Positions 1 through 64,000 of a stretch of DNA of 64,000 bases are shown piece by piece. The position numbers were made by a program, and so were the translations under genes. Positions within the stretch are counted from its first letter, which is position 1, and every line of letters begins with the position of its first letter. The DNA lies in assembly GCF_029227915.1 (NCBI RefSeq), contig NC_079888.1, positions 5,591,001 to 5,655,000 of the forward strand, given 5' to 3'. This DNA comes from Hydractinia symbiolongicarpus. Taxonomy: Eukaryota; Cnidaria; Hydrozoa; Anthoathecata; Hydractiniidae. The notes beneath the pieces are model-generated. The model saw only the letters and a program-made list of their open reading frames with translations, did no database searches and was not told the DNA's origin.

Positions 1-544
1 TTATACTTTTGTGCCCTTTTTTTTGTTGTACTTATAAACATTTTGTTCCATCTTTAGTATGAGCAATTATGTGCATATTAGAGATGTGGATGAAATAAAA
101 TCCTGAAACCTTTTGCTTATCCTTAAAAAGTAACTTTTCTTATCTGATGCATACAATCATTTGTTTCTAGCAGTTGCCTGCAAAATTATGATGAAATTCA
201 TTCACCAATAACGTTAGGAATGCGTTCGAAGAAAACATAACTCTTTACCTCTGCAACATACATACAACTTCTTGCAGAACTCGTAAAGTACTTTACGATT
301 TACAATTTGTCGAGGAAAAGTAAATAAAACTGGAACCATTTCCGAAGTTTATGAAACATCATTGATAAACAATCTGTTTGAAGATCGCAAAAACCTAAGT
401 AAACGAAATTCATTAACATCCGGATGCTCGTTAAGATATAGACTATACTAAATCCTAGGTTGGTGGTCATCTTGACTGTTGTTATAGTGGCTCTTATATA
501 TTATGAAATAGACAGAATATAATACACAACAATAATAATAGTTT
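1..544. other. No gene seen
   Basis: AT-rich sequence with no supported coding region, RNA gene or repeat boundary. It ends in a short AAT/ATA-rich stretch just before the left inverted-repeat arm. Confidence 0.5.
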
Positions 545-671
545 TAACTAAAATACATCACGATTATTTGCATAACGTTCGACTACAAAAGGTGTACAAA
601 AAAATACACGAGAGAAAAAATTGTACAAAAACACCTACTATTTTTACGGCTACCAAAATTTTATTACCAAC

Positions 672-790
672 ATGTCAGATTTAAACCACAAATGCAAATT
701 ATGTAAGCATGCTTCCGCGAAATTTTGTGCGGGCTGCGAGGGTAGGGTGGACTGCTCGTTCAGATTAAGAAACTTAGAATTTAAGTACAA
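672..790 (+). pseudogene. MYND-type zinc finger remnant
   Basis: A reading frame from ATG 672 gives cysteines spaced C-x2-C-x7-C-x2-C-x4-x-C-S (CKLC, then FCAGC, then DCS). This is the first half of a MYND finger, where the tyrosine before the CS pair is usual and the next cysteine should follow two residues later. Here that tyrosine is D and the next cysteine and the C-terminal Cys/His pair are missing, so the finger cannot be complete as read. The matching stretch of the right arm (about 11040-11080) keeps only parts of it. MYND fingers bind proline-rich partner proteins; any role here is inference. An exon ending at a GTAGGG donor at 742 is an alternative reading. Confidence 0.35.
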
Positions 791-1448
791 AAATTACTTA
801 CTTACTATAAACGTAGTATCGGCATCTCTACCGTTTTAACGACATTTTTGAGCCTTTGAACTCACAAAAGTCCAGGCTTGGAAAAACAGTAACTTAACGA
901 ATGTTAGATACTTGTCCTGATGCCACAAAAAAATATAAAAATAAAATCGTCCATCCAAATGCATAAAGCACCGGTAAATTGGCAGGCGTACTAAACTAAC
1001 ATTCAACGAACATTAGTGTAAAATAGTAACGCGAAAATTTTCATAAAAAGATATCAAGCACCCGAATCTTACTCTACTTACAAAAAAGTACCTTTGATTT
1101 GGTTTTGACAGCTGATTTGGCGTACTTACCACTATAACGGGTGCAAGTCAATCGCTTTTGCTTACTTATCAAACCGGATAAAATCTTGTCTTACATACTT
1201 AAAATCCAAATTTACAGGAGCGAGCACCCCCGTTTCCAGATGTCTTGTCTGGAGCAACCACCATTGTGCGGCAAAAAAGGCGCTGGCTGAGCGACGTGAT
1301 GTAAAATGGCCTGAAATTGTGTTGGAATATAATTAACGGAGTCAATCACCAGCTTATGTTATAGGAACAGTGGTGCATTCGTGAGATTTTTTAGTAAAAG
1401 TAAACCTGCTAATTATCTTCCCAAGTGCTGCAATGGTGATGGATTAGG

Positions 1449-1512
1449 TGTGTCTTGAGTTGACAACCTCTTGCTTGCCGGGCGATGGTTCTACCAACTC
1501 TACTATCGATCC
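1449..1512 (-). mobile_element. tRNA-derived SINE piece, minus strand
   Basis: On the minus strand there is a D-arm-like AGTAGAGTTGGTAGAACC followed by an anticodon-arm-like segment and a degenerate T-arm ending near 1450. The spacing fits a tRNA-derived SINE head, but the stems are too poor for a working tRNA. It faces a similar plus-strand copy at 1575, with an 8-bp stem between them. Confidence 0.5.
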
Positions 1513-1574
1513 GATCCTTTCTCCCTAGCACATGTAGCAGACGAGACGAACATACTAGGGAGGTAGAATCGTAT

Positions 1575-1645
1575 CGATAGCACAGTCAGTAGAGCTACTC
1601 TCCGGCAAACGAGAGGTCGTGGGTTTAAATCCAATCCGATCCCTC
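1575..1645 (+). mobile_element. tRNA-derived SINE piece, plus strand
   Basis: TAGCACAGTCAGTAGAGC reads as a D-arm with pol III A-box, and GGTCGTGGGTTTAAATCC about 30 bases later reads as a variable/T-arm with B-box. The anticodon arm does not fold properly, so this is a SINE head rather than a gene. It is the inverted partner of the copy at 1449-1512. Confidence 0.55.
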
Positions 1646-2269
1646 ATCTTTGCAACCGAGAAATAAGTCAGTGGAAAAACTAATACGTTTCTAAACCCTA
1701 AAATCTGCTAAAAAATATTTAACTAATAAACAAAAAAGGAAAGCAAATAGTAAAATGTCTATAATTTCTACTAGCAAGAAAGTTCATAGATTTCTCTTGG
1801 TTAGCAGAATTTGGCAAATTCACGCATCGAAAATATTATTTCTCTTTTGCTTAAATCTTTTAAAACTCTTTTTGTTCCCTCTTTGGAGCATTTATGCATT
1901 TTTATATAGCAACGCGCGAAAAGAATACTTTTCTTTTTGTAATTAGCGGACACTGTTAAGGCCTGGCGCAATGCAATACACATTCTGCGAATTACATTTT
2001 TCTAAAGTATAATAGGTGTAAAATCACGTTTATTTATTGGATTTGCACTTGTATGACGTTTCAAATTAGTCGACATGGGAAAGTGATATTTAGTGGCATT
2101 ATTGCCGCGATCAATGCTTTTTATTATCTAACGAAATTCGGGAAAGGTGTATTGATAGAAAATGTTCTTTTTTATTGGGTATATCCTGTCTCTTAATTAC
2201 AATTGAATTACAGTTTTTTATCTTGTGTTGGGTTAAATCCACTTGACATGATCCTGGTCAGAATTAGTT

Positions 2270-5200
2270 TTGTATATGATTTTTAAGGAATTCCTGTTCT
2301 AAATGCACCAAAGAGAGGCAAAAATTGTAGTCAAGTTAGAAGCAGTAAATACTGCGATAATACTAACAGATCAAATAAAAGCCTTGGTCTGTCTTTTCAT
2401 TTACCTTCGTAATTGAGTCATTTTTTGCAATGCGCAAGCTTATTAAATTTTTTTACCTGAAGATTCTGGATAAAAACATCTTGAACTTTCTTGATCTTGT
2501 ACAGCTTAATAAGTTTCTTGTGTGATAAATTTGTCGAGCACTGCCTGTAAGAAAGAAACAACAAATTCGCGAATTTCAACTTGTATGGAAATAGAATGCA
2601 GATGGATTGGAAGGGGTATTGTTTGACTATGTTGATCGCATTTACTTTCTCGTTTTGGAATGACACAGCCTCCGTTATAAAATAAAACAACAAAAAGAAG
2701 TAAGGCAGTCAAAAGGGTGTTCCTTAATAAAATAAAATAAAAACCAAAAAATGTGGAACAAGATATACGAATCAGACGTTAATGAAAACTGCAAGGGTTT
2801 TCTAAACTTTTTTGACTAATCCTTCTTGTAAAGAGAACGTGCTGCGAATATACACACAATGCACGGTGTGAATAATTCAATATAGTTATATACTTGATAA
2901 ATCCCTGATAGATCTTAGAACACAAGAAGATCTTCAGACAGAATGAATTCAAAACTAGAGCAAAAAATCTAAATATTTAAATCGATTTAATAAACTCACG
3001 CAGAGCTGACGTGCGCGTACATAGCACTACCGAAGAATTACCACGCTGTGATGACATACCAGCTAGTTAGTCCACGTTTGAAGCGCTAAGCCTGTTGTTG
3101 ACAGGTATTTCAATTCAATGACCAACTAAGGCAATACAAGTATTAGAAGAGCGGTCGTTGAATATTCACTAAACCAAAAACATCTATAAGCAGTCTTTTA
3201 AGTCGGCTTATGAATATAGTCATAAAGTTTGTAAAATCCAACACAAGTGGACATAAAACTTCTTGCCGTTGTTTTTAGCGGCATTGTTGGTATGAATGAC
3301 TAAGACATCGGATCTAACTTACAATGTCAATAAGGACCTTTAAAACAATTTAAAGAAACCTTACTGTCCGCCATTCTCCAACTTCCATGCTGCGTCGGTC
3401 GTTTACACTTTCCAAGAAAATAAAACCTAAATGAATAAAAGGGTTGATTTAGTATGTGAGTGCAAACAGTATCTATGATAAACAAATGGCTCGTAAGAAA
3501 AAAACAAATTAAAAAGGTATTGCTGATGGCTTGAAATATTTCTACTTACATTTTAATTTTCCAAAAAGGTACGTTAGGATCTAAAGACCGTATTTTCTCT
3601 ATTTAGCGACTTTTAAAGGCGCCTACCTCAAATAAGTGACCAGGGCGGTTAAGGGTCTCGTAATACGAAAAGAAATTGATTTTTCTTTTGTTTTGACTAA
3701 GGCAGCTAAAAATATTTTGTTTTGTTTCGGTTGGTTTGCGGACTAGGTTCTTGCAATGAAATTTTGGATATCAAAAATTTTAGTAGCCTTCTCTCTCAAT
3801 TGCTTTCTCTTAAACAAGCGCCACACTCTTAAAGGAATAAAAATAATAATAGCCCATTACCTTCACTCTAATATTACATTACCTGTAAATAAGTGTGATA
3901 TTTCATCCCGTATGGTTTATTTGCTGTAGCTACGTCTGTCGATAACAAATACACCAATACAAGTGTATGTTTTATGATACTGTGCATGCATGCTCGAATA
4001 TCATTTTTCATCATTCTCTCATTATTTTCATATTTAACCCTATTTTCATTATTTTTTTTATTATTTTTAACATTTTCTTTATGATTCTTGTTACTTTTTT
4101 TATCATTTTTATTTCATCTTTTTTCATTGCAGTCATCGTTTTTTAAAAAAAAATAAAAAAAATATGTGATAATTCGCAAATTTATCAACTATGAAACACA
4201 TAGGACGTGCGCGTACTCGAAATAAAATTATTTATGCATGAAGGGTTATATATTCAATGTCTGTATGTATGAATGTTCGGCCATTAGTCAATCTCTGACC
4301 CCATGCTATTTTCGTGTTTTTTTTAAATAATATACAATTAAAACGTTCAGTTACAACGTCACACAAGTTCAGTACGTTGTTGGTTATAAAGTGCGTTAAT
4401 AGCGTTGGATTACAGCAACACGAACCAACAATGTAAAGTTTCAATCAAATGATTTTTTTTGATTTTTTTTTTGTTGTTTACTTTTTACTCTCGTTGCTGC
4501 ACACACACACACAAACCCGCACATAAATTAGTATATCTTATTGCTACACGTCAATATTTACTTAAAAAGAATTGTGTCTGCCCTACTAAAATTTGAGACA
4601 CCTTTTCTTAGAGCACTCGCACAACTTGATGACTTGGTAAGTTATAATATATTTTCCAGCGCAACTGAGTCTCAAATCCTCGTATCCATCTGCAGTGCAT
4701 CGGCAGAAACAGTACAACAGAGATTTTGTGAGCAATGTGTATTGATATACAGAAACCAACGCAAATGTTGACATCAATTCCTACATTGCTGCCTGGACAT
4801 TCTTAAACTTTTATTTTTTACTTTTCTCTTACCAATGAGGTATACCGAATTGCCGTACTTTTGTTGATCAACTTGTATTTAGCCGCCTTCATTTTCGTTC
4901 GTTATACTTTCACACTGTTTTTTACTTGATGGTCAGTATGAACAGACACAAGAAATTCGAGAGTGACATCATCCTTCAAATGATAAACTAATAATGGTAT
5001 TATACATTTTTTTATAAACCTTATTTTGTAAGCACAGAATCATACATATGAATAAAATGGTAGAATCGCACATTATGCTAAGGATGGTATTGCTCTGGAA
5101 TACCAGTTTTAAATATTTGAGAGCAAAATTTTCTCAAAAAAAAAATAATGTTTTGTGAAACTGTAGATACATTATGCAATGGAGCTTCGAATGATTACAG

Positions 5201-5350
5201 TGAATACGAATTGCTTAGACGTTGAAACACTGAGATTGGACTACAATAAAACACTGGATTTAAAAATGTATCACTGGAATTTACCTGCACATAAACATGT
5301 AAAATAAAATTATAATAAAAAAAAATATTGTTTTAAAGAACATAAATATG
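2270..5350. other. Spacer without supported gene
   Basis: No coding exon or RNA could be supported. A T-rich ATTTTC/ATTATTTT low-complexity run lies at 4009-4150, and a short CA run at 4501-4514. The open frames here are short and have no recognisable domain. Confidence 0.5.
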
Positions 5351-5354
5351 TATT

Positions 5355-5386
5355 TTTAATTTCACCTCAAAGGAGGTGAAATTAAA
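5355..5386. repeat. Perfect 14-bp palindrome, 4-base loop
   Basis: TTTAATTTCACCTC (5355-5368) is followed by AAAG and then its exact reverse complement (5373-5386). No T-run, gene end or transposon terminus adjoins it, so neither a terminator nor a TIR role is supported. Confidence 0.85.
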
Positions 5387-5389
5387 GTT

Positions 5390-7436
5390 TGAAGCGTTTA
5401 GCGCATGAAGATTTTTACAACTGAAACAACGATTTCTGCTATGTGAGTCTATACCCATTGCAAAATTCTAAGGCTAGTTTTTCCTGTGAAGGTATTTCAC
5501 ATTTTCTGCCGTAAAAATTTTGTTGGTTATTAAACAAAAACCTGAACGTGCATTTATGAAGCTACGATTCAGTCATAACGATAGTGATCAAAGCGAGAAT
5601 ATGTCACAACCCTCGTACTCACCCAAAATGTAAAGTAGCGTATATGTAAATGATTTACCTGGTCACTATGGTGTGATATGTTGTCTTTGTGTGGCCTTTT
5701 CTAGTTTGCCTAGAGAGTTTGAAGAGATACTGAGTTTCAAAGATGAAGGCTTATTTATTAGGTGCGAAGACAAAAAAACGGAAAATGTCAACAGGAGATT
5801 AACGAGTCTTTTTTGCTTCGTCAATACAGTTCAGTTTAACTCAATTCCAATTCAAGATTTCACTTAAAATATTGTACGTTCTGCTAGCATGCAGGAAAAA
5901 GGAAATGAATAAAATGATACTATTGTTAAAGCCAGGAGATCCTCTCGCTGCGTTTAAATTCATTCATTCTTTGCTAGTGAAAAACTGGTCATGAACTTTT
6001 TACCTTGACATCCGCGATGACGGATAGATTAGATTAACCGTAACCAACTAAACATGCATTTTTATTTTAAAGAAAATTGCATTTGGCTGTTTTAATAGTT
6101 TAATTTAAACAAATTAAAAGAAAAATTCAATATAAAAGGTACGAGCTGTTGGCAGGAATATCAATATAATCCTTAGGGCGTCCTTCTTTAGAAAAATGTC
6201 GCATTAATCAGAAGGAAAGGGAGTCTCTTTCGGACAAAAAGAAGCCGGAGGGTCATCTGCTACATTTTATGAACAAATTTGCTGATGTGAAATACTCATG
6301 CGAATATTTCTTAATGACGCATGTTCAAAGCACATGTAGTTGCTTGTTAGCTCCTTGTCATTGATGTTGTTCATGTACGTTTCACTGGTTTGCATATTAT
6401 GTAATTTTATGCAACAAAAAATTTAATTTATAAATGAAATCTCAGCACGATACTTTTTTCTGCAAAATTTACTCAAACTAGTATTACCAGTGGAATGTTT
6501 AGCAAAGTTTTCAGGACTGCATTGTTACCAATTTTGGACTGCATTTATTTTGCAGTATTTGGTTCTGTCACAGCTGGTTGTATATAGTGTTTAGTTTCGA
6601 CACCTACCGATTTATCATTTGATTAAAGGCTCTAAAATCCTTTTTTTACAAAAACTTGACTCCCAACAGCCACAATACATGCATATCCACCATATGTGTC
6701 TTAATGATAAAAAACTAACAGTATGACGAAGAAAAATTTTACTTTATTTTTCTAAAAACACGCATGTGCTGACGTAAATTGTAATTAGAAATTGGAATTA
6801 AAACCTTTCTCGAAAGCAACAAAATAGTTGCATATCAACGTACTACTCTTTATGACAATAATATCAAATATTCTTATTCTTTTTGAATTATTTACTAAGG
6901 AAAACCTTCTCAGTGCACCTTGATACTTCTCTCAACGAAAGTGGTTCTAGTGCATCTAAAGTTTCTGCTTAAGTTACGAAAGCCATGCAAACAGTGCAAT
7001 TGCTCAATTAGACAATCGCTTAACTAGACAAATTCTATTCTTGTGTTAATCCGTACGCATAAAGGATATATTTACATTTCTGTAGTCTCTGGCATGACTC
7101 GGTCGTGGTTTAAATACATGATCGTGTTCGCACTGGAAGCTAAAGTTCTTAATATAGTCGGTATATATGATAGATTTTTAGCAATCGTAAATGCTATCTT
7201 GATGTTATAAGATTATAATAAGATATTAAGGAAATATAATCATAGTATATTTAAAACATAAAAATAATTACTTTTTATGTTTTGTTTTTAATATTGAGTT
7301 AATGTAAAAGAAAGAAAGATTTTGACGCATTAATGAAATAGTAATGTGAAGAAAAACATAGGTAGCACGGAGTTTGAAGAAAGGTACAGTATTTTTGTGC
7401 GTGTGTATCAGGTGTTTTCTACTTTAAGAGTGAATT
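5390..7436. other. Spacer without supported gene
   Basis: AT-rich sequence with no recognisable exon, RNA gene or element end. Confidence 0.5.
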
Positions 7437-7661
7437 TTAAGTCGACTGTAAAATATGGCGACTAAATTTAGAAACATTGAATAAATACTTTAATGCTATT
7501 CTGCTTTGTAAGTTGACATATGTTGTCAGTGCTTTTGATATATCACACAATGCAATTCCATATGACAATTTTGGCATAAGTAGAGTATTAAATAACACAA
7601 CTAAAATATTTGGGTGTGAACAACGTACACCTGCTGATATAAGTACATATGTTGCTGCCAA
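7437..7661 (-). pseudogene. LINE (non-LTR) reverse transcriptase C-terminal fragment
   Basis: The 74-residue frame contains VLFNTLLMPKLSYGIALCD, which matches the conserved block just after the RT palm and thumb in CR1/Jockey-type LINEs (K-L-F-x-T-x-x-x-P-x-L-x-Y-G followed by W or A near the end). It continues with the usual arginine- and leucine-rich segment, but no RT catalytic region lies upstream on the minus strand and no LINE 3' end could be placed downstream. It is a short 5'- and 3'-truncated scrap within the spacer of the long inverted repeat. The exact clade cannot be fixed from this length. Confidence 0.6.
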
Positions 7662-7764
7662 AATATTTATTTACACGGTGATGTATATGCGATTTAAGAA
7701 TTTCTACTTAATTAGCGTTTTTGTTGTCGTTTTTCCAATAAAATCCAAGATGAGTTAGTTCATC

Positions 7765-9536
7765 TGTTAAATCGATCTCTTCATTGCTGATATGAATGAA
7801 AGAATGAGGAAGTCCATTACCAGATTTTAGGACTCTGTTTTTCACAGATTGAATTTAATTTTCTGTTCAAAACCATGAGAGATTGATCATCTTACGAAGA
7901 CCTAGAAGTGTTGCATTGACAAAAAAATTGGTCTGCGTACACTGTAATACCCGTGTATTTACTGTAAAAAGGTGTCCCAGCATCACATTCACTAACCATT
8001 GTAAGCAACGTTTTAGTTTAAATGTTATATAAGTAAGGAGATAACATTGATCCATGACGAACAGCTTGTGTTGAATTGAATATGCAAGACTTAAAACCAT
8101 GATATGCACCTTGCATTGATGTTTTTAAAGATACTGTAAAGGCTTAACTATGATTGTTATAATTGCGAAATTCTCCGAAAAGTGTACATTCTAAGGTAAT
8201 TAAAAGACACCATTTAAATTTCAAAAAAATGTAGTTTTGCATGGAATGAATATATTGTTTAGTGATTTTTTTTAACGCATTAAACATAAAACGTTAAAGG
8301 TAAGTTCCACTGCCAAAAGCAACAGCAACTAAGTTATTAAATTTATATCCTGTTGTGTTGCCTAAAATAAGTTATGACAATTAAAAAAAAAAATGCGTTG
8401 TGGGATTTTTATTACGAAAAACATATTTTTCTTCTTCATAACATCTCATTTTTGAGTTCCGGTCGCCATAACGGAATAAGCAGGTAAGAGAAAATAAATG
8501 TAGTTGCATCAATTAGCTGTCTTTTTCACAGCTTTATTACCTTTAACAAAGGTAATTGATATACACATCAACCCATAACACATAAAATCCCAGTTAAACA
8601 CATTTACACATTCTTAACAACTTTGATATATTAGCATATTCTTACAATTAGCTGTAAACTTACTCCCTTAAAACCCAATGCTTGTATTATTAGTTGTTTT
8701 TCCTTATTGAATTTCTCTAATACATCAGCTATTCCTCTAAAAAATATAACCCTTGCGCAATTACTGATGGTAGGTTTGTCGAGACAAAATTAACTATTTT
8801 GGAAATTTTGTCTCAACAAAACTTACCAAGGCATTTGGCGTAGGAATTTTATAGATTTTGTTATATGATTAGAAAGCTCGAATTTTTTACAATACATCTG
8901 GTGTGAGAAGTAAGACCAGAAACTGATAAGCGACTAAAGGCTTATTTTCCGTGTGAAATAAGACGTGGGGCAAACCATAACGACTGATTATATGCAGCAA
9001 AATTGCAATTTTAACATACAGGTTAATATATTTTAAAGCTAACAGTACCTTATCGCTAAAGTTTTTGCAACGAAGGTGTGCAGAAGGTGCTCGACCCAGA
9101 ACAAAAACAAAACAAATCAATTTCTTTTTTCACTTACGGGATGCTTATACTTATTATCTAAACAATAATAACTGCCCTGGGCACTTACTTGAAGTGAGGT
9201 GCCTTTAAAAGCTGCTAAATAAAGGAAATGCGATACTTACATGCTAACGTAACTTTTTGGTTTAAAAAGAAAATAATGTACATAGAGGTGGCTAGACACC
9301 GCAATGATGAACTCAACCTGCTAGGCCTTTGGAAACAAACTAGACGTTTTGTTGAAACGAATGATAAAGTTGCTTCAAACGTTTCAAAGTTGTCTCTTGT
9401 GTATCCCACTTTTTAATTTCTCCTTATTATTTTTTTAAAACTTTAAAGCAGTTACGTTGTAACTTATAATTAAGTTACCTTTTGGTAAAATCTTTACAGG
9501 AATCTCATTGTAAAGCAATTCTGTGTAGGTTCATGT
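7765..9536. other. Spacer without supported gene
   Basis: No exon or RNA gene supported. Frames of 60-80 codons here have no domain signature. Confidence 0.5.
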
Positions 9537-9539
9537 TAA

Positions 9540-11190
9540 GTGGATTTAACCCAACACAAGCAATCGCAAGTAAAAGACAGGTAATGCCCATAAAAGGAAA
9601 AATATAAATCATTACCGGTAACTCTAATGCCACTAAAACAGCACTTTCTCTTGCCGTCTAAGTTGAAACGTTATACAGACGCCAATTCAATGATGTTGAA
9701 TATAATTTTAATCTCACAATTGTAATATTTTAGAAAAATGTTATTCGGAAATTTTTAAAATTTTCCGCTAATCACCACAGGAAAAGTATTAACTTTAAGC
9801 GCGTTACTAATAAAACACATAAATGCTCCAAACAGGAAAAGAGTTTTAAAAGATTTAAGCAAAAGAGAAATAATATTGCCGATGCGTGAATTTACCCAAT
9901 TCGGCAAACCAGATCAGGACAGGAACATAATTTTTGACTGTAACAGATGTTTTTAAGCTTTTAAGATGCTTATAAACTTTGACATTGAACGTCCGTAAAC
10001 TTTTTGGATATATATACAGTAAAAAAACCCTTATTAGATGTCTATTGGAAAGTGTATAGTTTTATCCGAATCCTTCAGTGTAACAAAAATTCTTTTCTTC
10101 TTCTTTTCACTTTCCTCATAGTATTTAGATAACTATCAGTTTTTCCACTGTCTTTTTTAGGTTGCGTAAAAATAGTTTCTTCGTCGTCACGTTTAAAGCA
10201 CAAAATCCAAACTCTGTTAACCATATTTCAACAAAATTTCACGATACTTTACATCACGTCGCTAACTCTGCTCTCTTTGCCCCGTGGTGGTGATTGCTTG
10301 AGACAAGAAACCTGGGTGCAGGTGTACTCGTTGATGTGAATTTTAGTTATAAATATATAAGACGAGATATATCTGGTATAATAAGTTAGCAAAAGCGATT
10401 GACTTGTACCCGTTACAGTGGATATACGTCATTTTAGCTGTCAAAACCGAATGAAAGGGAATTTTTTGTAAGCAGATATGATACAGATGTTTGATATCTT
10501 TTTATGAAGGTTTTAGCGTTGCCGTTTTACACTAATGTTCATTGATTATTAGTTTAGTACGTCTCTGATTTCACAAGTGCTTTATGCAATGGGATAGACG
10601 ATTCTATTTTTGTATGTTTTTTTTGGCATCAGAAGAAGTATATCACAGTCATCAAGTTTCAGTTCTTTTCAAGCCTACAATCGTTGCCAGAAGTAGTTGA
10701 GTCAAATGCAAAAAATGACAATAAATCACAGAAAAGATGATAAAACCAGACTTACTACATTTTGCTCCCTCCTCTCCTTTACACAATATTGCAGGGTCAT
10801 AGCAGCATACTACGAGCGTGAGAAAACTCAGAAATCCACATTGTACTGGGGGTGCGGCGTATTGCTATTTTAAAAAGCGTGTCAACGCTTTTGGCAACGA
10901 TTGTAGTGTTTTTTGAGTCTAGAGTCTAAAAAAAGGAGTTAAACAAAATAACTACGTAAGTATCTTTTTTGTACTTGAATTCTTCATCTTAACGCGTAGA
11001 ACACCTACCGTTGTAGTGAGCACGTAAATTCAAGGAGACATGTTTTACATGGTCTTTGCAGTCATGGTTTAAATGTAACATGACGGTTATAAAATTTTGG
11101 TAGTCGTAAAAATGGTAGTTTTCGTACTACTTTTTTCGTGCACCATTTTAAAAAATTATGCGAATAATCGTGACGTATTTACATAGAAAT
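9540..11190 (-). repeat. Right arm of the long inverted repeat
   Basis: Inverted, diverged counterpart of 545-2265. It lacks the SINE pair found in the left arm, and its MYND-like stretch is more decayed. Good blocks are the sequence around GCAAAAGCGATTGACTTG (10390) against the left CAAGTCAATCGCTTTTGC (1144), and TTACATCACGTCGC (10249) against GCGACGTGATGTAA (1291). Confidence 0.8.
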
Positions 11191-11199
11191 GTTATTTTA

Positions 11200-13065
11200 A
11201 GCTTTTTTGTGTCAAGAGACAATGGAGATCTGATTGGGATTAGTTAGAATGCGTCAAAAGAGTATGTATCTGGACTTCGTGCTAATAGACTTTCTTACAA
11301 CTTTATAAAACACGAATGTATTCGCATCATAAGGAAATCTTAAATTATGCTTATATATTTATTAAGTTTACTAATGTTTACTATAAAATCTTATTGTTCT
11401 TTTACTGTTTTTTTTGGACATTAAGAATGGGAATGCTTTGGGAATGCTTTGTGTTTTAATTCATCCTCCACAATCTGTAAGTCGTAAAAAACTATAGGCG
11501 TTCTTTCTAAAGCCGTCTGTGAGTTACAGAGGCAGAGAGCTATGTTTTCTCCGAATATGCATTGCTAACGTCATTGGTGGATAAATTCACATCATAATTT
11601 TACAGACAGCTGTCGGGAAACAATTGATTGTATGTGTCAGATAAAAAATGTTATTTTATTAGAATAAGCAAAAGTTTTTCAGATTATACTACATCCTCAT
11701 TCTTATATGCACGTAACTTGCTCATATTAAGACTGAAGATGGAATAAAAACTAAAAATATTTTACTTATTCTATTAAAGTACTTGTTTCTTATTGTTTTA
11801 CGAAAAAAAAAAGGACTGCACGAGTGTAATTAAAAGAAACCGAACACAAAACAGGGTGCGAAAGTATAACTATTAGTGTAACTAGATAAAAGTGACTTGC
11901 ATAAAAAATCAGGACATTCGCATTTGGACTAAAAGAATGGCCAGTTCATATGCTATGCAGGAAAACCAAAAGGGTCGTACTTAGCTCGCTCCCACCCTGC
12001 TAGAAATAGGGTAAAGATATTTTTGGATGACGATTTCTCTATCATTTATAATTTTCACGATAGTATATAATTTATGACTGCTGCACGTGTTATTTTTAAT
12101 GTGCTAAAGGTTGAAATGGGCCATTTGTCAACAAGTATTTCATGTCACCAAAGAATAGTATTTTAAAATCGGAAAAGCTGTGAATATAATTACTTTATTC
12201 GTACTGATTTCGGTAAGTACAGTTGCCTCATTGTAAAATTCATTCTTATCTCATCAGCTAAGGTTCTAAAATAATGAGCTATAAAGTAATGCGATTGTTG
12301 AGATACCGATTTGAGAGAATCGAAAGAAAAATATCGTGTTCCAAAAATATTATTCCAAGTTTTTAGCAAGTAAAAAAAGGCCCGAGTAAAAAAAGGCCCA
12401 GACTATGCGGAAAGAAAAATACTTAACATCAAATTCTGGAAGCAGGGCATGGCAAATTTTTTTCTGTTTGGTTAAGTTTAGCTTAAAAAAGGCAATATTA
12501 AATATTTAATATTTTGTGCTTTGTCTGACGCCATTATCTAACAATTCCATCGGTGAGCCACTATAGACGGGGCATCCTCAACAGAGACTTTACTTGCGTC
12601 TGAGTCCGGAGTTGTCTATTAAAAGTCTATATGATGACTTCTTTGAAGCATAAGGAGTTTAAACTAAATTATGACAGATATAGAAAAGAAGTAAATAGTT
12701 TAAATATTAGCTTTGTTAAACTTAGAGAGGAGAAAAAAATTAGTTTGTTTAGATAAAAATGGATGCTCTTAACTCTAACTGAAAAGATATGTTCTAAAGA
12801 CACTAAACTAAATGTCAAGTTAGAAATTAAAAGGGAAATTTTTCAATCATATGAATAAATATTTTCGTATTTTTTCTACACGGTTATCATATATTTTTAT
12901 GAAATTTTGATTTTAAAGGTATTTTTAAATATTTAAACTCACGCTTGAAAATGATTGTTTTTCTTATTTAATGTTACTTGCTTCCTTTATTCGAATTTTT
13001 TTGGAAATTACTTTGCTTAAAAAAATGTGGTATTTTATTGCCAAAAGTTAGGTTAAACTATCTCG
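11200..13065. other. No gene seen
   Basis: AT-rich sequence without a supportable exon, RNA or element boundary. Confidence 0.5.
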
Positions 13066-13069
13066 AATG

Positions 13070-13232
13070 AAAAAGGTTTACAATACAGCAAGCTGCACTG
13101 AAGTATCTTGTCTACAGGGACAGTGGTTGTCAAAACTGGGATTAGCTCCCAGAAGAAGGTGCTGAATACACTTTCTTGCTTCTTACAAGCATGAGTACTG
13201 TCCAACTTGGACCTAAAACTATTCTTTAAGAA
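13070..13232 (+). repeat. Dispersed ~160-bp repeat, copy a
   Basis: Runs from AAAAAGGTTTACAATACAGC to the stretch after GTCCAACTTGGACC. It recurs with high identity at 19588-19747 and again, slightly shorter, at 19748-19895. No coding signature. GTCCAACTTGGAC is itself a near-perfect palindrome in each copy. The family could be the end of a larger transposon. Confidence 0.8.
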
Positions 13233-13380
13233 AATCGTAAAGAGAAAAAACAATCCTTCTATCACAAACAATACGACACAAGACAGAGCTAACAACATAA
13301 ACGGACTGGTTACAGATCAAACACAAATAGAAAAATGTATATGTCAAAAAATATATTAATATAAAAAAGAATTAAATAAG

Positions 13381-13760
13381 ACCTCCTGTGCGCCAGAACT
13401 TGTGACTCTGGCTGTAGCTTTCCACATGTGTTACAGGGCCCCAACACTCAGCCTTACACAGGAGGTTGTCATGACAGGACCAGTCTGTCAATATTTTGAC
13501 TAAGTACAGCAGGATTGTCAAGCCTGAAGACCAAGTTAGTAAACTTGGGCACCTTACTGAACTGGGGTAAAAAGTGGGGTCGTTACACCGAAAGACAAGC
13601 TAAAAGCAAACCCCCTTGTTAAGCTTCTTATAGTTACCAGAGAAGAGTGAGCTGAACTCTTTACCCTCTGGGTATTAACGGTAAACTGGCTTGTATGAAT
13701 CAGCTGGGGTAATACAAAACCGCTCGGATTTACATTTTTCTCCCCCATGACCCTGGTAGT
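13381..13760. other. GC-richer unassigned block with inverted repeat
   Basis: Clearly richer in G and C than its surroundings. CCTCCTGTG at 13382 and CACAGGAGG near 13456 form an inverted pair about 75 bases apart. The block lies directly after repeat copy a and looks like part of a repetitive element, but I cannot name it. No intact reading frame. Confidence 0.35.
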
Positions 13761-14777
13761 ACAGGTTTAAAGCAACAGCAAAGGTATTTTATAAAGAGGA
13801 GAAAAAAAAAACAAAAAAAAACTAGCAGCGGGTATAAAAGAAAACATATGATGTAGTGCTGTTATTTTTGCCCAAAAGCAAGGAGTTTTCAGTTAATGTT
13901 CATTTTCTCAAAATTATTGGAATCTCACCTACTTTCTTTACCAAATTACGACAGAGCAATAAACATAGGGTCATTTAATGTGGTCAAGAAGCACTTGGGG
14001 CTGAGCAAAAAAGCCAAGAAAATTACTGGAAATTCCCACAAATGCATGGACAATAGCAATGAAGTGCAACGGCAAGGCAGTTTCCATTCGAACTTTTAAA
14101 GTACTGTTTGTCATTACATATTGTGACAACCGTAGACAAGACATGTGGACTTAATTTAAGACACAGATCCTTGATACACGTTATTTTTGAAAAAGAACCA
14201 GGTTTATGCTGAAATGCTTCCTTAAACATTCAAAATGGCGAAAGGCTACTAGTTGATAGCTATCACAGAAAACTATACAATTTTATGTAAACTATAGAGA
14301 AATTTGTAACTTAATAACATTGTGGCAGTAGTATTATTTGGTAACAAGTGACCAACAATTTATATTTCGAATATTAAAGTCATCATCAGGTAAAGATCTA
14401 AAATAACAGTAAAATCAGTTAAAATCAGTTTTCTACTTCTAAATCAATGTCATTATGTGGAGTGATTTTGAAAATACGCGTCGCGTCCTTCTATTACGCG
14501 TCGCGTTTTACAAATTAGTGACTTTAGGCAATTAACCGTTATATTTGATGCCTATATATAAAAAGTGATCGTATGATCCTTACGACCTCCAATTTCAAAA
14601 AACATTAAAATTTTGCCGAATTAAAAGAGTCGTTTTGCTAATTAATCATTTATAGAACAGTATATTCTACGAAAATACTGATGGATAAAGGAAGGTTGGG
14701 TTAACGGTTGGGTTAAGAGATACAAGAAAATATCTTTTGTTAGCTTACGATAACAATTCAATCGACATAAAAGTGAG
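13761..14777. other. No gene seen
   Basis: Nothing supportable apart from two tandem TTACGCGTCGCG-like copies near 14476-14507. The 5' part of the following Harbinger element may begin in the last 150 bases, but no TIR was found. Confidence 0.4.
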
Positions 14778-15690
14778 TTGCTTACCCATGCAGATACTCT
14801 AATATTTTCTTCGATTTGTTGGATTTTATTCCCCAACCATTTCCCGATTATACCATTGTTTCTAGCGAGTATGAATATAGTTTTCACCCGATTTAGCTAT
14901 TTACTGGAAGATTTTAATCTTCCATTTCTATCTCCCAATAAACTAGAGGAATATTGCTTAGCAATAAAAGACAAAGGGGCCGCGTTGGATAATTGCTTCG
15001 GCTTTATTTACGGTACTGCTCGCACAATATGCGGACCTAACGTAAACAAAAGGATTGCATATAATGGCCCTAAGAGAGTGCATGCACTAAAGCTTCAAAG
15101 CATGGTTTTACCTAATGGTCATCATCATCATCATTCTCGGCCTAACGTCCGTTCTCCATGCTAGCATGGGTTGGAAGGGGTATATTATTGACCCTCTTCC
15201 AATCTGTTCTAGACTGTGTTATATCTAAACTCAACTTCCTCTGTATCAAGTCTGTCCTTATAACCTCCTGCGAAGCCTTTCTCTGTCTGCCTCTGGGATT
15301 TGCCCCAGGAACTATTAAGTCTCTACACTTTCTTACCCAATTACCCCTGGTATTATTGGAAATATGTATGGACCCATTGAGGGTAAACATCATGGCTGCC
15401 AAATTTCCTTCCTAAGTTGACATAACATGCTATAGACATGAATGGTAACTCACTATGTTTATACGGAGATCCAGCATACCCTTTACGGGTGCACTTACAG
15501 TGACCATTCAGAGGAAATAGAATAACAACTCAACAAACAGCATTTAATAAATCTATGAGTCAAGTAAGAGTGGTCTTTGAATGGCTTTTTGGTGATATAA
15601 CAAAATGGACTTTAAGAAAAACCTCAAGATTAATTTAAGTGCTTTGGGACAGATGTACCTCATATGTGCTTTGCTAATGGGAATATGACA
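14778..15690 (+). pseudogene. PIF/Harbinger (HARBI1-like, DDE_Tnp_4) transposase, interrupted
   Basis: DDE endonuclease of a PIF/Harbinger transposon, which cuts and pastes the element. The part at 14778-15117 carries the family block with DFNLPFLSPNKLEEYCLAI, then NCFGFIYGTAR (normally FGFIDGT or FGFVDGT, so the first catalytic Asp has become Tyr), then RIAYNGPKRVHALKLQSM and LPNG. The homology resumes at about 15360 with NMYGPIEGKHHG, continues in shifted frames (SLCLYGDPAYPLRVHLQ-like near 15454-15500, the block with the second Asp) and ends with MSQVRVVFEWLFGD (15557-15598, with the catalytic Glu). The gap is filled by a minus-strand LINE end. Several frameshifts and the D-to-Y change make it inactive. 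Confidence 0.8.
15117..15358 (-). mobile_element. 5'-truncated LINE 3' end inserted in Harbinger transposase
   Basis: On the minus strand the reading frame (to 15402 as an open frame, of LINE origin to about 15358) gives NWVRKCRDLIVPG, then GRQRKASQEVIRTDL, then RTDWKRV and PTHASMENGR. This is the typical C-terminal tail of an RT-type LINE protein (G-R-G-R-P-x-K-T-W x-x-V-x-x-D-L ... R-x-x-W-R). It ends in a (GAT)n tract at 15119-15133, the microsatellite type of 3' tail that several LINE clades carry instead of poly(A). Harbinger coding sequence lies on both sides, so this LINE arrived later. No clear target-site duplication is visible. Confidence 0.75.
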
Positions 15691-15839
15691 TATACTTTTT
15701 TTAATTGCCACATTTGTTAGAATATATGTAAATTTTTAAGTTTTATTTTTTGCAGATTATATTACTAGTGTATATATATACAAGTGGTATATAATGTGAC
15801 GATAAGTTATTTATTTATTATTTTAAGCAAAGCTACAAA

Positions 15840-16075
15840 GATTTTTGTGCCTGTTGTTGTACTTGTTATTGTTGCATATGAAACTGCTGAATCATTTGCT
15901 ACTGTTGTAATGCCATTTGCATCTTCATTTTTTCAAAAGTGTTTTTGTTTTTGTTTTTAGAATTCTCTACTTCTTGCTGTTTAATTAGCACTTCTTCCTT
16001 TCTAAATTTTATTCCTTCTGCATGCTGCTCCCTCGCAAGTTCAATTCTGTCTGGCAAAATTCATTGCAGTAGCAT
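15840..16075 (-). pseudogene. Harbinger second ORF: MYB/SANT-type protein, coiled-coil tail
   Basis: Read on the minus strand, this gives a charged helix (IELAREQHAEGIKFRKEE, then LIKQQEVEN) followed by a Met/Gln-rich tail (KMKMQMALQQ, MIQQFHMQQ). That matches the C-terminal tail of the DNA-binding MYB-like protein which PIF/Harbinger elements encode beside their transposase, usually in the opposite orientation as here. Two Gln codons have become stops (CAG to TAG, CAA to TAA). The MYB domain itself is not recognisable further right, so only the tail survives. Confidence 0.55.
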
Positions 16076-16079
16076 CAGT

Positions 16080-16799
16080 GGTAGTAGTAGTCGTAATATT
16101 TCTACTGTTACCTAAAACGAGCCCTATTGTAACAAATAAGTTCCATTGCTATATTCCTAACGATATTTCGTTCAACTTTTGAACATTATCAACGTATAAA
16201 ATTTTTTTAACAGCGCAAAAATTCACTATTTTATGTCTGATTAGTAACACACATTATATGTAAAATAGCGTTACCATTACAACATTAGTACATAGACAAA
16301 TAGATAAAGAAATTACAATATTGTATTTCCCTTACCTGTCACAGAACACGTAACGAAAGACTACGCCTAACAAAGATCACGACACAGTTACCATAAAACC
16401 ACCTGAATGACTAGAGATATCTAGAGATATTTTATAAATTGTCTTTAATGTTTATCTCAACATTATTTTATTTTTATTAAAGTGGATAATCAGGACATAA
16501 CTTCAGGCTGGGTGAAAACGTAACATAGATATCTGTAATATAGTTCTGACAATTTTGCAGTTGTTATAATTTCATATTTAATTCAAATAAAGAAACTAAG
16601 GAAGTTTTAACTGCTCCCAAATGTTTTTAATAAAATAACTGCTGCAATACCATCTGGAGAGGAATTATAAGGTCCTATTGTTAAAGGTATGGTGTCATAT
16701 GTACTTAAATTTATACTGTGGCCTAACTTTATTATATAATTTATACGTTTTTATATAATATTTATTTGTTTATTTCCCTAATTATGCATTTCACAGCAG
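16080..16799. other. No gene seen
   Basis: AT-rich. May contain the right end of the Harbinger element, but no inverted terminus was matched. Confidence 0.4.
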
Positions 16800-16868
16800 A
16801 CTGTGGAGTTAAGCATTAAAGATATATATTTCAGTTCAGAGGAATTAAAACATATCTTTGATGGAAAG
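16800..16868 (+). CDS. Possible short internal exon, function unknown
   Basis: A 69-base open segment lies between a good acceptor (CATTTCACAGCAG) and a donor (AAAG|GTATAT), in phase 0, with the residues SIKDIYFSSEELKHIFDGK. No domain is recognised and no partner exon could be joined with confidence. It lies 68 bases left of the TTAA-flanked element. It may be chance. Confidence 0.22.
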
Positions 16869-16935
16869 GTATATATACATAATTATGTGTCTATGAATAT
16901 GCATTTTGTTCTTTTTATCTTCACCCATGTTTTAA

Positions 16936-17819
16936 CCATATTTGGTATGGGGGGCATAAAGTGCCCGCAGCATTTTTTAAAGTCTAATAACTTTTTAAAT
17001 ACTGGATGAAATTACCTAAAATTTTGTGACTTTTCCTAATTTTTATTGGACTTACAGAGAATAAAAATATTATTTCCAAAAATTGTCCTGTCAATGTGAC
17101 TTTGTCCTTTTTGATAGGAGGTCATATCAATTTTTTTATTGTAGTGCTAAAAATAAATGCTTTCTAAACTAGCCAGTCGTATGAATATGGGATTATGTAT
17201 GTGATAGTGATCAAAAGTCATCACACAATATTGACATGTATACTGTGTAATTTGCAGACCGGAATATTGGTAATTTACAGACCGTGTCAATACAAATCCA
17301 TGTCCCATGTCAATCCAAACTGACTTTTTTGAGTAGCTACTGACGTAAGTGCTAATAGATATAACAAGTTTTTTTCCATGACAGCTACTAACACTAAGGT
17401 TCTCAAATATAGATTTTTAAAAAAAAATCTTGAAGATTTGAATTCTGATCGATTTCCATTTTCTCCTTAGAGAAATCCTTTGTCTTTATACCACCTGTTA
17501 ATTGTTCCTAATAATGTTTTACATTCTTATATTACTTTTTCAATGAATAGTACTGTAAATAGTTTTAAAAAAGATAATGGAGAATATCCAAGAAAGACAT
17601 ATTCTCTTCGATCATTGTCTCATTATGATGTCATCACTTCCTTTATGACATGTCAACCTATTTATTTTGTCACTAATTATGTCACAACATATTGATGCTT
17701 CTTTGTGCCAAGTTTTGTCACTTAAAACCAAACTGAACAAAAGTTACAGGCCGCGGGCACTTTATGCCCCCCCCCCCCCCCCCTACTTACAAGGGTAAAA
17801 AAGCCCATACCAAATAGAG
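16936..17819. mobile_element. TTAA-flanked inverted-repeat DNA transposon, non-autonomous
   Basis: TTAA at 16932-16935 and at 17820-17823 flank inverted ends. The left end reads CCATATTTGGTATGGGGGGC and the right end, reverse-complemented, reads CTCTATTTGGTATGGGC. A further inverted pair lies inside: GGGGGGCATAAAGTGCCCGC (16950) against GCGGGCACTTTATGCCCCCC (17753). A TTAA duplication is the hallmark of piggyBac and Kolobok elements. The 884 bases hold no transposase, so it is a MITE-like derivative. A run of 17 C residues (17767-17783) lies next to the right internal repeat. Confidence 0.72.
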
Positions 17820-18407
17820 TTAACTACCACTACCATATTTCATGAAATTTACATGCACACTTTAAAAAGATGGAAAGGCAAGAAGTGTGTACTTGATTAT
17901 TCCTTCTTTTAACTGTTAAGATTTATAAATATTTTGTCTTATCTGAACTTTTCATATTCAGGAGACATGGATGATACATCTGTGGTTCAGTTAATGCCTG
18001 AAGTGCTTTATCTTACTAATTTATTATGAATGTGTATTTTTAGTCAAATTATCTTTTAAGGGATTACGCATTAAAGGTTTTACTAGCTGAAGCCATCATT
18101 TCTTTGTAAACCAAAGCAATGGGATGGTGCAAAGCAAAGGTATGTTCTACATTGAAATCCTTTCTGTTTTGTTGGTTTATACATTCTTGGTATTATTAAT
18201 TATGGTATTATTAGGCCGAAGTTTATTTGGACCGATTTATTGATTACTTGTAAGCTTATACTTTACTTTTTGAATTAAACTTTAATTGAATCTCTTGTCA
18301 GTACTACTTAGAAACTGATTTCGTATTTAGCAGCAATTTGAAAGAAGATACCGGCTTTGGTAAGTGTGTTGCATATAGCTTTGTTTTAAATGTTTATTAT
18401 TTATATA

Positions 18408-18929
18408 ATGTAGACTCCCGGTTATTCGAAGCCTCAAGGGGGATAAGATTTTACTTCGAATAACCGGGAGTTCGAATAACTGAAAAATTTGTTTTCCCGC
18501 CAGATTTTCAACTTAACCTTAATGGGATGGACTTTTCTTAAGTAATTGAGACATTGTGGTTCAGTTGAGCGTGTAAACACAAAGAATTTTTACTTTTTGA
18601 AGAAGGAATAAATTTGAACAAATTGTTAACAGGTTTTAAAATATGAAAGTTATAAAGAAAATGTATCTAGTAAATACAAGGAGTTCAACTCTTAAAAAAA
18701 TCTTTAATGCTACATTGAATTCGAATAACTGAGGGTGACTTAGCCTATAATTGGCCCCAAGGGGAATAAAAATCACTTCGAATAACCGAATTATTCGAAT
18801 AACTGAAGTTCGAATAACCGAGAGTGTTTTTGCCTGAGTTGGGTAAGCAGATCCAAGGGGAACGCCATCTCACTTCGAATAACCGAATTATTCGAATAAG
18901 TGCAGGTTCGAATAACCGGGAGTCTACTG
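18408..18929. mobile_element. pogo/Tigger-like MITE, TA target duplication
   Basis: Inverted ends GTAGACTCCCGGTTATTCGAA (18410) and TTCGAATAACCGGGAGTCTAC (18907-18927) are flanked by TA on both sides (18406 and 18930). The TTCGAATAAC motif recurs inside at about 18461, 18718, 18776, 18793, 18810, 18875, 18890 and 18907, in both directions, giving extra sub-terminal hairpins. End sequence and TA duplication fit the Tc1/mariner superfamily, pogo/Tigger branch. No transposase inside, so non-autonomous. Confidence 0.8.
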
Positions 18930-18934
18930 TATTT

Positions 18935-19587
18935 ATTTTGGTTGTTTTATTGAGTGGATTCTGCCACATCATTTAAATCAGTTGTGATATATCACATGAC
19001 AGAACAGCAGAAAAGAGGTACATAACCTGTATAAAACATTCAGCAGATTTTTAATTTATCCATTTTTTGTTGTTTACATTTTTTAATAAAACTATTTCTT
19101 GTACTAGTTGCTGATTTTTATGAACCGTTATAAAAGAATTGCAATGTCAACGAATTGTCAATGGTTGAAAAAAAGGTAATTATAGATTATACTTATAAAA
19201 AAAATGTACTGTTATCTAAAATTTTTTTTCAACTGTTCAGATGTAATGAATGATGTAAAGGGTATAAAGACAAATGTTTACGGGCCGAAATATATTTCCA
19301 CTTTGTTTTAAGTTGGAAGGTAGTCTGCTAGTTTTGGATAATGCGGAGGATATTAAAAAGAAATAGTTATTCGCAGTACAGGAGAAAAGGCTACTTCTAA
19401 TAAAAAGGTAATAACATTAAAAAGACAGAATTGAATTGGTTTATGTGTTTAAGCTCTGTTGTTAATGTTTTTTCCAATTTGTTTTTAGTTAGAAAATTAC
19501 TCCGCCAGTTTTCGATGTAAAAAAATTGAAAAAAAGTCCAGATTTATTACTGACAACGCATTTTATTTTGATATGCCACTCCTGTGA
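18935..19587. other. No gene seen
   Basis: AT-rich, no supportable exon or repeat. Confidence 0.45.
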
Positions 19588-19895
19588 AAAAGGTTTACAA
19601 TACAGCAAGCTGCACTGAAGTATCTTGTCTACAGGGACGGTGGATGTAAATAAAATTGGGATTAGGCTCCCAGAAGAAGGTACTGAATACACTTTCTTGC
19701 TTATTACAAGCATGACTACTGTCCAACTTGGACCTTAGCTATTCTCGTAGCAAGCTGCTCTGAAGTATCTTGTCTACAGGAACGGTGAATGTAAATATAA
19801 TTGGGATTAGGCTCCCAAAAGAAGGTACTGAATACACTTTTTTTCTTATAACAAGCATGAGTACTGTCCAACTTGGACCTTAGCTATTCTCGTAT
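19588..19895 (+). repeat. Dispersed ~150-bp repeat, copies b and c in tandem
   Basis: Two head-to-tail copies (about 19588-19747 and 19748-19895) of the repeat at 13070-13232, both ending in CCAACTTGGACC and then TTAGCTATTCTCGTA. Copy c lacks the first 15-20 bases. Copies b and c share changes against copy a (for example ATTAGGCTCCCA against ATTAGCTCCCA), so the tandem pair arose locally. Confidence 0.85.
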
Positions 19896-19899
19896 AAAT

Positions 19900-20410
19900 C
19901 ATCCTTAGATAAGAACCCTATCTTGTGTGCAATACATATTTCATATATAACATCAATTCGCGTAATGTTTTTGCATTGTAGCTATATTATTATTTAATAA
20001 AAATGCCTTGGTCGTATAATGTAAGAATATCTACATTGTAGGATATCCAGGTGCAATTCCTGGTCAAGGTAATTTGTGTTGAGTACAATATACACATTAG
20101 TGTTTACAGTATTTGTGAGTTCCAAAATGTTATGGTCAGGAATTGAATTATCTATGAACCATGAATAGTTTTAATTCGATTTTCTTATTTTGTAACATCT
20201 TGAAAAATGAAGAGTATATAATTAAAAAGATCTGTTTAATTTTCTTTCTCTGCTTGAAATAACTATAACATTACTGTTCTGTTCCCTGTAAACTAGAGTC
20301 TTCGCTATGGGGTTGATTAATCTACGTTTAGGTTGTTGAATTTAGCATTGGAATTAATAAGACAAAAGTAAGAGGCTTTTGTTATTGTTTTTTCTAAAAG
20401 TTGAGAGGAT
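19900..20410. other. No gene seen
   Basis: Nothing supportable. Confidence 0.4.
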
Positions 20411-20611
20411 AGGAGTACACCAAGGCAGATATAACTAGAAATTTTAATAAAGAAAAGAGGTTTCACTTCAAAGAATAAGAAGCCACTGGAGAGATTCTGT
20501 ATTCTCCCCTTTACAGGGATGATTGAAAAGCTAATGAATTTCGGTTGTACTGAAACAAACACCTATGAATGTGAAAACATGAGGATTGGTAATTTCACTA
20601 ATGCTTGGTCG

Positions 20612-20774
20612 AGAGGTTTTCCTCCTCTAAAGAATATGCTCATTAAGAACATAATTCTTCTTTTTTCCAATTAGATAATTGGCACAAAAGTTGAACAAAC
20701 AAACAGAGAGAGTAGGGCAGGACTTCTGTAAACGGTGCAAGGGCTTCGACTCATATTCCTGAACCAAGGTTTTG
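20612..20774 (-). repeat. Inverted copy of the element's 3' end
   Basis: The reverse complement matches 25430-25605 (GTACCTTGGTTCAGGA, then CTTTACAGAAGTCCTG, then CCTACTCTCTCTG, then GAGCATATTCTTTA). Inside an otherwise matching direct-repeat block it replaces the ~55 bases found at 24027-24083 of the second copy, so it looks inserted. It gives the element apparent inverted termini about 4.7 kb apart. Confidence 0.85.
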
Positions 20775-21593
20775 TTAAACGTTGAGAAATGAAGAGTCGA
20801 CAACTACATATCGTATCGTTGTTGCTTTAACCTACCGAGCCAGAGCCCAGGGCTAAGAAAGGTGGACTTGGAATCCACCCCTTAGAAAGGCTGTGACAAA
20901 GAGTGAAAAGCAGCAAACCTGGAAACAGAAAAGCTTTGTGACCTTAGACATCATTTAACTTCTGATTCGCAAGTGAAAAACCCTCTTTTAAATTCAAAAC
21001 AGCTGGATTTAGGAGAATATCAAACAAAGGTTAATTAAAGCAGTTTGTAAAGAACGCACACAATATTTATTATTATAAAACAATTCATACGCTTGCGAAT
21101 GAATTAGACTGTTTACAACTTATTATTTTAGATGTTTTTACAGTGAAAAAGTCGAAACGTCGTTGCTAAAACATCCGAGCTGGATATGTTAGATGAACCC
21201 GTCAGCACTAAAACAGAAAAGCGGCCAAAATTTACGTATCAAGTGCCTGATTGCGGAATGTTTGTCCATTTGCATTATAACGTCGTTTTTAGGAGCTAAG
21301 ATTATGATTTTGTTCTTTGGTATTTGCCAGTTGTATATCCCAAAAAGAGGTAACATTAATTATCTGTTCTGAATCTTTCGTGTCACCTTCCTAATTATAT
21401 AGAATAAATCAATTGTTTTTTATCACTACCTTTTGGCAACGCTTCATTGTTAAAAGTCCTGAAATTACGTACTTTCTTTTCAATCTTTTCCAATCTTGTT
21501 GAAAGAATTTCTTTAATTCTGTTCAGTAGAGGGTCGCTTAAGAAATTTATATCCCTAAAACAAGCCTCCATCTCCATCATATATTAACGACTT

Positions 21594-22555
21594 TCGGCAA
21601 ATAGCTCTCCTCAATGTGGAAGGAAAATTTTTTTCAGTCTTGTGTCAAAGCGCCTAGAAAACCGCATCATTCAGAAAAACCACTTTATTAACAAAGCCAT
21701 TCAAAAAGGATGTATGGAAAAAGTCCCTGGTTGCTGGGAGCATATGTCCACTATCTGCATAAATCCACTATCTGCAATATGGCATGATGTAGCGAATGCG
21801 TATCCCACTCTACCGCATAAACTCATTTTTATGGCCCTTCGTTGCTATGGTGTTTCAGAGTCTTGGATAAGGCTTAAGACCTACTATGGCAGCCTCTGGA
21901 GCAAGACATTCACTTTTACAGCCTCATCCAGCTGGCACCAACACTTTAGAGGTATTTTTATTGGATGTACATTATCAATCATACTATTTTTGGCAGTTAT
22001 AAATGTAAATATGTGTGCGCCAAAGAAGAGTGAAAAAGTTGTGTTCTGCCTGACGATTTAGACCATCCTCCGGTTAAGGCCTTTATGGATGACATATTTT
22101 TAATGTCTTCAAGTGTCCCTCGAACTCAGAACTTGTTGGATCGTTGTGTAACAGCCCTTCATTGGGCTGGAATGGGCTTTAGACCTTCAAAATCACGAAG
22201 CATTGTTATAGCTAATGGAAAAGTTTTACATCAGTCTCCATTTTGTCTCCTGCAAGAACCAATCCCATCTATTCACGCGAACACAATTAAGTTTTTTGGC
22301 TGGATAATAAATTTAACATTGTCAGATTCAGCCCTTGTCCAACAGGTTATTGTTAACGCTGTAGAGCAAGTCAAACTCATAGATAATTCTTCCCATAGAG
22401 GCAATCACAAAGTGTGGTTTTTGCATCACCTAATTTCCCAAATACGATGGCCTTTTTTTAATTTAGGAAGTTCCGATATCTTGTATTGTTTCACTAGAAC
22501 AAAAGTTTTCTTTCTTCATAAGAAAGTGGCTGAGACTCCAACACTCTATTTATAA
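21594..22555 (+). pseudogene. Reverse transcriptase domain of the RT-USP element, copy 1
   Basis: RT that would copy the element RNA. The order is FRQIALLNVEGK (RT motif 1-2 region, about 21597), SKRLENRIIQ and the CMEKVPGCWEHMS block, LSAIWHDVANAYPTLPHKLI (palm motif A, with D in the ANAY block), SWHQHFRGIFIGCTLSIILF (motif B), KAFMDDIFLMSSS (motif C with an intact M-D-D pair at about 22085) and PSKSRSIVIANGK plus KFFGWIINLTLSD (motifs D-E). One frame break falls between motifs B and C (about 22000-22060), and part of the palm is rearranged near 21760. The GCTLSIILF and FMDD blocks identify an RT lineage common in aquatic invertebrate genomes. I do not assign a named clade. Confidence 0.82.
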
Positions 22556-22925
22556 CATAAGTTTGTATCCCACTTCATCGCCGTGCTCTCTAATTATAAA
22601 AAGTCTGTCCTCCGTACTAAAGTCTCCTAAGATCAGTGGTCATCTTCTCCTGCGAGATTCGGCTGACCCTCTAGTCTCATACTCTCCTCACGACTTAAAG
22701 GCTGGACACTGAAAGGTAGATCAGGCAGTAAAATCAGGAAAGAGTCATCTCGAGTTCAAGATAATACTTGGTTTCCACCAGTTAGGTATATCCTATAACC
22801 TTTATTTTAAATCCTATATCTTTTTTTATCCTCGAATATCGTTTTTTCCAGTTGGTAAACGTCTTCCCACCAAAAAGCGTTTAAACATTGACAGAATCCA
22901 TCACCTGGCCTCTGATTGGAGATTA

Positions 22926-23330
22926 TTGTCAGACTTAGATTCAACCTTAATAGTACCGCCTTATCTTGTTGTAGCTCAACTTCGTCCGGACATACTTTTA
23001 GAGAGAGAGAGAGAGAATAGCAGTAACTTGACCAAAACTGTAATTATCCTTGAATTAACTTGCCCATGCAAAGAGAACATAGAGACTTGGCATGGAGTCA
23101 AGTTTGATAAATACTTGTCACTTTGTTCCGTCATGAGATTAAACAATTGGTCTGTGCATTTTTTGCTGTTGAAGTAGGAGCTAAGGGATTTTGTTCCGAA
23201 ACAGTTAGAATCTGCCTCCTTCGCCTCAGCTTTTCAAACATGTCTGTGCGTTCCACTCTGAAATCTCCTACTGAGTCATCTATGCGATCGTCGTTTTACA
23301 TCTGGCTATCGCGAGGTTCTTTGTCTTGGA
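22926..23330 (+). pseudogene. Restriction-like endonuclease-type domain
   Basis: Downstream of RT, the protein has AQLRPDILLE followed, after a GA-rich insertion, by VIILELTCPCKENIE and VKFDKYLSLC. The P-D ... E-L-T ... K-x-x-K-Y arrangement matches the PD-(D/E)XK restriction-like endonuclease that some non-LTR retrotransposons use to nick target DNA. It continues with WSVHFLLLKVGAKGFCS and ends in SSFYIWLSR. A frame change lies near 23150. A GAGAGAGAGAGAGA run (about 23001-23014) falls between the PD and ELT parts and may be expanded. Assignment to the nuclease fold is by motif only. Confidence 0.6.
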
Positions 23331-23815
23331 TTAATCCTGGTAGGAATCCACAGCATACCGCTCAATTGATACCAACTGTTTTAAAGAAATCATTTAACTC
23401 ACAAGCAACTTCGACCACTAGTTTTAAGGACACGAATCCCCAGGGCGTAACAAAGAGCTCCACTACTTTGCCTGGACAAGAATCACTAGGCAGCAACAGC
23501 GGATTGCATATTTTGGGCAACGCATGTTACATCAATTGCATCTTGCAATGTTTTTATGTGTTACCCGCAGTCGCCACAGCAATCTCTGCAATAGATTCCA
23601 ATATGGCAATGGGTAAAAGTCTTGTAAGTATTCTACGCAAATTATCCTCCTCCAAGGTACCAGTGAACCCTTCTTCAGTTCTGAATGCATTAAAAGGGCC
23701 ATGTTTATAATGCAAGGGGCGATGCTTTTAATCCGTTCTTTCAGCTAGATGCCCTAGAGATTCTTGAGTATCTCACACCAGAGCTGTCCTTAGCCTTTCC
23801 TTTCTTTAGTAGAGA
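23123..23815 (+). pseudogene. Endonuclease tail fused in frame to USP (C19) Cys-box
   Basis: One open frame (23123-23707) runs from the end of the endonuclease-like region (FYIWLSRGS) through a Ser/Thr-rich linker of about 60 residues into LHILGNACYINCILQCF, the Cys-box of ubiquitin-specific proteases (consensus G-L-x-N-x-G-N-x-C-Y-x-N-x-x-x-Q-x-L). The catalytic Cys in GNACY is present. After a frame change at about 23707 the fold continues with LDALEILEYLTPEL, the usual Q-D-A-x-E-F-L helix, with L for the usual Q. It then runs into the repeat-bounded block at 23818. The shared frame is the direct evidence that nuclease and protease parts belonged to one protein. Confidence 0.7.
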
Positions 23816-23817
23816 AT

Positions 23818-24657
23818 AGGAGTAACTACACCGCAATGCAGATAAAATTAGTCTTTTAAGACAGAGATGTTACTGAAAGCATGGAGGTGTCTCTCCAAAG
23901 AATAAGAAGCCAATGGAAAACTTCTGTATTCTCACATTTACAGGGATGATCAAAAAGATAATGGATAGCGGTTGTACTGAAACAAACACCTATGAATGTG
24001 AAAACATGAGGATTGGTAATTTCACTCGCTTGGGATCTGGTGCGGTCCGATGAGTAAGCATCCCCGGCCTCCTGCAAGTTTGTTAAGCGTTAGAAAAAGA
24101 AGAGTCCACAACTACAAATCGTATCGTAGACTCGGAACCCAGGCCTTAGAAAGGTTGTGACAAAGAATGAAAAGCGGCAAACTTGGAAACAGAAAAGCTT
24201 TCTGACCACTTGTGAAATGCTATCGTAATGTTTGAGCTGACGAAGAAACCGCCCCTTAGAAAGGTAGACTTGAAACCCAGCAGCGGCATCACAGAAAACA
24301 ATTGCATATCGTCTCGAACTTAAACAAGTAATTCACTTTACCACCCAACTCAACTTTTACGCCTCAAAATCTGCCACGCTCTATTCTTTGGAAGGAGTTA
24401 TCAATCGTCTCGAGATTACAATTAAAGACCCATCTTAACCAACGAAGAACACACACTCTTCAGTCACCAAAAACAAAAAGCGTTCACGATCTATGGTCTT
24501 TCCCACCGTCAGTGGTGTTTCCCACAGTCACTAGTCTTTCCCAGTGTCAACCAGTTTTTCCTGGCAGTTAACTGGATCTGTGTAAGAAACAGGAAAGAGT
24601 ACAGGAGTAACTACACCGCAATGCAGATAAAACCAGACTTTTAAGACAGAGATGTTA
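23818..24657 (+). repeat. Insert bounded by 55-base direct repeats inside the USP domain
   Basis: The sequence from AGGAGTAACTACACCGCAATG to about AGAGATGTTA occurs at 23818-23872 and again at 24602-24657. A diverged third copy starts at 20412. Between them, 23875-24210 matches 20440-20950 (minus the inverted 3' end). USP coding sequence lies on both sides, so the block was inserted into, or expanded within, the protease gene. Direct repeats at both edges suggest recombination between copies or a small LTR-like (TRIM-like) structure. No coding content. Confidence 0.7.
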
Positions 24658-24689
24658 ATAAAAAATTCAACACTCGTGTGAAAATACGC

Positions 24690-25186
24690 AAGCACCTCTG
24701 AGCAAGTAAGTCTATTTCTTCAACTGCCCTCGACATCGGCTGTACCATCTTCCAATAGATAACTTTTTGGAGAGCGAAGAATTGTCAGGTGTCAACTCGT
24801 ACTTTTGTCACTACTGCAATAGTTACCAAACTGCAACAGTTGAAAAAGAGGTCGCAGAGTGCAGTTTAATTTTGGTTCTGCAATTAAAGCGCTTTGCCAA
24901 TAACAAAGGTGGTGTGTCTAAGGTTTGTTCTTCTGTCACATCTTACCCGGGCACTGTTTCTATACCTATCACTATAGACAGTGAAGTCTCTTGTCGCAAG
25001 CACTACAAGTTAAGGGCTGCAATTAACCACTCTGGAAATTTGAACAATGGCCATTACACTACTGTTGCTTATAACGAAGTGCATGGTAAGTGGTTTCATT
25101 GCAACGACAGAGCCGTGGTCCCTTGCAAACAATGCTTGCTCAATGGTGTACAACCTTACATCATTTTCCTTGAAGAGCTTAGGTAA
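24690..25186 (+). pseudogene. USP (C19) C-terminal half with His-box, copy 1
   Basis: The second half of the ubiquitin-specific protease fold. It starts in one frame (LFLQLPSTSAVPSS) and after a one-base shift continues as LESEELSGVNSYFCHYCNSY (zinc-binding C-x2-C), LILVLQLKRFANNKG (the conserved L-x-L-x-L-K-R-F strand), YKLRAAINHSGNLNNGHYTT (His-box with the catalytic His of GHYT) and KWFHCNDRAVVPC (the W-x-x-F/C-N-D strand with the third catalytic residue), ending VQPYIIFLEELR. Spacing is right for a USP. All catalytic positions survive across the two halves, but the gene is interrupted by the 23818-24657 block. Such enzymes remove ubiquitin from proteins; why a retroelement would carry one is unknown. 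Confidence 0.85.
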
Positions 25187-25620
25187 ATTGCAGGCAGCAC
25201 CACAACTTCCGGTTTATGTCAGCAAGGGGGGTTGACTATTCTTATTTATTTTATTTTTTTTGTAGATTGTAGTCTTATCTTTGGAGAGTGACGACTCTAC
25301 GTCTTACCCCAGTTACACAATTGTAGAGAGTAGGACAGATGAAAATTCATGGATGAAAGAAATGTTTAGTTGCTGCTGAAGACTGTTTGCAGACCTCTTT
25401 TAATGTGACTCAGCTGGACATTTTGGGTACCTTGGTTCAGGACTATGAGTTGAAATTCTTGTACCCTTTACAGAAGTCCTGTCCTACTCTCTCTGCCTGT
25501 TTGTTTGTTCAAATTTTGTGCCAATTATCTCCTTGGAAAAAGGAAGAATTGTGTTCTTTTAAATGAGCATATTCTTTATAGGAGCAAAACTTCTAGTATT
25601 TAAATTTTAAGACTTAACTG
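25187..25620 (+). other. 3' untranslated region of RT-USP element, copy 1
   Basis: Matches copy 2 in order: GTCAGCAAGGGGG, one unit containing ATCTTTGGAGAGTGACGACTC, then GTACCTTGGTTCAGGA and TTTACAGAAGTCCTG, ending near AATTTTAAGACTTAACT. Copy 2 has three of the TTTGGAGAGTGACG units. Confidence 0.8.
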
Positions 25621-25944
25621 GTAAAGTTTATCATTGTGCATGCACTTTGTAATTTGCTTTCTTCTCATTTAACCTAATTTTTCAGCAATAAAAAAGAATA
25701 GTATGGCTTCTATTTCTTCATGACTTTCCCCAAAGCACCTACACTTACCCAAAATTTCTTTATTATCTACAAAAATGATCTGTTGTGATAAGACGTCTGC
25801 TTGTTAGGAAAATGTGCGTAAGAGAATAGAAATAGAAAATGGAGTATTGACCGGCTTGATTAGATTTAAGTATTGTCTTAAACAAAGCGTGTTTTAAGGA
25901 AAATTCATACCATTTATATCTAAAATTTTTCCAGTAAGTCTCTT

Positions 25945-26064
25945 TCACTTGAAGGTGGCGACACATCGCCCACCAATTCGTATATAGGCATCTTTTAATG
26001 CTGCAACGGCGAGTGGAAGAATAGTGTCATCAGTATCAAAATAAACTAAGGCATATTTTGGCAT
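25945..26064 (-). CDS. Possible first exon, MPKYALV start
   Basis: On the minus strand ATG at 26064 opens MPKYALVYFDTDDTILPLAV, continuing about 20 residues to ATFK before TGA at 25945. A GTGAAAG donor overlaps that stop, so splicing would avoid it. Openings of the type M-P-K-Y-A-L-V-x-F are a known start of short N-terminal modules in cnidarian proteins, some of them next to BEN or transposase domains; that comparison is from memory. No second exon could be placed, so it may be an orphan. Confidence 0.35.
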   Translation of the reverse strand: MPKYALVYFDTDDTILPLAVAALKDAYIRIGGRCVATFK

Positions 26065-26069
26065 TTTAT

Positions 26070-28851
26070 ATTTCGAACTTCTAACGGCGCGGTCTGGACA
26101 AAAGATCCTTGAAGATATTGCGATAGCCTTCCCTGGAAGCTGCAGAGCGGGGCTTTAAAAAAAAGATATTTTTCGGTGGAAACCCCTTCACTGCTGGCAA
26201 AATCAGGGGTTAAAACGAGCAATTGGCATGCGGACGGAGAGGACAAATCAACTCTACGACCCGATGGCGTTAATTCATGACTTAATGCTTATAGTTGCTA
26301 CATGAACGTACTTTCCTTTTCTATTAAGGGTATTAATTTCGAAAAAGCGTAAAAAATCGCTACAGAGGAGGAAATGTAATATGGCTGCTATTGCACTTTC
26401 GAGAAAGGAGCCGAAGACACCAAGTTTGATCGTTATGGGATAAATTTTTTTTAGAGATCTTATTTATGGCTAAAGTTTTATCAATATCTACTGTACTATA
26501 TGTATCTAGTATATTTGCTTCAGTTAGAGTTCTTGGCGATTCATTTTCTGATCACTGGTAGAAGTGTAGGTAGTAAATGTATATAACAACATTAAAAAGA
26601 GAATGGTCTTATACCTTTTCTTGATCAGCGTTTTAGGATGTATATGAAGAAAGCACTTGGTATACGATTGTTGTTAAAAGGTTTTTTGTGAGATATGGCA
26701 CCTCTTTGTTGACGCCAGGCAAATTTTTTAAACCTTGATATCTACTTTTGTTTTTGTGGGACACAAATTTCAATAAAAATAGTGTATTGACAGGTCCCTG
26801 CTGACGCCATCAAAATTAAGTGACAGTACTCCTTTCCACTGTTCTCCAGCCTAAGTGGATTTCTCCACGGGCCTTATCGACTAGTCTCTATAATAAGACT
26901 GTGTGTGTGTCTGTAACAGGCAAGGTGTATTTTCCTGGGATGTAGCCAAAAAGGTTAATTTGACATTGTTTAACACTATTTAACAATATCTTTTTTAGAT
27001 TAATGAAGCAATTACCAGCAGGTATAACTTTGAGGCTAGATAACTTGGAAACGACCTGGTGACGTCAGTAATTTTTCACTGGGTAGATAATTAGGGAAAA
27101 CATAGGACCAAATGGGGTAAGTTTCCCAAACCTGGCTTCCCAAATCCGCTTCGGAATAGACGGGGTAATAAAGAAATCTATACACCTCAATACCTTAATA
27201 ATATATAAAAAAACATATATACTGCAATACCTCTGCAACTTCGAAAGTACGTGATCATTTTATACATTGATCTGCGTTTAAAGCTCTGCACAATAGGGGC
27301 AGCGGTTTATTGAATTTTGAAACAACATTATTATTCGCTTTTTGCTGATGTCAGCAAATTTTTAACTTTTATATCTCCTTAACCGCTGAGCAAAACTGCA
27401 CGATCCTATGCGTGATTTTAATTAGCTTTTTAAACTATACCCAATACTGGTAACAGCAAATAGAAAGATGCTAAAAAAGTTCTGTGTTCATTAAAGAGTC
27501 ATTGCTGACGTAATCAAAATTCAAACACCTGATCAATTTTATTTCCTTTTTTGCCTAAGTAACATGTGTGTTCAAAAGAGTTGCGCCGAAGCTTTATTTC
27601 GGACAAGCTCCGCAAAACTCGATTTTTGCAGACTTTGTTTTTTATGGAAAGCAGGTTAATTCCAGAATCACAAAGAACCCGAAAAAAACGGAAACATGCT
27701 GTCATTTTGGTTTGACTTGGAAGTGATGGTGTCAGGTTTGTAGTAGGTTTCTTTTTTCCTTTCTATACACTTTGCATCTATAGGAATATTTAGTCTTCGT
27801 ATGTTTTCACGTTTTCATGTTAAGATAAGTATATCATCAAATTTTCTAGCCATGTTTGAATATTAAACAAATCAATTTTAGGATTTTGATTTCTGAAGCC
27901 AGCTAGCCAGCCATAGCTATTCTTTTAAAATTTTTTTATGTTGTAGTTGTGGCTATTTAGCTAGCTCTTTATTTCGCTGCCTCCTGGCTAAAGAGGTAAA
28001 TTAGCAAAATACAGCTGGGCTAAACAAAAATCTTCATCAGTAATTCTTAAACTAAATGCATTTAGGTAGCTACATCTTTTTATTACTGTCACGAAAAAAT
28101 ATTTTACAAAAAAAAACCCTGATTGATTTTTTAGCTGAGGAGGGTAACAACGAGCTGTTTCCTGTGTGTTTATTTAAACCGAAGTTACGATAAAGTTTTA
28201 TATCCTATACGGATGTGCAACACGGTTTACCTGTACTAAGTGCTTAGCCCGGTGTTACAAATAATTTTTAAATTTTCAAGCCAACTTATTCTGCAAAATA
28301 AAATAATATTGTCCGATTGTTTTTGCTATGACGGGGTAGCAACGAGTTATAAACTGTTTTTTATTTCAGCTAAACTTGCGGGAAAGTTTTAATATATTAT
28401 ACCCAAAACACTGTGATGCTATGTGCGCTTCACTCAATTCACGACTTATTGCATACCAATAACAAAGCGTTCCACCTGGATGTGTGGCACACCTTACAGC
28501 TCTTATTAAGCGCTCCCGGGTGTTCAGTGCTGGGTGGGTAACGCAGTTACTTGTGGGTTTTCCTGACATTTCCACACCGTACGGGCTATTAATATATATT
28601 TTTATCTATAAATATTGTGGTGCCTAAATAATAGTTTGCTGATGCTCTAACTTGGAGATGAAAGAAGAAGGGAAAGAGTACAGTAGAAAAGTGTATGGAA
28701 GGGATTTAACTTTAGTTTACCAGAAGCTAACAAGAAATTTGGGCAGCTAGGAACTATATTATCACTATGTCTCTATATCTTTTTCTTAGTGGACGCTTAA
28801 AAAAAGAATGAAACAAACTCAAAAAGGAAGAAACTATACTAGTTATCAATA
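26070..28851. other. No gene; TGACGTCA-containing dispersed repeats
   Basis: No exon supported. Sequence of the form TGACGYMATCAAAATT or TGATGTCAGCAAATTTTTAACTTTTATATCTCC recurs with variation at about 26709, 26801, 27062, 27346 and 27505, and once more at 34106. Around 28206-28250 a GCGGATGTGCAACACGG-type stretch recurs at about 32398 and 32492. These are probably old repeat fragments. Confidence 0.45.
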
Positions 28852-28854
28852 TAA

Positions 28855-29551
28855 AGGCTGGTTCACAGTCATTCGCTGTGGTCGCTCGAATAGGGGATTT
28901 TAAAAAGTCTATTCGCTGCGAAAGAAAGAATGCTGTTCACACTGAGCGCATAAAATTTAAAATCGTTTCAACTAAAACAAATATGGCGCTTACAGCAAGG
29001 CTATTGTTGCGAAGGCGGGTGAAACGTAAAAATACTCGCGTAGCTAAAAGAAGATTCTGGGTTCGTCAAACCTACAAGGAGAGGATCTGGTTCAGGATCT
29101 TAAATTATTTGATAGAGAGCTATTTTTTCGCCATTTTAGGATGACAGCCTCCAAATTGGAGGAGCTACTTGGATTCATTCTTATCTTCAAGAGACCATTA
29201 GTAATTCCAACCACAGTTTCCTGATGCATCCTTAAAAGCTAAAGGCTGTTGCTGTAGCAAAGTCATTAGTTCTATGTAATTAATTGTTTGCTGCTGCTCC
29301 ATTTTTGTCCCCGTGTGTTTTTATTTTTTAGCTGCAATTTTGATTTTGATTTTTGCAACTCAGGAAAAAATACGGTATCTGATTGGTCGATAATACTCAT
29401 TCGCGGTGGTAGTTGAAGAAGATTCAACTAATGCAACGAATGCTGGCAAATGAGCGAAAATTACGCAATATACTAAAAATAGATTTTGCGCATGTGCAAA
29501 TGCATGGTCGCTTATTCGTGCAACTACGGCGAATGAAGTGTGAACCGGCCT
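28855..29551 (+). mobile_element. PIF/Harbinger element, internally deleted, with TIRs and TAA duplication
   Basis: Left end AGGCTGGTTCACAGTCATTCGCTG and right end (reverse complement) AGGCCGGTTCACACTTCATTCGCCG form TIRs that continue, diverged, for about 45 bases. TAA flanks both ends (28852-28854 and 29552-29554), the 3-bp duplication typical of the superfamily. Inside is the start of a HARBI1-like transposase but no catalytic DDE region. At 697 bases it is a deletion derivative. Confidence 0.85.
28983..29200 (+). pseudogene. HARBI1-like transposase, N-terminal fragment
   Basis: From ATG 28983 the frame reads MALTARLLLRRRVKRKN, then RFWVRQTYKER, then, after frame changes around 29095, LKLFDRELFFRHFRMTASKL and EELLGFIL. 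These are the N-terminal blocks of PIF/Harbinger transposases (R-F-W-V-R x-x-Y-x-x-R; F-x-x-F-R-M-x-x-x-x-F-x-x-L-L). The catalytic domain is missing and the reading frame is shifted. It belongs to the element at 28855-29551 and is a different family from the copy at 14778. Confidence 0.78.
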
Positions 29552-29554
29552 TAA

Positions 29555-30145
29555 CACAACTTTCAGACATCGCCAATATTAAGCCAAAGTATTCATTAAT
29601 AAAATAATTCCACCTCTTTAAATTAGAAGGTGCCATCACATGGAAGTGAGATAAGCGATCTTACCTGTTTCAACACTACCTACCAAACAGAGAAAAAGAA
29701 AAAACGTTTTTAGGTCGAAAACGTCACGCAGATATTCTGTTAATGAGAATGCGAGAAAGGCATTTAAATTTAGCAGAGAAATAACAATTGTTTTAAGGAG
29801 CTTGTTAAGTTTGAGCTTGTTTGCAGGAGCTAAAAAGAAGGAAATAAATTTGTTTAAGTTTAGTAGATGCGCTAAGGGATCTAGATGAAAGAAAAAATAC
29901 ACTAGCACGTATCAACATCTGACAAATTTTGTTTGCCATAAAATTTATATTCAAAATCTTTGTTTTTGTTTACAATTGTATTTATATCAGGTACATGTTT
30001 GTTGTATGTATATATGTAAGAGAAAGATAAGGTTTCTTAAACATGAGATCGATATTATAGTTCGAGACCCTTCTTCCTTCATACCCTTCTTTACTAATAA
30101 AACAACTATTCTAGGAACGTTAGTTTCTTTTGTACGTCGAATGAG
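29555..30145. other. No gene seen
   Basis: No supportable exon. Upstream flank of retroelement copy 2. Confidence 0.4.
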
Positions 30146-30181
30146 GTCACAAAAAAAGAAGTTCCTGGTTGCTGGGAGCAT

Positions 30182-30830
30182 ATGTCTCTTGTCTGGGCTG
30201 CTCTAAGAAACGTTAAGTCTAGGAAAAATACTCTATCTGCAATATGGCTTGATGTGGGAAATGCGTATCCCACTATACCGCATAAACTCATTTTCATGGC
30301 CCTTCGTCGCTATGGTGTTTCAGAGTCTTGGATAAGGCTTATTAACACCTACTATGGCAGCCTCTGGGGCAAGTCATTCTCTTTTACAGCCTCATCCAGC
30401 TGGCACCAACACTTTAGAGGTATTTTTATTGGATGTACATTATCAATCATACTATTTTTAGCAGCTATAAATGTAATCATTAAATATGTGTGCGCCGAAG
30501 AAGAGTTAAAAAGTTGTGTTCCGCCTGACGATTTAGACCATCCTCCGGTTAAGGCCTTTATGGTTGACATATTTTTAATGTTTTCAAGTGTCCCTCGAAC
30601 TCAGAACTTGTTGGATCGTTGTGTAACAGCCCTTCATTGGGCTGGAATGGGCTTTAGACCTTCAAAATCACGAAGCCTTGTTATAGCTAATGGAAAAGTT
30701 TTACATCAGTCTCCATTTTGTCTCCTGCAAGAACCAATCCCATCTATTCACGCAAACCCAGTTAAGTTTTTTGGCTGGATAATAAATTCAACATTGTCAG
30801 ATTCAGCTCTTGTCCAACAGGTTTTTGGAG
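30182..30830 (+). pseudogene. Reverse transcriptase fragment, copy 2
   Basis: One open frame covers motif A (TLSAIWLDVGNAYPTIPHKL), motif B (FRGIFIGCTLSIILFLA) and motif C, which is FMVDIFLM here: one base change (GAT to GTT) replaces the first Asp of the MDD pair, so this copy would be catalytically dead even if expressed. Motifs D-E follow (GFRPSKSRSL, VKFFGWIINS). The part before motif A that copy 1 retains is mostly missing. It is better preserved in frame than copy 1, and helps define the family's sequence. Confidence 0.85.
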
Positions 30831-31244
30831 AGCGAAGAATTGTTAGGTGTCAACTCGTACTTCTGTCACTACTGCAATAGTTACCAAACTGCAACGGTTG
30901 AAAAAGAGGTCGCAGAGTGCAGTTCAATTTTGGTTCTGCAATTAAAGCGCTTTACCTATCACAAAGTTCTTGTGTCTAAGGTTTGTTCTCCTGTCACATC
31001 TTACCCGGGCACTGTTTCTATACCTATCACTGTAGACAGTGATGTCTCTTGTCGCAAGCACTACAACTTAAGGGCTGTAATTAACCACTCTGGAAATTTG
31101 AACAATAGCCATTACACTACTGTTGCTTATAACCAAGTGCATGGTAAGTGGTTTCATTGCAACGACAGAGCCGTGGTCCCTTGCAAACAAAGCTTGCTCA
31201 ATGGTGTACAACCTTACATCCTTTTCCTTGAAGAGCTTAGGTAA
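30825..31244 (+). pseudogene. USP (C19) C-terminal half with His-box, copy 2
   Basis: Near-identical to 24767-25186: FLESEELLGVNSYFCHYC (zinc-binding pair), LVLQLKRFTYHK, LRAVINHSGNLNNSHYTTVA (His-box, with S for G before the His) and WFHCNDRAVVPCK. It is open to its stop at 31242-31244. The Cys-box half is deleted, so no protease activity is possible. The open frame starts in the other frame from the RT, so no RT-USP fusion protein is made across the deletion joint. Confidence 0.85.
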
Positions 31245-31640
31245 ATTGCAGTCAGCAGCACAACTTCCGGCTTATGTCAACAAGGGGGTTTGACTATTCT
31301 TATATTTTTTTTATTATTGTTATTTTTATTTATTTATTTATTTTTTGTAGTCTTGTCTTTGGAGAGTGACGACTCCACTTACTACCCCAGTCAAAATAAA
31401 AGCGAAAAACAAAAAAAATTACGCCAGCAAGGGTGTTTGACTGTACCAGGTCCTATCTTTGGAGAGTGACGACTCCACTTATTATCCCAGCCAAAAAGGA
31501 AAAAACAAAAAAAACAAAAAAACAAAAAACAAAATAAACAAAATAAAAATTATGTCAGCAAAGGGGGTTTGACTGCACTGGTCTTATCTTTGGAGAGTAA
31601 ACGACTCCACTTCTTACCCCAGTCACACAAGATTGTACAG
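31245..31640 (+). repeat. Tandem units in the 3' UTR of copy 2
   Basis: The block GTCAGCAAGGGGGTTTGACT ... CTTTGGAGAGTGACGACTCCACTT ... CCCAGTCAAA occurs three times (GGAGAG at 31361, 31461 and 31592), with A-rich spacers expanded to different lengths. Copy 1 has a single unit. Confidence 0.85.
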
Positions 31641-31939
31641 AGTAAGACAGATGAAAAGTTATGGATGAAAGAAATGTCTAGTTCCTGCTAAAGACTGTTC
31701 GCAGACCTCTTATGAGGTGACTCAGCTAGACATTTTGGGTACCTTGGTTCAGGAATATGAGTGGAAACCTTTGTACCCTTTACAGAAGTCCTGCCCTACT
31801 CGCTCTGTCTGTTTTTTTGTTTAATTTTTTTGCCAATTACCTCCTTGAAAAAAGGAAGAATTGTGTTTCTTTATATGAGCATATTCTTTAGAGGAGCAAA
31901 ACCTCTAGAATTTAAATTTTAAGACTTAACTTTTTCTGA

Positions 31940-32570
31940 TAATATTTTTATGTCGTCAACCAAGTCGAGCAATCCTCTTAAGAACCCAGGAAATCCCGGT
32001 AAGCAAATTAGCAAAAACGTAATGGCATTAAGTTGTGCGATGTGCAGCCACAGGATTCTAGATAATTTCTTTTTTACATGAAGAGGTGCTCTGATGGGCG
32101 TTAAACCTTTTACAGTAAGTGAGTTAATTCTACTATAATTAGGGATTTTCTATCAAATAACTTGTTCTAGCTACAATGGTCCACAAAATATGTTGGCTCT
32201 GGCAATTTATACCATAAGCCAGGAACTTAAAAGTTTATGAAAGTCAGGAAAATAAAGCACATTATAAATTTGAATGCCACGGAGGGTATTTAAAAGCCAT
32301 ATTTTTGTGAACAAAGGTACCTATATTATAGGCATGTCACAAACAGCCCGACGTAGTGGACATTGCTATAGTTTTTAAAAAAGTGTATTACGCCTATGCG
32401 GATGTGCGACACCGTATACATACACTGAGTGCTCGAGTGCTCAGTGTTAGCCGCAGTTAGTTAATTTTTTTAAGAGGATATCCCAGTTATATGGATGTGC
32501 GACATTGTTCACCTGTAACCCAACTCCTTGTGGCTTAACTCAGCACTTTTAAAAAAGTTTAATGAACCTG
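31940..32570. other. No gene seen
   Basis: Two diverged copies of a GGATGTGCGACA-containing repeat (about 32398 and 32492) related to the one near 28206. No exon supported. Confidence 0.45.
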
Positions 32571-32574
32571 GCTA

Positions 32575-32835
32575 TGTGTGCCTTGAATTCCTTAGTGTAT
32601 ATAATATTTACTTGCAAATTTTGGTATATATTTATGTTGATCTAGTGGCTATGAGACTCATGTAAATGACAGGTTTAAATCCTGGACAGAGCTAGGAAAA
32701 ACATAATTATCTTGCATATACAACAACCAGGTAATCATGAGTATCTGATATATATTTTTAGCTATACTGAGAATAATAGATAATCTTTGAGTCGTAAAAG
32801 GGAGAGTCATCACTTTCATTTATAGAGCAAGAAAA
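32575..32835 (+). mobile_element. tRNA-derived SINE, copy 1
   Basis: Contains TCTAGTGGCTATGAGACTCATG (A-box region) and CAGGTTTAAATCCTGGACAG (B-box and T-arm). It continues through TAATCTTTGAGTCGTAAAAGGG to CTTTCATTTATAGAGC. The same order is found on the minus strand at 45310-45560, so the family is real. Upstream, GTGTATATAATATTTACTTG is also shared. Confidence 0.75.
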
Positions 32836-32839
32836 TGTC

Positions 32840-35460
32840 AAGAAAAAGCAGCTATAGTTGTTTGTCTTGCCATGTCTCAAGGCATCTTTTCAGAAAAAGA
32901 CTCACCACAAATCTTCGCTTGCAAACCCAGGGGACCCTGTACCTTGCTCTGCAACCTATTATATATTGATTGTGGAGCAAAGCGAAGACCATTTTCTGAT
33001 GTCAAAAGTGCAAGCGTATATAAAATTTTCGATATTCCGCTTGCATATAGTTGAAATTTTGATTTAAATACCAACTTGTTAGGGTTCGGACTCAAGACAC
33101 TCAAACGAAAGTGCAGTCATTTCTTGTGCAAGTAGCTGATCCACATAGACAAAAGGTCTGGGCCGAAATGGTAGGAGAAATTCATTGGACGGAATTAGCA
33201 CGTGACCATCTCATTTTCCCAAGATAGTCTTGACAGGTGACAAGGGAGATAAGGGATTTTGCGTTGCTGTTTTCTGCTTTTCCTCCCATCACTGTGCCTG
33301 CTAAGATAAAACCGTTTGATTGGACAAAATGGACACATTCACACTCGTTTTCTATTACGTTTTGACTAAAAGTGGCATCTATAATTTTTCGGTTGCGAAA
33401 CTAGGGGACCCTGGAACCTGCTTCACAGCCCTTTCTATAATAATTGCTTTGCTGTTGCTTTTGACCTTTATTTTTAATTTGCTTTTTATCAGCGGAACCA
33501 GATGCTAAGTCACCTAGCAAATACTCATTAACTAAATGCTAACCAGTTTCTTCTCTATCCTCGAAACAAACATGTTTCGGGCACGTTTTATTAAATTTTT
33601 TGTCTTCTTTTAAGGATTATCCAGCTTTGTTTAACTGTCCGTTTTAATTTTGCGTATCGGCCTAATGATGTGGTTCGTTTATATTAGTGTAATGCCTACA
33701 CTACGGAAATTTGGCTTTTCTAGGTTTATATGCTTAACGGTTTCCCCATCTGCTTTAGATGTGACTGTTGTCATTTGTATTTTTAGATCTATTCTGCATG
33801 TTCTAAACTTGAATGGCCACCTACTTCACAAGCGCTTCTTGATTTAAACAAGATTATACTGTTTTGTCATTCTTCTGCGTAAGCTGTTCTTCTGAAGAAG
33901 TCATGTCTACTTTTAACTTTTGCTGCCGTCGTGTAATACAGAAAAGAGATTTTGAACTATTACTCCGATCCTTTCATAACTTTGGAACACTAATATTGCT
34001 AATATTGGTCGACAGAGAGACACAATGCGGCTATTTTTTTAGAGTTATCATTGATTGGCCTGTTTAAAAATCCACTTGATTAGGGAGTCAAACAATACGT
34101 TTGTTGACGTCACCAGTGAACCATTTTTTTTTTCTTACATCCAATGTGTAGAGCTTGAAAATGTATAGAATCATGTGATTTTAACGAACAATTACAGAGT
34201 ATTGTATGGAGGTCAAATTGGCAATCAAAAAATGTGTATGATCATTGGCCGTTGTCGAACGGTTCCGAAGCTATTAAATAGGGTTTCAAGTGTTTTCGAC
34301 TCGGATGGGTTGGCCTAGTCTTAGGTGCTCCTTAGTAAGCCGCGCAGGGAGAGAATAACCCATGGCTTTGTTTTCAAGATAATATGCTTCAAATTTTAAG
34401 TACATTATAATTTCTTCATTAATTTAAAAAGTTATATCGTTACATCGTCAAATCTAAATTTTTAATTAAAAATTACGACAGGCATTTTCGGCGATTTTAA
34501 ATTACACCGCACATGTTCACTAAGCCCATGCAGAATATATGCAATACTATATTTTCCATCAGTATTTACATAAACCACATAATTCTATAACAGTGGATTC
34601 AAAATATTTTCGTATAATCTAACTATCGAAAAATACACTCTGTATGATGCAATTACTACTACAAAGAGCTATTTTGGATTAATTCTTTTCGAAATTCCTT
34701 CTAAAATTACATTCTATACAAACCGAATTAAAAATTACAACCTCTGTCTGAGGAACGCGCCATTTCTACACACGCACAGACACACAAAAATAACTTAAAG
34801 AGAATGAAAGAAGTTATCAGCTTAGAGTTGTTGTTTCCTTAATAAGAGTTTAATTAATTTAATTTTCGCCTTATTACTCTCTAGACAATATTTTTTCTAA
34901 TATATCGTTATATAAAAAGAAAAACGTCCAAGTAATGTGAATATAAATTTCAAGAAAATAAGACGTAAAACTTTTCATGTGCATGTGCTGATACCTACGA
35001 CTATACTTTTCTTGTGACGAGTTACTCGTTACAAAACTTGGTATATAAAAATATAAAATCATGCCATAAACTTTAAGTAATAATTTTGCAGACGACAGCA
35101 CTATTTTATTCAAACTTCATCAGTGGTGTACTATATATATATATATTTCTGAGAAGATTCATTTTATCACATTAGGATCGAAGTATATCATTTTACTGGG
35201 CACAAAGCTCACAAGAACTACCGACACACACACAAAAATGGTCAATAGTGACAGGAAAAAATCCCATGGCATGTCTATTGCTTCTAATTTCTAACAGATG
35301 TCGTATTTTACATGTCTGTTTTAAAATCATTAAAATTAACGAATGGAATTTTTAATAACATTCACCGTTCTAGTGGCATTATCTAAAATAAGCCATGTTG
35401 GGAAGCCCCAAACACTTGTGACAAAACACGTAAACGACAATGCAACATCAAAAGGTGCAG
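32840..35460. other. No gene; small diverged duplication
   Basis: GGGGACCCTG-containing stretches at about 32929-32955 (CAAACCCAGGGGACCCTGTACCTTGCTCTGCAAC) and 33392-33425 are diverged copies of each other. Otherwise there is no supported exon; open frames of 60-70 codons show no domain. Confidence 0.45.
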
Positions 35461-35468
35461 AAAAATAT

Positions 35469-36809
35469 TTACACTTGAGCAACTGGTTGTATTAAGGCTT
35501 TTTTATAAAACCCAATAAGAAAAAGTAGTATTAAACTTACGATTAAAAACATAATAATAATTTCAAATTTAAAGAATGCCAGGCTTAAAAATGCTCCCAA
35601 AACACATCCCAACTGTCTGAACATCGTTCGCACACTTTCTAAGTAGCTTTGATGCTTTGAAGACACAAGTTTAGCAAACACAACAACTATAAATAATTGT
35701 TCACCCATCTCAAAAAAACTTGCAGTAGCCATGTATACTACCAGTGTTACGATTTTCATGTTTAAACTTAGGTGAAAGCAAACAAATATATACTGGCAAA
35801 TTAATAATATGACGACGGAAATCTGGCTTAACATCCCAATCCAATAAACTGTCACATTTGTTATTTTGACTTTAATACTTGCAGTACAAAGAACTGAGAC
35901 AAAAATTCCACCCGCAACATAACTAACAGAAATAGTTCCATGGGACATCGATAACGCGTCCAAAACAAGGACCGGATAATTACGACCAAGTGCGACACTG
36001 ATAAGGAGACTGAGCAATGTCAAAGCGAGCATAAACAACATGATCCCCGATGTTAACATCCCTTTCAAAGCTTTAATGCCATCACTGCTGAAAACTTGTA
36101 CTTTTAGGGAATCTTTACGAATTGACTTAGTCTCCTTCATATCATATTCTCGTGATAAGTCATGCACATAGAAAATAACGCTGCACTGGGCGCAAGTAGT
36201 TAATAGGAGCAAAATTACACCCGATATATTTCCATATCGAATTTGCAATTTACCAAACCGCAAATTGACATTTTCAAACGGCAGAAGAATACAAGGCCCC
36301 AGCATGGAACCTAGCGCCGATGAAATAACAAGAAATGCTATTTTGTTTTGCAACTCCTTGGATGGATATGATCTTGCTATTTCACCTATCATCAATGGCT
36401 TTAGAATACTAACGCTCCCATTTAGAAGTTTTCCAACAAAAGGGAAGAGTGGAGAGAATGGTATTGTGTACAGTAAACTTCCAAGCATGGCAATAAAATT
36501 TGTTGTAATTATAATTTGTTTTATTTTCCTTGTTGTATCTGCATATTTTGCAACAATTGAAGACAATGAAATCGGAAGAATATAAACTGCAACATTGATC
36601 AATCCGTAGTACAAATCCGGCTCATTGCTTTTTATTAGTTTGGTAAGGTAAATCCATAACGTTACTGTATTTGCACTTGCTTCTAATTCCGATAAAAAGT
36701 AAATCATTACATATGCAAGAAAAGTGGTTTTACGTTTTTTTTCCCAGACAGTAATATTAATCAAGGGTTCCATGATGTGAGTCGTCGTTATTTGTCGTTG
36801 TTCTTGCAA
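35469..36809 (-). CDS. Major facilitator superfamily transporter, single exon
   Basis: An intact 446-residue protein with about 12 hydrophobic segments (near residues 31-53, 67-86, 97-117, 123-145, 156-178, 195-215, 256-275, 292-312, 320-343, 350-372, 397-413, 416-435). A long hydrophilic loop at 216-250 splits it 6+6, as in MFS carriers. The loop between segments 2 and 3 reads AKYADTTRK, a form of MFS motif A (G-x-x-x-D-x-x-G-R-K/R). GSMLGPCI at about 167-174 resembles the segment-5 motif. The protein would sit in a membrane and move a small solute; the substrate cannot be told. SLC46- or MFSD-type carriers are candidates, but no signature decides. No introns. ATG at 36809 gives a short cytoplasmic N-terminus; a second Met at residue 13 could also serve. 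Confidence 0.88.
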   Translation of the reverse strand: MQEQRQITTTHIMEPLINITVWEKKRKTTFLAYVMIYFLSELEASANTVTLWIYLTKLIKSNEPDLYYGLINVAVYILPISLSSIVAKYADTTRKIKQIIITTNFIAMLGSLLYTIPFSPLFPFVGKLLNGSVSILKPLMIGEIARSYPSKELQNKIAFLVISSALGSMLGPCILLPFENVNLRFGKLQIRYGNISGVILLLLTTCAQCSVIFYVHDLSREYDMKETKSIRKDSLKVQVFSSDGIKALKGMLTSGIMLFMLALTLLSLLISVALGRNYPVLVLDALSMSHGTISVSYVAGGIFVSVLCTASIKVKITNVTVYWIGMLSQISVVILLICQYIFVCFHLSLNMKIVTLVVYMATASFFEMGEQLFIVVVFAKLVSSKHQSYLESVRTMFRQLGCVLGAFLSLAFFKFEIIIMFLIVSLILLFLIGFYKKALIQPVAQV

Positions 36810-36814
36810 TAATA

Positions 36815-38300
36815 TTCTTCTTCGTCGCAGTATGATAAAATTATTGTCCTAAACAATTAAAGACACTACTTACATACATATAACTGTACAATTAATATAA
36901 ACTGATACAAACCAGTTTTGTGGAAAAAACAATACGATATAAAATGACGGAGGGGTAATTGTTGATGACAAGTACTGCTACGAACGAATAGGTGGTAAAG
37001 AAACAGTGGCTACAAGTGCGGAAAGTGCGAGTGTCTTTTGCTTATTTTGTGGATACGCTTGTCTGTTGCTGCTCTTGCTTACTTTTGCTTTAATGCTTTC
37101 TCTTTCTAAAAATGTAGCATCATTTGTTAGATATCAAGAAAATCCGTTGATTTTCTAATTTTTCATAACCCTTTCAAGCACATTATGTCTCCCCCGCATC
37201 CCCTTAATTTAAAACAGCCATAAGTTTTTTTAAAAAATATAAAATTCATAGCCATACCTCCGTTTAGAGTTTCAGTTCGCACCAGTGAAAATAATATTTC
37301 CTTCTTTGCTACTGCCCGATTTTTTTTTAGTTGTACCCAAATGATACGTTGGGTTTAAAGAATATGTTATTGACAGTCGAGAAAAGCTGACGAGCAAGAA
37401 CAATATTGGCACTATTTTATCTTGTCTCTTATATATTTAAGACATTATGGTAAAAGTTAGCTTAGTCTTCTTAAGCATCCAATGTTGCCACATGCAACAC
37501 AAACATTTAGAAAACTCTAACGTAATAATAATAAACATAGTACATCGATTTACTTTGATTTAATAAACATCACTAAGCTGAGAAGCAACTTGAAATACAT
37601 TGAATGAACATTAAAGCGTTAAATGAAACAAAATAAAACAACCTGCACAAAAATGCACCTCAACTTCAAATACTGGTATTGAAAAACGTGTTGAAGAAAA
37701 AAAACATTTAAGTATTTACCTGTCTGTTTGTATCTTTTCTTACTACTCTCTATCAGCATTGCCTTCACGTTTATTGTTTCCTAAAAATTTCTAATTAATC
37801 TTTAATTAAATATCCAAGCTGTTTGCTTTTTCATACTAAGACAAGACTATGTAACCATAGTAATCAGGCGGTTTAATGATTAATGAACGGAATCCAATCC
37901 AACCTAATCCGATTACTATAATTTTCCTAATGGTAAACATATGCAGGTTTATTTTAACCCTTTCGCAGAGTAATCTTAGTACTTCATGCTAATGATGATG
38001 CATCAAATACGGATGAGGGAAGCATGCGTTAATATGACCACATGCGTTATATTTTTTGTTTTTCAGAGTGCCCCAACTTCGACAGTCCTTCGCACTTGAT
38101 ACTCTCTCCGACTGTGTGTTCTCCCTACACTCTCCTATAGCGAACATACTTATATTATGTACATGTTTAGATATGTTTTTAACATTTTTCCTTATCTCAA
38201 TACATTACTTTTTTTGTTGCTGTTGTTTAACAGGGAACCTGTTGATAGCAATGTATATATACGTTAAAAGGTTTTTACCCTGTATAAATATGTTTTTAAA
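36815..38300. other. Upstream region of the MFS gene, no other gene seen
   Basis: No exon supported. It should hold the MFS gene's promoter (minus strand), but no clear TATA box could be fixed. Confidence 0.45.
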
Positions 38301-38302
38301 AA

Positions 38303-38454
<152 letters not shown>

Positions 38455-38611
38455 TACGACGAGCGAAATGCTAGTCTATTAGCTAGTTTTTTGCACATAT
38501 GAATTTTTTACCTAGTTTTGCGGTAACATGCATGTGTCACAAATGCCATGCTAGCTGTATTTTTTTGTATTCTAGCAATTCCGTACGAAAATGGCAATGA
38601 AAAAACACAAG

Positions 38612-38770
38612 TGTAATGTCGTAAAGACATCGACGATGGAGAGGACTTGGGCAAAAGAAGAGGGACGATTTTGATGACACGAGAGTTATGATAGTGAATA
38701 GGGAGAAAGAGATAAACAGAGATATATTGTAAACACGTGTTCTTATTTAACCTACTTTCCCGATATTAAA
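38612..38770 (+). repeat. 5' LTR of gypsy element 1
   Basis: Starts TGTAATGTCGTAAAG and ends CGATATTAAA, where identity with the 3' LTR stops. It is followed at once by CTGGCGACGAGGA, in the primer-binding-site position; this motif is common after the 5' LTR of animal gypsy elements. Confidence 0.93.
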
Positions 38771-38880
38771 CTGGCGACGAGGAGAAGGGAACAACAGACG
38801 AAGATTAAATTCGACAAGATTAAATTCGACAAGATTTAATTCTTATCTGTGAAGTAATTTTAAATTTTTATGCACTTGCG

Positions 38881-39890
38881 ATGGCTGTTCGAAATCTTAA
38901 TCTGCCAACCTTTCCAGAGTTTTTCACAGAAGATGTGTCTACACTCAGTTCGCGCTGGAAGAAGTATAAACAAAGATTTGAACTTTTGTGTCACGCTATT
39001 GGTGTATGAAATATATGAAAATGTTAAGCCTGAACGCGAAGAAGATGTAACATATCCGAATGTCATCGCGGCGTTAGAAAAACACTTCGAACCACAAGTA
39101 AATAAAAGTTACGAAACATATTTATTTCGCAATATAATACAGCAGGAAGATGAAACGATACATCAGTATTTTATACGATTAAAAGAACAAGCAGTAAAAT
39201 GTGACTTTCACGATAAAAATTTGGAAATCAAAAGACAGGTTGAACTTTCTACTACTAACAACAAGTTACGTTTATATAGCTTCAGAAATCCTGATAAAAC
39301 CTTGGAAGAAATACTGGTGACAGGAAAGACTTTAGAAAGCAACATACAGCAAGCAGAAGTTCTTCAAAAAACACAGGCGAACGATACAGAGCGAATCAAC
39401 GAATTGCGGTCGGTTTACACCGACCGCCGAGGTAAGCCACATTCTTTAAACCAACGAGGAATGAGTAAAAGAGGCCGACCTCAAAATGCTAAATGTTATC
39501 GTTGTGATGGACCATTTCCCCATCAAAACAGATGCCCTGCTGAAAACCAAATTTGTAACGCATGTGGAAACCAGGGTCACTTTTCAAAATGTTGTAGAAC
39601 CAAAACATATCGACATCAAAACACCCGAGCACGTCTGAAGAGGGGATCCTTTTACCAATCACGACAGCCCTTGAATAACGTTACTCATTCGCCGTTAAAC
39701 GATTTTTCTGCTATGCAAAATACCCTTGAAGCTGAAAGTGATGATGAAATGTTATTTTCTATCCAAACTTTGTATAATTGTGAACATCCTATGATTAGTA
39801 CTGTGTCTTATTCGTCTGATGTTGTGAATTCTCCATTCGATAGCACAGAAAACACAAGTAACAGTAACCACAGTTATAAGAATAGTAAGC
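38881..39890 (+). pseudogene. Gag of gypsy element 1
   Basis: Starts at ATG 38881 (MAVRNLNLPTFPEFF, then RWKKYKQRFELLCHAIG) and meets a stop at about 39007. The homology goes on in another frame with YEIYENVKPERE, ALEKHFEPQVNKS and RNIIQQEDETIHQYFIRLKE, the usual capsid-type gypsy Gag. About 20 residues seem deleted at the frame change. The nucleocapsid part at about 39495-39600 has two Cys clusters: CYRCDGPFPHQNRC and CNACGNQGHFSKCC, a C-x2-C-x4-H-x4-C knuckle. Gag would package element RNA. It is broken by the early stop. Confidence 0.85.
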
Positions 39891-39894
39891 AAAA

Positions 39895-42800
39895 TTCTGA
39901 TTTCAATACTGTTGTTAAATTAGAAGGAGGAAAAGTAAATTTTCTAGTCGATACAGGAGCTAGCATTAACATTCTCACATTGCGTACTTTCAATCAGTTA
40001 ACACGAACGCCTTCCAAAAAAATTAAATATACTCAAAACAAAAACAAGCGTCGCAACGTACGGAAGTGACACTTCAAATTTGAAAGTTTTAGGACGCGTT
40101 AATCTCTTAGTAGAAACCACCTCTAAAATGATTAACGCGCCATTTTTCGTGATCGACACTTCCCATAAAAACCTATTATCAGGCCGACCAGCAGTTGATC
40201 TTGACGTCATTCAGATGAAGAAACAAGTTTTTTCTTTACAAAATCAGCGAAGCATGCAGCCAAACTACAAAGCACCTGATATACTAAAATCAAAAGAAAA
40301 CATTCCAACACACCTCCGCAGAGTTTTAGAAAGTTATAAAGATACCGTGTTCAGTGAGAAAATCGGAAAATTGGAGGACTATCAAGTGCATCTTCACATA
40401 GATAACAACGTACCACCAGTAGCGCAAAAAGAAAGACGCATACCTTTTGCTTTACGAAAGCGAGTCAATGCAGAAATCGCCAAAATGGAGAAAGCAGGCA
40501 TAATAGAAGATGTCACAAACGAAGCGACGCCATGGTTAAATCCGCTAGTTATTGTTCCCAAACCCGAGGGAGGAGTACGAATTTGTCTCGATATGAGAGA
40601 AGCAAACAAGGCTTTTAACCGAACAAGATATCCAACCCCCACCGTAGAGGATTTAAAAATCAAGCTAAGTGACTCAAATGTATTTACCAAGTTAGACATG
40701 CGAAGTGCTTTTCATCAACTGGAATTATCCGAAGATTCACGACCTATCACCGCTTTCCCATCCGAAACTCGAATAAAACGTTACACCCGCCTGATTTTTG
40801 GCGTGAACTCCGCGTCGGAAGAAATGCAACATGTGCTTAGATCCTTAATAGCAGACATCAATGGAGTTGAAAATATTGCGGACGTTTTATTTATATTCGC
40901 ACAATCTCAAGAAAAGCACGACGTTATTTTAAGGTGTTAAAACGTTGCGAAGAGAAAGGACTCACATTGAACCTGGAAAAATGTGTATTCTGCAAAGGCA
41001 ATTTAGAATTTTTTGGGCATGTCTTCTCAGAAGAAGGTATGAAACCAAGCCCAAAGAAAATTGAAACCATTACAAACATGCCTCAACCCGAAGATGTCAA
41101 GTCACTTGGAAGCTTTTTGGGACTCACCAACTACATGCAAACATACATACTGGACTACAGTACAATAACTTATCCACTTAGACAATTGATCAAAGAGAAA
41201 GCCGAATGGAAATGGACATCCGAATGTGAACATGCCTTTGCTACTTTGAAAAGCGCATTGAGTAGTGAATCCTGCTTAGCATATTTTGATGAAAACAAAG
41301 AGACATTTATGTTTACAGACGCTAGCCCATATGGTATATCCGCCGTATTGTTGCAGAAAAGCAAGGGTGAAGATGATGTTAAGGTTATATCTTATTCATC
41401 CAAATCCCTCACAGAAACTGAAATGAAATATGCACAAATCGAAAGAGAATGTTTAAGCATCGTTTACGGATGCGAAAAAAATCGCTTGTACTTAATCGGT
41501 AGAGAGTTCACCATATTCAACGACCATAAAGCATTAGTCAATCTCTTAAATAACCCAAAATCCACGATACCTCTGCGAATCGAGCGACTAACACTTCGAC
41601 TTCAAGGTTACAACTTCATAATAAAACATGTAAAGAGTGCAGAAAACATATCAGATTACGCTAGCAGACACCCTCACACCTTCAGCGACGACAAAAAAAG
41701 CAACGGTATGGAAGAATATGTAAACTTTACAGCCACATATGCGTGTCCAAAAGCGGTTACCCTAGACGATATTAAAACACAAACTTCACAAGATAAAATA
41801 TGTCAACATCTAGCCAGTATTATAGAAAAGAACAACTGGCACCTACTAGACAAACCGACTAACTACGCTGATTTAAGTAGCAAAGAACTAGACGAGCTGA
41901 AGCATTACCGCAAGTTCAAACACGAACTCACCGTATCGAACAACAAAGACATTGTCTTAAAACAAAGACGCATTATCTTACCAAAATGCTACCATAACAT
42001 TGCTGTTACATTAGCTCATCAAGGACACCAAGGTGTTCAGAAAACAAAAGAGTTACTCAGATCGAAATTTTATTTTCAAGGAATAGACGATATGGTTGAA
42101 AAGAAAATTCCATGCCAAGCTGTTACACCAACAAGAGCAGATGCGCCTATGAGAATGATGGATATACCAGAACAAGTTTGGGAAACTTTGAACATTGATT
42201 TTCTTGGACCATTTCCCACAGGATACTACCTATTTGTCGTGATCGACCAAAGATCTAAGTTTCCAGAGGTGGAATTTCTCAAGAGTACCAAAGCTGAAAC
42301 ACTGATACCTTGTTTAGATAGAATGTTCAGCACATACGGTAATCCACGCAACGTTATCTCCGATAATGGCCCATCATTCAGCTCGCAGAAAATCAAATCT
42401 TACTTCAAACAAAGGGGGATAAAACACAGACGCATCACTCCACTATGGCCACAGGCAAACGCAGAAGCAGAACGATTTATGCAACCGCTTAATAAAATAA
42501 TGAGGACAGCTAAACTAGAACACAAGGATTGGAGGGAAGAAGTTTATAGATTCTTATTTGCTTACCGCTCCACACCTCATAGTACCACCAAAGTTGCCCC
42601 CTCAGAACTGATGTTCAATAGAAAAATTAGTTACTCAATACCATCAATAGACAACAAACTAACATACGAAAACCAGCAACAAATAGCCACTGACAATGAC
42701 AAAGCGGCCAAAATAAAGAACAAACAGTACGCAGATGAACGTCGACATACGAAAGAACCATCGTTATGTGAAGGAGACCGTGTCATTGTCAAGCAACTGA

Positions 42801-43117
42801 AGTACAATAAGCTTTCCACTCCTTACAGCATACAACCCTACAGAGTTACGAAAATAAATGACACAATGGTTACCGCTCAATCGGAAATTGACTCATCCAA
42901 CATCACAAGAAATATTTCTCATTTTAAAAGTATCCCGACAACTGCATCAACTCCTATCATTGTAAAGGAGGAGGAAGACATCGCCATAGAGCCACAACTT
43001 CCAGTATCGCAACCCGCAAACAAACCTCCATTCAGAAACTATACATCGCCCAACCAAAATCGCAAAATTTATCCCACCAGATCAAGAAGACCAGTTCACC
43101 AGTGGAGGAAATACTGA
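39895..43117 (+). pseudogene. Pol of gypsy element 1 (protease, RT, RNase H, integrase)
   Basis: In order: aspartic protease (VNFLVDTGASINIL, about 39935); RT (RICLDMREANKAFNRTRYPT, then FTKLDMRSAFHQLEL, about 40580-40730); RNase H (FMFTDASPYGISAVLLQ, then AQIERECLSIVYG); integrase with HQGHQGVQKTKELL and a core with the first D in LNIDFLGPF, the second in ISDNGPSF and the E in NAEAERF. Frame breaks lie near 40043 (protease/RT) and 40920 (RT). The RT Y-x-D-D box has become IADVLFIF, losing the second Asp. The integrase zinc finger has only one of its two Cys (KKIPCQAV). The last frame is open for 727 codons (40934-43117). No chromodomain. Confidence 0.9.
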
Positions 43118-43265
43118 ACACTATCCATGTGTAAATATTAGGACCATATAAGACATTATGTTAAAGAAAGTTAGTTCAGCAGTCAAAACCCCTGACATTT
43201 TATATGAACGTTGCCTGCTGTTGTTTTGTTACATTTAGATACGGACTACGTGCATATCGTCTAGC

Positions 43266-43276
43266 GAAGGGGAAGA
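43266..43276 (+). promoter_or_regulatory. Polypurine tract of gypsy element 1
   Basis: GAAGGGGAAGA directly before the 3' LTR, the expected place for the plus-strand primer. Confidence 0.75.
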
Positions 43277-43425
43277 TGTAATGTCGTAAAGACATCGACG
43301 ATGGAGAGGACTTGGAGGGACGATTTTGATGACACGAGAGTTATGATAGTGAATAGGGAGAAAGAGATAAACAGAAATATATTGTAAACACGTGTTCTTA
43401 TTTAACCTATTCTCCCGATATTAAA
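43277..43425 (+). repeat. 3' LTR of gypsy element 1
   Basis: Same ends as the 5' LTR, lacking its ten bases GCAAAAGAAG. Followed by the ACAAG target duplication. Confidence 0.93.
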
Positions 43426-43430
43426 ACAAG

Positions 43431-44740
43431 TAATATTACAACTAGTTGTTTTGTCACCCTTCATTATTTATATTTTATTACCAATATACCGCTTGGATAT
43501 GTTTATCTAAGTTTCAGATTGCCAAAGGGAATATACTGCTTTTTTAATTACACTTTTGCTTTAGTAAATCCATATTTTTAGGGGCGTACAAATAAAAAAT
43601 ATCTAACTCGACATTGGCGCAAAACCAACAAGTCAACAAAAGTCCTGTGTTTGTTTTTATTGGTTGGTGTGGAACACAGGCGGATTAAAAATAATGAAAT
43701 TCGAAAAAAAGTGAACAAAGCCATAAGCAGCTCAAAAGAACGTTCACATTCAGTAGCTTTTATATTTTTTAGAATCCAACTCTCAACGTAGCATCTAACA
43801 TTACCATCTAGCATTCAAACACGGTGTTTTAACTAAACCTGACTAATACAATTTGATATAAGAATACTATTTGAAAAAAAAATTAATGTAGTTTTTTTAT
43901 TCGTTTTTTATTTTTATTTTTCACAGTCGCAGTTGAACAGACCCAAGTTTGAACATTGAAATAAGTACATTGCTATGTAGCTCTGTTTAAGATATAAAGA
44001 GTTATTCTCACTTTCACAATGTCTTTTTTATTTATTATTTGTTTAAGCCGCTTTTCATTAGATGTTCTTTCGCAGATTTTTTTTATATTTCACGGGAGAA
44101 CTAATAAAAAGTCGAGTACCATCTTGGAATGAGGATTGAGACCAAGCGCTGAAGTTTAAATGCTGATAACTGCCGTCATGATCGCTTCTGTGGAGAGATC
44201 AGCCTTGAAATATACTTGCGGTAAAATGATAGATTATTTTGATCAGTTTGTGGCGTATACTCCCTTTTTGCTTTAAAATTGAGGTGTAATTTTGCACGCA
44301 CATTCAGTATAGTTGAAATAATCAAAAAACATTTTTTTGAAATTATGTGTTGCATTGTATTTGTAAATGATGTTGTATTTAATTTTAATATGAGGAATCT
44401 TCGGAAAGAAAAAAAATTATTGAAAGTGAAAAATACTATCTTGGCTACGATCTTGCATAACACCAATTGCGAAAAAAATTTTCTATTAAAGCATACGGTC
44501 AAATTAGATCTCTATCCATTAAAAAAAATTGTAAGTTTTTCTATAGAGTTTGTTGTTTTTCTTGACTCCAAGCCATTACGGATGGAATTAATGAGCAATA
44601 TTTTATAAAAATAATACTAACAATAACATCATTTACTTTTTTTTATCGTAATGCTTATTTTAAAAAGTTGTCTACAGCATTTTATGATATTTTAATAAAA
44701 ACCGAGAAATCAATATATAAAGTGTTGCGGAGAGGTTGCC
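43431..44740. other. No gene seen
   Basis: AT-rich. Open frames at 44176-44608 on both strands are Phe/Leu/Lys-rich and lack any domain. Confidence 0.45.
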
Positions 44741-44745
44741 AAGGC

Positions 44746-44955
44746 ACAGGCATTACGCATGGCAAGAAAAGGACACAGCAAAAACAGGCAAGAAAACAGG
44801 AAGAGGAATCAGCAAGGCAAGGGTTGGCAAGGCATGGGAGGTACAGCAGACAAGGGTATATTAGGCAGGCATCAGAAAAAGCATAGGAAGGGTAGGCAAA
44901 GGCACGGTCAGTGCTGGCAAGGTAAGGGAACGGCAAGGCTGGGGCAGGAACCCCA
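44746..44955 (+). repeat. Purine-rich GGCAAGG minisatellite-like tract
   Basis: About 210 bases in which GGCAAGG, GGCATGG, GGCAAGAA and GGCAGGCA-type words recur every 8-20 bases. T is rare and the plus strand is mostly G and A. Irregular spacing rather than a clean unit. Frames through it (Arg/Gln-rich) are unlikely to be genes. Confidence 0.7.
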
Positions 44956-45309
44956 ATAGAAAATCTACTCCCTACGACTCAAAGATTACGTGTACTCACT
45001 TAAGATATGAAAGTTCAGAAAATATTGTGGTGCAAATATTTCAAATTCAATAGCTCACTAAAAAGGTCTCACATTTATATCAGGTCAATATACAGTGAAT
45101 CCCAATTCAAGTATTTAAATAATCAGTCGATTTAACTTGGTTCCAATGACAAGAGCATTAAAAAGTCAAGATATAGAAATAATCAGAGAAGTCCACGAGA
45201 AAGGCAAATTGTTTTAGTAAAAAACGCCTTTTTTGGTTTCTTGTGCCTACCAGGTTTATCAACAGAAAAAGTTTTACCATAAATTGCAGATCCATTACAA
45301 AAACAGCAA

Positions 45310-45560
45310 TATTTAGCTTTATAAATGAAAGTGGTGAATGTATGCAACTACCCCCTCTAAGACTCAAAGATTACCTATTATATTTAATATAACCATATAC
45401 GTATGAATGCTTTTCCTAGCCCTGTCCAGGATTTGAACCTGGATCTCTCATTTGCATGAGTGTCATAGCCATTAGACCAGCAGAGCATAAATTTAAATAT
45501 ATAAGAAACTTTACAGGTGAATATTATATACACTTAGGAATTTAGCTCTTATGTTAGCTT
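45310..45560 (-). mobile_element. tRNA-derived SINE, copy 2
   Basis: On the minus strand: CTGCTGGTCTAATGGCTATG (A-box), CCAGGTTCAAATCCTGGACA (B-box, perfect T-arm hairpin), then GGTAATCTTTGAGTCTTAGA and CACCACTTTCATTTATAAAGC. Same layout as 32575-32835. The anticodon stem closes a loop that is too small, so it is not a working tRNA gene. A third fragment of the 3' part (AATCTTTGAGTCGTAGGGAG, minus strand) lies at 44968-44987. Confidence 0.8.
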
Positions 45561-45564
45561 CAGG

Positions 45565-48500
45565 TGGCCGTAAGGCTAAGAAGGGGTTCATTACATGCAA
45601 AAAATAGTGATATATTAGCTAGCTAAACATACCCTTTCTTTGTTTCTTAAAAATGACCTTCCATCCATTGCGACCAACAAGCCAATATGGCTATCGACGC
45701 AACTTTCGTTTTGTTTCGAGTGCTATGTAACTGAGTAAAGGTCATGTGACATTGGTATGAGTCACGTGTCTAAAATCTATATGCTGGCATGGTTTCAACT
45801 AAAAACGGCACGAAATAAAGCTGTCTCGATTAGCCAGATTTTTACGGAACCTGTACCGTTAAATTGGTGTCTAAAAATTTTCGTGTCTAAATCTTAATTA
45901 CATCCAGGCAAATTTATCTTGCCAGGGGGCCATGTATTTTCCAAAGATGAACAATTATCAAATCAACAGGCCGCAGAAACCAGCTAACAATAATCAGATC
46001 TATGTAATGCAGGTTATTCCAGTTAGAAATTTCGTAGAAGTGAAATGCTAGAATTATATAGTTTTGAAAATGTCGAGTTTACCCAGAGTTTACCCAAAAA
46101 AAACAAAAAAACAAAACAAACAAAAAAAAACACAACAACAACAAACAAATAACACACACATAAACAGACACCATCACACGACTGCTAAAATGTAGCTATT
46201 ATAGCTAAACATGAATTAAATGTCTTCTCTCTTTCTTAATATAGGTACACCACGTGCAATATTCTTTCTGTTATGGAATTTTATGTGAAACCCTAGATAG
46301 AAATTTATAAAGTGTAAGTGGGATCCTAAAACAAAGGAAAGAAGAGAATGAATGTTGAGAATGAAATACGGATGTGCTATGATAAATATTCACCTATGTA
46401 TGCACACCATCCCGATAAACTATCTGAATACATTTCTTTCTAAAAGTCAGTAAAGCTTAGCTTCCACTGCGACGATACGCTCTCATCACTCATCGCTCAT
46501 ATGGTTTATCCCCCAAAATTCATCGCCCAACACTTATCGACGACGAAAAGCAAAAACTAAAATTCTCGTGAAATACTTAATTAAATCTAATACAGTTAAA
46601 AGCATGACATCAAGAGAGGCGATGCTCTTATTTGCATTTTTTACTCCTCAAAAGTATAAAATTAATTTATCAAAATTGAATACAGCGTTGTAAACCTTTT
46701 TACTTGGTTTTTTTTAAAGTTTCTAGAAAAAAGATCGTTATTCAAAGCGTTTTTCAACTTTTTTGAATTTTATTATAATGCAACGCTGTAAAAATTTGAT
46801 ACTCAGAGTTTTGTGCTGTGTCCACTCATCCCTCAAACTAACACAGGTTAAAGAGTAAACAAAAAATATAATAAACTACATTGCGAAATTCCCAAAGATG
46901 TTAAGCTTGGTTTCCATCTGGCGTTAATTCGCGTTGAGCGGGTGTGTGCTTATTGAAGTTAAATTTTAATGGAAAGGCCGATGACTAATTAGCGCACCTG
47001 TTTTAAATTAATTTTTTGATATCTTAACGCGAATTAACACCAACACACTCTTGCAAAAAAAAAATATTGAGCATATTATGTGCGCAAAAAACCATTTCTA
47101 CAACACTTTTTACAGAGCGGCAGACAAAAGAGGGTTTTATTTATAAGGTCGTATATTAATTCTCCCAGAAGATAGTTATATTCTCCATATTGGTCACCGT
47201 TTTCTTTTTCGGTCCTACTTTCTTCTTTTGGTACACCTTATGGAAATCTAAGTTCAATGTCCCCCTCGATGTTTTAAGATATACTTCATAAATGAAATGA
47301 GTTAAAGGTGCGTTAACTTTGCTTAAAATGAAAACGTCCTCCGCTAAATACTCAATATGATTAATACTGGGGTTAGAAAAGTACGATTTCTTAGCTGTTT
47401 CTGCGGTCTTGAAGTAACATGATTGAAAAAGCGAAGAAGTGAATATAATGTATGGATATTAATTGATATGGATGGAAGAAATGGAGGATGTACAATGTTT
47501 AATAGATGCCTCTGGCGCGAAGCGAACATGCAAGTTCCTGGCATGCTTGCTGCAAAAGACAAAAAGTTTAGCTAAGTTAATTACTTTTTGTTTTGAAGAA
47601 GCAAGAACAAGATATCAGTGTTGAAAGCCTTTATTGTTGGTGGTGGTCTCTCTGCGGTACTGGCTTCCTTTTGAATTTCTAAATACAACATAAAAGTCAT
47701 TTCTATTTTTACCAAAACGTTAAACAAAATTGTTTTTTACAAATTAATATTCTTTCAGGAAGTATCTTTGATTTTCCACTTTGTGTTTTAAGCAGAGCTT
47801 TAAGAAGTTCGCGATATACTCATACAATCCGTGGCAGTTAATTTTAAAGTTTTTGGACTTTGTATCTTAGTTTTAGGAAAAAGAAAAGGCGGTATAACAA
47901 CAATTGATTTCTTTAGTGACGGCCTGCAGTATTAGGAAACCAACAGATTCTTTCGTGGCTAATTACACAAACAAAACAAACGCAACAAACATGGGGGCAA
48001 CTTTATCAGCCACAATACTGAATTTATGTTCACTGATATCACCTTAAGATTCCATTGTGTCGCTAATGTAACTTTTTCTTATTTTTGCAATATTTGATGT
48101 GATAAAAATTTTACGTGCTGCCGAGATGTGTAGTGGAGATGCAAAACATATTTCACTGATATGAAATCGAATTTGTTCGCACAGCCTAAACATTATGTCT
48201 AAAGTCTCATTGACATAAGATTGCGCAGACTAAATGATCACTTTTTACTCATTTTTATTTTTGTTTTACTAAAGAAAAAACAATTAAACTTTTATTTAAA
48301 TGTTCACTCTTCATGGTTTTTATTCTTTGAATTCTGAACATATGAGCAGGAAAAGGATTTAAGTATGGATTGATTTCAATATTATTATACTTTTAAGTCA
48401 CTGCTGGCCTTTACTTGCATAGCATTCTCTTTTATTATTTCCATTCAATAACTAAGTTAATATAAAAACTTCCTTTTGTTAGCTACAGAAGTACATATGC

Positions 48501-50220
48501 TCTTAAGGTTTTAATTATGTTGTGGTTGGTCCAATTTACAACCGTTGTTTTTGCACAAAACGAGGAAAGCAGATTTGATCTAAAATTTCAGAGCTTATAT
48601 ATAATTATATATTAAAAGTATATCAGTCTCTATTTATATACTCTTTCTTTTGAATATTTCACTTAAAAGGCTTTTACAAGTGCTATCGCGAATATTACAA
48701 GAAATAGCTGAAAAGCGGCTGTGCTATTTCGAAATACGACGAGGTAGTAAAAGGTTTTTTGTTCAATTTCTAAACTTTTATTTTTTTATATCTTTCAGTA
48801 GCTTTGTAACAGTAACATACTCGTATACTAACTAAGTTTACAAAAAAATGCGATCCCTAACAAAGATGTATCATCTAATATTTTCTATAGCCTTTATGTG
48901 AGCGAATAATTTTAAAAGTAAAATATTGGGGATATCCGCAGCTTTGAGTTAGTCCAGGAAAATATAGTAGGGGAACATTTTAGTGAACAATGCATAGAAT
49001 TCGTCGCTTTCCTCCGACGAAAGAGGGTCCCAGATAAAGAAAAAAAAGTTAGTTTAATTTGATGCTACACAGGGCTGCGTTTGTCAAGAGTCTTCATAGA
49101 AATGGATTCTTAAGATATTTTCACATGATGTTGACAATAAAATTAATCAAAATATTTAATAATACAAATTGAAAGGAGATATGTACCAACGATATTATGG
49201 CGCTCTATGACAAAGAAAGTAATTAGGCTATTATATTTTACTTATGCTTCTTTTTAAACTCATAAAGTCGTGTTAACAATGTTTCTATAGACTAAAAAAT
49301 AATAGCCACTTTGGATTCACATTGTACATCCTACTCAAAGGAATTTTAAGCCGGAGGAGTTGCAAAAAGCATTTTATAATAGAAAGAAGAAAAACACCAT
49401 TGCAAATCATTTTTAATTGTCAAGGTTTTCGGACAGCGCAAATGGAAGTAAAACTTCTCTTTACATTTCTGCTACAGAACTTAAGGTGTTTTAAGTAAAG
49501 TACGCTTAGTAAATGAAAACTCAGAAAATATACATAAGTATACTTTCAATATGTTTTGATTACACTTTTGTTATTTTGGGATTATTTTATTTACTTTAAA
49601 CCACTAAACTATCGTTATAACAATAAGAGTCAGAAATTTAAATTACATTTTCTTTCATCAATTTGTACAAAACAGCGGTGAAGAATTGGAGCAGCTCCAA
49701 TTTATTTAAATGCATTATGACATGCACCTTTTCAACAGAAGGAAGTTTTTATATGGCCTTGCTTCTCTTATTTTCGCAAACACGGCCTTTTATTTCATTG
49801 CGTACTTTTATCTAAGAAAACTAGCTTATTATTTTTCAGTCCACATTGCCAGAAATTAACCTAACGAATACGTTCAGTTTCAAATAATAGAACATAAGAA
49901 ACTGTCAACACCACCAATGAATTCGCAAAGAGACAGTATTCCTTTGCTCTGTCAAAATACATTAAAAAGCGTGCAACTTTTTCAATTGGGCTATCAAAAA
50001 AAATAGTGTGAAACTCTATCAGGGCATAATTAAGAAAGCAATAAAATTCTTACAGGTCAGACGTTTAAAGTAACACAGAATGATTAAAATTCCATTAGAT
50101 AAAAAACTACTACTTAGTCATATTTTCGATGCATTTTTATAATAAACATGTTCAACCCCCTGGGTTAATCATTATTGTTTGAAAGTAAAGTAGTTCTACT
50201 TAATTACCTTAAATTTCTAT
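45565..50220. other. Long stretch without supported gene
   Basis: No exon could be supported on either strand. Notable only: an A/C-rich low-complexity run (46087-46165), and a loose inverted pair GTTAATTCGCGTTGAGCGGGTGTGTG (46922) with TTAACGCGAATTAACACCAACACAC (47022-47046) that may be a small MITE. Confidence 0.45.
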
Positions 50221-50227
50221 ACAGCAG

Positions 50228-50253
50228 TATATAAAGGGTGACAGGGTATAAAA
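50228..50253 (+). promoter_or_regulatory. Core promoter with two TATA boxes
   Basis: TATATAAAG at 50228-50236 and TATAAAA at 50247-50253. The first would place the start of transcription near 50258-50262, giving a 5'UTR exon of about 25 bases that ends at the AG|GTATGT donor at 50283. Confidence 0.6.
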
Positions 50254-50283
50254 TATCAGAACATTACGCTGATAGTTTCAGAG

Positions 50284-50388
50284 GTATGTAGAGCTTGGTA
50301 TTCGTTCTTTCTGTTGAATTCTGAATAAAACAGATGGGACACATCTTATGATTATTAACTATCAGTTTTAATACATTTTTATTTTTAG
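50284..50388 (+). other. 5'UTR intron ending at the start codon
   Basis: GTATGT donor at 50284 and TTTTTATTTTTAG acceptor ending at 50388, so the coding exon begins exactly with ATG. The same acceptor could take a spliced leader, since trans-splicing is known in hydrozoans. The TATA box and donor upstream favour cis-splicing. Confidence 0.6.
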
Positions 50389-51092
50389 ATGAAGTTACTT
50401 CACCTGGTACTGTTTTGGGGGTTTGCTGCCTTTTTATGTGCAGGTAAACCAACATTTTTTGTTCTATGATTAACTTTCACATAAAGTGAAGTTCACAACA
50501 AAAAAGTCAAAATTTATTTCCGCTCTATGAAATAAAAAAAATTAATGATTATAATTATTCTAGAACATGAAATAAAAGTTGAAGATGATAATGATGATGA
50601 TTCAGACTTAAAGATAGAGGACAAGCTAGATACAACAGATGAAGAAGTTACAGATAAAGACATGCATCCTGAAGAAATAAATGATGGTTTGTATTTTTCT
50701 TCATTATTCGTTGTGTTTTTTTTGGCAATTTTACCGTTTGTATAAAAATATTTTTATTGTATCTTTTATTTATCGCGGACGAAGAAGAAAATGATATTGA
50801 AAACAGCGACAGCCCCGTTAAAAGCAAAGATGGTGAGGAACAAGGTAAATTTGATGTCTCTATAACTTTTAAAACTTGGGTTTTTAAATTAACTATTTAC
50901 TTTAATATAAATTCTCTTTTAGATCCTGTTGCCTGGATTTCACGACGTAGACGTCGAAGATCTTCTCGTCGTCGAAGAAGACCTTCATTTCGACGACGAA
51001 AATTATTCCCCCTACGACGATATCCCTTTCGACGACGATATCCCTATCGACAAAGATTTATTTACAGACGCCGCTTTCATTTTGGAATATAA
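50389..51092 (+). CDS. Secreted arginine-rich peptide precursor, arminin-like
   Basis: Four coding exons: 50389-50443, 50564-50686, 50785-50844 and 50923-51092. All junctions are phase 1 with GT-AG borders, adding up to 135 codons. Exon 1 is a signal peptide (MKLLHLVLFWGFAAFLCA). Exons 2-3 are strongly acidic (EDDNDDDSDLKIEDK; EENDIENSDS). The last exon gives a 56-residue tail about half Arg, with RRRRRR and RRYPFRRRYPY-type patches plus Phe/Tyr/Trp, ending FHFGI. Signal peptide, acidic propiece and cationic C-terminus is the layout of Hydra arminin antimicrobial precursors; the similarity is of layout, not shown homology. The acceptor before exon 3 could also be three bases downstream. Function is inference; a nuclear basic protein is unlikely given the leader. 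Confidence 0.78.
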
Positions 51093-51099
51093 ACACTGA

Positions 51100-53770
51100 A
51101 TCTCTCTTTGCTTTCCTTTTACATAGGGTTTTAAGCTTCTTCAGTTTTTGTATATTCTTATAACCGAACGCACTTATCCAAGCAGATCACATATCAATCT
51201 ATTCTTTTTAAAGCTCATATACGGAGAACACAAACGTTCCTCAAGCGCTATTTATGACTCGAACTTCTGTGTGTTCTCGCTGTTTGTGCGTGGCTTAATT
51301 TGTACGGTTGAGCACCTACTATAGAAAAAACACCCGTCCAATTAAATTTCATTACTTAAGACGATGTAATGCGGAAAAAATGTACGGTAGACAATCCCTT
51401 GTGAACTGTCGTTACAAACTATCTGTGAAGATACATTTAAAGGTAATGAAAAAAAATAATTAAGTAAAAAAATATATGATAAACATAAGACCTTAATTTT
51501 AAAGTATGAAACTCGATACAAAAATAAATTCATAGTTTTGAATCATTAGAAATTGACCTATACGCCGGCCCACTTCGACTAATTCTTTTGCCTCATAGGA
51601 ATCATTACGCGCATTTTGTATGTAGCCATGTATATTTTTTCTCTGCCAAAAAGTGTAAAAGAAACTTTTGCCGATTTTGGATGAAGCATTTTAAATAATG
51701 AAATTATTAATAAGATTTAAATTTTAGGCATTTACAGAATCCTCCCATGAAAATTAATACCGCATACCACTAAAGAAAATATTTTCTAGAACTGTGGCTT
51801 TTTATGCCAATGGAAGGTGTAATTCCTATAATTGTAATAAAACTTAACATCTCTCTCAAATTACTAATTAATTACGTTATGATTTAGAAACTTCGTCATT
51901 GTATATTACAAATAGAAATCCAAAGCAGGATAGGAGAATGGTATATCCAGAACATTCACAAACGCCGTATTTTCTGACATTGAAAGTTCTGATGACGTGA
52001 CACAAAAATGCTAACGTCAGATATAACCCTTTAAGAATTTAGAATATCATGCGAGTTTCTGACTCTTCGAATACTCACACGGGTCACAAGAAGGCTTAAA
52101 ATCAAATATCTTTGAAGTTTAACTACCCTGGGGCTTTGTTTTAAAATTCGTAATTTAAATTGGCCATTTTCATCCAGTAAATATAAAATACCCCTCCTTA
52201 TACGCTTTTTTATGTAACGTTTTAGAAGCAGCATTAGAAGCAGCATGAAATTCAAATCGTATGATTAAATTTGAAAACATCATAACATTAAACATCGTTA
52301 AAAAATTTACGTTGCTTAAAAAAAATGTGCATAACTTTTAAACTTGACCAGGTTTTTTATTAGTCTGTGTCATTGGTTTCTCTTCTTTTTATGCTATAAT
52401 TACATCAACGGGAGATTTTAATAGCCTCGAAATATAAGAACTTTCTGGAGCCATCGAAACTTTTTATTATTTCACTTTTAAAAGGCGCTTGAGTAATTTT
52501 ATATTCTCTTTAACGCATAAGTGCAATACGTCAACGTAACATGAAAATATCTAGCTTCTATCTTGGCTCTTATCAAAAGTATCATTTAAATAAATACGAC
52601 ATTTATTGTGCTGTTTGTGATCATGCATTAAAAGATGTATGCAATACAGCTTTTGTACCACGTATGATCGTCCACCATTCTTTTTTATTACGTATACAAG
52701 CGTTGCTGTGTTAAATTTAAGCCACTTTTTAGAAACCTGAAATCGAGATTATAAAGTCTCTTTGAAATGTTTCCTCCTGTTCAGCCCCAATCTGCGATCT
52801 TCTGATGTACTAAAGTTTTTACCCCTAGCTTCCACTACTTCTACAAGCCTGTTTTCAAGACGGCGCGTATTGATTCGCGTTGCAGGTAGGTAAAAGAAAG
52901 ATTTTTTGCCAGTGTATCTCAGTTGTGAGATTAAAATGTGTTTATAGAAATTATTTTCTTTACAAAATTGTCTGTGCGCACAATTAAATGTCTGGTTTTA
53001 AACCCGCTTGGTCCGGGGTGGAGGCGTATCTCGAACCCCTTTTTAATCAGTTATAGGTAACAGAATTTTAGATATTGGTCATTACTTAAAAGTATCCTCT
53101 AAATTTCTTTAAAATCATTATAATTGGAAAAAAGTTATTATATTTCCCGATTATAAGTATTATAAAGAAAGATTTTTCTTAGGACTTAAACCTCTCAACA
53201 GCATTGATTTTATTAATCGGCTTTTCAGGCCATTAGTGCTGTTGTGGGTTTTTTTTATGCGAATTATGTAATTTTAAAAATTTGTTACTGAAGTAATTAA
53301 ATTTTAAGCAGAAAGTGATATTTTGGACAAACCTCAGGCTTCCAAAGAAATCACAGAAAAAATACTGACAAAAGCAAAATATTATTATTGCCATTTTGTT
53401 CCTTCCATTACAAAACGTAAGTGCGCCAAGTTTGACCACAATTGAAAAAAACCTAACATAAGTTCTAAAGTGGGAGCGGAATAGTAGGGCTTGCAAAGAG
53501 AACGTACATGAAAATGTTTGATGTGAATAACTTTTCTTTATTTAATTGACAGGGGAACTTTAACTACTAACTTTTTAACTAACCGTAGTACATTTTTAGT
53601 TCATTATTTTTTAAAAAATAATTGATTGTATTTCTTTTCAAACCATTTACGGTCACATTAGTAGGGCTCGATACATTGTATTTTCGGATATAGTCTAGTG
53701 GTCAGTCAAGGAAGTAGGGTAAATAACTAAACTAGTTTAAGTAAAAACAAAGTGTGATATATGGCTTTTA
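51100..53770. other. No gene seen
   Basis: No exon supported. The first part should hold the 3'UTR of the Arg-rich peptide gene; an ATTAAA lies at 51340. Confidence 0.45.
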
Positions 53771-53779
53771 ATTTTGTCA

Positions 53780-54156
53780 GGTTGCAGCCAAAATACCCTT
53801 CATACTAATGGGTCGCTTTTCTTCTGGAGAATAAAGTACAGGAGTCAGTAAAGAAGAGTTGTGAAAATACAGTTGTGAGTGCGACAGAATTTTTATACAT
53901 GGTTAGTTCCCATATTTCCTTAATCTTTATTGTTCTTGTAGTTTTAAGACACGGTATTTGCCAAAATAACCTTTATACTAATGGGTCACTTTCCTTCTGT
54001 AGGATAAAGTACAGGAGTCAGTAAAGAAGAGTTGTGAAAATACAGTTGTAATTGCGACAGAATTTTCATGCACGGTTAGTTCCCATATTTCCTTAATCTA
54101 TATTGTTTTTGGTATTATAACACGCGGTATTTGCCTATATATCCTTTATACTTTAG
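53780..54156 (+). repeat. 173-bp tandem duplication containing an exon
   Basis: The unit from about TTTATACTAATGGGTCRCTTT to GCGGTATTTGCC occurs at about 53795 and 53968 with high identity. A third, diverged start (TATCCTTTATACTTTAG) follows at 54141. Each full unit holds intron sequence, a 72-base exon and the next donor. Confidence 0.85.
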
Positions 54157-55109
54157 GTATGAGTCAGCGAAGAAAAGCAGCGACAATGTACATCTTGACG
54201 GTCCTTAGGTTAGTTTGTAATGCTCGAACTTAATTTAAATAAATAAAAATAGACCAAAATATTAGTTAAAAAATAAAAAAACAATTACAAATTTTAGATT
54301 ATTGTCAGTACACTTGTGATTGTGATAACATCGCCTTTGAAAATACTACTAATAATACTTATTTACAGCACCTTGAAGAGCCCATGGATTTGTCTTGTGA
54401 CTCTTACAAAATGAAGACCAATAGTTCAGCCACAGTTGCAAAACAGGTAAGGTTCTAAGATTGCATTTCTGAATAAACGTTTGTAGACGCGAATGCAGTT
54501 TATGTTGTTAAAACTGGACACCCATACAGTTCCATATATTGCTACTTTTCCTTCGTGAAGTGAAACTGCTTGAACAGAATACGGAGCACCAAAATATTTC
54601 GTCTTTGTCGTGCTCATGCTTGATGTTATGATAAATTAAATTCGGAATGTTCTTTATGTTGTATTGTGTATGTATACAAAAATTTAAATCAAGTTAAGAA
54701 TTGAATAATTATTGACCAAAAATTTTTGCGTGTATTTTTTTTCAACAATATTCTACCGAATAATATTTTTTGAAAATTGATCTACAAAATTGTAGTATCT
54801 GTATATTGAAATACGCGTGGAAATAAAGTAAGGGTAACAGAAAATTTCTTCCTTTGACACGAAGGCGGTCAGCAAAACAGATTTTTCGTGCAAAGTTATT
54901 ATTAAACCTGGGTTTCTTATTCATTTCTTTATTAACTCTGCAGAATATGGCAATAAGAACAGTTAAAGAACCTATGTACAATCCTGTTAAAATGCTAAAT
55001 GATGTCTTCAAATACGAAAATTTCCAAAATGAGGTAACTTGCTTTTCTTTATAATTAGCGGCAGTTTTGCAGTCCGAAGGTGTCGATGAAATCACCGCGG
55101 CGCTTGCGA
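53830..55109 (+). CDS. Multi-exon host gene, function unknown, partial
   Basis: Five exons with GT-AG borders, each a multiple of three and open only in phase 0: 53830-53901 (NKVQESVKKSCENTVVSAT), 54003-54074 (duplicate, DKVQESVKKSCENTVVIAT), 54369-54446 (HLEEPMDLSCDSYK ... TVAKQ), 54944-55033 (NMAIRTVKEPMYNPV ... KYENFQNE) and 55059-55109 (RQFCSPKVSMKSPRRLR). Acceptors are good (CTTCTGTAG, TTATTTACAG, AACTCTGCAG, ATAATTAG; the first is weaker, CTTCTGGAG). Donors are GTTAGT, GTTAGT, GTAAGG, GTAACT and GTATGT. Matching phases across all five argue for one transcript. No domain is recognised. Start and end of the gene were not found. A third exon-like segment at 54157 has a stop in phase 0. Confidence 0.55.
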
Positions 55110-55365
55110 GTATGTATACGTCATATTATTTTGCAATAAAAAAAAACCTAAAATGAAGCAATCTAAATTCCTTTTGACGCTGAACTGTGATGATTATCTA
55201 TCACTTATTCTTTACTAGTTAAACCAAGAAAATTCCGAGAGCACCAATGTAAAAATAAAAAAAACCTTTCGTTTAATATTAATTGATGCACCAGAACGTT
55301 TACATGTTTTACATTTCTTTTCAGAATAACCCACTTCCCTAAATGAATACAACGGTCGTTTATTT

Positions 55366-55562
55366 ACGTCTTTTTAACATCGTTACTTCAATGTCTTTCG
55401 AACCGACGTGACGTTGATGCAACGTTGCATGAAAAAAGTTCAACTTGTTTTCATTGTGCTCTCCCTCGGACTTAAATTTAAAGTCGCATCGTTGACGTCT
55501 TTTCGACGTCGTTACCACAATGCCTTTTCAACCGACGTGATATCAACGTTGATGCATCGTGG
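55366..55562 (+). repeat. Two tandem ~129-bp units rich in ACGT words
   Basis: ACGTCTTTTTAACATCGTTAC ... CGAACCGACGTGACGTTGATGCAACGTTGCAT (from 55366) and ACGTCTTTTCGACGTCGTTACC ... CAACCGACGTGATATCAACGTTGATGCATCG (from 55495) are diverged copies. The open frame through them is probably not a gene. Confidence 0.65.
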
Positions 55563-55949
55563 AATAAAAGACGCTGTTTTTGGCAACCTAAAAAACAGCG
55601 ATGTCAAGTTTACCAGTCAAAATAACAAGATTCAACAACATTCTGTCAGGATACTTCTTCAACATGGCTAGTTAGCTAGCTACATTGTCCATAAAAACGA
55701 TGATCTGATATCCAGTTTTATCAAAAAAACACGTCTCCTCTCATTTTCAGACTCGTTTCTTCAGCTTTTTAGGAATTCAGTCAATATAAAACTCGTTAAA
55801 GCCAATGTTATTCCTAGCTGGCTAGCTAGTTAAAATTTTTACTTCAACATTCGCTGTAACTAAATTTTAGTTGCACGTTCAACTTTTTACATTTCTCTGT
55901 AAGTGTCGAACTTCGTAATGTTTTGTTTACAAAATTTAATCTATAGGGA

Positions 55950-56130
55950 CTTTCGAATTCTGCATAGAGTTGGAAACGTTACTGTGTTAAGTGGAATGTG
56001 TCATCAATAGTCGACCGTTGACTTACGTGTCATCCGATGACCTTGAAGAAGCATCAACAGCATTTCATTTCATGCATGGACGCAATATTTTACTACATGA
56101 TAATCAAAAATTAAACGAGATTAACGATTT
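55950..56130 (+). pseudogene. BEL/Pao integrase C-terminal fragment
   Basis: MECVINSRPLTYVSSDDLEE followed by HFMHGRNILL matches the block after the integrase core in BEL/Pao elements (E-x-x-L-N-S-R-P-L-T-Y-V-x-x-D ... L-T-P-x-H-F-L-x-G-R). Upstream, IELETLL-like residues fit in a neighbouring frame. No integrase catalytic triad, RT or LTR is nearby, so it is an isolated scrap. Confidence 0.72.
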
Positions 56131-56364
56131 TAACATCGACGCGTGTGGAATACACCTTTCCCGAGACTTATTCTTTTGATGTGCCCGCAACTTTTTCTGT
56201 TGAGTTTTATGAAAAACGGACAACAGATTTGAATTCCTTATCAAAAATGTCATAAACAAAGAAAATTTCGAAACAATGGAGCAAGTAAACAACCTGCTAT
56301 TCTAATTTAAAGATTTGTGGCATGTCCAAACTCTTTTTAGAAACGAGGCGGGACATGGTAACTT

Positions 56365-57015
56365 GAGCATTAAGAAGACTTTAACTGTGATATATATCTC
56401 TTCAAAATAGCATTTTCTGTTAGCGTATCAAGTTAAACTTTTACACATAAATTAAACAAACTATGCTGAATTTAAATATGGTTTCATCTTTTACGAGTTT
56501 AAACAAAGTATGACTCATGGTGTCGGGAAAGGTGTATTCGAGTAAAATATACAAGCGCATTGTTGTCGCATTACTGAAAATATTATACGTTTTTATACCT
56601 TAATGAGTTACGACAGCAGAATATTTATCGCAGCAAGATTTCTACCCCCCAACCATAAGCATGTGTTAACGACGGAAGACCAACCCGTCCCACCTAGTGT
56701 TTAAATGAAAACCATTTTCAAATCGAAGTTTTGTCATTCAGTTATTTTGTTGCGATATTGCCTATTTCGCCCTGTTTTAGTTTTTCTGTCGTCCAAAATA
56801 TAGCGCATCAGTTCTCTCGAAGACGAGTCAGCCTCGTGGAAATGCGCTTTACTCAATCAGTTATTTGGTTAGGCGTACACAATGAAAGTGGAGCTCTCAG
56901 CGCACTTGCGACTTATCGCCGTTTTTCACTCAAAACCCCAATTTCAAGGGTCTAGCGCAGCACTGTTTCCTCGCTATATTGATCCTCTGTGCAAAGGGTC
57001 TCTTTCCTAATTTCA
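56365..57015. other. No gene seen
   Basis: Nothing supportable. Left flank of the Polinton remnant; no terminal inverted repeat recognised. Confidence 0.4.
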
Positions 57016-57016
57016 A

Positions 57017-57110
57017 ACACGTGACATCATACCTCAAATGAGTAAAACATGTGACATCATGCCTTAAATGAGTAAAACACGTGACATCATACCTCAAATG
57101 AGTAAACAAC
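57017..57110. repeat. Three 30-bp tandem repeats
   Basis: Copies of CACGTGACATCATACCTCAA + ATGAGTAAAA, with GTGACATCAT at 57021, 57051 and 57081. Copies 1 and 3 are nearly identical; the middle one has three changes. Confidence 0.9.
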
Positions 57111-57157
57111 ATCAACAAAATGTTGTCACCCTGGTTAGGGTCACAACATAAAATAAA

Positions 57158-57664
57158 ATGTCAAGTGCGTTAGATAATGCAGCTAAAAACGGTCACATCG
57201 AGATTGTCAAGCTGTGCAAAGAGTGGGGTGCGACATACTTTAATAGGGCTCTATATAATGCAGCTGTCAATGGTCACATCGAGATTGTTAAACTGTGCAA
57301 AGAATGGGGTGCGACATACTTTGATTTGGTTTTAGAAAATGCAGTTAAAAATGGTCACATCGAGATTGTTAAGCTGTGCAAAGAGTGGGGTGTGACAGAC
57401 TTTGATTGGGCTCTAGAAAGTGCAGCTGTCAATGGTCACATCGAGATTGTTAAACTGTGCAAAGAATGGGGTGCGACATACTTTGATTTGGTTTTAGAAA
57501 ATGCAGTTAAAAATGGTCACATCGAGATTGTTAAGCTGTGCAAAGAGTGGGGTGTGACAGACTTTGATTGGGCTCTAGAAAGTGCAGCTCTCAAAGGTCA
57601 CATCGAGATTGTTAGACTGTGTAAAGGACATATGTATGCACATATGTATGAAAGAATTTTATGA
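57158..57664 (+). CDS. Ankyrin-type repeat protein of a Polinton-like element
   Basis: 168 residues from ATG 57158, made of six 27-residue units with the core NGHIEIVKLCKEWGAT (81-bp DNA period: the GGTCACATC word lies at 57191, 57272, 57353, 57434, 57515 and 57596). Units 3-4 and 5-6 are near-identical 162-bp pairs, so the array grew by two-unit duplication. Repeats with this KEWGAT core, shorter than the usual 33-residue ankyrin, occur in large DNA viruses and Polinton-like elements; role there unknown. The final unit loses the pattern (VRLCKGHMYAHMYERIL), because the DNA there is already the PolB reading frame, one frame over. It is open, but probably a truncated end joined to PolB by deletion. 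Confidence 0.7.
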   Translation: MSSALDNAAKNGHIEIVKLCKEWGATYFNRALYNAAVNGHIEIVKLCKEWGATYFDLVLENAVKNGHIEIVKLCKEWGVTDFDWALESAAVNGHIEIVKLCKEWGATYFDLVLENAVKNGHIEIVKLCKEWGVTDFDWALESAALKGHIEIVRLCKGHMYAHMYERIL

Positions 57665-58642
57665 AAAAGATAACATCAAGGTTAGAGATCACTGTCACTA
57701 TACAGGAAAATATCGAGGACCTGCGCATCAAATATGCAACTTTCGTTTTAAAACTCCATCCTACATCCCAATCGTCCTCCATAATCTTAGCGGATATGAT
57801 GCGCATCTATTTATCAAAGAATTAGCCAAACAGTATAGAGATGAAAAGATTACCGTCATCTCTGAAGACAAAAAGAAATACATCTCTTTCTGATTGGATG
57901 TTAAGGTTGGTGAATATGTGAAGAAAGGCGAGAAAAAGGACATCAAGATACAATTGAGATTTATTGATTCAGTTCGTTTCATGGCTAGTAGCCTGGATAA
58001 GTTGGTAAACAATCTATCTGATGATCAGTGTAAAAATCTTCGAAAATTCTTCAAGGGTGATGAGCAATTCAAACTATTGAGAAGAAAAGGAGTTTATCCA
58101 TATGAATACGTTGATTCTTTCGATAAGTTCAATGAAACTAAGCTCCCGGCAAAAGATGCTTTTTACAGCAAGTTGAACATGAGCGGCATCAGTGATGCTG
58201 ATTATGCGCATGCGCCGATGGTGTGGAAATACATGAAAATCAAAAATATGGGTGTGTATGATGATATCTACCTCAAAACAGACGTTCTATTGCTTGCTGA
58301 TGTTTTTAAGACGTTCAGGGGAAACATGCCTAAAACATTATCAACTGGATCCTGCACATTTTTACACTGCTCCTGGGTTAGCTTGGCAAGCAAAGAAAAA
58401 GACCGAGATTAAGCTAGATTTGTTGCATGATATGGATATGTTTCTGTTTATGGAAAAAGGTATTAGAGGAGGTCTCACTCAGGCTGTTCATAGACATGCT
58501 AAAGCTAACAACAAATATATGGGTGTTCAATATAAGACGACCGAAGAGACCAGCTATCTCCAGTATCTTGACGCAAACAATCTGTATGGATGATTCAAAA
58601 ATTAATAACTAAAAAGTTCAAGTGGGTTAATGATCCTAATAA
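57630..58642 (+). pseudogene. Polinton/Maverick-type DNA polymerase B, 5' part
   Basis: Protein-primed PolB that would replicate a Polinton/Maverick (adintovirus-like) element. Visible in order: a Cys/His block (VRDHCHYTGKYRGPAHQIC), an exonuclease motif (LHNLSGYDAHLFIKELA), a FIDSVRFMASSLDKLV segment, TDVLLLADVF, APGLAWQA and polymerase motif A (YLDANNLYG). The N-terminal few hundred residues are missing. Disruptions: TGA at 57891, frame change near 58318, and TGA with frame change at 58591. Past motif A the frame still reads FKWVNDPNKFT to about 58642, where gypsy sequence starts. Transposition of old viral-type DNA; non-functional. Confidence 0.88.
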
Positions 58643-58654
58643 ATTCACGACTAA

Positions 58655-58780
58655 TTGTCGATACTGTGGCAGACAACATAAAAAGGGGCGTATCCAGCAT
58701 ATGGTCAAAGGTGTAAAAAGTGCAACAAACTTAACCATTTTGCTTTTGTTTGATTGTCAAAGCCTGTTAACATTATAGAT
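58655..58780 (+). pseudogene. Gag zinc-knuckle remnant of gypsy element 2
   Basis: CRYCGRQHKKGR followed, one frame over, by PAYGQRCKKCNKLNHFAF. This is the double Cys/His pattern (C-x2-C-x3-H ... C-P-A-Y-G-x-x-C-x-x-C-x-K-x-N-H-F) of one gypsy lineage. A one-base change separates the two halves and a TGA follows. Confidence 0.75.
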
Positions 58781-59200
58781 CAACAACAACATCAAGATAA
58801 CAATGAAGATGATTCATTCCACATCAGCACAATAGATGCCAAACCAGACTCAAAAGCCTTTATTGTCAACACCATATCAACAGACACATGGAGCATCGAC
58901 CTATTGGCTAACAACACAAATATGCAATTCAAAATTGACACTGGGGCTCAGGTGAATATGATATCTGATAAAACGTACAAACAGCTGTTGAAACGCCCAA
59001 CAATGAAAGAATCGTCAATCAAGCTGACAGCATATAATGGATCTGAAATTCCTGTAACAGGACAATGTCTACTAAATGTTCGATATGCTGATAGGGTCTA
59101 CCCATTGTTATTTATTATTGTCGGCACTGACTCTGCTTCAATACTTGGACTTAAAGCAAGTGAAAGATTGAATTTAATCTAACGAATTCATGAAATTTAT
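58781..59200 (+). pseudogene. Aspartic protease region of gypsy element 2
   Basis: MQFKIDTGAQVNMIS carries the D-T-G-A active-site motif of retroviral-type proteases. It is followed by KLTAYNGSEIPVTGQCLLNV and ends near ILGLKASERLNLI, the usual protease C-terminal segment (I-L-G-L). The frame closes at 59180, just before the RT frame, so protease and RT are no longer joined. Confidence 0.85.
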
Positions 59201-59224
59201 ATTCCCGACAATGACATTTTAGAA

Positions 59225-60577
59225 ATGTTTGACGACTGCTTTGATGAAATTGGCACGTTGCCAAAAGTACATCACATCACTGTTGATAAACACGTTACTC
59301 CGACTGTCCATGCAGCAAGGAAGATTCCAATCGCGTTAAGAGACAAACTCAAAGTAGAACTCGATCGTATGATACACTTGGACATTATAGAGCCAATCAC
59401 AGAACCAACAGAATGGGTAAGCCAACTAGTGATCGTAGAGAAATCAAATGGTAAGCTAAGGATATGTCTTGACCCAAGAGACTTAAACAAAGCCATTAAG
59501 AGGCATCACTATAACCTACCTACAGCTGAAGAACTGTTCGCAGAAATGACAGGTGCTCAATACTTCACAAAACTTGATGCAAGCAATGGTTACTGGCAAA
59601 TAAAAGTTGATGATGAATCTTCGAAATTACTTACATTTTCAACTCCGTTTGGCAGATATCGTTTTAAGCGTCTTCCATTTGGAATCCATAGAGCGAGTGA
59701 AGTATTTCAACAAAATATTGCTGAGATAATTGAAGGATGTCATGGCTCACGAAATAGCCAAGTTGACATTATTATATGGGGCTCAACAAAAGAAGAGTTA
59801 AGTAATCGAACTGTGAAGGTTTTAGAGAAAGTGAGAAATTCTGGACTTAAACTGAACAAGTCAAAGTGCATCATTGGTGCTGAATCTGTTACATTCCTTG
59901 GTCACAAAATCTCTACAAGCGGTGTTTCTCCAGACCCTGCAAAGGTAAAAGCCATCAATGACATTCCACAACCAACATGTAAAGGAGATCTACAACGTTT
60001 TCTTGGTGTGACCGCTTATCTTGCTAAATTCATCCCCAATATATCAAACGAAACTTCAATGTTACAAGACCTTTTAAAAAATGAAACAGTATGGGACTTC
60101 ACAAGCCATCACCTTGAGCAATTTAATAATATCAAATCTTTAATAAGCAGAGACATTTCTTTGAAATTCTTTGACCCAAAACTGCCTACAAAAATCACAT
60201 GCGATTCTTCAAAATATGGATTGGGTGCAACCCTTGAACAGCAGCATCACAATGGTTGGCAACCCATAGCATTGAAGTCACGATCATGCACGAATGCCGA
60301 ACAACACTATAGCACACTGGAAAGAGAAACACTTGCAATAGTGTTTGGATGTACTACATTCCATGAATATTTGTATGGTCGAACATTTTCAGTTGACAGC
60401 GATCATAAATCATTAAAAAGCATTTTTAAATACAACATTAACAGTGCACCAACTCGCATACAAAGATTTTTGTTGCAGCTGCAGAAAGACGATTTCACAG
60501 TTAATTACGTTCCTGGAAAAGAATTAATAATTTCAGACACTCTTAGTCGTGCACCATCGAAAATTCAAGTTGCTTGA
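59225..60577 (+). pseudogene. Reverse transcriptase and RNase H of gypsy element 2
   Basis: Open for 450 codons. RT blocks: KLRICLDPRDLNKAI, FTKLDASNGYWQIKVDD (with the first catalytic D), FSTPFGRYRFKRLPFGIHRA and FLGHKISTSG. The Y-x-D-D box reads SQVDIIIWG, so the first Asp of the pair is Val and the enzyme should be inactive. RNase H: KITCDSSKYGLGATL, LERETLAIVFG and SDHKSLKSIF, ending VPGKELIISDTLSRAP. A frame break at about 60560 separates it from the integrase. Confidence 0.9.
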
Positions 60578-61925
60578 GATTTGCGAACATGAAATCATCG
60601 CTCAAGTTGATTCTGTTATCTCAAGTCTACCAATTAGTGACAACAAATTAAAACTCATTCAAGAGGAAACATCTGCTGACAACACAATGCAAGAACTTTG
60701 TCGGACCATATTTAATGGTTGGCCATCTAATCGGTCATGTGTAACGAATGAACTCAAACCATATTTCAACCATCGCCATGAACTTAGTGTTGTCAATGGT
60801 ATCATAATGAAAGGAACTCGTATTGTCATTCCTCTCTCACTCAGACCTGAAATGAAGCGCATTCTTCACATTGGACATCTTAGAATAGAGCGAACAAAAA
60901 TCAAATAGAAGACATGATTAGTAGTTGTGACACATGCCAAATATTTCGAAATAAACAATGCAAAGAGACTTTGATTCAGCATGAGGTTCCTAGTGAGGCC
61001 TGGGTGAAGGTGGGTACTGATCTCTTTACTCTCTTTAATAAACTCTTTCTTGTCATCGTAGATTACACTAGCAAATATTTCGAAGTGGTTCAACTTCCTA
61101 ATGGCAAAGCATCAACCGTCATCAATTTTACGAAAGGCATATTTTCCCGTCATGGAATTTCAGCCGAAGTTGTTAGCGATAATGGGCCACAATACTCGTC
61201 ATTCGAATTTAAACGTTTTGCAAGACAATGGGATTTCAAGCATACAACTTCCAGCCCTAAGTTCCCACAAAGCAACAGCCTGGTGGAAAGGACGATACAA
61301 ACAATAAAACGAACATTTCGAAAATGCAAATCTGATGGTTCTGATCCTCACCTCGCGCTATTGGCATTGCGTACCTCAGTCAATAGTGCTAACTCGTCTG
61401 CTGCTTACTCACTCATGAAACGGAACCTACGAACATTGATTCCAACTGTGAATTCAACAAAAAGTCAATATGACAAACATATTTGAGATTTACCAGCATT
61501 GCACATTGGTCAAAAGATTCTATCAAGGAAAGAATTGGGATCGTCTTGGCCAAGTCATGCAGACACATAAAACTCCACGGTCATATATACTTCGAACTGA
61601 CAAGGATACAACGATCCGTCGTAACCGTCGTGATTTACTTCCATCGAAATCTGAGTTCAAATTGGTCAATGAGAATCATGACGACGAAGAATCAGGCACC
61701 ATGCAAGAATGCCAACATGGTGAAGAAAACGAATACCCACATGGTGAAGAAAACGAATGCCAACGTGGTGAAGAAAACGAAGGTCAACTTGATGAAGAAA
61801 ACGGAAAAGAAGAGAGAAGAAACAACGAAAAAATAGAATTCAAAGATACTGTATCAATGACCGAACCATATAGAACTCGAAGTGGTCGACAAGTTAGAAA
61901 ACCAGAGCGATTTCGAAAAGACTGA
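60560..61925 (+). pseudogene. Integrase and C-terminal tail of gypsy element 2
   Basis: The zinc finger is split: HIGHLRIERTKIK lies in one frame and CDTCQIFRNK in the next after a stop at 60906. The core has D in VGTDLF, D in VVSDNGPQYSS and E in SLVERTIQTIKR, so all three catalytic residues are present. A further break lies near 61480. The tail contains a 24-base, four-copy repeat (HGEENEC or RGEENEG units, about 61711-61805) before the basic C-terminus (RTRSGRQVRKPERFRKD), a usual ending of this lineage. Confidence 0.85.
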
Positions 61926-61981
61926 TTGAACTCTGATTAAACTAAAAAAAAAAAAATAAAAAAAATTACAATTTATTATAG

Positions 61982-62204
61982 TGTGGGAATGTTATGATTG
62001 TAAAAGTTTGTTTATGTTTCATGTCTACCATCTTGTCTCACTGTGTTGTCTACCATCTTTGTTCACATCAGTGCTTGTTGTCTCATTCATCTCTGTAACA
62101 TTGTCTCAGTTATCCATAATGTCTGAATGTATATATATATGGGATGCTATATCAAGAATAGATACTCTATGTAAGCAATGCTACTTGTTACTGAACACAA
62201 CACA
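61982..62204 (+). repeat. Probable 3' LTR of gypsy element 2
   Basis: Begins TGTGGGAATGTTATG directly after an A/T-rich stretch and ends near ACTGAACACAACA, before PolB coding sequence resumes at 62213. There is no 5' partner to prove the limits. Confidence 0.55.
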
Positions 62205-62212
62205 TGCCTTAG

Positions 62213-63210
62213 CGAATGGAGATTAATGGGGTCGAAAAGCTAACTCCATGCCTTTCTGACAGAAAAAAATTATGTTATTCACATCCGTGCGCTTGATCAA
62301 GCGTTGAAACATGGTCTTGTTCTTGATAAGGTTCATAGGGTGATAGAATTTGAACAAAGCGCATGGTTGAAACCGTATATCGATTTTAACACCGATTTGC
62401 GTACAAAATCAAAGAACGACTTCGAGAAAGATTTTTTCAAGCTGATGAATAATTCGGTCTTTGGTAAAACTATGGAAAACCAACGTATACACAAAGACAT
62501 ACGCTTGGCTACCAAGAAACAACAATATGAGAAACTAGTGATGAAGCCCAACTTCAAAGGCAGCATCTGTTTCTCAGAAACACTGATGGGTGTTGAAATG
62601 CAGAAAATCAAAGTCGTGTTGAACAAGCCAATCTATCTAGGACCTGCAATTCTCGACTTGTCTAAGATAGTTATGTATGAGTTCCACTACGACTATATGA
62701 GACTAAAATATGCTGACAATCTAAAGCTTTGCCACATGGACACAGATTCATTCGTTTATCATATCAAAACCGACCACTTCTACAAAGATATCGCTGACGA
62801 TGTAGCTTTGAGATTTGACAATTCAGGATATGACAAGAAAGATAACAGACCTTTACCCATAGGTTTGAATAAAAAGGTCATCGGTCTAATGAAAGATGAG
62901 TTAGGGGGTAAGATAATGAGGGAGTTTGTCGATCTTAGAGCAAAGACTTATACGCATAAACAGTTAGACGGAACAGAGGACAAAAAGTGTAAGGGAGTAA
63001 AGAAAACCATGGGGTTTGACGATTATAAGAGATGCTTGCTTGTTCGATGGTGTGAACATTTACAGGGAGCAGATGACCTTCCGATCGATTAAACATGATG
63101 TTCACACCATAAAAACAAACAAACTCGCTTTCACTGCAGATGATGACAAAAGAATTATCCATAATGATGGAATAAGCACCTATGCGCGAGGACACTATAA
63201 GGCTACATAA
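62213..63210 (+). pseudogene. Polinton/Maverick-type DNA polymerase B, 3' part
   Basis: Continues the gene cut at 58642. MEINGVEKLTPCLSD opens it. An extra A in the run at about 62272 shifts the frame. Then come VHRVIEFEQSAWLKPYIDFN, FFKLMNNSVFGKTMEN (polymerase motif B, K-x-x-x-N-S-x-F-G) and LCHMDTDSFVYHI (motif C with the D-T-D catalytic pair). A second frame change near 63035 is followed by LFDGVNIYREQMTFRSIKHD and the normal C-terminus GISTYARGHYKAT with stop at 63208. Motifs B and C are intact, but with motif A upstream of the retroelement no polymerase can be made. Confidence 0.9.
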
Positions 63211-64000
63211 GATAACAAAGAGGTAAGAGGTAAGAGGCAAAAAAAAATCAATACAAAAAACACCTAAATTCACGCTTTTTTCGCGTGAGTTTTAAACGAG
63301 GGATAATGCAATTTTGAGCAGAAAAGATGAATTGTCCCAACATAGGCATATTCCTATCTTTCGTCACAAAAGGAACAAAATGGCAGCAAAATTTTTCTTA
63401 AAGCTAAATAAATGTTATTTAACATATTTTCTGATTTTTACATGGATCGCATGAAAAATTGCCAAAAATGCCCCCAAATCCGTTTTTTCCGAATTTCGGG
63501 TTAAATCTGAAAAATGGGGAAATCGGATAATCATGTGTCCAAAACATGCAAAAATTATTCTTTCTGGTTAAACAAAGTTGTGTTGTAAGTTTCAAGTTTT
63601 AAGGATAATCCTAAAAAGATCCTAGGAAATTCGAAATTAAAACCTATTAAACCTAAAAAATTGTAACTTGCGAAAGGACTTCATAAGGTTACTTTATTGT
63701 AATAAAACGCTCCCAGGTTTGTCTCTTTCACAGGTCATTTTAAGAACTTTGAATGAACTTTCTCTTGATAACCAGTGAGACGTATTATTGGAATAAGTGT
63801 TTTTGATGATTTATTCCTTTTAGCTACTTTTGATGAGATCGCCCCTAACCCTAATAGGGAAATTAATGTTGATACTGTATCCAACGCAATCATTCATAGA
63901 ATTGCATCAAAAGATTTAACTTTGATGTTGCAATGGTCATTACTAGACAGGCATTTGACATGACATAGGAAGTAACAAAACTATTACAGAATGAGCCTAA
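63211..64000. other. No gene seen
   Basis: Right flank of the Polinton remnant. A short hairpin (TTCACGCTTTTTTCGCGTGA, 63270-63289) follows PolB. No further Polinton gene and no TIR recognised. The 62-codon frame near the edge has no domain. Confidence 0.4.

Follow-up and report, generated by a model that had tools for sequence, protein, structure and literature searches.

The C19/USP question at a retroelement locus

The 64,000-nucleotide stretch of Hydractinia symbiolongicarpus DNA analysed here (the window) holds sequences resembling a reverse transcriptase (RT), a restriction-like endonuclease (RLE) and a C19/USP deubiquitinase on one strand, which raises the question of whether the three belong to a single retroelement protein or are chance neighbours. 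The first copy (21452-25668, forward strand) begins with an RT and thumb region at 21452-22787, spread over several frames and delineated by RVT_1 and by tblastn with the intact 1426-aa protein L012; its pieces share 44-61% amino acid identity with aa 306-771 of that protein, and 22034-22552 matches RVT_1 at E 4e-4, under the Pfam cut-off. The RLE follows at 22833-23330, from the ELTCP block to FYIWLSR, and was assigned by collinearity with R2 and by amino acid identity to the sister copy L066 (68% over 22833-23192 and 85% over 23159-23437), with a single frame change near 23160-23190. A linker (23331-23500) leads to the N-terminal half of the USP at 23501-23813, which carries the Cys box GNACYIN, shows 76-83% amino acid identity to the USP of subfamily E and scores just under the UCH cut-off (E 4.2e-5, 23.7 bits vs 23.9). 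As the preliminary description had stated, the RLE C-terminus runs on into the Cys box, linker included, in one open frame (23111-23710). The His box NNGHYTT and the third catalytic strand, CNDRAV, also lie downstream as described, together with a zinc-ribbon Cys pair in the C-terminal USP half at 24691-25186, but a correction is required in that the two halves are parted by an insert of ~850 bp (23811-24663, no strand assigned), which is foreign to the element, bears 68-bp direct repeats at its ends and has related sequence at 20437-20599 and 20862-20943. The C-terminal half is 83% identical in amino acids to subfamily E USP; within it, 24710-25186 matches UCH at E 1.1e-15 and, in the PDB, USP11 and USP15 chains (E ~1e-12), and the 3' untranslated region behind it (25187-25668) is common to the second copy and to locus L003.

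The second copy (30101-31931, forward strand) retains an RT at 30101-30823 (RVT_1 E 5.3e-10), whose frame is open to ~30820 and whose DNA at 30226-30827 is 94% identical to the first copy. Fused to it is the C-terminal half of the USP (30816-31244; UCH E 5.6e-18), with 90% amino acid identity to aa 145-283 of subfamily E USP, followed by a 3' untranslated region at 31245-31931. RT and His-box half occur in the order reported earlier, but RLE, linker and Cys box are gone at a deletion junction at ~30820, and the His box reads NNSHYTT. Ribozyme scanning of the window gave no Rfam match at the gathering score.

Intact copies elsewhere in the genome

While both window copies are broken, intact ones were found outside the window, and there the proposed union of RT, endonuclease-like domain and USP in one protein was confirmed more clearly than the window allows. 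The element forms multiple subfamilies in the 481-Mb genome and encodes, in one frame of ~1,420 aa, RT, CCHC, RLE, linker and a complete USP of ~290 aa placed after the RLE. Among 20 regions chosen for long frames, six contain 1,426-aa frames without breaks, in which a single ORF spans RT, RLE and USP, and others reach 1423, 1422, 1379 and 1345 aa; since five of the six unbroken copies are 99.4-99.7% identical in DNA to the sixth, the element family is young.

Pfam analysis of a single protein yielded RVT_1 (E 8e-16), a sub-threshold zf-RVT and a full-length UCH (E 5e-32, 1-254); UCH was complete (1-254) in three proteins and covered 2-253 in a fourth. The USP aligned to USP8, USP15 and USP2 (E down to 1e-23) with Cys and His boxes matched, and a full UCH with catalytic Cys, His and Asn/Asp, as defines the C19 family, is present. 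From RT through RLE the protein is collinear with the R2 PDB chains 9nl2, 9nl3 and 9dou (best E 3e-19), which stop 16-25 residues past the last aligned RLE residue. Taken alone, the RLE contributes 2-4 bits to the R2 alignments and is not listed by Pfam, and is thus without a significant match by itself; we take it to be an RLE from its collinearity with R2 and an RLE motif. An NCBIfam search gave no matches, and no relatives were confirmed in the prokaryote genome contigs and viral contigs searched.

The order RT, CCHC and RLE in one ORF is that of the RLE-type non-LTR group (R2/NeSL/HERO/CRE/R4), CCHC and RLE each being weak alone. Subfamily-A copies combine many different 5' ends and differing flanks with a common 3' end: of the 16 listed, 15 end no more than a few bases apart (L010, at a tandem junction, among them), and that of L020 lies ~90 bases short. 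A fixed 3' end, 5' truncation and no LTR make up the pattern predicted for insertion by target-primed reverse transcription. Target site duplications did not exceed chance in 14 copies, the differing 3' flanks of subfamily-A copies do not point to one fixed target of the kind that the R2 clade has in 28S rDNA, and 15 3' flanks (one a tandem junction) display only a weak T preference. At E 0.1, Pfam gave no match for an N-terminal C2H2 zinc finger or Myb, where divergent fingers could escape detection; at the same threshold there was none for a Ulp1-type protease (the element's own is a UCH and C-terminal), for GIY-YIG in the element proteins, or for APE or OTU in three proteins of at least 1379 aa. 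Four loci were scanned at E 0.5 for hammerhead ribozymes with no match, and a sub-threshold Twister-P5 in L027 was the sole ribozyme signal.

Proposed role of the USP

The sequences show an R2-like non-LTR retrotransposon protein (RT, CCHC, RLE) with a complete C19 USP acquired at its C-terminus; we propose that this USP acts in cis as an active deubiquitinase brought to the insertion site along with RT-RLE. That the element is an RLE-type non-LTR retrotransposon whose USP is both selected and active is, judged from sequence, probable. Moderately probable, in our view, is the wider account in which RLE LINEs of a separate and long-lived lineage captured a cellular USP once and now depend on it, the tethered active deubiquitinase editing ubiquitin on the RNP of the element or on target chromatin during target-primed reverse transcription. 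The role that we would put first, at slightly less than an even chance, is that the USP deubiquitinates the RNP of its own element and so delays proteasomal turnover; a lesser but still substantial possibility is that it acts where the target has been nicked, on ubiquitinated repair proteins or chromatin, which would lead to completed insertion.

Alternatively, the USP might be a processing protease that cuts its own polyprotein, for example in the variable linker, or frees a separate effector, with deubiquitination being incidental. In retroelements of other kinds, proteases serve maturation, and when subfamilies A and B are compared, conservation is lowest in the RLE-USP linker (25% identity vs 45% for the USP), which would suit a cleavable or flexible spacer. 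We nevertheless consider this unlikely, as the ubiquitin-holding features of USPs have been retained: among 10 aligned USPs, all of them strong UCH matches, the first zinc-ribbon Cys pair is present in nine and the second in all, the Q(Q/H)D block in nine, and the Asn ahead of the Cys box in every one. These features serve USPs for holding ubiquitin, and their retention points to ubiquitin as the substrate.

Conservation and selection

The catalytic His and Asn/Asp are retained in all 10 of these USPs, which represent six subfamilies and are 32-56% identical; the catalytic Cys is retained in all 10 too, each USP having been located by its Cys-box pattern. The USP gave dN/dS values of 0.11-0.19 in seven of 12 stretches, the other five being saturated in dS, as dS between subfamilies mostly is. 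Identity in the USP rises and falls with identity in the RLE (r=0.89, as high in 4 of 720 permutations), with the USP evolving faster than the RLE in several loci (e.g. 48% vs 76% identity in L053), and this parallel divergence indicates that the USP was gained before the subfamilies in this genome split. The USP has been held under purifying selection.

It could be argued that the USP is a captured domain carried along passively, its frame open only since the copies are young. With the best copies at the near-identity given above, intact frames alone are indeed no proof of selection, and close within-subfamily pairs show dN/dS of 0.38-0.85 on few changes, which is expected of copies decaying after insertion and lends selection no support. 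Such passive carriage is, however, very improbable given catalytic residues that persist across six subfamilies at near-saturated synonymous change, the low dN/dS wherever dS was measurable, and a USP divergence that tracks that of the RLE.

Linkage of RLE and USP across the genome

To the extent that USP-free RT-RLE copies or unrelated USP flanks were sought, the earlier view that the RT-USP link is no chance neighbourhood held up. RLE sites were taken genome-wide from two lists, the best 150 of 424 and the best 150 of 635 candidates, so that distant RLE elements without a USP may exist. Among the matches listed, a USP lies downstream of the RLE at 28 of 29 subfamily-A sites, at 95 of the 98 subfamily-C sites that were checked and, at least partly, at 15 of 16 divergent sites, the latter chosen from ~120 lower-identity rows because no UCH match was listed for them. 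In total, 138 of 143 checked sites carry a USP at least partly, with the 31 subfamily-C and 10 more distant sites outside the count. Direct reading of 40 downstream regions, including 20 of subfamily C that were the first in list order of 51 unmatched sites, revealed a USP, at least in part, in 35; the five RLE sites without one are L030, L036, L042, L052 and L068, and L052 and L068 contain stops.

Of the 25 subfamily-A pairs listed, 21 have the USP exactly 138 nt behind the RLE; for subfamily C, the gap is 170-206 nt in 57 of the 78 pairs listed, and the order with its near-constant spacing recurs on twelve contigs, some sites sitting inside duplications and hence not being independent. As a control, a search within 3 kb of 150 RLE sites found a USP upstream on the same strand in five cases and a USP on the other strand in one. 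Conversely, 58 of 145 USP rows have no listed RLE upstream, and may represent 5'-truncated copies or RLEs outside the best-scoring list. That a USP pseudogene or host exon came to lie beside an RT by accident in the window and was then duplicated, as the broken window copies and the insert-split USP might suggest, is hardly conceivable against unbroken frames, an order and spacing repeated on twelve contigs and unrelated flanks wherever flanks were read, and the chance-neighbour reading was rejected on the intact copies and the near-constant spacing.

Comparison with known elements

One close likeness is to R2 (9nl2, 9nl3, 9dou R2Tg, 8gh6), which has the same RT, CCHC linker and C-terminal RLE in one collinear ORF, and whose target-primed reverse transcription is likewise fitted by the 5' truncations and fixed 3' end of the new element. 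In contrast to R2, the new element has the ~290-aa USP after the RLE and lacks a Pfam-listed N-terminal zinc finger or Myb and a fixed target site. Dualen/RandI LINEs carry an OTU protease. They too are RLE-bearing LINEs to which a cysteine protease of deubiquitinase type has been added, but OTU is another protease family than USP, and the APE endonuclease that Dualen has besides its RLE, according to PMC4640811, is not listed in the new element. The same paper describes NeSL and Utopia of nematodes as RLE-type LINEs with an N-terminal Ulp1-like cysteine protease (PMC4640811); they share with the new element the combination of an RLE LINE and a cysteine protease of the ubiquitin/SUMO sphere, whereas its protease is C19/USP and C-terminal.

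Ubiquitin/SUMO proteases also occur in proteins of other mobile elements, namely OTU or Ulp1 in Ginger1, Mutator and Helitron and a peptidase C19 domain in a Trichomonas Transposase_11 protein (PMC2836005), but these are DNA transposons without RT. Penelope-like elements, for which PMC11167929 reports tandem or partial-tandem copies with pseudo-LTRs, resemble the new element in this copy arrangement; the GIY-YIG endonuclease of canonical Penelope/Poseidon and the hammerhead motif of an Anolis one (PMC11167929) are not listed here. Our literature search found no LINE carrying a USP, in agreement with the initial impression, which could name no case of a C19/USP domain C-terminal to a LINE nuclease.

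Implications

All copy, conservation and linkage results come from one genome. As the USP is fused to a protein whose RT/nuclease relative R2 has solved structures, its role in protein lifetime or in target-primed reverse transcription is testable, and the existence of young, unbroken copies opens the protein to study in its natural form. If our reading is true, this would be the first described retroelement with a C19 domain, and the combination of RT, DNA-cutting and deubiquitinase activities would tie the ubiquitin system of the cell to the copying of a retroelement. That several unrelated mobile elements have gained Ulp1, OTU or C19 suggests that ubiquitin control of transposition is general.

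Intact elements encode RT, nuclease and USP in one frame

A UCH profile search of the genome (481 Mb, 76 contigs), in which the best 149 of 1015 candidates were scored, revealed many matches within long unbroken frames. Among 20 regions retrieved for their long frames, six contained an unbroken frame of 1426 aa, while four more reached 1423, 1422, 1379 and 1345 aa. As the preliminary description had proposed, a single open reading frame covers reverse transcriptase (RT), nuclease and ubiquitin-specific protease (USP): Pfam analysis of the 1426-aa protein placed RVT_1 at residues 339-609 (E 8e-16) and a full-length UCH domain at 1137-1423 (E 5e-32), with zf-RVT between them at 828-892 but below threshold. 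Residues 1-1125 are collinear with structurally solved R2 proteins across RT (E 3e-19), CCHC and restriction-like endonuclease (RLE); the latter two score just 2-4 bits, and we accepted them because their order matches that of R2. The R2 chains stop 16-25 residues past the last aligned residue, whereas the element protein continues into the USP, which matches USP8, USP15 and USP2, with E-values as low as 1e-23 and both the Cys and the His box in register.

Element copies and related repeats in the window

Both copies claimed for the window were confirmed. Copy 1 comprises the RT (21452-22787), the RLE (22833-23330), a linker and a USP that an insert of ~850 bp (23811-24663), bearing 68-bp direct repeats at both ends, divides into two parts (23501-23813 and 24691-25186). 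One open frame of 199 aa runs from the RLE C-terminus through the linker into the Cys box, as first noticed. The C-terminal USP half matched UCH (E 1e-15, Pfam) and the USP11 and USP15 PDB chains (E ~1e-12), while Pfam matches of RT and Cys half fell under the curated cut-offs. Copy 2 (30101-31931) is 89-94% identical to copy 1 at the DNA level in the overlapping parts and keeps the order of RT and USP C-terminal half, but the two are directly joined, with RLE, linker and Cys box deleted.

The insert region and 20437-20943 represent a repeated short element. Because 24495-24561 within the insert matches the 5' region of subfamily A in minus-strand orientation and 20612-20770 corresponds, in reverse complement, to the copy 1 3' region, this short element may be a non-autonomous relative. 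Subfamily-A 3' ends, 92-97% identical, lie on the minus strand at 13067-13372, 19585-19744 and 19749-19889, the last two as a tandem pair with a period of ~145 bp. Frames read by eye further included putative Gypsy-like Gag/Pol at 38864-43117 and 59183-61486, as well as ankyrin-like repeats and two DNA-polymerase-like pieces within 57152-58412 and 62244-63092. We take these two pieces as putative Polinton-type DNA polymerase B, apparently broken up by the Gypsy-like element.

The USP is a regular part of the element

RLE sites were gathered by RLE queries only, and copies in which the RT-nuclease part ends before the USP proved rare among the sites checked. Among the matches listed for subfamily A (best 150 of 635), 29 RLE sites had at least 96% identity; a listed UCH match followed in 25 (at 138 nt in 21), and of the remaining four, three contain a USP and one stops after the linker, giving 28/29. 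For subfamily C (best 150 of 424), 129 listed sites reached at least 75% identity, with a listed USP 88-546 nt downstream at 78 (57 within 170-206 nt). Inspection of 20 of the other 51 revealed a USP in 17, frequently with frame breaks, and hence 95 of 98 checked sites carry it. The 21 sites below 75% in this list included six with a listed USP; among the other 15, three of four inspected had one, and one more is copy 1. A set of 16 divergent sites, those four included, with an RLE identity to A of 47-72%, retained the USP wholly or in part in 15 cases; loci L060 and L064 have only its first few dozen residues, and L062, L063 and L067 just a later part. As controls, a same-strand USP lay upstream at 5/150 RLE sites and an opposite-strand USP within 3 kb at 1/150. 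Conversely, 87 of 145 USP matches had a listed RLE upstream and 58 had none listed. The copies across the genome settle the RT-RLE-USP link.

Some sites lie in duplicated stretches that repeat a single insertion (e.g. contig C2, 32.69 and 35.63 Mb), so independent insertion events are fewer than site counts. On C2 (~32.2-36.4 Mb) and C7 (~22.0-22.2 and 32.6-32.7 Mb), match coordinates form mirror images on the two strands, a pattern suggestive of either large inverted duplications or an artefact of assembly; these doubles are counted among the copies.

Selection on the USP and its age

The alignment comprised ten USP domains representing six subfamilies (A-F, as labelled here); they came from loci with strong UCH matches and were located by Cys-box pattern. 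All ten conserve the His and the Asn/Asp that precedes DR, as well as the Cys by which the domains were picked; the Q(Q/H)D block occurs in nine, and the zinc-ribbon Cys pairs in nine (first) and ten (second). Between subfamilies, USP identity is 32-56% and synonymous change is close to saturation. For A versus B, identities of 70% (RT), 56% (RLE), 25% (linker) and 45% (USP) show constraint falling across the linker and recovering over the USP. Across eight less distant pairs, USP dN/dS was 0.11-0.19 in the 7 of 12 stretches with measurable dS (1.4-2.0), five being saturated, compared with 0.05-0.13 for the RLE in the 4 of 8 comparisons that were measurable. Since the USP diverges faster than the RLE in some loci, we concluded that it is constrained, though less strongly. 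Close within-subfamily pairs gave 0.38-0.85 from few changes, as expected of copies decaying after insertion.

RLE and USP identities correlate across 15 subfamily pairs (r 0.89, matched by 4/720 relabelings), which fits a single USP capture predating the subfamily split. Locus L001, a USP without an RLE within 1.5 kb and taken to be a host gene, shares 24-39% identity with element USPs over fragments, so the donor is not obvious.

Mode of copying

Subfamily-A copies share a 3' end without a poly(A) tail, while flanks differ and 5' ends fall at many points, the pattern that target-primed reverse transcription would produce. A search of 14 copies for target site duplications found none. The full frame at L013 is 99.4-99.7% identical to the other five across the unit. 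All eight units found to reach the 5' end (seven loci: L009, L010, L012, L013, L014, L017, L023) are preceded by another copy's 3'-terminal stretch, which measures ~0.1 to 2.4 kb and once spans a full unit, at a single shared junction. Template jumping is a property of the R2 RT, and an R2-like RT that jumps between templates could yield these head-to-tail units, as could the transcription of a tandem template. The arrangement resembles the pseudo-LTRs of Penelope-like elements, for one of which transcription of a tandem template has been proposed (PMC11167929). Inverted element stretches at or near the 5' junction of L024 and L028 resemble self-primed second-strand products.

Possible role and novelty

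Among known proteases of mobile elements, Dualen has an OTU domain. NeSL and one Utopia family carry N-terminal Ulp1-like proteases (PMC4640811). Among the open-access papers listed on mobile-element proteases, most subscription journals lying outside this search, none described a USP/C19 domain in an RT or LINE protein, and the combination is likely undescribed so far. Fused to the protein that would bring element RNA to the target, the USP might act on the element's own RNP or, at the target, on ubiquitinated chromatin and repair proteins. The Ginger paper (PMC2836005) suggests that OTU/Ulp1 domains of transposases influence repair during transposition and notes a Trichomonas transposase with peptidase C19.

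On sequence evidence, the element is widespread in its own genome, intact and under selection. It belongs to a known kind, LINEs that combine an RLE with an extra protease of the ubiquitin sphere; its protease class and the position of that domain were not found in print in the open-access literature searched.
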